Assembly (NCBI GenBank): GCA_023511485.1
Contig: JAIMBH010000019.1
Location: 1 to 43,577, forward strand
DNA: 43,577 bases
Source: Bacillota bacterium
Lineage (GTDB): Bacteria; Actinomycetota; Aquicultoria; Aquicultorales; Aquicultoraceae
Direction of reading: 5' to 3'
This document shows, piece by piece, positions 1 to 43,577 of this stretch. The notes under the pieces are model-generated. The model ran no database searches. It was not told the DNA's origin and worked only from the letters and a program-made list of their open reading frames with translations. Both the position numbers and the translations under genes were made by a program. Positions within the stretch are counted from its first letter, which is position 1. Each line of letters begins with the position of its first letter.

Positions 1-147
1 ACTTAAGACGGTTGTCGGTTTTGACGGGTTGATCGGATAAAGATCGAGCAAAAGAATGCCGCTTGAGCAAAAATTGCGGCTTAAGCGGTATAGGATATGG
101 TTCTTTTGTAAGGGTATTTTTCAGGGGGAACTAGTTAGTTAAGTATT
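1..147. other. intergenic margin downstream of the toxin gene
   Basis: No coding region is supported here. An imperfect inverted repeat (arms 59-67 and 80-88, eight of nine positions complementary, loop about 12 nt) lies beyond the 3' end of the minus-strand toxin gene and could form a hairpin in its transcript. No T-run follows it in the minus direction, so I do not call it a terminator. Confidence 0.3.
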
Positions 148-570
148 TCAAGACCTTAACTGCTTTATAAACTCACGAGGCGTAATTATTTGAATTCTTT
201 GATAAGTGCCGATTTGAAGTAAATGGTTATCCCCAGAGATAATAAAGTCCGCTTTTCCTTCAACCGCACAGGCTAAAAATATATTATCCGAAGGGTCTTC
301 GGTAATAACATCTAGTTTTAGCTCACCAGGTGTTCTTTGTGAATATTTGCTAAGAAGTAGTAATGACTTCTCGATCTTTTCATCTGTTAGGGAAAAGGCA
401 GTTTTAATTTTGGGGTAATTTAAGACCTTGCTTACCTCGGCAATAATCTCATCCGAAACAAGCAGGATAAATTTGCGATTACGCCAAGCTTCAAGTATCT
501 CAAAAGGAGCACCTGAGCTTGAGATGGTTCCGCTTACAAAAACATTGGTATCTAAGCATGCCTTAATCAT
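148..570 (-). CDS. PIN-domain ribonuclease toxin of a type II toxin-antitoxin pair
   Basis: A 140-residue protein with the layout of the COG1569-type PIN toxins. The PIN fold is a Mg2+-dependent RNase fold that uses a cluster of acidic residues. Visible here are D7 in the opening DTNVFVSG motif, E41/E45 in the EIIAEV helix, D92/D95 in DPSDN, and D114 in SGDNHL, so all four acidic positions are intact. The start codon overlaps the upstream antitoxin stop as ATGA (567-570), the usual translationally coupled antitoxin-then-toxin order. In the cell it would cleave RNA when freed from the antitoxin; the target cannot be predicted from sequence. Family call is firm, toxicity is inferred from family and context. 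Confidence 0.9.
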   Translation of the reverse strand: MIKACLDTNVFVSGTISSSGAPFEILEAWRNRKFILLVSDEIIAEVSKVLNYPKIKTAFSLTDEKIEKSLLLLSKYSQRTPGELKLDVITEDPSDNIFLACAVEGKADFIISGDNHLLQIGTYQRIQIITPREFIKQLRS

Positions 571-848
571 GCTTTACCTTTTCTGATCTCAGAGATAGCC
601 GATTCAACAGCAGCCTCTACTTCTTCTGGTTTGACACCTTGATTAGCAGCCCTAATCTTATCTAGAATTTCAAAATCCTTCTCCCGTTGCTGCTTAAACT
701 CTTGAAATTCGGCATATGAGATTATAGCTACCATTGGTTTGCCAGCCCGTTCAACAATAATCTCATCGCCTCTATAGTGGGCTTCTTCCATAAGCCTGCC
801 AAAATTCTTCCGGGCTGTCATCGCATTTTCTCTTTTTTCCACTTGCAT
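567..848 (-). CDS. Phd/YefM-family antitoxin
   Basis: A 93-residue protein. Residues 7-50 match the Phd/YefM DNA-binding N-terminal fold (ARKNFGRLMEEA, then IIVERAGKPMVAIISYAEF), followed by a charged helical tail that in this family wraps the toxin. A strong Shine-Dalgarno sequence (complement of cacctcct, 851-858) fixes the ATG at 848. It is the first gene of a two-gene operon with the PIN toxin and overlaps it by 4 nt. The promoter is embedded in a perfect 15-bp palindrome, which fits the autorepression typical of this family. Phd-type antitoxins more often pair with Doc or RelE toxins, but Phd-PIN pairs are well known. Confidence 0.88.
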   Translation of the reverse strand: MQVEKRENAMTARKNFGRLMEEAHYRGDEIIVERAGKPMVAIISYAEFQEFKQQREKDFEILDKIRAANQGVKPEEVEAAVESAISEIRKGKA

Positions 849-868
849 AACACCTCCTCTAGTTATTA

Positions 869-901
869 CGGTTATTATAACCGATATAATTATACCATCA
901 A
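869..901 (-). promoter_or_regulatory. toxin-antitoxin promoter overlapping a palindromic operator
   Basis: Reading the minus strand, a -35 TTGATG (896-901) and a -10 TATAAT (874-879) are separated by 16 bp. The -10 hexamer lies inside a perfect 15-bp palindrome, CGGTTATTATAACCG (869-883), so a dimeric repressor bound there would block RNA polymerase. A second TATAAT is present at 889-894 but lacks a good -35. The antitoxin encoded just downstream is the natural candidate repressor; that link is inference. Confidence 0.7.
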
Positions 902-1001
902 GGACATTTTTTTCTAAAATGTTTTAGTGGTTGGTAGATTCTTGGTTACGTTACTGCTGCGTCTCAAAACTGCCCAAATTTTCAGAAGGCCCTCGGTAAT
1001 A

Positions 1002-1043
1002 GGTACTGCAATGCCTATGGTTATTCATTGCTGTACCCCATAG
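1002..1043. other. hairpin with potential H-type pseudoknot
   Basis: Arms 1002-1013 and 1026-1037 pair over 12 bp with one mismatch. The loop sequence ctatgg (1015-1020) is exactly complementary to ccatag (1038-1043) directly after the stem, which would form a 6-bp pseudoknot. No open reading frame covers it. It may belong with the folded element at 1082-1210. No RNA family is recognised and no promoter is evident, so whether it is transcribed is unknown. Confidence 0.4.
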
Positions 1044-1081
1044 CAATACCTTTTATAAGACCTTGTGAGAGTAAGAGATGA

Positions 1082-1210
1082 AAGAATTCGGGGGTAGCTG
1101 CTGTTCGGGACATCGAACCCACTCACAGCAGACAACGTCGGGGCTCAAATCCGCAACACTGGTTTGACGCGGCTTTGAACCTCGACGTTGCAAAGACCCC
1201 CCGAATTCTT
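1082..1210. other. 129-bp folded element closed by a perfect 13-bp stem (three-way junction)
   Basis: The ends 1082-1094 and 1198-1210 are perfect 13-bp inverted repeats containing GAATTC plus a G5/C5 run. Inside are two further helices. The first is 1098-1102 with 1127-1131, extended by 1103-1107 with 1114-1118. The second is a long arm, 1133-1140 with 1183-1190, continuing through 1141-1143/1180-1182, 1145-1149/1174-1178 and 1151-1154/1169-1172. The whole unit folds as a closed three-way junction. It lies upstream of the predicted promoter of the next gene, so it is not obviously its leader. It could be a structured RNA gene or a small mobile or replication-related DNA element. No target-site duplication is visible at its ends. 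Confidence 0.5.
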
Positions 1211-1233
1211 AGGAATCGTGAAATCTAATAGTG

Positions 1234-1262
1234 TTTAAAATAAGCGATTACTAGCTTATAAT
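1234..1262 (+). promoter_or_regulatory. putative promoter of the MFS transporter gene
   Basis: A -35-like TTTAAA (1234-1239), a 17-bp spacer and a perfect -10 TATAAT (1257-1262) lie about 25 bp before the GTG start. Transcription would begin near 1269 and give a leader of roughly 20 nt, so the folded element at 1082-1210 would not be in this transcript. Confidence 0.55.
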
Positions 1263-1287
1263 TTAAGCATATTATTAACGTGAGGTA

Positions 1288-2508
1288 GTGGTGGATAGCA
1301 AATCCAACCCAAGTCTTTGGAAAAATAAAACATTCGTAAAAATGTTTCTATCCTTTACGGTCACCAACTTAGGCGACTGGATTGATTATTTTGCGATCCT
1401 GCTAATCTTTGCTTACAAGTGGCATGCAAGCCCTTTTTTCATGGGTATCCTAATTGTTATTTATATGGGCCCCGGTGTTCTTTTTGGCCAAATTGCAGGG
1501 GTATTAGCTGATCGATTTAACAAATTAAGGCTCATGATTACCTCGGATTTGGTTTCAGGTATTCTTACGCTTTTACTTATCTTTGCTCCAAGCCTGCTTT
1601 GGGCGACTATACTTTTACTTATTAGATCAACTTTAGCTTCTCAAAGTGATGCGACTCAACAAGCTCTTGTAAGGCATGTTGTTGATGAAGAACTTCTATT
1701 GAAGGCCACGACTACAAATGCCATCGTCTTTCAACTAGCCAAAGTCGTTGGGCCTCTTATTGGAGCTTTGATTGTGACAATTCTTAACCCTCAAATATGT
1801 TTGCTTGTAAATGGCATTAGCTTCTTTGCGTCTGCCTTGATCTTATTTTCAATCAGACTACCTGGGAAAACAATCTCTCATCGTGAAGATGAATCTCAGA
1901 AGAGTATAGTTAAGGGCTGGCAAGAGGGTTGGAAAACAGTTATTACTAGTCGAATCATTGTTATTCCTATGATCACATTTCTGATTGGGCTATTTTTGGT
2001 GATGGTTGCCGAAGGACAAACTGTGGTGTTACTCCGTCTTGAAGCTCCATCAAACCCATCACTCCTAGGGCAAATAATGGGAATCAGCGGGGTTGGGTCA
2101 ATAATCGGTATTATTTTTATCAACATGAAAAAAGTCATTAAGTATGGTTGGCTAATTGGTAGCGGTGCTGTCTTACTTGGCCTCGGCTATTTGGGACTAG
2201 GCTTATACAAAAGCGATATTTCGGTTATATGGCTACACTTGGCAGCAATTTTACAGGGACTGGGAGTTGGCATAGTCTGGGCAACCTATAATTACTTGCT
2301 GCAAAAGGAATCATCAAAGCATCTAATAGGCCGGGTTATGGGAATCAATAACTCAATGCAAAGTGCCATGCAGATCATCGGGCCATTTTTAGGCGGAGTT
2401 TTTGTAACCCTTCTGGGGGTCCATCATATCTTTCAATCTATGGGAATATTGGTTTCAGTGCTAGGATTGGCTATTCTAACTTTTCAAAAGTTTCTTTTTG
2501 CTTTGTAA
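1288..2508 (+). CDS. major facilitator superfamily transporter (MFS_3-type)
   Basis: A 406-residue, very hydrophobic protein with the length and spacing of a 12-helix MFS carrier. The opening TNLGDWIDYFAILL and the cytoplasmic loop-2 segment GVLADRFNKLRLM (the MFS G-x-LaDRxGRr signature region) are clear. A second-half repeat contains ATYNYLLQKESSKHLIGRVMG, typical of the enterobactin/macrolide-exporter-like MFS_3 group. It would act in the cytoplasmic membrane as a proton-driven exporter; the substrate cannot be read from sequence. Translation begins at GTG 1288 (or the next codon, also GTG) after a GAGG at 1282-1285. It appears to be a single-gene unit with its own promoter. Confidence 0.85.
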   Translation: MVDSKSNPSLWKNKTFVKMFLSFTVTNLGDWIDYFAILLIFAYKWHASPFFMGILIVIYMGPGVLFGQIAGVLADRFNKLRLMITSDLVSGILTLLLIFAPSLLWATILLLIRSTLASQSDATQQALVRHVVDEELLLKATTTNAIVFQLAKVVGPLIGALIVTILNPQICLLVNGISFFASALILFSIRLPGKTISHREDESQKSIVKGWQEGWKTVITSRIIVIPMITFLIGLFLVMVAEGQTVVLLRLEAPSNPSLLGQIMGISGVGSIIGIIFINMKKVIKYGWLIGSGAVLLGLGYLGLGLYKSDISVIWLHLAAILQGLGVGIVWATYNYLLQKESSKHLIGRVMGINNSMQSAMQIIGPFLGGVFVTLLGVHHIFQSMGILVSVLGLAILTFQKFLFAL

Positions 2509-2643
2509 CCTTCGTTTGGTAGTAGATTAGAAATAACCGATTATTCTGGACGCTAAGATATTTCTTTTATCTATCGGTAAAAAGGAAGCCATGATAAAAA
2601 ATGACAGCAAAGCTGTTCACACATTTAAAAGACGGCATTTACC

Positions 2644-3194
2644 ATGTTCAGTTTAGAATTTCACCTTGGCCTTTTTAATGGTTGGTGGTTTATAGTCATA
2701 ATCGGTATAATCAACATTGCATTGATGGTAACATACCCATCGCACTATACCAAAAGGCTTTTTAATCTACCTGATGTCAAGAATGAAAGACTGCTCAGCA
2801 TCATTTATGCCGCACTACTGAACCTGACTATGCTCTACACTGTTTTTGTTTCCATTAAATTCGGCACATTCTTTTCCTAGGATTGGCAATTTTTATTTTG
2901 GTTTCTGTCTTATTTATTATTACAATGCACAACTATGCAACTACTCCCTCAGACAGGCCGGTTGTCAAAGGCGTATACAAATTCACACGCAATCCTCAGC
3001 AGTTGCTTGTGGCTTTAATGCTGATCGGAATAGCTTCTATTACTGAATCAGTCTTTATAGTGATTTCGTGCATCCTCCAACTCCTTTTGATGTATCCCAC
3101 CTTTATTTCACAGGAGCGCTTTTGCATTGATAAATATGGTCAGGAATACGAGGAATACATGAAAAGGACACCTAGACATTTCTGGAAAATATAG
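2644..3194 (+). pseudogene. isoprenylcysteine/phospholipid-type membrane methyltransferase, split by a one-base frameshift
   Basis: Two adjacent reading frames (2644-2880 and 2883-3194) together make one ~183-residue membrane methyltransferase of the ICMT/PEMT-like superfamily. The first part carries the N-terminal transmembrane helices. The second carries the conserved core (KGVYKFTRNPQQL, then ISQERFCIDKYGQEYEEYMKRTPR), which in the family binds S-adenosylmethionine and the lipid-like substrate. The frames differ by +2. Adding one T to the tttt run at 2872-2875 removes the stop and gives a continuous hydrophobic helix across the junction. So this is either a recent single-base loss or a homopolymer assembly error. 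The rest of the sequence is undamaged, which argues for a very recent event or an error. Confidence 0.75.
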
Positions 3195-3285
3195 TCTTGA
3201 TATAAAACAACATTCGTTGAAAAGATAAGTGACGCACAGTATAGTGAGGAGAGCAATCTGCTGAAATTTGATTGGAGCATACTAA

Positions 3286-4017
3286 ATGGAACAATTCGGC
3301 GAAGTCTGGAAAACAAAGGAACTTTCAAAGGTATTCCTAGAGGGTGTCAGGTCATCTTTACCACTTGCTAGCGAGCAAATTGATATTATGCTAAGAATTA
3401 TCCAGACAGAAATGCCTAATATTAATCGCTTTTTAGATTTGGGTTGTGGGGATGGAGTCTTGGGTCGTGCAATTATGGCTCAATATCCTAATGCCGGGGG
3501 CGTTTTCTTGGATCTCTCTGAACCTATGCTCAATACAGCTAAGCAAAAAATCGGAGAGCGAAGTAATGCCTGCTTTGTCCTTCAAGATTTCAGCAACGAA
3601 GACTGGGTTCATGCGGTAGAGAACAAAGCTCCTTTTGATGTTATTGTATCCGGCTTTGCTATTCACCATCAGCCAGATATAAGAAAGAAAGCTCTCTATC
3701 AAGAGATATTTGATCTTTTAAGACCAGGAGGCCTATTTTTGCATCTTGAGCACGTTGCATCAGCCTCTAAATGGGTCAGCTCTATTAGTGATGAGTTATT
3801 CGTTGATTCGTTGTACTCATTTCATAAACAAGCTGGTAGCACTAAAACGAGAGCAGAAATAGCTGACAAGTTTTTTTATAGACCAGATAAAGCATCCAAT
3901 ATATTGGCTCCAGTGGAAGTGCAATGCGAGTGGTTAAAGGAATCAGGTTTCATTAATGTGGATTGCTTCTTCAAAGTCTTCGAAGTTGCACTTTTTGGCG
4001 GAATGAAGCCAAATTAG
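3286..4017 (+). CDS. class I SAM-dependent methyltransferase
   Basis: A 243-residue soluble protein with the Rossmann-fold methyltransferase motifs in order. Motif I is FLDLGCGDGVLGRA (about residues 46-59), which binds S-adenosylmethionine. An acidic residue at the end of strand 2 lies in GVFLDLSEPM. Motif IV-like VIVSGFAIHH and motif post-I LLRPGGLFLHLEHV follow. The Methyltransf_11/25 type covers small-molecule, quinone and tRNA enzymes, and nothing here picks the substrate. A GGAG at 3273-3277 sits 8 nt before the ATG. It follows the broken membrane methyltransferase by about 90 bp and may share its transcript. Confidence 0.85.
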   Translation: MEQFGEVWKTKELSKVFLEGVRSSLPLASEQIDIMLRIIQTEMPNINRFLDLGCGDGVLGRAIMAQYPNAGGVFLDLSEPMLNTAKQKIGERSNACFVLQDFSNEDWVHAVENKAPFDVIVSGFAIHHQPDIRKKALYQEIFDLLRPGGLFLHLEHVASASKWVSSISDELFVDSLYSFHKQAGSTKTRAEIADKFFYRPDKASNILAPVEVQCEWLKESGFINVDCFFKVFEVALFGGMKPN

Positions 4018-4378
4018 TATTGACCTAGCGTTTTTATTCTTGAATCTGCCTTATTTGCTAAATTTGCTTGTAAGAATGAGGCAATTTATAAATCTCGACT
4101 TTTCTAACTAAATTTGATATAGTATCAACGCAGTTCAGAGATGAACTTGGCGAGTTTTTCTGGTAGCTTGAAGTTTGAATAATGTCCACTCAGGACACTA
4201 AATCGCCCTTAGGGTTGATTTGGTCCGAGAATCGAGAACGAAAAATCGAAAATAGATTGGATTGTTGAGGGAAAAGTTAGAAATATGATGGTCATTTAAC
4301 TTAAACCATTTTCGATTCGGTTGATTATTGATTGTCGATTCTTGAGACTATGTTTGAGGTTTAAGTGTTTCCTAAAGT
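4018..4378. other. AT-rich intergenic stretch before tRNA genes
   Basis: No gene seen. It contains an imperfect stem at 4182-4194 (gtcc/ggac) and a near-palindrome around 4198-4222. Two patches are built from related words: cga-aa-tcgaaa-type around 4228-4258 and gatt-gattg-cgatt-type around 4310-4345. They resemble the self-similar intergenic words elsewhere in the window. No convincing promoter or terminator is visible for the flanking genes. Confidence 0.4.
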
Positions 4379-4454
4379 GCGGACGTAACTCAGTTGGTAG
4401 AGTCACAGCCTTCCAAGCTGTTGGTCGCGGGTTCGAGTCCCGTCGTCCGCTCCA
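4379..4454 (+). tRNA. tRNA-Gly (anticodon TCC)
   Basis: The acceptor stem gcggacg (4379-4385) pairs with cgtccgc (4444-4450). The anticodon stem is 4405-4409/4417-4421 with loop cttccaa, placing TCC at 4412-4414, and the T arm has gggttcgagtccc. Discriminator T4451 is followed by an encoded CCA (4452-4454). It reads GGA and, by wobble, GGG codons. Confidence 0.95.
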
Positions 4455-4468
4455 TTTATTTTGATTTT

Positions 4469-4542
4469 GCGCCCGTAGCTCAGCTGGACAGAGCATCGGA
4501 CTTCTAATCCGGGGGTCACAGGTTCGAATCCTGTCGGGCGTG
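4469..4542 (+). tRNA. tRNA-Arg (anticodon TCT)
   Basis: The acceptor gcgcccg (4469-4475) pairs with cgggcgt (4535-4541), with a G-T at the first pair. The anticodon loop cttctaa gives TCT, and the T arm is caggttcgaatcctg. After discriminator G4542 the genome reads CCG, so the CCA end must be added or repaired enzymatically, unlike the neighbouring tRNA-Gly. The two tRNAs are 14 nt apart and probably co-transcribed. Confidence 0.93.
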
Positions 4543-4560
4543 CCGTACGTGCCATATAAG

Positions 4561-4594
4561 GCACTATAGCCTATGTTAGCTATAGTGCTTTTTT
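4561..4594 (+). terminator. rho-independent terminator of the tRNA-Gly/Arg unit
   Basis: A perfect 10-bp stem (gcactatagc 4561-4570 with gctatagtgc 4579-4588), an 8-nt loop and a run of six T (4589-4594), directly after tRNA-Arg. Confidence 0.9.
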
Positions 4595-4612
4595 ATTGCT
4601 AAAATAAAAAGG

Positions 4613-4645
4613 TTATGCGCATAAACACGAACAAATTTATTCGTG
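4613..4645 (+). promoter_or_regulatory. two palindromes upstream of the PC4-like gene
   Basis: A perfect 12-bp palindrome TTATGCGCATAA (4613-4624) is followed by an inverted repeat CACGAA (4626-4631)/TTCGTG (4640-4645). Both lie within about 55 bp of the start codon at 4666 and just after the tRNA terminator, where the promoter of the small gene should be. They could be operator sites, possibly for the DNA-binding product itself (inference). Confidence 0.4.
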
Positions 4646-4665
4646 GGGAAGAATGGAGGCTAAAT

Positions 4666-4884
4666 ATGGCGAAGGAATTTGATATCCAGCGAAATGAAAG
4701 AGAAATAGTTCGAGTTGCCTTAAGTGAATTTAGTGGGCGTGAGTTCATCGATATAAGGATATTCTATAGAGATGAGGCCACTGGGGAGTATAGACCTACT
4801 AAGAAAGGCGTAACTCTTTCAAAGGATCTATATGCTGAGCTCAAGAAAGCAGTTGACGATCTTGGGCAAGTAATAAGTAGTTAA
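4666..4884 (+). CDS. PC4-like (transcriptional coactivator p15) ssDNA-binding protein
   Basis: A 72-residue protein matching the bacterial PC4 domain. A beta-rich core runs through IVRVALSEFSGREFIDIRIFYRDE, then the signature GEYRPTKKGVTLSKDLYAELKKAVDDL, where the turn PTKKG and the closing helix are diagnostic. PC4 proteins dimerise and bind single-stranded or melted DNA, and bacterial members are thought to act on transcription or recombination. The ATG at 4666 is chosen over a more upstream start at 4615 because a perfect GGAGG (4655-4659) sits 6 nt before it, and the extra 17 residues would overlap the palindromes. Monocistronic, followed by a hairpin. Confidence 0.85.
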   Translation: MAKEFDIQRNEREIVRVALSEFSGREFIDIRIFYRDEATGEYRPTKKGVTLSKDLYAELKKAVDDLGQVISS

Positions 4885-4916
4885 CTTTCTAATCGAGAAT
4901 ATAGTATTTAAGTAAA

Positions 4917-4959
4917 AGGGGCTCTTTGCTTGGATATGGTAGGGCCCCTAAAGTTTTTT
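4917..4959 (+). terminator. probable terminator after the PC4-like gene
   Basis: A 6-bp GC-rich stem (aggggc 4917-4922 with gcccct 4944-4949), a 21-nt loop, then four bases and a T6 run (4954-4959). The large loop and the gap before the T-run make it weaker than the other terminators here. Confidence 0.5.
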
Positions 4960-5024
4960 GGCCGTTAGACGATAAATTAAGCGATTTAATAATAATTAAG
5001 GGAAACCGGACGCCGTAGTATAAA

Positions 5025-5816
5025 ATGAAGCTAGATACGAAGCAGAAGAAAATCATCGATCGCATTAAAGATATCGTTGAGGCGGGTATCACTGGAAAGC
5101 GCTTGCCAAAGGTTAAAATCCCCCAATCTAGTGAGCTTTATGAGCTTGCGTTGGCTGTTGGTAGGCTTGCCGAGCGTTACCAAATGGCTCGCGAGACAAT
5201 TCATATGTTAAACCAGCAGCTCAACCGGAATAACGCTTTTGCTATAACAGCGCTTATTGAGGCTCTTGATGCAAAGGACCCGTACACACGGGGTCACTCC
5301 GAGAGGGTATCCATATATTCACTACTGCTTGCCGAGCGCCTTGATTTATCAAGCGACGAGATAGAAAGTATCCACATAGCGTCTTATCTGCATGATATCG
5401 GCAAAATCGGCATCAGGGAGGATATCCTAAATAAGCCAGATAAACTTACCATGGAAGAATATGAGCAGGTTAAAAACCATGCCGCTATCTCAAGCCAGAT
5501 CGTCTCCAGACTGCCCGGGCTTGCCCATATATGCGATATCGTAAGGCATCACCATGAGAGGCATGACGGCGCCGGATATCCTGATGGATTAAAGGGCGGT
5601 GATATACCGCTTGGAGCAAGGATTCTGGCGATTGCAGATGCATTTGATGCCATGACCTCAAACCGCCCCTATAAAGACGCATTTGAGCCTAAAGATGCAC
5701 TACAAGAGATCAAAAAATGTGCAGGCGGCCAATTCGACCCTGAATTGGCTGATACTTTCGTGGAAGCATATAGCAAGACCTACGGACGGCGTATACCCTA
5801 TATTAATGCCTCTTAA
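5025..5816 (+). CDS. HD-GYP domain protein, probable cyclic-di-GMP phosphodiesterase
   Basis: A 263-residue cytosolic protein. Residues 1-70 are charged and helical, without a recognisable sensor domain. From ~70 a complete HD-GYP domain follows: H91 in RGHSERV, the HD pair H123-D124 in LHDIGKIG, H152, HHH near 175-177, DGAGYP (181-186, the GYP variant) and D205 in ADAFDAM. HD-GYP enzymes hydrolyse cyclic-di-GMP (some members other cyclic dinucleotides) to 5'-GMP/pGpG, using two or three metal ions. All metal ligands I can place are present, so activity is likely. No receiver or PAS domain is attached. The gene ends exactly where the convergent minus-strand gene ends (5816/5817). No strong Shine-Dalgarno is seen, so the start is less certain. 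Confidence 0.85.
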   Translation: MKLDTKQKKIIDRIKDIVEAGITGKRLPKVKIPQSSELYELALAVGRLAERYQMARETIHMLNQQLNRNNAFAITALIEALDAKDPYTRGHSERVSIYSLLLAERLDLSSDEIESIHIASYLHDIGKIGIREDILNKPDKLTMEEYEQVKNHAAISSQIVSRLPGLAHICDIVRHHHERHDGAGYPDGLKGGDIPLGARILAIADAFDAMTSNRPYKDAFEPKDALQEIKKCAGGQFDPELADTFVEAYSKTYGRRIPYINAS

Positions 5817-6698
5817 CTAAGATATTTTACCGGCTCCTCCAATTGAGATAGCCAACAGTACAAATCCAAAGAACACTATCGAGACTAAAATGATGAAAGC
5901 AATGACCGGTATAAAATAGACCAGGGTAGCTTTGCCAGTTGACAGTCTGTAGTTTTCGCGAATCACAATGATATCTAAGACGATGACCCAGATGGCAAAT
6001 GCCTGTGAGACCAGCGCAAATATTATCATAGATATGAAAAAGGTGGGGAAGCTACCGGTTCTGCCCCCAAATAGGACAATCAAAGAAAATGGGACGGCAA
6101 ACAACCTGGGGAAACTGGCAAAACTAAGTGTGCTTATTAAGCTACCGTAACTACCGTCACCTTTAAATAGCTTAGCGAGGCCGTGATATATCCCACTTAT
6201 GATTGCCAAGCCAGCAATCGCTAAAAAAGGTGCCACAATAAGCGGCATGATTATACTTAAGCGCGAGAATATATCTGCCTCGCCGGTGCTATCTGGCATT
6301 AGTTTAAACAGGTAGTATTGGCTAGGGATGCTCGCGATTGAAGTGATCCAGGCTACTGCGATAAAAAGGGCAATTCCCTGGGCTATCAGCCGGGTCTTAG
6401 CAATGTAGCGCAGGGTAGGCACGGGTTTTGCAATGACGCCGTAGAGTAGATCTACAAAATCTCTTTTTTCCGGCTCGGTTTGGGCAGAGTCCCCGCTGGA
6501 ATCATCCGCTATATTATCTGAAGGATCTGCTATATTACCTGGAATATCTTGCTGTGCATTATTGCTGGTTTTGGTACCAGTCTGACGCGTTGTTCTCTTA
6601 AGCTTTGTATCTTCCGGTTTTGTGTTGCTAGCTTTAGTTCTTCTACTAGTGCTTTTACCTACTGATTCTAGTGCTTCATCTGTTTGATCATTTGGCAT
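5817..6698 (-). CDS. Yip1-domain-like membrane protein with a disordered N-terminal tail
   Basis: About 293 residues. The first ~85 are low-complexity and rich in S, T, K, D and N, hence probably disordered and cytosolic. The rest has five or so hydrophobic helices in the arrangement of the Yip1 family (PF04893-like): FVDLLYGVIAKPVPTLRYIAK leads into the first helix, and a conserved-looking GIYHGLAKLFKGDGSYGSLISTLSFASFP loop separates the helices. Function in bacteria is unknown; Yip1 homologs in eukaryotes act at membranes. The start at 6698 is chosen because GGAGG (complement of 6707-6711) precedes it by 8 nt and it begins 1 bp after the sppA stop. A longer version starting at 6737 would overlap sppA by 38 bp. 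Translated with sppA. Confidence 0.7.
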   Translation of the reverse strand: MPNDQTDEALESVGKSTSRRTKASNTKPEDTKLKRTTRQTGTKTSNNAQQDIPGNIADPSDNIADDSSGDSAQTEPEKRDFVDLLYGVIAKPVPTLRYIAKTRLIAQGIALFIAVAWITSIASIPSQYYLFKLMPDSTGEADIFSRLSIIMPLIVAPFLAIAGLAIISGIYHGLAKLFKGDGSYGSLISTLSFASFPRLFAVPFSLIVLFGGRTGSFPTFFISMIIFALVSQAFAIWVIVLDIIVIRENYRLSTGKATLVYFIPVIAFIILVSIVFFGFVLLAISIGGAGKIS

Positions 6699-6699
6699 T

Positions 6700-7668
6700 T
6701 TATTGTCCTCCATAATATCTATACTCAGGGACTCCATACTTGCTGTTCATGTACTCTATAAGGCTTAACTCTGGGCCAAGAATCCCCGTGCGCAGGAAGT
6801 TTTTAATGCTTTCTATAGGCCCTCCAAAGAACTCTTCAAAAAACGATGGCTGATACTCTATGACGACCGGGTTTTCGATATTTGCCAGTTCTGCTGCGGT
6901 ATCGATAGCTTTCTGATAACCGCCGATCTCATCGACCAGGCCCAGCTGCTTAGCAGAAGCTGCAGTAAAGACTTCGCCGGTTGCAAGTCCCAGTACTTTC
7001 TCGCGCTTCAGCTTGCGCCCTCTGGCAACATCGCTTACGAACTGGTTATATAGCTCATCTGACATGGTTTGGAACTTCTGGCGCTCCTCTGGGGTTAGTG
7101 TGCGCTCAAACATATCCTTATTCTTGCCCGATTTAATTGTCTGCATTTTGATGCCAAGCTTATCGTATAGCCCGGTAAGATCCGGTATCTGGGAGATGAC
7201 CCCAATGCTTCCGACCAGGCTGCCTGGCTTAGCGACGATTTTGCTTGCCTGGGAGGAGATATAGTAAGCTCCTGAGGCGACAGTATCACCACAGAAAATA
7301 ACCACAGGTTTACTCTTTTTCTCTTCTTTGATCAGCTCAGCAATCTCTTGCGAGGCGCCAACCGCCCCACCGGGGCTGTCGAGTTTGATAATTACGGCTT
7401 TAACCGCTGGATCGTTTTCGGCCTTCTCTAATTGGTGGCGTACAAAATCCGGTGTTATACCGCTACCTCCGGCAAGGAGGGAGGTTCCCTCTCCGTCGGC
7501 GATAGCCCCGCTTAATGGGATAAATGCGATTGCATCTCCACCGCCTAGGCCAGAGGATGCTCTTCTTGGCCCCGCAATTGGTTGTAGCGCAATTACGATT
7601 ATGATTGCAATTACAGATAGAAAAGCCAGCCCTAGAAGTATCGAGATAACGAGTGTACTGCGCTTCAA
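6700..7668 (-). CDS. sppA: signal peptide peptidase SppA
   Basis: A 322-residue short-form (single-domain) SppA as in Gram-positives, against about 600 residues for the E. coli double-domain enzyme. One N-terminal membrane helix (residues 6-28) anchors it with the protease domain outside. Strand IKLDSPGG (95-101) forms the oxyanion region, the nucleophile is Ser132 in TVASGAYY, and the general base is most likely Lys184 in SGKNKDM, giving the family's Ser-Lys dyad. It degrades leftover signal peptides in the membrane. The start is TTG with AAGGAGG (7674-7680 complement) 5 nt upstream; no in-frame ATG near it fits better. First gene of a two-gene operon with the Yip1-like gene. Confidence 0.93.
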   Translation of the reverse strand: MKRSTLVISILLGLAFLSVIAIIIVIALQPIAGPRRASSGLGGGDAIAFIPLSGAIADGEGTSLLAGGSGITPDFVRHQLEKAENDPAVKAVIIKLDSPGGAVGASQEIAELIKEEKKSKPVVIFCGDTVASGAYYISSQASKIVAKPGSLVGSIGVISQIPDLTGLYDKLGIKMQTIKSGKNKDMFERTLTPEERQKFQTMSDELYNQFVSDVARGRKLKREKVLGLATGEVFTAASAKQLGLVDEIGGYQKAIDTAAELANIENPVVIEYQPSFFEEFFGGPIESIKNFLRTGILGPELSLIEYMNSKYGVPEYRYYGGQ

Positions 7669-7922
7669 TTAGTCCTCCTTAATCAAGGTTAGTAATAATA
7701 TCACTAGGTTATATAAATCAGACGTTGGAATCCAGAATAATTAATTTTACATGTATTCCACGTGAGGCCCGCTGAATCCTTTATTTTGCAAGAAGCTGTG
7801 TATCGTTTTTTTTTGCATTTATAGTAGTTATTTATGGCTTGCACCTTAGCTAGTGTTATGTCCGGTGTTTTGCTTACCTGCATAGCGATTTATTGTGCTT
7901 TAGAGTCCGTTCTTTGGGTAAA

Positions 7923-7972
7923 GCCGCACAGGCACTGATGATGCTTGGCCGCTTATTACAGCGGCGTGCGGC
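7923..7972. other. compact three-helix fold
   Basis: gccgcac (7923-7929) pairs perfectly with gtgcggc (7966-7972). Inside are two hairpins, 7930-7934/7942-7946 and gccgct (7948-7953)/agcggc (7960-7965), stacked directly on the closing stem. This is a 50-nt three-way junction in non-coding DNA. The loop of the first hairpin is CTGATGA, but the other hammerhead core nucleotides are missing. No known RNA family is recognised. Confidence 0.35.
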
Positions 7973-8005
7973 CGTCCCTAGGATTATGCCAATATTTAAT
8001 ATAGA

Positions 8006-8034
8006 TTATAGATTTGTAAGTTACAAATCTATAA
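8006..8034. promoter_or_regulatory. 29-bp perfect palindrome
   Basis: Arms of 14 bp (8006-8019 and 8021-8034) around a single central G, AT-rich, with no mismatches. It lies between sppA and the tRNA-His promoter. It has no T-run, so it is more likely an operator for a dimeric repressor than a terminator. Confidence 0.45.
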
Positions 8035-8059
8035 GGGTTTGGCCTGGTTACTCAGTAAC

Positions 8060-8118
8060 GCAGATACCTTGAATATTGTTCCAAATCGTTTTAAAATATA
8101 GAGGTTGCAGGTATCTGC
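8060..8118 (+). promoter_or_regulatory. tRNA-His promoter framed by a 10-bp inverted repeat
   Basis: The -35 TTGAAT (8069-8074), a 17-bp spacer and the -10 TAAAAT (8092-8097) predict a start near 8105, about 27 nt before tRNA-His. The promoter is exactly bracketed by a perfect inverted repeat, GCAGATACCT (8060-8069) and AGGTATCTGC (8109-8118), so the repeats overlap the -35 edge and the initial transcribed region. Confidence 0.6.
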
Positions 8119-8131
8119 ACCGGCTTATCAT

Positions 8132-8206
8132 GGTGATCGTAGCTCAATTGGTCAGAGCGTCGGACTGTGGCTCCGAAGGCTGTGGGTTCAAGTCCCATCG
8201 GTCACC
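8132..8206 (+). tRNA. tRNA-His (anticodon GTG)
   Basis: The acceptor gtgatcg (8133-8139) pairs with cggtcac (8199-8205). The anticodon loop ctgtggc reads GTG, and the T arm is gggttcaagtccc. An extra G at 8132 opposite C8206 supplies the G-1:C73 pair required for histidyl-tRNA identity. The following bases are CAA, so the CCA tail is not fully encoded. Confidence 0.94.
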
Positions 8207-8210
8207 CAAG

Positions 8211-8236
8211 AAAAAATCGCCCAAGGGCGATTTTTT
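8211..8236 (+). terminator. terminator between tRNA-His and tRNA-Lys
   Basis: A perfect inverted repeat: a6-tcgccc (8211-8222), two-base centre, gggcga-t6 (8225-8236). The T6 tract serves the plus strand and the A6 tract would allow function on the minus strand. It sits directly after tRNA-His, so tRNA-Lys is either read through or has its own promoter in the short gap. Confidence 0.85.
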
Positions 8237-8245
8237 CTCAAGAAT

Positions 8246-8321
8246 GGGCACTTAGCTCAATTGGCAGAGCAGCGGACTCTTAATCCGGAGGTTACAGGTT
8301 CGATTCCTGTAGTGCCCACCA
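8246..8321 (+). tRNA. tRNA-Lys (anticodon CTT)
   Basis: The acceptor gggcact (8246-8252) pairs with agtgccc (8311-8317). The anticodon loop ctcttaa reads CTT, and the T arm is caggttcgattcctg. An encoded CCA follows at 8319-8321. The first base pair of the anticodon stem is a G-G mismatch (positions 27/43), mildly unusual. Confidence 0.93.
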
Positions 8322-8326
8322 GCTTG

Positions 8327-8364
8327 AAACTAGAGACTAGAAACTAGAGACTAGAAACTAGAGA
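8327..8364. repeat. 14-bp tandem repeat, 2.7 copies
   Basis: The unit AAACTAGAGACTAG occurs at 8327-8340 and 8341-8354, then the first ten bases again at 8355-8364. The unit is itself nearly a double 7-mer (ctagaga/ctagaaa). It fills the gap between tRNA-Lys and tRNA-Leu, and a related word (tctagcctctag) recurs at 8435-8446. Confidence 0.85.
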
Positions 8365-8456
8365 TGAAGGTCTAGAGTGTGGGCTTAAAAGATAAGAGGC
8401 TTAAAAAGAAAAGAGACTCAAGAAGATGGTTTTATCTAGCCTCTAGTATCTGGCTG

Positions 8457-8539
8457 GCGAGAGTGGCGGAATTGGCAGACGCGCTAGACTTAGGATCTAG
8501 TGAGCAATCCTCGTGGGGGTTCGAGTCCCCCCTCTCGCA
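8457..8539 (+). tRNA. tRNA-Leu (anticodon TAG)
   Basis: A class II tRNA with a long variable arm (tgagcaatcctcg region). The acceptor gcgagag (8457-8463) pairs with ctctcgc (8532-8538). The anticodon stem ctaga/tctag holds loop cttagga, anticodon TAG, and the T arm is gggttcgagtccc. CCA is not encoded (discriminator A8539 followed by CGA). Confidence 0.93.
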
Positions 8540-8612
8540 CGAAACAGCTATCAGGATGGTTTTGTGCGAGAGCAACAGAGCTAACTCTATCGCTTAATTG
8601 TTTACTCAATGT

Positions 8613-8710
8613 AGAGTATGGGCTATAGCACAAGTTGAAGAAGAGTTTGCGGCTTGGATTTTTGCTATAACCCATACTCTTACACTTATAAGGCTCGCTT
8701 GCTCAACTTG
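8613..8710 (+). promoter_or_regulatory. large hairpin with a competing partner in the tig leader
   Basis: Arms 8613-8630 and 8663-8680 pair over 18 bp with one mismatch. The helix is prolonged by caag (8631-8634)/cttg (8653-8656). The apical segment caagttga (8631-8638) is also exactly complementary to tcaacttg (8703-8710), outside the hairpin and about 75 nt before the tig start. That permits an alternative or pseudoknotted fold. It may be an untranslated leader element of tig-clpPX or a small RNA. Confidence 0.4.
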
Positions 8711-8786
8711 CGTAACTAGGTTAGGCAAATAAGCACGAGGGCTAATTTTAAATACAGGAATTCAGATTACATAGGAGGCTTTTGTA

Positions 8787-10220
8787 TTGAAGACAGAGGT
8801 TGAAAGGCTTGAAGAGAAGGATACTGTTCTTCTTAGAGTAGAAGTTCCAACTGATGTGTTTGGGAAAGCGGTTGATGATACATATAAGAGAATATCTCAG
8901 CAGCTGGTCGTTCCAGGTTTTAGAAAGGGCAAGATTCCAAAAGCCGTAATTGATAGTCGGGTTGGCAGAGAATCTGTGCGTCAGGAGGCCCTTCAGAGGG
9001 CGTTGCCGAATTATTATGTGGATGCGGTAAGAAAATCCGAGATTGAGCCGGTTGATCAGCCCGAGGTCGATATTATCCAGGTAGGAGACGGCAAACCGCT
9101 TATATTTACAGCTAAGGTTAGAGTTAAGCCTGAGGTTAAGCTTGGCGAATATAAGGGGATAAATCTTGAAAAAGCGTCGTCAGAACCTACAGAGCAGGAA
9201 ATTGAGAAGCAGATTAATTCTCTTAGAGATAGCTTTGCAAGCCTAGAACCTGTAGATAACAGGCCCATAAGAGAAGGGGATTTTGCTCTTATAAACTTCG
9301 AAGGTTTTATTGACGATAAGCCATTTGAAGGAGGTTCAGCCAACGATTACTTGCTTGAGATAGGATCGGGAACGTTTATACCGGGTTTTGAAGAGCAGCT
9401 TGTTGGCATGAAGAAGGGTGAGGCCAAGGATATCACGGTAACCTTCCCGCAGGATTATGGCAACGAGGAACTTGCTGGAAAGGAAGCCAGATTCAGGGTT
9501 TTATTGAAAGAGATCAAGGAAAAGCACCTGCAAGAGCTGAATGATGATTTTGCTAAGCAGGTAGGCTTTGATACGGTTGATGAGCTTAAAGCTGATATAG
9601 CAAATAAAATACGCGAGGTTAAGAAAAAATACGCAGATACCGAATTGAAAAATCAGGCAATAAGCAAGGTTACTGAGGCTGCCGAGCTTGAGGTTCCAGA
9701 ATCTATGGTTGAGCACGAACTGGAAGATATGATCGAGGAGTTTAGCGCTGATGTTAAAAGGCAGGGTCTAACCCTCGAGAAATATCTCGAGCTGACTGGA
9801 ATGGACATTTCAAAACTGCGTGAGGATTGGCGCGAGCAGGCTGAGTACAGGGTGAAGAGCCGCTTAGTTTTGGAAGCCGTGGCCAAAGCGGAAAATATTG
9901 AAGTAACGCCAGAAGAGGTCGATAATGAAATAAAGAAGGCAGCAGAGGCTACCGGGCGTGATTACGAAGAGGTGAAGCAAATTTTCCTCATAAAGGGCAC
10001 CATGGGTGACCTGAAAAACAGGCTATTGATAAGCAAGGCCATTAGCTGGCTGGTTGATAATGCAGTTGTCGAGGTGCAGGAAGAGACCGAGAAAGAGACA
10101 AAAGAAAAAGCTAAGGCAGATAAGAAGAAAAAAGCGCAAAATGTAGAGAACGAGGAAGAACTTAAAGAAGAAAAGCAAGAAAAAGAAGAAAAAAATCCAA
10201 GCGATGAGGGGACGGAATAA
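8787..10220 (+). CDS. tig: trigger factor (ribosome-associated chaperone / prolyl isomerase)
   Basis: A 477-residue trigger factor with all three domains. The ribosome-binding domain carries the signature [12 protein letters not shown] (residues 43-54), which docks at the exit tunnel. A FKBP-type PPIase domain spans about 155-245 ([21 protein letters not shown], then [16 protein letters not shown]). A helical C-terminal substrate cradle follows. The final ~50 residues are an unusually long run of K and E with little sequence complexity. Translation starts at TTG 8787, with GGAGG (8774-8778) 8 nt upstream, which matches the conserved family N-terminus. Its stop overlaps the clpP ATG by one base (TAATG), indicating translational coupling of chaperone and protease. 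Confidence 0.96.
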
Positions 10221-10825
10221 TGAGTGAGATCATCAGGAACCAATTAATACCAATGGTCGTTGAGCAAACGGCAAGAGGTGAGAGGGCTTACGATATCTAC
10301 TCAAGACTATTAACAGACAGGATTATTTTTTTGGGAACTCCAATAGACGACAACGTTGCAAATCTTGTGATAGCGCAGCTACTTCACTTGGAGTCGGAAG
10401 ATCCTGATAAGGATATCAGTATCTATATTAACAGCCCGGGCGGGGTTGTTACCGCCGGACTTGCAATATATGATACAATGCAATATATAAAGCCCGACGT
10501 ATCGACTATCTGTATCGGACAGGCTGCTAGCGCAGCCGCGGTGCTTTTGACAGCAGGAGCTCCCGGGAAGAGGTATGCTCTTCCCAATTCGAGAATACTG
10601 ATTCACCAGCCACACGGTGGTGCATCCGGCCAGGCTATCGATATCGATATCCAAGCAAGAGAAATCCTGCGTATGCGTAAGACTCTCGATGAGATTCTGG
10701 CCAAGCATACCAATCAGCCGGTAGAGAAAATACATAACGATACGGACAGAGATTACATTATGACAGCGGAAGAGGCCAAGGAATACGGAATAGTCGATGA
10801 AGTAGTCACACAACGTAAGAAGTAA
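10220..10825 (+). CDS. clpP: ATP-dependent Clp protease proteolytic subunit
   Basis: A 201-residue serine protease that forms the two-ring tetradecameric chamber into which ClpX feeds unfolded proteins. The catalytic triad is visible: Ser104 in [10 protein letters not shown], His129 in ILIHQPHGG and Asp178 in [15 protein letters not shown] (69-75) is the oxyanion strand. The N-terminal propeptide is short ([22 protein letters not shown] begins at residue 10), as is usual. Translationally coupled to tig upstream and separated from clpX by 11 bp. The -QAASAAA- sequence around the nucleophile differs slightly from the common -xAASMxA- but keeps the key residues. Confidence 0.97.
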
Positions 10826-10836
10826 GGGAGGTAGCA

Positions 10837-12117
10837 ATGGCCAAATTCGGCGAGAACGAGCAGCTCAAGTGCTCATTCTGCGGGAAAAGCCAGAGGCAGG
10901 TTAAAAAGCTAATCGCCGGTCCTGGTGTTTATATCTGCGATGAGTGCATTGATCTGTGCAACGAGATAATTGAAGAAGAGCTTACAGAAGAGGTCGAATT
11001 CAAACTAGAAGACCTCCCAAAGCCGAAGGAAATCTACCAGGTCCTCAATGATTATGTAATTGGCCAGGAGAGAGCAAAAAGGATTCTCTCAGTGGCTGTC
11101 TATAATCACTATAAGAGGATTCAGGTTGGCCCGCAGGGAGATGAAGGAGTTGAGCTTCAGAAGAGCAACATCCTGCTACTCGGTCCAACCGGATGCGGCA
11201 AGACTTTGCTGGCCCAAACGTTAGCTAAGATTCTAAATGTGCCGTTTGCTATTGCTGATGCGACAGCGCTGACAGAGGCCGGTTATGTAGGCGAGGATGT
11301 CGAGAACATCTTGCTCAAGCTGATCCAGGCTGCAGATTATGATGTCAAGAGGGCCGAGACAGGCATTATCTACATTGACGAGATCGACAAAATCGCCCGC
11401 AAGAGCGAGAACCCGTCAATCACTAGAGATGTCTCCGGTGAGGGTGTACAACAGGCACTATTGAAGATTTTGGAAGGCACTGAAGCGAGCGTTCCGCCCC
11501 AGGGCGGAAGAAAACATCCGCATCAGGAGTTTATCCAAATCGATACGACCAATATTCTGTTTATAGTTGGCGGTGCGTTTGCCGGTCTTGATAAGATAAT
11601 TGCAAGTCGCGTTGGCAAGAAAGGCCTTGGTTTTGGAGCTGAAATAAGAAGCAAAGAGGAAAAAGACGTAGGGGCACTTATGAGTCAGGTTCTTCCTGAA
11701 GACCTTCTTAAGTTCGGTATGATACCGGAGTTTATTGGAAGGTTGCCGGTTATAGCAACCGTAAATAACCTGACCAAGGAAGACCTAGTGAAGATCCTAG
11801 TAGAGCCGAAGAATGCTCTTGTCAAGCAATACAAGAAGTTCTTTGAGTATGATGGTGTAGAGCTGGTATTTACTGAGGAGGCACTCGAGGCCGTGGCCGC
11901 CAAGGCTATTGAGCGTGGCACAGGGGCACGCGGTCTGCGAGCCATCCTGGAAAACGTCTTACTTGACGTCATGTACGACTTGCCATCACGCACTAACATT
12001 AAGAAGTGCGTAATTACAAAAGAAGTTATAGAAAACGGTGTAGAGCCGACACTTCTTACTGAAGGAATGGAAGAAAAGGGTATTGCCCCGCACAACGAAA
12101 CAGAGGTCTCGGCTTAA
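10837..12117 (+). CDS. clpX: ATP-dependent Clp protease ATP-binding subunit ClpX
   Basis: A 426-residue AAA+ unfoldase. An N-terminal zinc-binding domain has C12, C15, C34 and C37 for substrate and adaptor binding. Walker A is GPTGCGKT (116-123) and Walker B is IIYIDEID with D181-E182. The pore-1 GYVGED loop lies at 149-154, an arginine-rich sensor 2 (GARGLRAI) near the C-terminus, and an IGF-like ClpP-docking loop at LGFGAEI. It unfolds tagged proteins and threads them into ClpP. A strong Shine-Dalgarno (gggaggt) precedes the ATG. It is the last gene of tig-clpP-clpX, closed by a strong terminator. Confidence 0.97.
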
Positions 12118-12134
12118 ACGAGACTTGATAGCCA

Positions 12135-12167
12135 AAAAAAGGAGGCAGTTTAACTGCCTCCTTTTTT
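12135..12167 (+). terminator. rho-independent terminator of tig-clpP-clpX
   Basis: ggaggcag pairs with ctgcctcc around a small loop. The stem is extended by A6/T6 flanks, and the T6 run is at 12162-12167, 18 bp after the clpX stop. Confidence 0.93.
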
Positions 12168-12306
12168 AGTTTAAATCATGCGGTAGGTTTTTTGTTCGAC
12201 GGGTATTTATAAAATTATAAAAAGTCGGGAGTTTAGTGAGCAGGACGATAAAGCATTACAGCATTAATAATAACCTAAGGGAGCATTAATTACTCAGGCG
12301 ACGCTT

Positions 12307-12942
12307 ATGAATAATCACGATGCCGTTTTGCGCCAGCTTGTAAAAAAACTCGCTAGATTAAATTTTGGGATTGTTAGCAACCGAACTGGTGTGGAATTCG
12401 ATACTAAAACCGATTCGCTTAAGGTACGTTTTTTAGCGGAAGACTATGTTATTACAAAAAGCGGTTGTACTCCTCTATCCTGCACTGAGAGTGATGTTAG
12501 GGATCGAATCCTTATCCTTAACTACCTGCTGTCATTTGGTGGCCCTGACACAGGGGACGGTTGGCTAAATTTTCGCGACCTGCCGAATGCCGAAGCCTAC
12601 GACACTATTTTCAGGGCAAACGTGGAATCGGTTCTCGAGCGCAATGTGTTTGATATAGTCGACTGCAAGGAATTACTGATGAAGAAACTTGATGGTCATT
12701 CTGCACCTGGATTTCAGCATGCCAGCTTTGGAGCAGTTTTTCCGGTTCTACCCAGGGTTGAGTTGATGGTTCTACTTTGCGAGGGCGATGAGGAGCTGGA
12801 TCCAGAGGCAAAAGTTTGCTTTTCCTCAAGAGCTACCAACTTTTTTTCAACCGAGGGGCTTATCGCCATAGCGGAAGCGCTGGCCAGGAAGATGGTTAAG
12901 ATAAGCACTGAGGAAGCAAAAGCCCGTAAGAAGTCCGCGTAA
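12307..12942 (+). CDS. DUF3786 domain protein (copy 1)
   Basis: A 211-residue soluble protein of the DUF3786 family, of unknown biochemical role. The family hallmarks are visible: an N-terminal helix pair, a YLLSFGG segment, the W-x-x-F-R-D-L-P motif near residues 92-99, and a closing GDEEL-x-PEAKVCFSSRATNFFSTEGL region. Many anaerobes carry this family near corrinoid or C1 metabolism genes, but no such gene is in this window. It is clearly paralogous to the gene at 14054-14650 (well over half of aligned residues identical in the central blocks). There is no strong Shine-Dalgarno. The next gene is convergent with only 5 bp between stops. Confidence 0.8.
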   Translation: MNNHDAVLRQLVKKLARLNFGIVSNRTGVEFDTKTDSLKVRFLAEDYVITKSGCTPLSCTESDVRDRILILNYLLSFGGPDTGDGWLNFRDLPNAEAYDTIFRANVESVLERNVFDIVDCKELLMKKLDGHSAPGFQHASFGAVFPVLPRVELMVLLCEGDEELDPEAKVCFSSRATNFFSTEGLIAIAEALARKMVKISTEEAKARKKSA

Positions 12943-12947
12943 GATCG

Positions 12948-13910
12948 CTAATTTTTCTGCTTACTGTCCTTAACTACAAGATAGTCTGCTGGTATAGCCG
13001 GTGTTAAAACTGTAAATAAGTCTCCGGGCTGGTTTATGTATGTTATCGAGTAATAGGGGATCACATATTTCTGGTTGTAACCGATAGGTTCGGATAGATA
13101 AACAATTTTTGCATCCCGTATCATTCCATTGTTGTCAATGTATTGGTCGTAAATAATAGCCTTGCCATCCCTGATTTGTTTGACCGCCTCATCTATTGAG
13201 ATAATAGGGTATTCCTTGAATGGTTCAACTTCTCGCCACGTCGAACTTGCTCCGATTATCTTCCCGTTTTCACCAAAATAAACCGATATTTTTGGTCCTG
13301 TGCCGACCCATTCGAAGCCGTTTAGTTTCTTGCTCCCAAACACCGCCTCTACCATAATCGGCGATTTTGTTTCCTTACCGGACAAACCGGTCGTCACGGT
13401 AATGTCCCGGTTGATGCGCTCAAATACGGCACCCTTTTTTAATAAACCGTTCTTGTTTAAAAAATCAGTTGCCAACCTCTTATATTCTTTATCTGAGAGT
13501 ACGTTTTTTAAAGGGAATACCTGATGCTCGAAGTCTTTGGTTAAATAGTCAAAAGAGCCGGTATCTTTATCCATATGAAAATCACCTGCAGATGCCCTTA
13601 CGCTTAAGGCCAGGTCGGAATCTCTTACTACACCGGATATACCGAGTTTTTTAGCCTGCGTCAAAACACTGACCTTGGTAACCGAAGGTTTTCTTGTCTT
13701 ATAAACCATGATTTTTTCGGGAAAGTTGGGGAGCGGTCCCGAGGTTTTTAAATTTAACCGACTTCCAGTTGGACCTAGCTCGCCTAAGGGTCTCACTGCT
13801 AACTTAGGCAAATCTGAATTACTCCAAAGCATACCAGTGGATTTACATCCAAATGTGATTGTCGAACCCAAAATTAACAGGACCAGCACTGAAATGCTGG
13901 TTTTTCGCAT
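12948..13910 (-). CDS. predicted lipoprotein of unknown function
   Basis: About 320 residues. The N-terminus is a signal peptide (MRKTSISVLVLLILG) ending in a lipobox-like TFGC, so it should be lipidated and tethered outside the membrane. The mature part is beta-rich with no domain I can name. A segment near the C-terminus (SIDEAVKQIRDGKAIIYDQYID) has the look of PepSY/YycI-type repeats, so relation to regulatory lipoproteins of that sort is possible but unproven. The start at 13910 is preferred because AGGGGG (13917-13922 complement) lies 6 nt upstream; a start at 13943 would add residues before the signal peptide. It lies between, and opposite to, the two DUF3786 paralogs. Confidence 0.6.
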   Translation of the reverse strand: MRKTSISVLVLLILGSTITFGCKSTGMLWSNSDLPKLAVRPLGELGPTGSRLNLKTSGPLPNFPEKIMVYKTRKPSVTKVSVLTQAKKLGISGVVRDSDLALSVRASAGDFHMDKDTGSFDYLTKDFEHQVFPLKNVLSDKEYKRLATDFLNKNGLLKKGAVFERINRDITVTTGLSGKETKSPIMVEAVFGSKKLNGFEWVGTGPKISVYFGENGKIIGASSTWREVEPFKEYPIISIDEAVKQIRDGKAIIYDQYIDNNGMIRDAKIVYLSEPIGYNQKYVIPYYSITYINQPGDLFTVLTPAIPADYLVVKDSKQKN

Positions 13911-14053
13911 CACAATCCCCCTAAAGAATGGTTGACGAAACAAACTATCTCATTATAACCAATTATAAAACTACATTTTGTATGCATAACATGTCAAATT
14001 CAGGTATATAATTAGCTAGAGTCAGCTTAAGTGCGATTATCCGGGTAACGAGT

Positions 14054-14650
14054 ATGGATAACTATGATATTGTATTAGATCAGCTCATAAAACAACTCGC
14101 TAAGTTTAACTATGCGATTGTAAGTTGCCGGACCGGTGCAGAGTTTGATATTGAAAAAGAGTGCCTTAAGCTTCGCTTCCTTGGAAAAGATTATGTGGTT
14201 AGCAAAAAAGACTGCCGGCCTTTAGGTGGTAGTCCTGATACCGGCAAAGAACAAATACTTATCATCGACTACTTGCTTTCGTTTGGAGGACTTGACCCTG
14301 GAGACGAGTGGGTTGACTTTCGCGATATACCAAACTCGATGCCGTATGACGGGGCATTTAGAGCCAACGTCGAATCGGTGCTTGAGAGGCACGTATCCGA
14401 TATAATCAAGCGCAAGGAAGAGCTGCTTGCCAAGCTTGACGGCCATGACGTAACCGAGGTCAACCAGGCCGATTTCGCCGCAATATTTCGCGTATTTCCA
14501 CGGGTGGAATGCCTCGTTTTACTTTTTGAAGGCGACGAAGAGACCGGCGCAGGCGCAAAACTTCTGTTTTCCTCTAATGGATACAAGTTTCTGACCACTG
14601 AAAGCCTGGCCGCAATCGGGGAGGCTCTAACAAGAAAACTGGTTGAGTAG
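14054..14650 (+). CDS. DUF3786 domain protein (copy 2)
   Basis: A 198-residue paralog of the gene at 12307. It shares YLLSFGG, the W-x-D-F-R-D-I-P motif, RANVESVLER and the GDEE plus LFSSNGYKFLTTESL ending. It lacks the lysine-rich C-terminal extension of copy 1. Biochemical function is unknown. Both copies have weak Shine-Dalgarno sites. They flank a lipoprotein gene on the other strand, so either a tandem duplication was interrupted by that gene or the lipoprotein gene was already adjacent. Confidence 0.8.
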   Translation: MDNYDIVLDQLIKQLAKFNYAIVSCRTGAEFDIEKECLKLRFLGKDYVVSKKDCRPLGGSPDTGKEQILIIDYLLSFGGLDPGDEWVDFRDIPNSMPYDGAFRANVESVLERHVSDIIKRKEELLAKLDGHDVTEVNQADFAAIFRVFPRVECLVLLFEGDEETGAGAKLLFSSNGYKFLTTESLAAIGEALTRKLVE

Positions 14651-14730
14651 CGCTTCAATCTTAATGGCTCCGCTACGACCTGCTTACATACCGCAATATG
14701 CTGTGGTATTATTACGGTTTAGACTAATTA

Positions 14731-14824
14731 AATTGAAAATTGAAAGCCAAAAATACTAAATTAAAAAACTGTAATTCAACCTTTAATTTGTATTTTTCAA
14801 TTTTCAATTCCTGTCTTGGCTTTT
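14731..14824. repeat. AT-rich long imperfect inverted repeat before valS
   Basis: A 15-bp perfect pair (14731-14745 with 14795-14809, built of attgaaaattg words) encloses a second pair (aaaaatac-aaattaaa at 14749-14765 with tttaatttgtattttt at 14782-14797). An outer pair aaagccaa (14743-14750)/ttggcttt (14817-14824) is also possible. The fold is a long AT-rich stem-loop about 80 bp before valS. The T-box signature expected in some valS leaders (AGGGTGG-N-ACCGCG) is absent. Confidence 0.6.
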
Positions 14825-14901
14825 TAGCTGTTATTGATTTCTCAGAAATAGCTAAACTCAGAAGTTTATTAAACGATATATGCCAATAGAAGGAGAGATA
14901 T

Positions 14902-17541
14902 ATGGTTCAAGAGATCCTGCCAAAAGTTTACAATCCTCATGAAGTTGAGACAAAATGGTATAAATACTGGGAGGAACAGGGCTATTTTCACGCAGAGATC
15001 AAACCTGACAAAAAGCCCTTTACCGTTGTAATCCCGCCACCAAATGTAACCGGCTCCCTTCACATGGGGCATGCGCTCAATAACACACTTCAAGACATTG
15101 TCGTTCGCAAGCATAGAATGCAAGGAGATCCAACGCTTTGGCTGCCTGGCACAGACCATGCCGGTATCGCGACCCAAAACGTCGTTGAAAGACAGCTGGC
15201 TCAGGAGGGCTTAACCCGCCAAGAAGTTGGCAGACAAGAGTTTATAAGGCGTACCTGGAAGTGGAAAGAGCAGTACGGAAGCCGTATCATCAACCAACTT
15301 AAACGCCTTGGCGCATCATGCGACTGGTCGCGCGAGCGCTTCACTATGGATGAAGGTTACTCAAAGGCTGTACGCCGGGATTTTGTTCAGCTATACCATG
15401 AGGGATTGATATATAAGGGCAGTTACATAGTTAACTGGTGCCCGCGTTGCTTTACCGCGCTTGCCGATATAGAGGTCGAGTATAGCGAAGAAGAAGGCAG
15501 CCTTTATTACGTAAAATACATGGTGAAGGATTCAAAGGACTATATTGTAGTCGCAACCACAAGGCCAGAGACGATTCTCGGCGATACCGCAGTTGCTGTC
15601 CATCCTGAGGATGCTAGGTATAAAGATTATGTTGGCCAAACTGTAATCGTGCCAATTATAAACCGCGAGGTGCCAGTTATCGCTGATGCTTATGTTAACC
15701 CAGAGTTTGGAACCGGTGCGCTAAAAGTAACTCCAGCCCACGACCCGCATGATTTTGAGATAGGTGAGCGCCATAACCTTCCAAAAATTAGCGTAATGAC
15801 GCCCTATGCCAGGATGAACGAAGAGGCGGGGCCGTATGTTGGCATGGACCGTTACGAGGCCCGTGAAGCGATAATAAAAGACCTTGAAAAGCAGGGGTTA
15901 ATGGTAAAAATCGAGCCGATGACCCACTCAGTTGGCCACTGTTACCGTTGCGATACAACGACTGAGCCGTACCTTTCCAAGCAGTGGTTTATGCGCATGA
16001 AGCCCTTGGCCGAGCCAGCAATAAAAGTTGTCCAGGAGGGCAGGATATCATTCATACCTGAACAATGGACAAAGACGTATTTCGATTGGATGTATAACAT
16101 CAGAGACTGGTGTGTTTCAAGGCAAATATGGTGGGGACATCAGATCCCTGCGTGGTACTGCAAGGACTGCGGCGAGGTGATCGTTGCTGAGGAGACCCCA
16201 ACTAAGTGTACAAAGTGCGACAGCACCAATCTTGAACAGGATAGCGATGTTCTGGATACCTGGTTTAGCTCGGCACTATGGCCGTTTGCAACCCTTGGAT
16301 GGCCTGATGAGACGCCGGAATTAAAGTATTTCTACCCGACGAGTCTTCTTGTTACAAGCCACGATATCATCTTTTTCTGGGTGGCAAGGATGATCATGAT
16401 GGGCATGCACTTCATGGGCGAAATACCGTTTGAGAACGTTTATATCCACGCGCTGGTACGCGATGAGTTTGGCCGTAAGATGAGTAAATCAAGAGGTAAC
16501 GTGATAGACCCGCTTGATGTTATAGAGGAGTTTGGCACGGATGCCCTTCGCTTTACACTCTCATCTATGGCTACTCCAGGCAGGGACATTTTCCTATCCA
16601 GGGAGAGAATAGAGGGGTATAGGAATTTTGCCAACAAACTCTGGAATGCATCTCGCTTTATCCTTATGAATCTTGAAGGATACGAGAGAATCGAACTTAA
16701 AGGGTTTGACTTAAATCTTGCCGATCAGTGGATACTATCAAGGCTGAACCGCACTATCGAGCAGGTCGATGAGGCGATAAGAATCTACAACTTCGCTGAA
16801 GCAAGCCGGCTTATATACGACTTCTTCTGGAGCGACTTTGCCGACTGGTATATAGAGCTTTCAAAGCCCAGGCTTTACCAAAAAGGGGATGCACACGAGC
16901 GCCTTGTTGCACAAAACTTGCTAGTGGATATATTGGATCGCACGCTGCGCCTGCTTCATCCGTTTATGCCGTTTATCACGGAGGAGATATGGCAAAAACT
17001 TCCTGGTACAGGCGAAAGCATAGTTACTGCGCCCTGGCCGAAAGCTGACGTTGGGTTGATAAACGCCGCGGCCGAGTCCGACATGGGCCTCATCCAGAGC
17101 GTCACTTCCTCGGTCAGGTCGATTAAATCGGTACTTGGAATTGCGCTTACCAAGCCGGTAAGGGTTTTGTTAAATACCACTGACGATTCTAAGAGGGACA
17201 TTCTTGAGAGATACGGCTCGTATATCAAGGAGCTTGCCTGGGTTGATGGATTAGTCATAGGTTTTGATATTGTAAAGCCTGAGCACTCTGCGGTTGATGT
17301 AGAACAGGGCGTTGAGATATTTGTACCCCTCGCCGGTCTTGTTGACATCGAGGAAGAGAAGAAACGGTTAACCAGAGAACTGTCAAAAACAGAAGCCGAA
17401 GCTGAAAAGTCAAGGCGCAAGCTATCTAACCCGCAATTTCTGGAGAAGGCCGCACCGGCAGTCGTAGAGAAAGAGCAGACCAAACTTACCGAATTTGAGG
17501 AGAAGATCTCTAAACTCAAAAAGCAGCTCGAAAGCCTATAA
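14902..17541 (+). CDS. valS: valyl-tRNA synthetase
   Basis: An 879-residue class Ia synthetase charging tRNA-Val. The HIGH motif is HMGH (54-57) and KMSKS is at 526-530 (EFGRKMSKSRGN), both in the Rossmann catalytic core. The editing (CP1) domain has TTRPETILGDTAVAVHP and GTGALKVTPAHDPHDFEIG, which clears mischarged threonine. A zinc-ribbon pair (WYCKDCGEV, TKCTKCDS) lies in the insertion. The C-terminal ~70 residues form the coiled-coil arm characteristic of ValRS. Length is typical of bacterial enzymes. The Shine-Dalgarno ggagaga precedes ATG 14902. folC follows after 58 bp, a common pairing. Confidence 0.97.
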   Translation: MVQEILPKVYNPHEVETKWYKYWEEQGYFHAEIKPDKKPFTVVIPPPNVTGSLHMGHALNNTLQDIVVRKHRMQGDPTLWLPGTDHAGIATQNVVERQLAQEGLTRQEVGRQEFIRRTWKWKEQYGSRIINQLKRLGASCDWSRERFTMDEGYSKAVRRDFVQLYHEGLIYKGSYIVNWCPRCFTALADIEVEYSEEEGSLYYVKYMVKDSKDYIVVATTRPETILGDTAVAVHPEDARYKDYVGQTVIVPIINREVPVIADAYVNPEFGTGALKVTPAHDPHDFEIGERHNLPKISVMTPYARMNEEAGPYVGMDRYEAREAIIKDLEKQGLMVKIEPMTHSVGHCYRCDTTTEPYLSKQWFMRMKPLAEPAIKVVQEGRISFIPEQWTKTYFDWMYNIRDWCVSRQIWWGHQIPAWYCKDCGEVIVAEETPTKCTKCDSTNLEQDSDVLDTWFSSALWPFATLGWPDETPELKYFYPTSLLVTSHDIIFFWVARMIMMGMHFMGEIPFENVYIHALVRDEFGRKMSKSRGNVIDPLDVIEEFGTDALRFTLSSMATPGRDIFLSRERIEGYRNFANKLWNASRFILMNLEGYERIELKGFDLNLADQWILSRLNRTIEQVDEAIRIYNFAEASRLIYDFFWSDFADWYIELSKPRLYQKGDAHERLVAQNLLVDILDRTLRLLHPFMPFITEEIWQKLPGTGESIVTAPWPKADVGLINAAAESDMGLIQSVTSSVRSIKSVLGIALTKPVRVLLNTTDDSKRDILERYGSYIKELAWVDGLVIGFDIVKPEHSAVDVEQGVEIFVPLAGLVDIEEEKKRLTRELSKTEAEAEKSRRKLSNPQFLEKAAPAVVEKEQTKLTEFEEKISKLKKQLESL

Positions 17542-17599
17542 GAGAATTCTTGGTCCCCAGACCCTTAACTTAACATGAAAGAAGAGTAAGTAAAGTAAG

Positions 17600-18892
17600 A
17601 TGACTTTTGATGAGGCGCTAAATTACATAACCGAAGCTCTGAAATTTGGTATTAACCCAGGTCTGCAAAAAATTGAGGCGATTTGCAAGGAGCTCGATAA
17701 TCCTCAGCTTAAGTACCATACTATACAGATAACCGGAACCAACGGGAAAACCTCGACTACCTGGATGACCAGAGACCTTTTGGTGTCATTGGGCTTAAAA
17801 ACCGGCTGTTATACATCGCCACACCTGCATTCCTATCGGGAGCGCATTACTGTTAACGGTGAACTCATACCCGAAGATGCTTTTGCCGGCATCCTGAAAG
17901 AGATACAGCCGGTTCTTGATAAGGTAAAGGATCAGCACGGTGACTTAACTGAGTTTGAGATACTCACCGCCATGGCTTTCTATTATTTTGCCAGGGAAGA
18001 GGTCGATGTGGCAGTCTTTGAGGTTGGGCTCGGAGGTAGGTGGGACGCAACGAGCATGGTTCAACCGAAGGTTGCCGCTATTACCGGTATATCACTTGAT
18101 CATACAGATAGGCTGGGCAGCACAGTTGAAGAGATCGCATGGGATAAAGCCCATATTATAAAGCCCGGCTGCACTGCTGTTGTCGGTAGGGTTCCTGCAG
18201 GTGCGCTCGCAAAAATCAAAGAGCGCTTAACACTAGTTGGTGTGCAGGCAAGATTATTCGGGCAGGATTTTGCTCCCGAGGCAGCGACGGTCGTTAAAAA
18301 CGAGGGGTCAAGGTTTATGATAAACGGACTCTACGCCCGCTACGAGGGTATCAAGCTTCCTGTATTTGGTTTGTACCAGGTCTCTAACTTTACTATGGCG
18401 ACCGCCATCGTAGAGTCATTTTTGGGCCGCGCCTTAGATGCTGAGCTACTAAAATCTACTGCCAGCAAGGCTAGTTGCCCCGGACGCTTTGAGCTTGTAT
18501 CCAAGGAGCCTCTAATTGTTCTTGACGGAGCACACAATCCAGAGGGCGCACAGATGCTGGTTAAAGGATTGCCCCAGTCTTTCAATTACAGAGATTTAAT
18601 AATTGTTCTTGCGGTATCAAGCGATAAGGATATTGAGCAAATGCTTACTATATTAGGGGAAAGCGCCGCACTTCTTGTGCTTTCCCAAAACAAAAGCTAT
18701 AGGTCTGCAAGCACCAACCAGCTAATCGATATTGCTAAACGTACAGGAAACAGATATATTATTGAACCAGACTTGGAAAAAGCTATTGATTTAGCTATTG
18801 GTAGGGCATCGGCAGGTGATTTAGTCTCTATAACCGGCTCTCTTTATACAGTTGCTGATGCCCGCGAATATTTGCTCAAGGTAAGGAGCTAA
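17600..18892 (+). CDS. folC: bifunctional folylpolyglutamate synthase / dihydrofolate synthase
   Basis: A 430-residue Mur-ligase-family enzyme that adds glutamate to dihydropteroate and to folates, keeping them in the cell. The ATP P-loop is GTNGKTST (46-53). The following TGCYTSPHLHSYRERI is the family substrate loop, VFEVGLGGRWDAT carries the Mg2+ glutamate region, ISLDHTDRLG holds a conserved His-Asp, and LDGAHNPEG near residue 313 is the C-terminal-domain signature. It lies directly downstream of valS on the same strand. Confidence 0.94.
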   Translation: MTFDEALNYITEALKFGINPGLQKIEAICKELDNPQLKYHTIQITGTNGKTSTTWMTRDLLVSLGLKTGCYTSPHLHSYRERITVNGELIPEDAFAGILKEIQPVLDKVKDQHGDLTEFEILTAMAFYYFAREEVDVAVFEVGLGGRWDATSMVQPKVAAITGISLDHTDRLGSTVEEIAWDKAHIIKPGCTAVVGRVPAGALAKIKERLTLVGVQARLFGQDFAPEAATVVKNEGSRFMINGLYARYEGIKLPVFGLYQVSNFTMATAIVESFLGRALDAELLKSTASKASCPGRFELVSKEPLIVLDGAHNPEGAQMLVKGLPQSFNYRDLIIVLAVSSDKDIEQMLTILGESAALLVLSQNKSYRSASTNQLIDIAKRTGNRYIIEPDLEKAIDLAIGRASAGDLVSITGSLYTVADAREYLLKVRS

Positions 18893-19159
18893 AAGCCGGA
18901 AGCCAGAATGCTTTTTTCTAAAAACCGGTGGCTTCTAGGTTTTGAGGTGGCTGTGTAATAGCAATAGATTTTCATGCAATATCCTAATATTGCTATTGGT
19001 AATTTAGCCCTGGATTAAGTAAAATGTTGATTCGGGGCTTAAAGAAAGCAAGGACCTACTTGTTTCTGACTAGAGGTCTCTTTGCTGTAGGTTAAGCTTT
19101 TAAAGGCCAGTGTTTCAAAACAGCATAAACAGTATTTTTAAAATTTTGGGGAGTAGGAG
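18893..19159. other. intergenic region after folC
   Basis: No gene. Just after folC, gaagcca (18899-18905) is complementary to tggcttc (18929-18935) around a T-rich loop, with the word gccgga/gccaga repeated in the left arm. This is not a canonical terminator. The rest has no structure I can support. The promoter of the zinc-ribbon gene is presumably in its right half. Confidence 0.3.
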
Positions 19160-19600
19160 TTGCAATTTTTTACTTCGATTATAGAATTCTTTAGTTCGCC
19201 GGCCTTCAGGCTTATCGTCAACCTGTTTTACCTATTTCTCTTTGTTCTTTATTTAAGTCTTGCGAAGTGGACTTACACGGATGCCAAGAGGCGAGGGGCT
19301 ATGGCGTTTTACTGGACCATAGTCTCGCTTCTTTTTCCGCTCACCGGCTGGCTTATTTATATGATTGTGCGCCCACCTGAGTATCTTGAAGATGTGCGCG
19401 AGCGCGAACTGGAGATAAGGGCGAAAGAAGCTTTGCTAAGCACCAACGATATTATGTGTCCGGCCTGCCATAAACCAATCGAGAAAGAATTTCTAATCTG
19501 CCCGTATTGCAGAAAAAAACTTAAAAAGCCATGCCCGTCGTGTAAACGCCCGCTAAACAATAACTGGGCGATCTGTCCCTACTGCCAACAAATCCTTTAA
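19160..19600 (+). CDS. small membrane protein with double zinc ribbon
   Basis: 146 residues. Two hydrophobic helices (about 17-35 and 48-68) in a hairpin are followed by a charged linker (EYLEDVRERELEIRAKEALL). A double zinc-ribbon tail has CPACHKPI, CPYCRKKL, CPSCKRPL and CPYCQQIL, giving eight cysteines for two Zn sites (DZR type). The tail is expected in the cytosol. Function is unknown; such proteins often recruit partners to the membrane. The start is TTG with GGGGAG (19148-19153) 6 nt before it. The first residues fit a membrane protein with no signal cleavage. Confidence 0.75.
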   Translation: MQFFTSIIEFFSSPAFRLIVNLFYLFLFVLYLSLAKWTYTDAKRRGAMAFYWTIVSLLFPLTGWLIYMIVRPPEYLEDVRERELEIRAKEALLSTNDIMCPACHKPIEKEFLICPYCRKKLKKPCPSCKRPLNNNWAICPYCQQIL

Positions 19601-19646
19601 CCTGGAGTAAGTTTCCAAAAAAATTTGCTAAAAAACAAACTATCGC

Positions 19647-19675
19647 TTGAAAATGTCACCCAATCCTGCTAAATT
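19647..19675 (+). promoter_or_regulatory. putative ndk promoter
   Basis: -35 TTGAAA (19647-19652), a 17-bp spacer and -10 TAAATT (19670-19675). Immediately downstream an imperfect inverted repeat (gtgcattgt 19686-19694 / acaatgtac 19705-19713) would lie in the leader. Confidence 0.5.
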
Positions 19676-19734
19676 AACAACGAAGTGTGCATTGTAACAA
19701 TATTCACAATGTACGCTCCGGTGGAGGTGCAAAA

Positions 19735-20154
19735 TTGGAACGAACATTCACGATGGTAAAACCGGACGGCGTAAGAAAGGGTCTTATAGGCGAAGTAGTA
19801 AAGCGCTACCAAGACGCCGGATTAAAACCAATAGGACTGAAATTGATGAGGCTTTCCAAGGAAAAGGCTGAGGAGCTTTATTCCATCCACAAAGGAAAGC
19901 CTTTTTATGATGAGTTGGTCGACTTTATCCTTTCCGGCCCGGTTGTTCCCATGGTAGTAGAGGGCGATGATGCGGTAAGGCGTGTCCGCGATATAATGGG
20001 GGCCACCAATCCTAAGGAAGCTGCGCCGGGGACGATCAGAGGAGACTTTGCTGAGGACATATCTGAGAATATAGTTCATGGCGCAGACTCGGTTGAATCT
20101 GCGGCTAGAGAGATACCCATATTTTTCAGCGAAGTAGAACTTGTCGAGTACTAA
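19735..20154 (+). CDS. ndk: nucleoside diphosphate kinase
   Basis: A 139-residue hexameric or tetrameric enzyme that moves the gamma-phosphate from ATP to other NDPs through a phosphohistidine. Signatures: [15 protein letters not shown] at the N-terminus, the Kpn-loop/ATP region with [19 protein letters not shown], and the active-site histidine in [16 protein letters not shown]. The TTG at 19735 is chosen because GGAGG (19723-19727) lies 7 nt upstream and the protein then begins exactly as the family does. An ATG further upstream (19687) would add 16 non-homologous residues. Confidence 0.95.
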
Positions 20155-20180
20155 GGTTTTTTTGTATATTAGTTAAGGCT

Positions 20181-20207
20181 TTGACATTACAAGTATCCTT
20201 GATACTT
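20181..20207 (+). promoter_or_regulatory. TTGACA box with adjacent inverted repeat upstream of the nuo operon
   Basis: A consensus -35 TTGACA (20181-20186) is followed by AAGTATC (20191-20197) and its exact inverse GATACTT (20201-20207). No good -10 sits at 17 bp; candidates at 20207-20212 and 20213-20218 (TAGAAT) are too far. The inverted repeat occupies the spacer and would be a plausible operator. Confidence 0.35.
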
Positions 20208-20347
20208 ACAAATAGAATTGGTTATTGAGCAAAGCTAAACCACAAGAGTTTGCTTTACTTTAGAACTATTGTGGGTACCCAAGAGAGGGTTATCGGGAGC
20301 ACTTAATTACTCAATACCTGGTGATTTAAACCGATATATAAAAGTGG

Positions 20348-20397
20348 CTGCTGTTGAACGGGCTGCATCAGTGCTGTTATTATTGCCGTTCAAGCAG
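20348..20397 (+). promoter_or_regulatory. stem-loop in the nuoA leader
   Basis: ctgct (20348-20352) and tgaacgg (20355-20361) pair with ccgttca (20386-20392) and agcag (20393-20397). The 12-bp stem has a two-base bulge and a 24-nt loop, and ends about 50 bp before the nuoA start. No T-run follows. Role unknown. Confidence 0.4.
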
Positions 20398-20450
20398 TGA
20401 TTAGCGTGCGCAGATTAGGATTTTTCAAGCAAAGACGAAAGTGATTGTAA

Positions 20451-20810
20451 ATGGTAAGTGAAATCATCTACTTCTCGATTTTTTCGGTAATCGGCATAGT
20501 GATAGTGGCCGGAGCTATCGGACTATCAAAACTTCTGCAAACCAAAAAACCGACGAAGGCTAAACTTGAGCCTTATGAGTGCGGTGTACCCAACATAACA
20601 AGTGACCCAAGGGTCCAGTTTAAAATCCATTATTATATCTTCGGTTTGTTGCTGGTTATCTTTGATGTTGAGATGATATTTATATTCCCATGGGCGGTTA
20701 CGTTTAAGAGCCTCGGCCTTTTTGCATTCGTTGAGATGACAATCTTTATTGCAATACTTGTGCTGGGTCTCTACTATGCCTGGCGCAAAGGGGTATTAAA
20801 GTGGGTATAG
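20451..20810 (+). CDS. nuoA: complex I subunit NuoA
   Basis: A 119-residue, three-helix membrane subunit at the junction of the peripheral and membrane arms of NADH-quinone oxidoreductase. The conserved cytosolic-side loop [10 protein letters not shown] is present, with the family cysteine, followed by [29 protein letters not shown] with the conserved D-x-E membrane motif. It is the first gene of the operon, and its end overlaps nuoB by 10 bp. The leader contains a stem-loop and an upstream inverted repeat, but the Shine-Dalgarno is weak. Confidence 0.95.
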
Positions 20811-21286
20811 TAAAAGAGCAGTCTTTAGACAATGGAGTACTTCTAACTAAAGCTGGCGACCTCATTAATTGGGGGCGCAAGAATTCTCTATGGTGGATGG
20901 GATTTGGTTTAGCATGTTGTGCTATCGATACCATCATGATGATAAACTCAGGGCGTTTTGATGCCGAAAGATTTGGGATTCTTCTGCGAAACACCCCAAG
21001 GCAATCTGATCTTATGTTGGTTGCAGGAACTGTAACACATAAGATGGCGCCGATGGTTAAACATCTCTACGAACAGATGCCGGAGCCCAAGTATGTTATT
21101 GCGCTTGGCAGTTGCGCAATCAATGGAGGGCCGTTCTATTACGACAGTTACAACGTGGTTCAGGGTGTTGACAAGGTTATCCCGGTTGATGTGTATGTGC
21201 CAGGCTGCCCACCACGGCCTGAAGCAGTGCTGCACGGTATAGAAATGTTGAAACAGAAAATAATGGCAAGAGGAAAGATTGATTAA
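20801..21286 (+). CDS. nuoB: complex I subunit NuoB (cluster N2)
   Basis: 161 residues. It carries the [4Fe-4S] cluster N2 that passes electrons to quinone. The ligands C39-C40 (GLACCAID), C105 (LGSCAINGG) and C136 (VPGCPPRPE) are all present. R/H-bearing segments near the quinone site ([14 protein letters not shown]) are conserved. It starts with GTG inside the nuoA 3' end, and its last base is shared with the nuoC ATG. In complexes lacking NuoEFG it still receives electrons from NuoI, here from the chimeric protein encoded at 24041. Confidence 0.96.
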
Positions 21287-21819
21287 TGAGTGATGAGCAC
21301 ATCCTTAACACAGATGGCCAGAGCGATGAAAATAGCGGCGAGCTAAGAGTAGTTAAAGAAGACGGAGTCGGCTATAGCATTACCGTTAAGAGGGAAGACC
21401 TCTTAAGAGCAGCCGCAAGCTGCAAGGAAGCTGGATTTGATTTATTTCTTTTTGTTACCGGCGTCGATATGCCGGATAAAATAAAGCTAGTCTACCGCAT
21501 TTTCTCAACCAAGAAGTCGAACAAACTAGCTATGACAATAAGAACAGAAGTGCCAAAAGATGACCCTGTTATCGACTCTGTAGTTCCTATCTGGTCTGCA
21601 GCAAATTGGCATGAGAGAGAAACATATGATCTTTTAGGCGTTATATTCAGAGGGCATCCGGACCCCCGCAGGATATTTATGCCGGACGATTGGGTTGGGC
21701 ATCCTCTGCGCAAAGACTATAAACACGAGCGTATAATTCCGTACAAGGGATATACCAGTAAATCCCAGACATCTGTGATAACCGAAGACAAATCTGATAG
21801 GTCTGATATAGATGAGTAG
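21286..21819 (+). CDS. nuoC: complex I subunit NuoC (30-kDa)
   Basis: 177 residues. The 30-kDa subunit signature is clear: WHERETYDLLGVIFRGHPDPRRIFMPDDW, then GHPLRKDY. It has a short acidic, poorly conserved N-terminal extension (residues 1-25) and a charged C-terminal tail. It supports NuoD in the connecting module and binds no cofactor. It shares one base with nuoB and overlaps nuoD by 8 bp. NuoC and NuoD are separate genes rather than fused. Confidence 0.94.
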   Translation: MSDEHILNTDGQSDENSGELRVVKEDGVGYSITVKREDLLRAAASCKEAGFDLFLFVTGVDMPDKIKLVYRIFSTKKSNKLAMTIRTEVPKDDPVIDSVVPIWSAANWHERETYDLLGVIFRGHPDPRRIFMPDDWVGHPLRKDYKHERIIPYKGYTSKSQTSVITEDKSDRSDIDE

Positions 21820-23014
21820 AATAGAACAGGAACGGTATAAAACATCAACAAAGAAGGCTTTGGCGGAACTCGAAAAAGAGTTTAAGCTAGACGATATCCC
21901 CATGGCCACAGACGGCTTTAAAACCGAGGAGATGGTCATCAATTTTGGGCCGCAGCATCCAAGTGCTCATGGTGTACTGCATGCTCTTTTTACAGTAGAT
22001 GGGGAAATCGTTAAGAAAATCCAGCCAAATATCGGATTTCTCCACAGGTGTTTTGAAAAAATCGCAGAAAGTAGGACTTACGCGCAGTTTGTGCCATTTA
22101 CGGATCGCATGGATTATGTGTCGTCGATGTTAAACAACTGGGCTTATGTGCTTACAGTTGAGAAGCTTGCGGGAATACAGGTTCCTGAGAGGGCTGAGTA
22201 CATAAGGACAATAGTCGGCGAGCTGCAGCGTATCGCATCGCACCTACTGTTTCTTATGACAGCTGGTGTTGAAGCAGGTGCACTAACACCGCTGTTTTAT
22301 TACTTCGATGAGCGCGAAGCTATCCTACGCCTTTTTGAAAAGGTATGCGGGGCAAGGCTTACCTATAATTACATGAAAATCGGAGGAGTAAGAGCCGACC
22401 TTCCTGAAGGATGGTTAGATGATACGCTTGCATTTGTTCGCAGGTTAAAGAAAAACATTGTTGACTACGATAAACTTCTGCTCGGCAATTACATCTTTAA
22501 GAAAAGAATGGTTGGTGTAGCTGAGTTCTCGGCTGCAGAAGCTCTTGATTGGGGTCTTACCGGGCCGCCGTTGCGTTCAACCGGTGTTGCGCATGATGTG
22601 CGTAAAACCGACCCCTATTCTATTTATCCAAGGTTAGATTTTGACATTGTTGTTAGACATAGGGGCGATAACTATGATCGTGTTTGTATCCGGTCCGATG
22701 AAATCAAAGAAAGCCTGAAGATTATTGAGCAATGCATTGAGCAGATCCCCGACGGACCGGTTATGGCGGATGGAGTATCGCAATATCTAAGGCCGCCCGT
22801 CGGCGACGCATACGGTCACGTAGAGGGAAGCCGCGGCGATCTTGGATACTACATAGTCAGCGATGGTAGTTCAAAGCCATACCGTGTTAAGATACAGGGT
22901 CCAAGCTTTGCAAACTTGCAGGCGTTTCCTGCAATGGCTGAAGGTCACTATTTTGCAGATGTGGTTCTTACCCTTGGCACTCTCGATCCGGTTTTTGGAG
23001 AGGTGGATCGCTAA
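21812..23014 (+). CDS. nuoD: complex I subunit NuoD (49-kDa, quinone site)
   Basis: 400 residues, homologous to the large subunit of NiFe hydrogenases but without the metal cysteines. The N-terminal FGPQHPSAHGVLHALF contains the quinone-site histidine. IGFLHRCFEKIAESRTYAQ and the DRMDYVSSMLNN segment are the next family blocks, and the C-terminus EGHYFADVVLTLGTLDPVFGEVDR matches the family's conserved end. Together with NuoB it forms the quinone-reducing cavity. It ends with a one-base overlap onto nuoH. Confidence 0.95.
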   Translation: MSRIEQERYKTSTKKALAELEKEFKLDDIPMATDGFKTEEMVINFGPQHPSAHGVLHALFTVDGEIVKKIQPNIGFLHRCFEKIAESRTYAQFVPFTDRMDYVSSMLNNWAYVLTVEKLAGIQVPERAEYIRTIVGELQRIASHLLFLMTAGVEAGALTPLFYYFDEREAILRLFEKVCGARLTYNYMKIGGVRADLPEGWLDDTLAFVRRLKKNIVDYDKLLLGNYIFKKRMVGVAEFSAAEALDWGLTGPPLRSTGVAHDVRKTDPYSIYPRLDFDIVVRHRGDNYDRVCIRSDEIKESLKIIEQCIEQIPDGPVMADGVSQYLRPPVGDAYGHVEGSRGDLGYYIVSDGSSKPYRVKIQGPSFANLQAFPAMAEGHYFADVVLTLGTLDPVFGEVDR

Positions 23015-24024
23015 TGTTGTCAAGCGCACAGCTGGTTGATTTTGCAAACAACAACGGTTTACCGTTATGGGCGATAGATGCCTCAGTTGCACTTCTACTT
23101 GCGCTTGTAGTGTTTGCCATATGCGGCATAGGCGTTATTGTTCTTGTCTATATGGAGCGTAAAGTCAGCGCTGACTTCCAGTTGCGCTGGGGACCGATGC
23201 ACGTAGGCTGGCATGGGACACTTCAGCTTATCGCGGATGCGGTAAAGCTTATATCTAAAGAAGATATTTTCCCAACATATGCAGACCGCTGGATATTTCG
23301 TTTATCACCCCTACTTATGTTTTTACCGGCATACATAGGGCTCATGGTCATACCGATCGGCCCCGGACTTGTTATCCGGGACATGAATGTAGGGCTGCTG
23401 TATATTTTAGCCATCACATCAATCAGCGTAGTCGGCGTTATAATGTCTGGCTTTGGTTCGTATAATAAATACTCGATGTTGGGCGGCATGCGTTCGGCAG
23501 CGCAGATGGTCAGCTACGAAGTGCCCCGGGCGCTCTCAATAATTGGCGTAATTATGATTGCTGGGTCGGCAAAGCTTTCATCGATTGTTGGAGCGCAGAG
23601 TATCTGGTACTTATTCCTACAACCTCTTGGCTTTATGGTGTTTATTGTCTCTACACTGGCAGAGGTAAACAGGGTGCCTTTTGACCTACCGGAAACTGAG
23701 TCAGAGCTGGTAAACGGATATCTCAATGAGTACAGCGGCATGCGCTTTATGTTCTTTCTCTTTGCTGAGTATATAGCTTTCATGGGCGCGGCGGCTTTAA
23801 CGGTAGTGTTGTTCCTTGGTGGCTGGCATGGCCCAGGGCCAGAATTTTTAGGCCCAATATGGTTCTTAATTAAGATGTTTGCGGTTATCTATGTAATTAT
23901 GTGGGTTCGCTGGACCCTACCGCGGTTTCGAATAGATCAGGTTATGGATTTAGGATGGAAGGTGCTACTACCCCTGGCGCTTCTAAATATATTTATAACT
24001 GGGATAGTAATGTTGATTATTTAA
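23014..24024 (+). CDS. nuoH: complex I subunit NuoH
   Basis: A 336-residue, eight-helix membrane subunit forming the quinone entry tunnel and coupling redox to proton movement. Conserved loops: VYMERKVSADFQLRWGPMHVG, then LQLIADAVKLISKEDIFP. Downstream, AEVNRVPFDLPETESELVNGYLNEYSGM is the acidic E-channel loop. WVRWTLPRFRIDQVM ends the family region. It shares a base with nuoD and lies 16 bp before the chimeric nuoI. Confidence 0.95.
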   Translation: MLSSAQLVDFANNNGLPLWAIDASVALLLALVVFAICGIGVIVLVYMERKVSADFQLRWGPMHVGWHGTLQLIADAVKLISKEDIFPTYADRWIFRLSPLLMFLPAYIGLMVIPIGPGLVIRDMNVGLLYILAITSISVVGVIMSGFGSYNKYSMLGGMRSAAQMVSYEVPRALSIIGVIMIAGSAKLSSIVGAQSIWYLFLQPLGFMVFIVSTLAEVNRVPFDLPETESELVNGYLNEYSGMRFMFFLFAEYIAFMGAAALTVVLFLGGWHGPGPEFLGPIWFLIKMFAVIYVIMWVRWTLPRFRIDQVMDLGWKVLLPLALLNIFITGIVMLII

Positions 24025-24040
24025 CAAGAGGTTGAAATAG

Positions 24041-25963
24041 ATGGCTGGACGGCTCTCAAACTTCATAGACGCGTGGAAAAGCATATTTATAGGTCATAGC
24101 ATCACTGGAAAAAGGCTTAGAGCACCTCGGGTGACAGAATTCTACCCGTTTGAGAAACCCGAGCTTGCCGAGCGTTTCCGCGGTGCTCCTATGCTAAAGG
24201 GCGTTATGACCGAGACAACTGAGGCAGAGAAGTTCCCAAATAAGTTGGGTCTGTTCAACAAAACGATTACGGAAAAAAATGAGGCCGGTGAGCTTCCGCC
24301 GTGCGTTTATGAGTGTCCAGCTCATGTGGATGCCCGTGGCTATGTCGAGCTAATTGCTAAAGGAAGGTTTAAAGAATCGCTCGATTTGATTCGCGAGCGC
24401 TGTACGCTGGCTGCGTCAATAGGTCGTGTCTGCACGAGAATTTGCGAAGGCGGCTGCAGGCGCAATGCATTTGACGAGCCGATATCTATACGTGACCTTA
24501 AGCGTTTTGCGGCGGATTATTGCAGAGATATGCCTCATCCGCAGGCAGTACCAAAGACAAAGGACAAAACAGTTGCCATTATCGGTGCAGGACCGGCAGG
24601 TCTGACCGCAGCACAGGTTCTTGCAAAACAGGGCTATCCGGTTACTATCTACGACAAAAATCCGCAGGGCGGCGGAACGCTCCTGACCGGTATTCCAAAG
24701 TATAGGTTGCCAAAGGACGTCTTGAAATGGGACGTAGATGCAGTATGCTCGCTTGGAGTTGAGCTGAAGACCAATGTCGAGGTAGGCAAAGATATACACT
24801 TGAACGATATTATCAATTCTTACGATGCAGTACTTCTAGCAACTGGTCTTCCGGCTGGGTATAACCTCGGTATTGAAGGCGAAGATGCCGAAGGTGTTTG
24901 GAGCTGCCTGGACCTTCTAAGAGAGGTCAATTTTGACAGGAACCCGAAAATCGGCAAGAAGGTTGCAGTAATCGGCGGCGGTAACGTTGCTATGGATGGG
25001 GCGAGGACTTCGCTGCGTCTTGGGGCAGAACAGGTTTATCTTATCTACCGCAGGAGCAAGTCCGAGATGCCAGCCCGTTATGAAGAGATCCATGAAGCGG
25101 AAGAAGAGGGCATAATATTTGAACTTCTAACCAACCCAAAAAGCATTGTTACCGAGAACGGCAGGGTTGTTGGGCTTGAGTGTGTACGCATGGGCTTAGG
25201 TGAGCCGGACGCTTCCGGCAGGCGCCGTCCCGAGCCGATTCCGGGCAGTGAATTTATTATGGAAGTAGATACAGTCATTACAGCTATTGGCCAGAAGACT
25301 GACTTGAGCTTTCTTGAGGGAACAGATATCAAGTTGACCGAAAAAGGTGCCATTGTTTATGACAAACTGACGCTTCAGACGTCTAACCCCAAGGTGTTTA
25401 CTGCCGGTGAGGTAGTAACAGGTGCGGGTGCTGCCATCCAGGCAATTGCAAGCGGCCACGAGGCAGCGGAATCGCTTGATAGGTTCCTGCGTGGGGTTGA
25501 TCTAAAAGAGGGAAGAACGCCTCAATTTATTGCAAGGCCCTACGGTTATGGACCGGTTTACTTAGACATGGTTGAGCCGGAGAGACGAAGAACACCCATG
25601 CGGATGATTCCTGTTGAGGAGCGCCTTAAGGGCTTTGCGGAAGTTGAGCTTGGATATAACGAAGAAGAGGCTGTCCGCGAAGCAAACCGCTGTTTGGTCT
25701 GCGAGACTGAGAACTGCAGCGGTTGCACAATGTGCGCACGGACATGCCCAGTACAATGCATCGATGTTGAAAGAACTGGTCCCAATGAAACCAATCGAAA
25801 GGTTCTTAAATATAATCTTGATTTAACTAAGTGCATGTTCTGCGGTCTATGTGCAGAAATATGCCCGACTAATGCTCTTGAGATGAGCAAAGATTACGAG
25901 AATGCTGAGTATACTAAAGACAAACTCTTTTACGATAAAGAAAAAGCATTACGGAGGTCCTAA
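24041..25963 (+). CDS. NuoI with an embedded GltD/NfnB-like FAD-NAD(P)H oxidoreductase
   Basis: 640 residues in the nuoI slot. Residues 1-55 match the NuoI N-terminus (YPFEKPELAERFRG, then MLKG). Residues ~80-545 are a GltD-type flavoprotein: Fe-S cysteines C88, C92, C121, C131, C135, C139; FAD fold IIGAGPAGLTA (180-190); NAD(P) fold VIGGGNVAMDGA (310-321) with YRRSKSEMPA (336-345); closing FAD motif GEVVTGAGAAIQAI (456-469). Residues ~550-640 are the NuoI ferredoxin domain: C559/C562/C565/C569, then C598/C601/C604/C608, and the tail KLFYDKEKAL. C551/C554 end the GltD part. All cofactor motifs are intact, so a working NAD(P)H-to-Fe-S path is plausible. Shine-Dalgarno agagg precedes the ATG. 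The two halves and the nuo context are observed; the electron route is inferred. Confidence 0.9.
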   Translation: MAGRLSNFIDAWKSIFIGHSITGKRLRAPRVTEFYPFEKPELAERFRGAPMLKGVMTETTEAEKFPNKLGLFNKTITEKNEAGELPPCVYECPAHVDARGYVELIAKGRFKESLDLIRERCTLAASIGRVCTRICEGGCRRNAFDEPISIRDLKRFAADYCRDMPHPQAVPKTKDKTVAIIGAGPAGLTAAQVLAKQGYPVTIYDKNPQGGGTLLTGIPKYRLPKDVLKWDVDAVCSLGVELKTNVEVGKDIHLNDIINSYDAVLLATGLPAGYNLGIEGEDAEGVWSCLDLLREVNFDRNPKIGKKVAVIGGGNVAMDGARTSLRLGAEQVYLIYRRSKSEMPARYEEIHEAEEEGIIFELLTNPKSIVTENGRVVGLECVRMGLGEPDASGRRRPEPIPGSEFIMEVDTVITAIGQKTDLSFLEGTDIKLTEKGAIVYDKLTLQTSNPKVFTAGEVVTGAGAAIQAIASGHEAAESLDRFLRGVDLKEGRTPQFIARPYGYGPVYLDMVEPERRRTPMRMIPVEERLKGFAEVELGYNEEEAVREANRCLVCETENCSGCTMCARTCPVQCIDVERTGPNETNRKVLKYNLDLTKCMFCGLCAEICPTNALEMSKDYENAEYTKDKLFYDKEKALRRS

Positions 25964-25965
25964 TA

Positions 25966-26014
25966 AAGCTTTCAGCTATTAGCTGAGAGCATAAATAAAT
26001 TAAGCTGAAAGCTT
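25966..26014. repeat. 12-bp perfect inverted repeat inside the nuo operon
   Basis: aagctttcagct (25966-25977) and agctgaaagctt (26003-26014) are exact inverses with a 25-nt spacer that itself repeats the word (attagctgagagc). It lies between the chimeric nuoI and nuoJ, the only sizeable gap (about 124 bp) in the operon. There is no T-run, so it is more likely an mRNA processing or stability hairpin, or a dispersed repeat, than a terminator. Confidence 0.6.
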
Positions 26015-26087
26015 AACACTTTTAGCATTTATTAAAAGTCTATAGTTGATATCCGCTTTATGGATATTATGCAGGAGAGTAAAGATT

Positions 26088-26603
26088 ATGGATTTAGCGA
26101 CACAAATCATATTCTTCGGTCTATCAGCTATGGCTATAGCGAGCGCGATAGCGGTAGTAACTAGGCGAAATTTGTTTCACGCAGCCATGTTCCTGGGTTA
26201 CCTGATGCTGGTTATAGCGGGCTTTTACTTCCTGCTTAATGCAGACCTTGTCGGAATGATGCAGGTATTTGTTTATGTTGGTGGCGTTGTCGTCGTGTTG
26301 CTTTTTGGTATCATGCTTACTGCGCAGGTGACCAACGTACGGCTTGTTTCGGGATTTAAGTTTAAAGGTCTTACACTGCTATCGATTATTGGATTGGTGG
26401 TGCTACTTATCTCAGTTTTTAATAAGGCAACGCTGCAGGTATCAAATGCAGCAGTTCCGAAAGATAGCGTGTCGCTGGTAGGAAAGCTGTTCATGACAAA
26501 CTATATCTTGCCGTTTGAAGTTATATCAGTGTTGCTTTTGGCAGCTTTGATTGGGGCAATTGTAATAGCCCGGGATGAAGCCAAGCACAAGGAGGACAGA
26601 TAA
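26088..26603 (+). CDS. nuoJ: complex I subunit NuoJ
   Basis: A 171-residue, five-helix membrane subunit next to NuoK. The family core DLVGMMQVFVYVGGVVVVLLFGIML is present, including the glycine/valine-rich helix with the pi-bulge region. The start at 26088 is preferred because aggaga (26073-26078) precedes it at a good distance and MDLATQIIFFGLSAMAI fits the family. A more upstream TTG (26046) would add 14 polar residues. The stop overlaps the nuoK ATG by one base. Confidence 0.93.
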   Translation: MDLATQIIFFGLSAMAIASAIAVVTRRNLFHAAMFLGYLMLVIAGFYFLLNADLVGMMQVFVYVGGVVVVLLFGIMLTAQVTNVRLVSGFKFKGLTLLSIIGLVVLLISVFNKATLQVSNAAVPKDSVSLVGKLFMTNYILPFEVISVLLLAALIGAIVIARDEAKHKEDR

Positions 26604-26911
26604 TGATACCTCTTTCATGGTATCTGGTGGTAAGTGCAGTACTCTTTGGGATAGGTCTAGTTGGTGTTTTGCTGAGGCAAAATGCTGTGACTATTCTGTT
26701 CTCGGTTGAGATTATGTTAAATGCAGCTAATCTCAACCTGGTCGCTTTTTCGAGATATATAACGCCAAATGTGATATCCGGGCAGATGTTTGCCTTGTTT
26801 ATAATAGCGGTTGCAGCCGCTGAGGTGGCCGTTGGCCTAGCTATAATACTTACGATTTACCGAAACCTGCACTCGGTAAATTTGGATAGGTTTAATATAT
26901 TCAAGTGGTAG
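26603..26911 (+). CDS. nuoK: complex I subunit NuoK
   Basis: A 102-residue, three-helix subunit. It carries the membrane-embedded glutamate in FSVEIMLNAANLNLVAFSR, part of the proton E-channel, and a second acidic residue in AAAEVAVGLAI. Length and layout are typical. One base overlaps nuoJ, and nuoL begins 12 bp downstream. Confidence 0.94.
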   Translation: MIPLSWYLVVSAVLFGIGLVGVLLRQNAVTILFSVEIMLNAANLNLVAFSRYITPNVISGQMFALFIIAVAAAEVAVGLAIILTIYRNLHSVNLDRFNIFKW

Positions 26912-26923
26912 CGGAGAAGAGAC

Positions 26924-28786
26924 ATGGATGCTTATAACATAATTCCTTATTACTTATCAGCAATAGTCTTACTGCCAACTGTAAGTTTCTTGTTGCTTCT
27001 TATTTTTGGCAAGAAATGGGGAGAGAAGTCAGCTTATGTCTCAATTGCGGCGGTGCTGATAAGTTTTGTACTTTCAATTAAAGCATTGGTCGACGTGCTC
27101 GGCGGGATACACGCCGAAACCACATTTACCTGGGCTGCAATAGGCGATCTTCACCTAACCTTCGGGTTGTTACTGGATCCACTGTCTGCAATGATGCTGG
27201 TCGTTGTGACCATGGTGAGCGCGCTAGTGCAGATCTTCTCTGTAGGCTATATGCACGGTGACAAGCGCTATGGTTGGTTCTATGCATGCCTTTCGATGTT
27301 TACCGTATCCATGCTTCTTCTTGTGTTCTCGCCGAACTATGTGCAGATGTATATGGCATGGGAAGGCGTCGGCGTATTCTCATACCTTTTGATTGGGTTC
27401 TGGTTTGAAAAGAGAAGCGCAAGCCAGGCTGCAAAGAAAGCCTTTATGGTAACGAGGGTTGGCGATCTGGGATTTGCAGCCTCTCTTATTCTTCTTTACG
27501 TAACCACCGGGACGCTTGATATGGATAAGGTGTTTGCCGCAAGCCTGCTTCCGAGTACTGCTGCGTTAATAGCGATTCTGATGTTCTTCGGGGCTATCGG
27601 TAAGTCAGCTCAGTTCCCGCTCCACGTGTGGTTGCCTGACGCAATGGAAGGTCCGACTCCAGTTAGTGCCCTCATCCACGCGGCAACCATGGTTGCAGCC
27701 GGTGTGTATCTGGTAGCAAGGTCGTACCCGCTGTTTGAGAAGGGTCCGGTTTCGCTTGAGTTCGTTGCAATAATCGGAACGATTACGGCTTTTATGGCTG
27801 CTACCATTGCGCTTACCGCAACAGACATAAAGAAAGTTCTGGCCTACTCGACAATAAGCCAGCTTGGCTATATGATGATGGGCCTTGGCGTAGGTGCATT
27901 TGCGGCAGGTACATTCCATCTGTTTACGCACGCTTTTTTCAAGGCACTCCTCTTTCTTGGTGCAGGTAGCGTAATCCACGCAGTTCATAGCCAGGAGATT
28001 TTTGAGATGGGTGGCCTGTGGAAGAAGATGAAGATAACCTCAATAACGTTTATTATAGGAGGTCTTGCACTTGCAGGAGTGCCACCATTTGCGGGATTCT
28101 GGAGCAAGGATGAGATACTTGCCGGTGCTTATAGCAGCGGGCACACAGCAATATTTATATTTGGGCTTTTAACCGCGCTTTTAACCGCGTTCTACACATT
28201 CCGGCTAATCTTTGTGGTTTTCTTTGGCAAGCCGAGAGTTAGTCATCATGGTGACCACGTGCATGAGTCCCCGCTGGTTATGAGCGGTCCGCTAATGATT
28301 CTTGGTTTGTTTGCACTAACAGCTGGATTAATTGGCTCACCGTTAGCGCAGAACGCTTTCCAGGGATTTATACTAGGCGGGCATGGAGAGGAGCACCATA
28401 TAAACTACATGGTTATGGGGGCATCTGTTCTATTAGCCGTTCTTGGTATTGCGGCGGCATGGTTAAAATATGGAACAACGCTTCTGCCATCGGGCGTTAT
28501 TACCAAAGATAATCCGATTTACAAGTTGCTGGTCAATAAATATTACATGGATGAGCTTTACTACTACACTTTAATTGTTCCGACCCATGCAATCGCAAAA
28601 GCGGTTCTTGCTTTCGATCAGAAGGTCGTCGACGGCATCGTAAATGGCGTTGCCTGGGTGACCGCGAGGCTGGGTTGGACTTTAAGGCGGGTTCAGACCG
28701 GCTATGTGCAGAACTATGCGTTGCTTATGATAATCGGATTGGTAGTTTTGATAATTTGGTCATTTAGATATCTGGGTTTGCATTAA
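26924..28786 (+). CDS. nuoL: complex I subunit NuoL (distal proton pump)
   Basis: A 620-residue antiporter-like subunit with the MRP-type core. WEGVGVFSYLLIGFWF carries the key helix-5 glutamate, WLPDAMEGPTPVSALIHAATMVAAGVYL is the broken-helix region with the channel lysine nearby, and TDIKKVLAYSTISQLGYMM follows. It has the C-terminal lateral helix extension that distinguishes NuoL from NuoM. Typical length for the family. A histidine-rich loop, HHGDHVHES, sits before the last third. It translocates protons at the end of the membrane arm. Confidence 0.95.
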   Translation: MDAYNIIPYYLSAIVLLPTVSFLLLLIFGKKWGEKSAYVSIAAVLISFVLSIKALVDVLGGIHAETTFTWAAIGDLHLTFGLLLDPLSAMMLVVVTMVSALVQIFSVGYMHGDKRYGWFYACLSMFTVSMLLLVFSPNYVQMYMAWEGVGVFSYLLIGFWFEKRSASQAAKKAFMVTRVGDLGFAASLILLYVTTGTLDMDKVFAASLLPSTAALIAILMFFGAIGKSAQFPLHVWLPDAMEGPTPVSALIHAATMVAAGVYLVARSYPLFEKGPVSLEFVAIIGTITAFMAATIALTATDIKKVLAYSTISQLGYMMMGLGVGAFAAGTFHLFTHAFFKALLFLGAGSVIHAVHSQEIFEMGGLWKKMKITSITFIIGGLALAGVPPFAGFWSKDEILAGAYSSGHTAIFIFGLLTALLTAFYTFRLIFVVFFGKPRVSHHGDHVHESPLVMSGPLMILGLFALTAGLIGSPLAQNAFQGFILGGHGEEHHINYMVMGASVLLAVLGIAAAWLKYGTTLLPSGVITKDNPIYKLLVNKYYMDELYYYTLIVPTHAIAKAVLAFDQKVVDGIVNGVAWVTARLGWTLRRVQTGYVQNYALLMIIGLVVLIIWSFRYLGLH

Positions 28787-28798
28787 GGGTGTGAAGGA

Positions 28799-30262
28799 AT
28801 GAGTTACCCAATACTTTCAATAATCATACTGCTGCCGATAGCGGGAGCTCTACTGCTGCAATTTATACCACGCAGGCAGGCTAATCTCATTCGCACGGTT
28901 GCACTGCTAGTTACGCTTATCGACCTTGCTTTTGGGACTGTGCTTTTAGCCAATTACAAGGCCGGGCAGGCGACAATGCAGTTTGTTGAGAAACTCGCAT
29001 GGGTGCCCAAAGCAGGTATATCTTACTTTGTTGGGCTTGACGGTATCAGCATGCCTTTATTTGAGCTGACTTTGCTTCTTATGGTAGTGTCGGTTCTAGC
29101 CTCCTGGTCAATCAAGGAGAGGGTAAGAGAGCACTACAGCTTAATGCTTCTTCTTGCGGTAGGTATGTTAGGTACCTTTGCGGCTTTAGATTTCGTGCTC
29201 TTCTACATATTCTGGGAACTGGTTCTTATCCCAATGTACTTTATTATCGGTATTTGGGGCGGCGAAAACCGTAACTACGCGGCCATCAAGTTCTTCCTGT
29301 ATACATTGGCTGGAAGTGTCTTGATGCTGGTTGGTATACTTGCGCTTTACTTCACTTCTGGCCTGGGCACGTTTGATATGGTAAAGCTGATGCAATCAGG
29401 ATACCATTCTTATCTGTCGACATTTATCTTTGTCACTTTCTTCCTAGGATTTGCGGTAAAGGTACCAATGTGGCCGTTCCACACGTGGCTGCCCGATGCG
29501 CACGTACAGGCTCCAACTGCAGGAAGCGTGCTGCTTGCAGGCATTCTTCTTAAGATGGGGACTTATGCGTTTATAAGAATCGTAGTTCAGATACTTCCGA
29601 CCGAGTTTGCGAGGTTTGCACCGTTTGTTGCAGTTCTTGCCGTTATAAGTATTGTCTATGGAGCATATACAGCCCTTGCACAGAAGGATTTAAAGAAGAT
29701 GGTTGCTTATTCAAGTGTGAGCCATATGGGCTACGTTATGCTGGGCATAGCGGCTCTTACTCAGGTATCGCTAAATGGAGCCGTGTTGCAGATGGTAAAC
29801 CACGGGCTTATAACTGGCATGCTCTTTTTGATGGTCGGATATATTTATGAAAGGACTCATACGCGCGATATTGCGAAACTCGGTGGGCTTTCGATCAAGA
29901 TTCCGATTCTTGGCGGTATGTTCGTGTTTGCGGCGCTGGCATCCCTTGGATTGCCGGGCTTAAGTGGGTTTGTAGGTGAGATTCTGATAATGCTTGGTTC
30001 GTATGGGGCTTTTAAGGTCTACACGATTCTTGCAGTTATTACGCTTGCTCTCACCGCATTCTATCTGATACGGGCAAATCAGAATGCCATATTTGGCGTT
30101 CCGCAGGCATGGATGGGCAATTTCAATGATGCAAACGGCAGAGAGCTTGTAAGTGCCCTGCCATTGATATTCATGATTGTCGCGATAGGGGTTTACCCGC
30201 AGCCATTCTTGCATTATATTAATCCTGCTGTCGATGCAGTGTTGCAAATAGTAGGTAAATAA
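28799..30262 (+). CDS. nuoM: complex I subunit NuoM (middle proton pump)
   Basis: A 487-residue, 14-helix antiporter-like subunit. FWELVLIPMYFIIGIWGG includes the pumping glutamate. HTWLPDAHVQAPTAGSVLLAGILLKMGTYAFIR and QKDLKKMVAYSSVSHMGYV are the discontinuous-helix blocks. It is 12 bp downstream of nuoL and 17 bp before nuoN, all on one strand. Confidence 0.95.
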   Translation: MSYPILSIIILLPIAGALLLQFIPRRQANLIRTVALLVTLIDLAFGTVLLANYKAGQATMQFVEKLAWVPKAGISYFVGLDGISMPLFELTLLLMVVSVLASWSIKERVREHYSLMLLLAVGMLGTFAALDFVLFYIFWELVLIPMYFIIGIWGGENRNYAAIKFFLYTLAGSVLMLVGILALYFTSGLGTFDMVKLMQSGYHSYLSTFIFVTFFLGFAVKVPMWPFHTWLPDAHVQAPTAGSVLLAGILLKMGTYAFIRIVVQILPTEFARFAPFVAVLAVISIVYGAYTALAQKDLKKMVAYSSVSHMGYVMLGIAALTQVSLNGAVLQMVNHGLITGMLFLMVGYIYERTHTRDIAKLGGLSIKIPILGGMFVFAALASLGLPGLSGFVGEILIMLGSYGAFKVYTILAVITLALTAFYLIRANQNAIFGVPQAWMGNFNDANGRELVSALPLIFMIVAIGVYPQPFLHYINPAVDAVLQIVGK

Positions 30263-30279
30263 AAAGAGGTATAGCTGGG

Positions 30280-31689
30280 ATGGATTTTTCACAAATTAAT
30301 TGGATGGCTCTAATGCCGGAAATAATAATACTGGGCTTTGCGGTAATAGTTCTACTGGGAGAGCTCTTTTTGACCGCTGCGGCAAAGAGGTCGTTGGGTG
30401 CCGTTACTCTTATTGGTTTGCTGATAAGCTTAGCGAGCGTAGTCAATATCTGGGGCTTGGAAGTAAGCGAGTTTAATGGGATGTTTGAAGTTGACCTCAC
30501 TGCAAATATACTAAAGGCTATCCTTTTGGCAACTACCGCACTTGTTGTCCTTGGAACTCTAAAAACAAGAGTTACATTGGGTGAGGGAGAGTTCTTCAGC
30601 CTGATCCTGTTTTCGGTGTTGGGCACTATGTTTATGGCCTCGGCAACCGATATGATCATGCTTTTTATAGCGCTTGAACTAACAGTCCTTCCGGCGTATG
30701 TCCTGGTAGCCAGCAAAAAAGATGCAAAATCGGCTGAAGCAGCCTTAAAATATTTCCTTCTGGGTATTGTAGCCTCAGTAGTTCTGCTATATGGCATGAC
30801 CCTCTTGTTTGGTTTGACCGGCTCCACAGGCTTTGCCGATATTGCGCATAAGTTAAGCGGAAAGGCGATAAGCCCAATGCTGGTCGTCTCTATATTGATG
30901 ATCATGGTAGGTCTAGGCTTTAAAGTTGCCGCTGTACCGTTCCATTTCTGGGCGCCGGATGTTTACGAGGGGTCGCCAGTTCCAGTAGCATCGTACCTTT
31001 CAGCCGGACCTAAAGCCGGGGGTTTCGCCGCACTCATCCACCTTTTCCCAGTTGCGCTCGCTTCGGTCACGCCGGCCTGGGCAGCTCTATTTGCCATCTT
31101 GGCAGTTATGAGCATGTTTATCGGAAACCTGGTCGCACTTGCGCAGAGCCAGGTAAGAAGGCTTCTTGGATATTCAGCAGTTGCGCATACTGGTTATCTG
31201 CTGGTTGGCCTTGCGGTTGCCAGCAAAATCGGATATACATCCATGATATTTTACTTCTTCGTTTACTCGCTGGCTGCGCTTGGTGCTTTCCTCGTTGTGC
31301 TTGCAACGACAGAGCGGGGGATAGGGGAGAATGTAACAGACTTTGCGGGCTTACACAAGAGGGCCCCGATGCTTGCTATTGCGATGGCTATATTCTTGTT
31401 CTCTCTGGTAGGAATTCCGCCGTTTGCGGGTTTCATGGGTAAGCTTTTCCTGTTTAAATCAGCTGTAGAGTCGAACCTCATCTGGCTTGCAGTAGTCGGT
31501 GTACTAAACAGCGTGATATCGTTTGGGTACTACGTAACAGTTATCAGGCAAATGTACCTGGTAAAACCAGAGAGCAGTGAGACTGTCATAGTATCAAGAC
31601 CCTTATACCTTTCCATAATGCTTATTATGGCCGCTATAATCCTCCTGGGTGTTTACCCGACAGCTTTTCTGTCTATAATTAAGCTATAG
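30280..31689 (+). CDS. nuoN: complex I subunit NuoN (proximal proton pump)
   Basis: 469 residues, last of the core nuo genes. Family motifs: ALELTVLPAYVLVASKK with the conserved glutamate, VPFHFWAPDVYEGSPVPVASYLSAGPKAGGFAAL, and QSQVRRLLGYSAVAHTGYLLVGL. It completes the four antiporter-like/E-channel components, so the membrane arm is whole even though NuoEFG are missing. Confidence 0.95.
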   Translation: MDFSQINWMALMPEIIILGFAVIVLLGELFLTAAAKRSLGAVTLIGLLISLASVVNIWGLEVSEFNGMFEVDLTANILKAILLATTALVVLGTLKTRVTLGEGEFFSLILFSVLGTMFMASATDMIMLFIALELTVLPAYVLVASKKDAKSAEAALKYFLLGIVASVVLLYGMTLLFGLTGSTGFADIAHKLSGKAISPMLVVSILMIMVGLGFKVAAVPFHFWAPDVYEGSPVPVASYLSAGPKAGGFAALIHLFPVALASVTPAWAALFAILAVMSMFIGNLVALAQSQVRRLLGYSAVAHTGYLLVGLAVASKIGYTSMIFYFFVYSLAALGAFLVVLATTERGIGENVTDFAGLHKRAPMLAIAMAIFLFSLVGIPPFAGFMGKLFLFKSAVESNLIWLAVVGVLNSVISFGYYVTVIRQMYLVKPESSETVIVSRPLYLSIMLIMAAIILLGVYPTAFLSIIKL

Positions 31690-31711
31690 ATGGCAATCAG
31701 GAGGGGTTTGA

Positions 31712-31924
31712 ATGGAAGAGCAGAGCTTTGCTCTTATGTTAAGGCGTGCCCTAACAGAGTACGATTTTGAACGTATTGACATAAGACCTGATCAAGCATC
31801 GGTGACCCTAAAAAGGGAAGTATATGCTGAGGATAGTAAAAGCGATACTCTTGAGTTTAATTTCTCAGATCCTGTCCTTATAAAAGTCCTTGAACACCTG
31901 AAATCGTATTTGCCCTCGATGTAG
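31712..31924 (+). CDS. small protein of unknown function at the end of the nuo operon
   Basis: 70 residues, soluble, no family recognised. It has a predicted helix (FALMLRRALTEYDF), two or three strands (IDIRPDQASVTLKREV) and a C-terminal helix (PVLIKVLEHLKSYL), acidic overall. A strong Shine-Dalgarno (caggagggg) and a 22-bp gap from nuoN make it very likely real and co-transcribed with complex I. It might be an accessory or assembly factor, but nothing in the sequence shows this. Confidence 0.65.
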   Translation: MEEQSFALMLRRALTEYDFERIDIRPDQASVTLKREVYAEDSKSDTLEFNFSDPVLIKVLEHLKSYLPSM

Positions 31925-32003
31925 GTAGCCCTGGTGTTGCCCTCGTTAACTTGCCAATAAAAATTGCTGAAAAAACGAAGTACCATTAACGCTGAATGAA
32001 GCC

Positions 32004-32024
32004 CAAAAGGCCTGTAAAGGGCCT
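32004..32024 (-). terminator. terminator of the DUF1540 gene (minus strand)
   Basis: aggcct (32008-32013) and gggcct (32019-32024) form a 6-bp stem with a 5-nt loop starting at the stop codon. On the minus strand it is followed by TTTT (complement of 32004-32007). Short but well placed. Confidence 0.55.
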
Positions 32025-32310
32025 ATACTTGTCTTGGCACAAAGGTTTCGCAATCTGCGTGGTTTTCGTGCCAATCAACTGTGACCCCTGGTGCCCCGCA
32101 AGCCAGGTCTGCATTATAGCGGCAAAGCAACACGTTGCAGCCGCCGACATTGCCCTGTGGGCTTTCGATTTCACTGCCACCAACCCCAGGTCTAAATGTA
32201 TCGCAAGCAGGGTGTTCCTGGCCTACATGGATAGAAGAGGCGTGGCAGAGCTTTCCCTCATTATAGACGCAACTGTGCACCGTACAGGCTAAAACAGGTG
32301 GTGTAGGCAT
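32023..32310 (-). CDS. protein with two DUF1540 repeats
   Basis: A 95-residue, cysteine-rich protein made of two DUF1540 units. The first has C9, C14, C22 and C36 (CTVHSCVYNEGKLCHA, then ACDTF). The second has C58, C63, C71 and C87 (CNVLLCRYNADLACGA, then DCETF). Four cysteines per unit suggest a small metal-binding fold, probably zinc. DUF1540 proteins are common in spore-forming and other Gram-positive anaerobes, and their role is unknown. AGGAGG upstream of the ATG fixes the start. It has its own hairpin terminator and no partner gene. Confidence 0.85.
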   Translation of the reverse strand: MPTPPVLACTVHSCVYNEGKLCHASSIHVGQEHPACDTFRPGVGGSEIESPQGNVGGCNVLLCRYNADLACGAPGVTVDWHENHADCETFVPRQV

Positions 32311-32556
32311 GACATACCTCCTAGTAGAAATATTTTATTCTAGGATAATTTTTGGTTTTATTTACCCAATGTAGGGAAAAATATTGAAAAATTAGCCCTT
32401 ACGAGCGCAAGTTCAAGTACTGTAATACGGCAGTTATTTTTAAGAAAAAAGCTAAAGTTGTGCTGGATAATGCCGATAATAATAATGTCAGCCAAGGCGG
32501 GAAAAATAGAAGCTTTGGCGAGGGCTTCTAGGTCGTGGCAGACGTCTTGACTGACG
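32311..32556. other. intergenic region between DUF1540 gene and the tatA terminator
   Basis: Should contain the minus-strand promoter of the DUF1540 gene. On that strand a -10-like TAGAAT lies near 32338-32343 within an inverted repeat (cctag 32321-32325 / ctagg 32339-32343). No good -35 is found. Nothing else supported. Confidence 0.3.
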
Positions 32557-32587
32557 AAAAAATCCCGTTTAAAAAAACGGGATTTTT
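32557..32587 (-). terminator. terminator downstream of tatA (bidirectional shape)
   Basis: tcccgttt (32563-32570) pairs with aaacggga (32575-32582), flanked by A6 (32557-32562) and T5 (32583-32587). Read on the minus strand it ends in a T6 run 28 bp after the tatA stop. Confidence 0.85.
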
Positions 32588-32614
32588 ATATTTAACGGTT
32601 CCTAAGGCGTTTTC

Positions 32615-32833
32615 TTATTCAGCTGCTTTTTTGGTTTCTTCTTCTTTTGCTTCTTCCTTGTTCTCAGTTGCTTTCTTAAGCTCCCTAATGCTTTGCCCTA
32701 TTGCTTTTCCCATCTCTGGAAGTTTTTTGGGACCAAAAATAATGAGGACAATTACCAGTATAATGGCTAATTCTGGTATTCCAATGGGACCAAGAAGTGC
32801 CGGTGCAATAAGGCTTTTTGTTGCAAATATCAT
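32615..32833 (-). CDS. tatA: twin-arginine translocase subunit TatA/TatE
   Basis: 72 residues: a short N-terminal lead, one transmembrane helix, and an amphipathic helix beginning with the invariant [23 protein letters not shown], ending in a highly charged K/E tail. It polymerises in the membrane to pass folded proteins, for example cofactor-containing redox enzymes. The Glu of [12 protein letters not shown] preceding the helix is typical. TatC is not in this window, so the partner lies elsewhere. Single gene with a strong terminator. A 12-bp palindrome CAATAATTATTG (32911-32922) and a -10-like TATGAT lie upstream. Confidence 0.92.
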
Positions 32834-33036
32834 AATTTACCACAACCCTTTTCTTTTCTTACTCCCTCTAAAATCATAGCACTGATTTAGTCTGAAAGCT
32901 ATTTATCGGACAATAATTATTGCATATTTCTATTATCAGCGCTAAAGAGTGTTTACATCTTTTTTACCCAAAAGGTAATAGTGATAAAACCTTAGGCAAT
33001 AGGAAGGAAGTTGGGCTAAGCTATCGCCTCCCAGGA

Positions 33037-33837
33037 TTACACCGCGATATCACGACGGTTAAATAGCAATATTGCGGAAATATAGAAGCTGGTGGCGGTG
33101 CCAAAATAAACGAGCACACTCCTCAGTGGGATATCTCCTGTGGTAAGCAGCTTTGCTGAATCGTAATAATGAAAAAGTGAAATGACATCAAGCTTCTCAG
33201 CCCAGTCTGCCAGGCCTGCAAGAACAGTTAGAAGATACATAGCTGTTAAAATACCTGCAGAGGCCATGGCGGCGCGACCGCGTTCAAGAATAACCGAGAA
33301 AAAAAGGGAAAACGCACCGATTGCAGCAAAGAACAATATAGCAATGATAGCAAGAGCAATGATTCCTTCTGTTCTTACCGACACATTGTAGATATTTCCG
33401 AATAAGTAGACTGAGGCCATGGTCAAAATGACAAGGCCGGCCGTTCCGCCAAATAAGGTGATACTTTTTGTAATCAGTGCGGAGGTCCTTGAAACCGGCT
33501 GGCTTAGTAGAATCTCTATCGTTCCGGTATCGATTTCTTTTCCGATGGCGCCGGTTCCATAGGCGATAACAAATGCGCCGATGATGACAAACCACATAAA
33601 AGCAAATATCTCAAGCGCCAGGAAACCTTCTACTGTTGCGAGATTTGCTCCGGTTCCGCCTCCGAAGAATTCTAAAAACTCCTTGGGATAGGTCCTTATG
33701 AGTCTTTGGATATCTGCAGATTGAACAGTTGGATAAACAGACAAAAGCATCCATACGTAAGCCACCATCCCAAGTGCATACGACGGCCAGCTAATCCTGA
33801 TCTCCTTTAACGATTTAAGAAATAGATTAATGCTCAC
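33037..33837 (-). CDS. ABC-2 type transporter permease
   Basis: About 266 residues with six predicted membrane helices and a long extracytoplasmic loop after the first. Segments GAFVIAYGTGAIGKEIDTGTIEILLSQPVSRTS and FLKSLKEIRISWPSYALGM are typical of ABC-2/NosY-like permeases. With the ATPase encoded just upstream it would form an exporter; the substrate is unknown. The GTG at 33837 is preferred over GTG 33846 because AGGTGG lies 5 nt before it. The start lies within the last codons of the ATPase gene (translational coupling). Confidence 0.85.
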   Translation of the reverse strand: MSINLFLKSLKEIRISWPSYALGMVAYVWMLLSVYPTVQSADIQRLIRTYPKEFLEFFGGGTGANLATVEGFLALEIFAFMWFVIIGAFVIAYGTGAIGKEIDTGTIEILLSQPVSRTSALITKSITLFGGTAGLVILTMASVYLFGNIYNVSVRTEGIIALAIIAILFFAAIGAFSLFFSVILERGRAAMASAGILTAMYLLTVLAGLADWAEKLDVISLFHYYDSAKLLTTGDIPLRSVLVYFGTATSFYISAILLFNRRDIAV

Positions 33838-34723
33838 TGCTGCCACCTTTTTCGTAAAACTCCAGGAATATATCTTCTAGGCTTGCATGGGTCGATATTA
33901 GATCTCCTACTTTATAGTTGGCCAATTTTTTGATCAACGGGTCGATCTCACCTATAACCGTAAGCCGTAAATGGTTGTTAACTGCATCGATTGAAGTAAC
34001 TCCCGGCAGGCGAAAATCATCAGGGTTGACCGGCTCTTCAAAGAAAATGTCCACATAGCGGACCTTTTTAGCGATCAGGGTGTCAACCCGCTCGATCGTA
34101 ACAAGCCGGCCTTCCTTTATGATGCCAACCCGATCGCAGATTTTTTCAACTTCAGGCAGGAAATGTGATGATATAAAGACCGTATGGCCGCGGGATTTGA
34201 ATTCTTTAATAAGATGATAGAATTCCTGCTGCATTAAAGGGTCCAGGCCCGATGTGGGCTCATCTAATAGAAGCACCTTTGGATTATGCATTAGTGCCTG
34301 GATTATGCCCAGCTTCTGGCGGTTTCCTCTCGAGTAATCCTTTATTCTTTTTTTGAGGTCTATATTAAATCGCTTGACTAGCTCTTCTTTCAGGACAGGA
34401 GGCTTTTGAGGGCGAAAACGCTCAATAAAGCGCAAGAATTCGTCACCGCTCATCTTATCATAAAGATGGAGGTCCCCGGGTAGGTTGCCCACTTCCATCT
34501 TGATAGATACAGAGTCACGCCAGGCATCTTTGCCCAAAATTTGCGCGCTGCCCCTGGTTGGTTTTAAAAATGCAGTTAAAAGCCTAAGGGTTGTGGTTTT
34601 TCCAGCACCATTAGGCCCCAGGAAACCAAAAATTTCGCCTTCTTCAATTTTAAGGCTAAGGTCCTCGATGCCGCGCTGCTCGCCGTAATACTTGGTTAAT
34701 CCAGTTGTGCTAATAATAGCCAC
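33827..34723 (-). CDS. ABC transporter ATP-binding protein
   Basis: About 298 residues. Walker A GPNGAGKTT (near residues 36-44), Q-loop, signature SRGNRQKLGIIQAL (the S-x-G-x-x-Q variant seen in ABC-2 exporters), Walker B VLLLDEPTSGLDP, and the H-loop histidine in VFISSHFLPEV are intact, so it should hydrolyse ATP. A C-terminal ~80-residue regulatory extension follows, as in DrrA/NatA-type ATPases. The TTG at 34729 would leave too little space after the AAGGA, so GTG 34723 is chosen. It forms a two-gene exporter operon with the permease. Confidence 0.92.
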   Translation of the reverse strand: MAIISTTGLTKYYGEQRGIEDLSLKIEEGEIFGFLGPNGAGKTTTLRLLTAFLKPTRGSAQILGKDAWRDSVSIKMEVGNLPGDLHLYDKMSGDEFLRFIERFRPQKPPVLKEELVKRFNIDLKKRIKDYSRGNRQKLGIIQALMHNPKVLLLDEPTSGLDPLMQQEFYHLIKEFKSRGHTVFISSHFLPEVEKICDRVGIIKEGRLVTIERVDTLIAKKVRYVDIFFEEPVNPDDFRLPGVTSIDAVNNHLRLTVIGEIDPLIKKLANYKVGDLISTHASLEDIFLEFYEKGGSSEH

Positions 34724-35517
34724 TGCCAATCCTTTGTCGCCAAACCGTACCCTATTTCAAGTTCCATCCTATATATATATTTAGGCAAAACGAAGTTGAT
34801 TCCTGCAATATTGCAGAATAACCTTGCCTGAAGTGGTGGGGTAATTACCTCTGTCCTCCAAATGGGTGTACACCCTAATGAGCGATTTGTAACATTTTAA
34901 CAAGCATTTATTATTTCCCTTATAGAACATTTCTGATTTTTATCAGAACCGCCACGTGTCTTGAGGTATTTCGCCTGGCATGTAGAAAGGTGGATGCAGA
35001 TATCTAACGTTGGGGAGTGGCGCGTATTTTGTGGAGAATGGTGCAAAGACCGCTCTCCCAAGCACTAAATTCACTTATCAAATATATTGCGCCATTAATC
35101 TTTTTAAATTACCGTACGTTGGCAATAATATACCGTTAGCTAAACATTTTAACCGTCGGTCAAGAATTTTTAAGTTGCTTTTATGCAGGCAGGTAGAATG
35201 GCCTCATGTGCATCTAGCGGGAGTGATCACGTTTTATCAATAGGGCAATGTTGCAGGTACAAAATTTGGGTTGAATGGTGCTACAAAACAACTAAGCGAT
35301 CAATTTCAGCTTGTGACAGAAATCTTTTAAACCCTGAAAGAATCCTGTGGCACCCTAAAGTGGCTCGTTTGAGAAATTAATGTTTCTCTAGGTCTTGAAT
35401 ACAGAGATACTGAGATTAAGTAAACAATGTTGATAATTTATCAAAGTGTTTTATCAAAGTGTTGAGTTTAAGGTGGCCTAGCGCATTGAAGAATTTCTTC
35501 AATAGTTCGGAGGAGAA
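34724..35517. other. 794-bp intergenic region between divergent transcription units
   Basis: Promoters of the minus-strand ABC operon and the plus-strand cNMP/CBS gene must lie here. An alternating TA tract (about 34770-34783) and a perfect 12-bp palindrome GGGTGTACACCC (34864-34875) lie on the ABC side. A 13-bp tandem repeat (35437-35449 and 35450-35462) and two palindromes lie near the right end. Two small plus-strand frames (35010-35243, 35183-35380) have no Shine-Dalgarno, no protein-like composition and no recognisable family, so I do not annotate them. Confidence 0.45.
35430..35503 (+). promoter_or_regulatory. two perfect palindromes and a tandem repeat upstream of the cNMP/CBS/DUF294 gene
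   Basis: TTGATAA-T-TTATCAA (35430-35444) is a 15-bp perfect palindrome that resembles an FNR/CRP-family half-site pair, but with five rather than four central bases. It merges with a 13-bp exact tandem repeat, tttatcaaagtgt (35437-35449, 35450-35462). A second perfect 19-bp palindrome, ATTGAAGAA-T-TTCTTCAAT (35485-35503), ends 5 bp before the Shine-Dalgarno and could act as an operator or as an mRNA hairpin limiting translation. Confidence 0.5.
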
Positions 35518-37428
35518 TTGATAACAAACGATATAGCGGATTTTCTTGGAAAGGTGCCGCCGTTTCAGTTTCTTGATACATCGGTTATCAGGTCGATAGC
35601 AAGCAAGATATCGATAGAGTTTTACCCAAAAGGGACTGAAATTTTAGCGCAAGAGGGGCCTCCAAGTAAATATCTGCACGTTATCAAAAAAGGTGGGGTT
35701 AAGGTGTTCGTAAAGTCGGACAGCGGTGAGGCTGTTATCGATTTTAGAAGTGAAGGTGATTCGTTCGGTTTCGTTTCGCTTTATAGCGGCGATAGGTCAC
35801 GCACAGGCGTTGTTGCAGTTGAAGATACCATTTGCTACCTCATAGATAGAGATACATTCTTTAAGCTTCATGACTACAACCCGGCCTTTGTTGAGTATTT
35901 TCTGAAATCCTACCTCGTAAAATATGTGGATAAGACATCCAGCCAGCTCAATGAAAAGATTTTTCTTCACCGCATGGGGAGTAGCCTACCTTACACAACG
36001 CCCGTTGGCGAGATAACTACTAAACGACTTATCACAAAACCGCCAGACACAACTATCCAGGAAGCGGCAAAAGCGATGGCTAAGCGCAATATCAGCTCAC
36101 TTGTTATCGTGGATAAGAATGGGGTGCCGGTAGGTATAGTTACCGATAGAGACTTGAGGGAAAAAGTCGTTGCAGCCGGCAGGGATGCTTCCAGACCGGT
36201 TAAAGATATCATGAGCGATTCATTGATAAGCATTGATATGGATGAATACTGCTTTGAGGCGATTCTAAAGATGGTTCGCCATAACATCCACCATCTATTG
36301 GTCATGGATAAAGGAAACATCAAGGGGATAGTGACCAATCACGACCTCATGATGCTGCAAGGCGTGTCTCCTGTCGCCATAGCAAGAGAGATCGAAAACC
36401 GAGATACGGTTGAGAGTCTGGCCCCGGTATCTGCCGAGATAAGCAATCTGGTGGCTCTATTTTTAAAAGACGGGGCTAAGGCGACCAACATTGCAAGGAT
36501 TATAAGCGAGCTAAACGATAGATTGGTAAAGAGGATAATCGAGGTAGAAATAAGAGATAACAGTCCACCGCTTCCATTTTGTTGGGTTGTCTTTGGCAGC
36601 GAAGGAAGGAAAGAGCAGACCTTCAGAACCGACCAGGACAACGCACTTATATACGCCGATCCTCAAAACCCGAAAGAGGCGAGGGCCGCCTCGAAATACT
36701 TTACGGCGTTAACAAAACGAATCAATAAGTCGCTGATTAAATGCGGTTTTCCCCCGTGCACGGCTGGGTATATGGCAAACAACCCAACCTGGTGCCAACC
36801 CTTAAAAGTATGGAAAAAATATTTTAACGAATGGGTGACTTCATCTACTCCAGATGCAATATTGCTCTCTACAATATTTTTTGACTTTCGACCCTTATAC
36901 GGTGATTTTGGTTTAGCTAATGCGTTAAGGGATTATCTCGTAGATATATTGAAAGAAGAAAAGTTCTTCTTGGCCCGCATGGCATCAACTCTTGTAGCAA
37001 ACAGGCCTCCGCTCGGTTTCTTCAGAACCTTTGTTGTAGAGAAAAGCGGGGAGCACAAAGACCAGTTCAATCTTAAAGTAAGTGCAATCGCGCTTCTCGT
37101 TGACATTGTAAGACTGTTTAGCCTCGAGCGGGGCGTGAAAGAGACATCTACGCTTGAACGCATTAAGGCCCTTAAAGGGCAGCACGAACTGCTTGATGAA
37201 TATGCAGAGGAGCTGGAGCAATCTTTTGAGTTCATGATGCTGCTTAGGATGCTGCATCAGCTTGAGCAAATACAGGCGGGTGTCGAGCCAGACAACTTCA
37301 TCAACCCAAACAAGCTAAGCATTCTCGAAAAGCAAACCCTTAAAGATATTTTCCGTCTTATATCCAAAATACAAGAACTTATAGATCAGCGATATCGCCT
37401 GGGAGTTGTGCACCATGAGGTTGGCTAA
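35518..37428 (+). CDS. cNMP-binding / tandem CBS / DUF294 nucleotidyltransferase-like signalling protein
   Basis: 636 residues with four modules. A cyclic-nucleotide-binding (Crp-like) domain spans ~12-135 (FYPKGTEILAQEGPPSKYLHVIKKG). A CBS pair spans ~165-282 (ISSLVIVDKNGVPVGIVTDRDL, IHHLLVMDKGNIKGIVTNHDL), the usual adenosine-nucleotide sensor. A DUF294 nucleotidyltransferase domain carries GSEGRKEQTFRTDQDN (360-375), the G-S-x-x-R-x-E-Q..D-x-D layout of the GlnD/pol-beta superfamily. A helical DUF294 C-terminal domain follows. The family commonly sits beside actP/acs genes and is suspected of regulating acetate use. The TTG start follows GGAGG. It overlaps the next gene by 14 bp. Confidence 0.9.
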   Translation: MITNDIADFLGKVPPFQFLDTSVIRSIASKISIEFYPKGTEILAQEGPPSKYLHVIKKGGVKVFVKSDSGEAVIDFRSEGDSFGFVSLYSGDRSRTGVVAVEDTICYLIDRDTFFKLHDYNPAFVEYFLKSYLVKYVDKTSSQLNEKIFLHRMGSSLPYTTPVGEITTKRLITKPPDTTIQEAAKAMAKRNISSLVIVDKNGVPVGIVTDRDLREKVVAAGRDASRPVKDIMSDSLISIDMDEYCFEAILKMVRHNIHHLLVMDKGNIKGIVTNHDLMMLQGVSPVAIAREIENRDTVESLAPVSAEISNLVALFLKDGAKATNIARIISELNDRLVKRIIEVEIRDNSPPLPFCWVVFGSEGRKEQTFRTDQDNALIYADPQNPKEARAASKYFTALTKRINKSLIKCGFPPCTAGYMANNPTWCQPLKVWKKYFNEWVTSSTPDAILLSTIFFDFRPLYGDFGLANALRDYLVDILKEEKFFLARMASTLVANRPPLGFFRTFVVEKSGEHKDQFNLKVSAIALLVDIVRLFSLERGVKETSTLERIKALKGQHELLDEYAEELEQSFEFMMLLRMLHQLEQIQAGVEPDNFINPNKLSILEKQTLKDIFRLISKIQELIDQRYRLGVVHHEVG

Positions 37429-38113
37429 ATGGTCAAAGGGTAAGTTTAAGAAGTTAGGTGGGAACGGTGAAAAGGGCATGCCTATTGACCAGGCCAGATA
37501 TACAGTCATTGATACCGAGCTTACCGGTTTAGACATGAAGAAGGACTCAATAGTTTCTATAGGTGCAGTTAAAATGGTCGGAAGTCGGATTGAACTTAAA
37601 GATAGCTTCTATAAGCTGGTCAGTCCAGAGGCTGAATTAACAGGTGAGACCGTCATAATCCATGGCATCATGCCATCAGAATTGGATAAAGAGCCGGGTA
37701 TAGATACGGTTCTGCCCGAATTTATTGATTTTTGTGGCAACGATATAATCGCAGGTTTTCGTCCCCTTATAGATATGGGTTTTCTAAACAGGGAGGCAAA
37801 GAGATTATACAGGTCGGCAATGAAGAATCCAGTTATTGATATCTTCGCCATTTATAAATGGATCAAATGGAGATCGGCTGAAGATTGTCTAAGTAATCTA
37901 AGCCTTTATGATTTGGCAGAGGATTTTAGTATTCCAGTGAAGGGTGCACACAATGCAATTTTTGATGCCTTTATTACAGCCCAGATTTTACAGAGGCTTC
38001 TGCACCTGCTTTTAGGCTTAGGAGCAAAAAGCGTAGACGAGCTTCTTGCCATTGGTAATCCTTCAAGGGGAGGTGATAAGTTCCGTTCCTCGGCCCTGAT
38101 TAATAATCTTTAG
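37415..38113 (+). CDS. DnaQ-like 3'-5' exonuclease-fold protein
   Basis: 232 residues with the DEDD exonuclease layout. VIDTELTGLD supplies the first Asp-Glu pair, HGIMPSEL the family turn, AGFRPLIDMGFL the second Asp block, and HNAIFDAFITAQ the last His/Asp. It resembles the epsilon-subunit/RNase T-type exonucleases that accompany DUF294 genes in acetate clusters. Whether it acts on DNA or RNA is unknown. The ATG 37415 follows GGGAG and overlaps the DUF294 gene; a longer TTG start at 37406 adds only three residues. Confidence 0.82.
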   Translation: MRLAKWSKGKFKKLGGNGEKGMPIDQARYTVIDTELTGLDMKKDSIVSIGAVKMVGSRIELKDSFYKLVSPEAELTGETVIIHGIMPSELDKEPGIDTVLPEFIDFCGNDIIAGFRPLIDMGFLNREAKRLYRSAMKNPVIDIFAIYKWIKWRSAEDCLSNLSLYDLAEDFSIPVKGAHNAIFDAFITAQILQRLLHLLLGLGAKSVDELLAIGNPSRGGDKFRSSALINNL

Positions 38114-38158
38114 ATCCGCTTTAGACCCAGTCTCTAATTGGTTAAGGAGGTGCAACGA

Positions 38159-38494
38159 ATGGCTGTTAAGGTCAAGGAAAACGCAACTATTAATAAGGAA
38201 TCAACCGATAGAATTTTAAACGATCCTGATTTTATCAGGCTCTCTTCAACAAGGAACAGGATTGCGGCGGTACTGACGGCTTTGACCCTAATCGTCTACT
38301 ACGGATTTATCTTGCTCATGGCTTACGGCAAGGAAACGCTCAGCAAGACGCTCTCTCCCAACATCACTATAGGGCTGCCGATAGGTGTTGCAGTTATCGT
38401 CTTATCCTGGATTTTTGTTTTTATCTATGCCAGATGGGCCAACAGGAAATACGATAGCATGGTTGATCAACTTAAAGAAAAGATAGGGGGTTAA
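38159..38494 (+). CDS. DUF485 membrane protein (YjcH-like)
   Basis: 111 residues. A soluble N-terminal helix (LNDPDFIRLSSTRNRIA) leads into two membrane helices: ALTLIVYYGFILLMAYGKE, and GLPIGVAVIVLSWIFVFIYARWANRKYD. This is the DUF485 pattern. DUF485 genes almost always precede actP and are thought to assist it. AAGGAGGTG precedes the ATG. It ends 3 bp before actP. Confidence 0.92.
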   Translation: MAVKVKENATINKESTDRILNDPDFIRLSSTRNRIAAVLTALTLIVYYGFILLMAYGKETLSKTLSPNITIGLPIGVAVIVLSWIFVFIYARWANRKYDSMVDQLKEKIGG

Positions 38495-38497
38495 GGA

Positions 38498-40114
38498 ATG
38501 AATACGAGTCTGGGACAAACTAATCCAATAGCCATAGCGTTCTTCTTTCTATTTGTCATAATTACGCTTGGGATTACGTATTGGGCTGCGAAGAAGACAA
38601 AGACCGCAAAAGAGTTCTATGCTGCAGGTAGAAACATTACTGCCGGGCAGAATGGGCTTGCGCTGGCCGGTGACTACATGAGCGCGGCGTCGTTTTTAGG
38701 TATTGCCGGCATGGTTGCCCTTAGTGGTTTTGATGGGCTTATCTATGCGATTGGTTTTCTGGTTGGTTGGCCGATAGTAATGTTTCTTGTCGCTGAGCCG
38801 CTCAGGAACCTCGGCAAATATACTTTTGCCGATGTAGTGGCCTACAGGTTAAGGCAAGGGCCGGTAAGGACGGCAGCTGCTGTATCGGCGGTCACAGTTG
38901 TTACTATATATCTCATACCTCAGATGGTAGGTTCAGGAACTTTGATTAAGATGCTCTTGGGCCTTCCGTATGAAGCTGCCATCGTTATAGTAGGTGTTCT
39001 TATGATCGCCTACGTTCTATTTGGAGGCATGCTCTCAACGACATGGGTTCAGATCATAAAGGCGGGATTGCTGCTAGCCGGCTCGACACTGCTCTCTGTT
39101 CTTGTGCTGGCTAAATATGGGTTCAGCTTTGATCAGGTATTTGGTGCTGCCGTTGAGAAGGTTAACGAGCTTGCCAAAGGTACCGCTGAGGCGGGCACTG
39201 GATTTAAAATGCTGCAACCCGGCAAACTCCTGGCTAAACCGATAGATACGATATCGCTTAGCCTCGCGCTCATGTTTGGAACTGCCGGGTTGCCGCACAT
39301 CCTAATGAGATTTTACACCGTACCGGATACCAAAGCAGCAAGAAATTCGGTAAATTACGGCACCGCTTGGATTGGATATTTCTATATCCTGACATTCATT
39401 ATGGGCTTTGGTGCTGCATCTCTTGTTGGCAAGGATATTATTACCAGTATTGACAAGAAGGGTAACATGGCGGCACCACTTCTTGCAGAAGCACTCGGAG
39501 GACCGATATTCCTTGGATTTATTGCAGCCGTGGCTTTTGCGACGATTCTTGCAGTTGTCTCGGGGCTTACTCTTTCGGGTGCGTCCGCCTTCTCCCACGA
39601 TTTATATGCTAGTGTATTTAAGAGGGGCAAGAGCACCGAGAAAGATGAAATGAGGGTTGCAAAAATCTCGACTGTAGTCTTTGGTCTTATCGCCATCTTC
39701 CTTGGGATCGCCTTTAAGGAGCAGAACGTGGCCTACATGGTAGGGCTTGCATTTGCTGTTGCTGCAAGCGCAAATTTCCCAGCGATTCTTATGTCAATTA
39801 CATGGAAGAAGTTCTCAACCGCCGGTGCCGTGGCGGCTATTTGGACGGGTTTGATATTATCGGTCGGCCTTATCTTCCTTGGCCCAACAGTTTGGGGGGA
39901 AGTGCTTGGTCACTTTACAACGACAATGGTAAACGGTGTCGCCACGAAAGTACCTGTAGGTATTTTCCCGTTGAGTAATCCGGCACTTATCTCAATTCCC
40001 GCGTCGTTTTTAGCTGGGATACTCGTCTCACTAGTCGCTCCAGACGCTGTTGCGCAGGAGAAGTTTGATGAGAAAAAAGTCCGGCTCTATATGGGAGTTG
40101 GCGCTGAGTCTTAA
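38498..40114 (+). CDS. actP: cation/acetate symporter (sodium:solute symporter family)
   Basis: 538 residues, about 13 membrane helices, SSS family. FYAAGRNITAGQNGLALAGDYMSAASFLGIAGMVAL is the ActP-type sodium/substrate helix-1 region; TWVQIIKAGLLL, GTAGLPHILMRFYTVPDTKAARNS and SGASAFSHDLYASVF are family blocks. It imports acetate (possibly propionate or pyruvate) with Na+ or H+. Directly behind DUF485 and ahead of acs, so uptake is followed by activation. Confidence 0.93.
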   Translation: MNTSLGQTNPIAIAFFFLFVIITLGITYWAAKKTKTAKEFYAAGRNITAGQNGLALAGDYMSAASFLGIAGMVALSGFDGLIYAIGFLVGWPIVMFLVAEPLRNLGKYTFADVVAYRLRQGPVRTAAAVSAVTVVTIYLIPQMVGSGTLIKMLLGLPYEAAIVIVGVLMIAYVLFGGMLSTTWVQIIKAGLLLAGSTLLSVLVLAKYGFSFDQVFGAAVEKVNELAKGTAEAGTGFKMLQPGKLLAKPIDTISLSLALMFGTAGLPHILMRFYTVPDTKAARNSVNYGTAWIGYFYILTFIMGFGAASLVGKDIITSIDKKGNMAAPLLAEALGGPIFLGFIAAVAFATILAVVSGLTLSGASAFSHDLYASVFKRGKSTEKDEMRVAKISTVVFGLIAIFLGIAFKEQNVAYMVGLAFAVAASANFPAILMSITWKKFSTAGAVAAIWTGLILSVGLIFLGPTVWGEVLGHFTTTMVNGVATKVPVGIFPLSNPALISIPASFLAGILVSLVAPDAVAQEKFDEKKVRLYMGVGAES

Positions 40115-40325
40115 TTAAGCAGGGGTATTGCCGGTAAGCAGGTAATTCAGGGTCGGATCTGAATAACCCTTATATGCAGTCCATGCAGTTGCTATCCTGA
40201 TTTGCTATACTTAAACGCAGGCCAAGGATGACAGGCAAGGGTAAACCAAACTTCATGGAGAGCGTATGGGGGATTGGGTCTGACCCTTTACTGACAGACA
40301 AAGAGGGAGTACGAGGGGGAAGATT

Positions 40326-42302
40326 ATGACTGAAGAAAAAGGCATGGAAGTTCTACTAGAGGAGCTAAGGGCATTTCCGCCGGCACCGGAATTTAGTGCA
40401 AATGCTTACATAAAGAGCATGGAGGAGTATGAGGCTCTCTATAAGAAATCCATCGAGAACCCGGAGGAGTTCTGGGGCGAGATGGCCGAAAAAGAGCTTA
40501 CCTGGTTTAAAAAGTGGGACAAGGTTTTGGAATATGATTTCTTTAAGCCGGAAATCAAGTGGTTCCAGGGAGGCAAGTTAAACGCTTCGTATAACTGTCT
40601 CGACAGGCATATTAAGACCTGGAGGAGAAACAAGGCTGCTCTGATTTGGGAAGCCGATGACGGAAGCTATAAAACTTACACTTACCAGCAGCTTTTTTGC
40701 GAGGTAAATAGGTTTGCGGATGTTTTAAGGAAAAAGGGAGTAAAGAAAGGTGATAGGGTATCGCTTTATCTACCAATGATACCTGAACTTGCGATTTCTA
40801 TGCTTGCATGTGCAAGAATCGGCGCGATTCATAGCGTCGTGTTCGGCGGGTTTAGCTCCCAGGCGCTCCGTGATCGTATCCGGGATTGCGAGGCAAAGGT
40901 ACTGGTTACTGCAGATAATGGTGTGCGGGGTGGAAAGCTTGTACCGTTAAAAGCAAATAGCGACGTCGCACTTGAGGAATGCCCGACGATAGAAAGCGTA
41001 ATCGTCGTCAAGAGAGACGGTGGCGAGGTCCCCATGAAAGAGGGAAGAGATACCTGGTGGCATCAAGAGATGGGGGCCGAAGATGTTTGCAACTATGTTG
41101 AGCCTGAGCACATGGATGCCGAGGACCCGCTATTTATACTTTATACTTCGGGCTCAACCGGCAAGCCGAAAGGCGTCCTTCACACTACTGCCGGCTATTT
41201 GCTATACACGGACCTTACGTTTAAATGGTCTTTTGACTACAAGGAAGAGGATATCCACTTCTGTACGGCAGATATCGGCTGGGTTACTGGCCACAGCTAT
41301 GTCGTATACGGGCCACTTGCGGCCGGTGCGACAAGCTTAATGTTTGAGGGTATCCCAAGTTATCCTAACCCGGGTAGGTTCTGGGAAATAGTAGATAAGC
41401 ACCAGGTTAATATAATTTACACAGCTCCAACGGTAATTAGGGCGCTTATGAAGGAAGGTGAAAGCTGGGTAAAGAAATATGACCTCTCATCCCTTAAGGT
41501 TTTAGGAACTGTTGGCGAACCTATTAATCCTGAGGCGTGGATGTGGTATTACAAGAATGTAGGGAAAGAAAAACTTCCGATTGTTGATACCTACTGGCAG
41601 ACTGAGACCGGTGGGTTTTTGATTACTCCGCTACCCGGCGCGATGACCTTAAAGCCCGGCTCTGCGACCAGGCCGTTTTTTGGTGTTGTCCCGAAAGTTA
41701 TAAGGCAAGACGGCTCACCAGCAGAAGTTAACGAGGGTGGTTACCTTGTAATCGAAAAACCGTGGCCCGGTATGCTAAGAGGAACTTACGGCGATCCTGA
41801 GAACAAGCGTATGAAAGAGGTCTACTTCGAGAGATTTCCCGGGCTGTACTTCACCGGTGACGGTGCGCGGGTTGATGAAGACGGTGATTACTGGCTTATG
41901 GGTCGGATCGATGATGTTATCAACGTCTCAGGCCACAGGCTTGGTACAGCCGAGATTGAATCTGCTTTAGTTAGCCACCAGGCAGTTGCTGAGGCTGCAG
42001 TTGTTGGATTTCCGCATGACGTAAAGGGCGAGGGAATCTATGTTTACGTGACTTTAAAGGACGGTTTTAACCCCTCGCCAGAACTTCAAAAAGAGCTTAT
42101 TGGACACGTAAGAACAGTTATCGGCCCGATTGCAACGCCCGATAAGATGCAGTTTGCCGCTGGTCTACCCAAAACTCGAAGTGGTAAGATCATGAGGAGA
42201 ATCTTAAGAAAGATTGCCCACGGTCAGATTGATGAGCTTGGTGATATCTCAACCCTTGCCGAACCGGCTGTTGTTGATGCTCTGGTCAAAGAGAGGCTGT
42301 AA
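40326..42302 (+). CDS. acs: acetyl-CoA synthetase (AMP-forming)
   Basis: A 658-residue ANL enzyme that converts acetate, ATP and CoA to acetyl-CoA, AMP and pyrophosphate. The ATP P-loop [11 protein letters not shown] (273-283) is present. [10 protein letters not shown] marks the acetate pocket with its Trp, [16 protein letters not shown] is the A8 hinge region, and the catalytic lysine K621 lies in [15 protein letters not shown], the site that protein acetyltransferases modify to silence Acs. The Shine-Dalgarno is the g-run before ATG. A 211-bp gap separates it from actP, so it may have its own promoter. A strong terminator follows. Confidence 0.96.
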
Positions 42303-42315
42303 TACTATAGTTTAT

Positions 42316-42349
42316 ATCAGGGCCGGTAATAGGGCTGGCCCTGATTTTT
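42316..42349 (+). terminator. acs terminator
   Basis: A 9-bp perfect stem atcagggcc (42316-42324)/ggccctgat (42337-42345), 12-nt loop, then TTTTT. Confidence 0.9.
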
Positions 42350-42360
42350 CATACTAAAAG

Positions 42361-42416
42361 AAGCTATCAGCCATCAGCTTAAAGACAATAGACAAAAAGC
42401 TGAGTGTTGATAGCTT
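42361..42416. repeat. nested inverted repeat built of agctatcag/atcagctt words
   Basis: aagctatca (42361-42369) with tgatagctt (42408-42416), and inside it tcagctt (42374-42380) with aagctga (42397-42403). The same kind of words as at 25966-26014 in the nuo operon. It lies between the acs terminator and the next gene. Confidence 0.6.
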
Positions 42417-42449
42417 TTGCAGCTTGAATCATGTCTCAAGGAGAGCTAA

Positions 42450-43001
42450 ATGAATAAATTTACCCTAAATAGAGATGATACCCTTCTGCTTATCATAGAC
42501 ATACAAGAGCGTCTGGCAGCTGTTATGTCGCAGAGGCAGAAGGTTGTAGATAATAGCTTGCACCTAATTGAGCTTGCCAAGATGTTTAATATGCCGATTG
42601 TTGTAACCGAGCAGTACCCAAAGGGCCTTGGGCCAACTATCACCGAGATAAAAGAGGCTTTGCCTGATCATGTTTTAGTTGAGAAGGTGTCGTTTAACTG
42701 CTGCGAAGCAGCTGGATTTTCTGGAAAGCTTAAGGAGATAGGAAGAAGAAAGATAGTAATGGTTGGTATGGAGACGCACATTTGCGTGCTTCAGACCGGC
42801 CTTGGACTTATGCAAGACGGGTACGATGTTCACGTTGTATCAGATGCGGTCTGTTCAAGGACAAAGGATAATTGGAAGGTTGCTCTTGGTTTTATGCAAA
42901 ACGCTGGTGCGGTTGTAACATGTACCGAAACAGTGCTCTTTCAGCTGCTAGGCGCTGCTGGCACCGAGGAATTTAAGGCAATCTCAAAACGGATAAAATA
43001 A
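42450..43001 (+). CDS. isochorismatase-family cysteine hydrolase
   Basis: 183 residues, YcaC-like. The catalytic aspartate is in LLIIDIQERLA (Asp17), the lysine in the LVEKVSFNCCEA strand, and the nucleophilic cysteine in VMVGMETHICVLQTGLGL, giving the family Asp-Lys-Cys triad. A cis-peptide GMETH precedes the cysteine, as expected. Substrates in the family range from nicotinamide and ureidoacrylate to isochorismate, and cannot be chosen here. The Shine-Dalgarno aaggaga is clear. It stands alone after acs. Confidence 0.88.
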   Translation: MNKFTLNRDDTLLLIIDIQERLAAVMSQRQKVVDNSLHLIELAKMFNMPIVVTEQYPKGLGPTITEIKEALPDHVLVEKVSFNCCEAAGFSGKLKEIGRRKIVMVGMETHICVLQTGLGLMQDGYDVHVVSDAVCSRTKDNWKVALGFMQNAGAVVTCTETVLFQLLGAAGTEEFKAISKRIK

Positions 43002-43025
43002 AGGGGGGAGATAGTAACAAGTCCT

Positions 43026-43109
43026 GTGCCGATTGCTGTGGTTAAAATTCATGTCGAGGAGATTCATAGTCTCAAGCCGGGGCCTGGTGCGGGCAAGCCA
43101 ATCGCTTAA
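43026..43109 (+). CDS. possible 27-residue peptide after the isochorismatase gene
   Basis: An in-frame GTG-to-TAA frame encoding VPIAVVKIHVEEIHSLKP followed by GPGAGKPIA. A G6 run (43003-43008) precedes it, but the spacing to the GTG is about 15 nt, longer than usual. It lies within the same transcript, before the hairpin at 43159. Composition is protein-like. No family recognised and support is weak. Confidence 0.2.
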   Translation: MPIAVVKIHVEEIHSLKPGPGAGKPIA

Positions 43110-43132
43110 TAGCAAACAAAGGCATAAACCTC

Positions 43133-43205
43133 AATATAACCCAATATACTAAATATAACCCAATATAAATAGCCCTCTTTTTCAAAGAGGGCTATTTATA
43201 TTGGG
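43133..43205 (+). terminator. 22-bp perfect hairpin preceded by a direct repeat
   Basis: Arms 43159-43180 and 43184-43205 pair perfectly over 22 bp around TTC, with a GC core agccctc/gagggct. The word aatataacccaatata occurs at 43133-43148 and 43152-43167 (direct repeat), and again inverted in the right arm. It probably serves as the end of the isochorismatase transcript although the run after the stem is ggg rather than T. It could instead be a dispersed repeat. Confidence 0.6.
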
Positions 43206-43386
43206 TTTGAGGAGCACCACAGCAGGTGCATTCAAATACGTGCCCAACAAGTTGAGTGCATAATCCAACAAGGAAAAACTAATTTTCTTGACTTCCGCAT
43301 CCCTTATTTTAGCATCTAATAACTACTGGTCAAGCGGCATACAGCCTTACAATTTGGGTGCTGCAAGGAGTTCTCTTTAAATATCA

Positions 43387-43483
43387 GTCATCCCAAGCAC
43401 TCTTTTTTTTGTCATCCCAAGCACTCTTTTTTGTCATCCCGACCGGAGGGCGATAGCCCGCAGTGGAGGGATCTCAATTATAT
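43387..43483. repeat. tandem gtcatccc repeats with an attached dispersed-repeat-like hairpin
   Basis: gtcatcccaagcactc followed by a T-run occurs at 43387-43410 and 43411-43432. A third copy starts at 43433 but continues as gaccggaggg...cagtggagggatctc, the shape of a common bacterial intergenic element (tcatcccga ... gagggatctc). The inner gggc-gatagccc forms a small hairpin. Remaining sequence from 43206 to the window end shows no gene. Confidence 0.6.
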
Positions 43484-43577
43484 TTTCTAACTTTTTAAGC
43501 CTAGAGCCACCCTTCACTTAAATCCTTCCAGCTGGGATTAAATGATTCTATAAGATTTACTTTCTTTGCCCTTGACC

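Follow-up and report, generated by a model that had tools for sequence, protein, structure and literature searches.

The closest precedents for the protein described here are soluble transhydrogenases. The large subunit StnC of the StnABC transhydrogenase from Sporomusa ovata (8oh5) and the large subunits of NfnABC (9bov, 9n5u) carry a GltD-like module for NADPH and FAD that has two [4Fe-4S] clusters and is fused to a NuoG/FdhF-like domain that transfers the electrons onward through complex-I-type Fe-S clusters. In StnC, electrons pass from NADPH via FAD to the clusters C7 and C6 and on to the NuoG-type clusters, with spacings of 9–18 angstrom; the flavin is non-bifurcating, and the ligands of C7 include a lysine, K170 (PMC10482914). 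DsrL likewise combines a cluster domain, FAD and NAD(P) domains, and a carboxy-terminal 2x[4Fe-4S] domain (PMC7596348), the latter being a generic ferredoxin that is placed on a linker of ~100 residues and serves DsrAB. In DsrL, a YRR motif accompanies strict NADP(H) use, as measured for DaDsrL-2, and the same motif in NfnB holds the 2'-phosphate (PMC7596348).

As for complex I, NAD(P)H is oxidized in the canonical enzyme by the N-module (NuoEFG), which has FMN in NuoF and feeds the clusters of NuoI. Complex I-like enzymes of 11 subunits, known from Desulfitobacterium hafniense and Anaerosomatales, share the layout nuoABCDHIJKLMN without nuoEFG (PMC11238625, PMC9686372), and have been described with an ordinary NuoI and with donors that are unknown or proposed to be ferredoxin or hydrogenase. 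For the NuoEFG-less enzymes, the donor has been stated to be unresolved, a common donor protein having been sought but not found (PMC11238625), and for cultured Anaerosomatales, whose operon has this layout, alternative donors such as ferredoxin were proposed (PMC9686372).

The window analyzed here, i.e., the whole stretch of 43,577 nucleotides, contains an operon of this 11-gene type, in which the gene at the nuoI position encodes a NuoI-GltD fusion. With a probability of roughly 0.8, we interpret the fusion as the electron-input subunit of a respiratory complex I that lacks the N-module, where a GltD/NfnB-type module inside NuoI replaces NuoEFG and NADPH is the most likely reductant. The operon extends from 20451 to 31689 in the order nuoA, B, C, D, H, fusion, J, K, L, M, N, and the genes around the fusion are as follows:

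20451..20810, + strand: nuoA (PF00507, E 5e-36)
20801..21286, + strand: nuoB (NuoB family above cut-off), with the four N2 cluster cysteines by motif position (CC 39–40, GSC 105–107, PGCPPRP 136)
21286..21819, + strand: nuoC (PF00329 and TIGR01961 above cut-off)
21812..23014, + strand: nuoD (TIGR01962 above cut-off), in which HPxAHG (49) and DRMDY (98) are the motifs of the quinone site
23014..24024, + strand: nuoH (PF00146, E 3e-116), the only NuoH match in a genome-wide search
26046..26603, + strand: nuoJ (PF00499); an ATG at 26088 after AGGAGAG is the more likely start
26603..26911, + strand: nuoK (PF00420)
26924..28786, + strand: nuoL (TIGR01974 above cut-off)
28799..30262, + strand: nuoM (TIGR01972 above cut-off)
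30280..31689, + strand: nuoN (open reading frame with 75–84% identity to the nuoN that close relatives have in this position)

The Q and P modules of complex I are thus complete with respect to N2 ligands, quinone-site residues, and pump genes. Neither the list of open reading frames nor family profile searches revealed nuoE, nuoF, or nuoG in the operon, which sets the locus apart from the canonical 14-subunit form, where NuoEFG are part of the complex. The placement of the fusion in the nuoI position of a nuoA-N operon, as originally predicted, is borne out by its location between nuoH and nuoJ and by neighbors that match complex I families. Elsewhere in the window, two paralogous proteins of ~200 residues (12307–12942 and 14054–14650) flank an oppositely oriented lipoprotein-like gene.

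The fusion gene (24041–25963, + strand) is a single uninterrupted open reading frame of 640 codons, separated from nuoH by 16 bases and from the listed nuoJ frame by 82 bases. Its parts are:

24041..25963, + strand: NuoI-GltD fusion gene, 640 residues (open reading frame; Pfam and NCBIfam matches; same gene and place in relatives)
24041..24232, + strand: NuoI amino-terminal half, residues 1–64, with an amphipathic/anchor helix and RFRG loop (60–69% identity to the amino terminus of the plain NuoI that G001, G005, and G008 encode at this locus)
24233..25711, + strand: inserted module, residues 65–557 (missing where sister genomes encode a plain NuoI at this locus)
24290..24529, + strand: Fer4_20 cluster domain, residues 84–163 (PF14691; conservation; alignment with StnC, PMC10482914)
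24566..25495, + strand: FAD-binding domain with embedded NAD(P) domain, residues 176–485 (PF07992; confident model region matching StnC, Nfn, and GltD structures)
25568..25705, + strand: segment resembling the NfnB amino terminus, residues 510–555, with RCLVC (C551, C554) (matches residues 3–47 of NfnB 4ylf_B)
25712..25954, + strand: NuoI 2x[4Fe-4S] domain with NuoI-specific tail, residues 558–638 (TIGR01971; PDB searches by sequence and by fold find chains of complex I subunit I)

In Pfam, the protein matches Fer4_20 (residues 86–163), Pyr_redox_2 (177–472), and a 4Fe-4S dicluster domain (558–612), and NCBIfam models of the PRK12771/GltD type cover residues 67–617 with E 1e-144. The NuoI model TIGR01971 matches residues 556–635 (E 1e-24; profile positions 41–120 of 121) with 86.3 bits, below the curated cut-off of 113.05 because the insert sets the amino-terminal half of NuoI apart. 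Both hallmarks of NuoI are present, i.e., the two CxxCxxCxxxCP motifs of N6a/N6b and the NuoI-specific tail, as are those of GltD/NfnB-type proteins, namely the Fer4_20 cysteines, the FAD GxGxxG motif, and the NAD(P) Rossmann motif. The motifs in the FAD/NAD(P) domain read GAGPAG, GGGNVAMD, and, at residues 336–338, YRR.

The cluster cysteines and FAD motifs are conserved over 14 fusions, with identity down to 38%. In the Fer4_20 domain, C88, C92, C131, C135, and C139 are invariant among the fusions compared, and K154 aligns with K170 of StnC. The segment spanning residues 510–555 (RRRTPMRMIPVEERLKGFAEVELGYNEEEAVREANRCLVC) is amino-terminal in NfnB, and follows the FAD domain in the fusion protein; in its RCLVC motif, C554 is invariant and C551 nearly so in the 14 fusions, and both are predicted to be ligands of the distal cluster. 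Together, these seven module cysteines fit the two-cluster pattern of NfnB and DPD. All eight NuoI cysteines (C559, C562, C565, C569, C598, C601, C604, and C608) are invariant, and five residues separate the last module cysteine, C554, from the first NuoI ligand, C559. With dN/dS values of ~0.02–0.2 wherever computable, the fusion is under purifying selection. An FAD/NAD(P) module with its own Fe-S cysteines, located between the NuoI amino terminus and the first ferredoxin motif, had been proposed from the DNA alone, and the family matches and invariant cysteines support this.

In a model of the whole protein, the FAD/NAD(P) region was predicted mostly with pLDDT values of 75–94, and matches the structures of NfnABC, StnC, NfnI, GltD, and DPD; NfnABC and StnC chains rank at the top in Foldseek/VIA-align comparisons (Z ~28–29). 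The NuoI half reached ~32–51 in this model, where the alignments are shallow. When the last 130 residues were folded alone, the ferredoxin core had pLDDT values of ~70–80 at best, again from a shallow alignment. For the NuoI half folded alone, a complex I subunit I matched best, and many further NuoI/NdhI chains were also top-ranking matches.

Three genomes from the same family as the window genome (G001, G005, and G008) have a plain NuoI of 159–168 residues in the same chromosomal place, where the gene order, named by eye from the sequence, reads valS-folC-...-ndk-nuoABCDH-nuoI-JKLMN. Compared with these plain NuoI proteins, the window protein is 60–69% identical over its amino-terminal NuoI half and 59–62% over the carboxy-terminal one, and the alignment breaks from ~64 to ~557, which shows that the module was inserted into a genuine nuoI gene. 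The original prediction had assigned residues 1–55 and 550–640 to NuoI; the two NuoI halves are real, but judged against the plain NuoI of the sister genomes their limits shift to ~1–64 and ~558–638. These three relatives also show that some lineages can do without the module. The plain-NuoI forms are nested inside the fusion-bearing family in a NuoD+NuoH tree, a position that suggests loss or replacement of the module in them.

A search within Actinomycetota found the fusion in ~69 genomes from at least three classes. In the window's class, full-length fusion proteins in nuo context were read for 14 loci (families f1, f2, f3, f4, f5, f6, and f9); away from the loci read, the carrier count is based on a junction match and frame length. 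The fused junction is present in 18 of the 36 genomes sampled from the window's class. Beyond this class, it was found in all three genomes of the G037 class, in G075 and G264, and in ~46 of the 119 sampled genomes of the G155 class, including the single-contig genome G155 itself. Most of the close relatives that bear a name are metagenome-assembled genomes of Actinomycetota, and a look for further homologues in viral contigs yielded little.

Variants of the arrangement occur. Two fusions of 503 residues in family f29 (L123:5611-7122 and L110:2557-4068, from G052 and G066) keep the cluster and FAD parts but no longer contain an NAD(P)-binding domain; the module can thus persist without an NAD(P) role, and these fusions would need another donor. 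In G022, the fusion lies in two frames of 155 and 451 residues, split at the FAD GxGxxG motif (L115:4695-6544), owing to a frameshift, a sequencing error, or a true split. The genomes that hold loci L121 and L107 encode a second, plain NuoI-like protein of ~172 residues at another locus (G185:C2:256495-256734 and G155:C1:1010754-1010963), and two kinds of complex I may exist side by side in some species.

In a tree of the GltD core, ordinary GltD-type proteins separate the inserted modules into at least three clades. When the modules are constrained to a single clade, the log-likelihood drops by 204, and a single origin of the inserted module is rejected by the AU test (p = 2e-49), although some branches are long. 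At least three events would be needed, either repeated captures of a module at one and the same point or replacements of the module within one ancestral fusion.

The lineages also differ in motifs relevant to nucleotide binding. YRR, together with lysine at position 154, is found in the window's family and in the f3/f4/f15 group. The f5/f6/f9/f38/f55 group and 17 loci read from the G155 class instead have C/S/M-L-E together with histidine at the 154 position, while f2 has the lysine and, in this alignment, an aberrant EGP at the nucleotide motif. Since YRR denotes NADP(H) in DsrL and NfnB, the window protein is expected to take NADPH, which by this analogy is its most likely nucleotide; the acidic residue that replaces RR in the other clade suggests use of NADH. 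The donor, which the original prediction had left as NAD(P)H, can therefore be retained in general terms and narrowed to NADPH here, with NADH-type motifs in other lineages.

The window's own genome (2.37 Mb, 58 contigs, 100% complete) has no second convincing NuoI; the best other match to the NuoI model (33.6 bits) is a broken frame of 117 residues. Two NuoE/NuoF sets are present, one with a NiFe-hydrogenase (contig 8) and one with a StnC-like GltD-NuoG/Fdh protein (contig 21), neither of them near nuo. The NuoF domain PF10589 is absent genome-wide from the fusion carriers G002, G007, G010, and G024, which are 98–100% complete. A separate intact nuoI together with nuoEFG, which would count against an input module carried in cis, was looked for in the window's own genome and was not found. 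Combined with the intact motifs and the single NuoH, these observations agree with the earlier suggestion that an in-cis NAD(P)H input module replaces the N-module.

Two further loci of this genome contain GltD-type proteins. On contig 21 (L074:3733-9765), a NuoE and a NuoF with ferredoxin tail accompany a GltD-NuoG/Fdh-like protein of 1228 residues, in what is probably a transhydrogenase of the StnABC/NfnABC type. On contig 11 (L076:3527-12711), look-alikes of dsrA/dsrB and dsrMKJOP, named by eye from sequence, are found together with a DsrL-like GltD protein of 572 residues, and suggest a sulfite/sulfate-reducing lifestyle.

StnC is the closest precedent of the fusion, and the lysine ligation of its proximal cluster is predicted likewise for K154. 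However, the partner domain is NuoI instead of a NuoG/FdhF-like domain, the module is inserted within its partner, and the gene belongs to the operon of a membrane complex I. The fusion protein is accordingly no member of the StnC-like class, since it ends in NuoI and the Stn-like protein of the same genome is separate. Nor can it be assigned to DsrL, as its carboxy terminus is NuoI, its gene is located in the nuo operon, and a separate DsrL-like gene exists in the genome. The electron-bifurcating NfnB class does not apply either, given Lys at 154 instead of Glu and the absence of NfnA from the operon. Compared with the known 11-subunit enzymes, the donor module is present in cis, and compared with the canonical N-module the same job is expected, i.e., two-electron oxidation of NAD(P)H feeding the NuoI clusters, but with a predicted FAD in a GltD fold.

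In the proposed mechanism, the GltD module would lie between the membrane-proximal NuoI amino terminus and the NuoI ferredoxin domain, which is presumed to dock on NuoB/NuoD, and would take the place of NuoEFG. NADPH would reduce the module FAD, from which single electrons would pass to the proximal [4Fe-4S] cluster (C92, C131, C135, K154), then to the distal cluster (C88, C139, C551, C554), and directly on to NuoI cluster N6a (C559, C562, C565, C608). We take the ligands of N6a to be the first NuoI motif and the last cysteine, and assign cysteines to clusters by homology and from what is known of NfnB, DPD, and NuoI. From N6a, the electrons would proceed via N6b to N2 in NuoB and to menaquinone, with the membrane subunits pumping protons. 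In other lineages, NADH would be the reductant instead of NADPH.

The same parts could operate in the opposite direction, with menaquinol and the proton-motive force, or electrons that enter elsewhere, reducing NADP+ via the module to provide NADPH for CO2 fixation and biosynthesis. Modules of the GltD/DsrL type are reversible (PMC7596348), and genes resembling MetF/MetV and CODH/ACS (named by eye), along with other NAD(P)-linked GltD proteins in the genome, suggest autotrophy. The dsrAB/dsrMKJOP-like cluster, also named by eye, points instead to a respiration that consumes menaquinol and favors the forward direction, and we regard reverse operation as unlikely. As the module is homologous to NfnB, in which the FAD bifurcates, and as YRLP contains an invariant arginine (position 222), the presumed counterpart of the one close to FAD N5 in NfnB and StnC, NADPH oxidation might alternatively be coupled to reduction of both quinone and ferredoxin by bifurcation or confurcation in the manner of NfnAB. 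Such coupling is very unlikely, since all fusions checked have Lys or His, and never the Glu of NfnB, at the position of the proximal-cluster ligand, StnC with the same Lys is non-bifurcating (PMC10482914), and no NfnA-like partner is encoded in the operon.

The module could also be a relic or a docking platform, the true donor being reduced ferredoxin or a partner protein that binds NuoI. The f29 fusions and the three sister genomes with plain NuoI are consistent with this, and ferredoxin is the usual suggestion for 11-subunit complexes (PMC11238625, PMC9686372); even so, in the window's lineage the FAD, NAD(P), and cluster motifs are all intact and under purifying selection, which makes a relic highly improbable. 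The draft state of the source assembly in turn raises the question of an assembly or annotation artefact, of which the chance is negligible: the fusion recurs, conserved between nuoH and nuoJ, in many independent assemblies, one of them a single contig, which rules out chance and misassembly. Forward transfer from NADPH to quinone through the module in NuoI is thus the reading that we prefer.

No published description of a NuoI-GltD fusion was found in the open-access literature, preprints being outside this scope, and the arrangement, which was not recognized at the outset either, appears as such to be undescribed, with StnC as a close precedent. What is new is the GltD module inside NuoI; complex I without NuoEFG, and GltD fused to other redox domains as in StnC, DsrL, and fused Nfn, are already known. 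We consider it likely that the fusions represent a widespread and hitherto unrecognized kind of complex I in anaerobic Actinomycetota, in which the N-module has been swapped for a GltD-type module at one point of NuoI, captured or exchanged at least three times, and powered by NADPH in some lineages, including that of the window (YRR), and by NADH in others (C/S/M-L-E). The donor of a NuoEFG-less complex I would here be encoded within the subunit itself, so that its identity and its nucleotide can be read from the sequence. If true, this offers, for these bacteria, a candidate answer to the question of what feeds the stripped-down complex I. It would also imply that an unrelated input module can be accommodated by complex I at NuoI, lend support to the idea that the 11-subunit engine is a platform able to take on donors, and predict that anaerobic Actinomycetota possess a complex I that is driven by NADPH and pumps protons.
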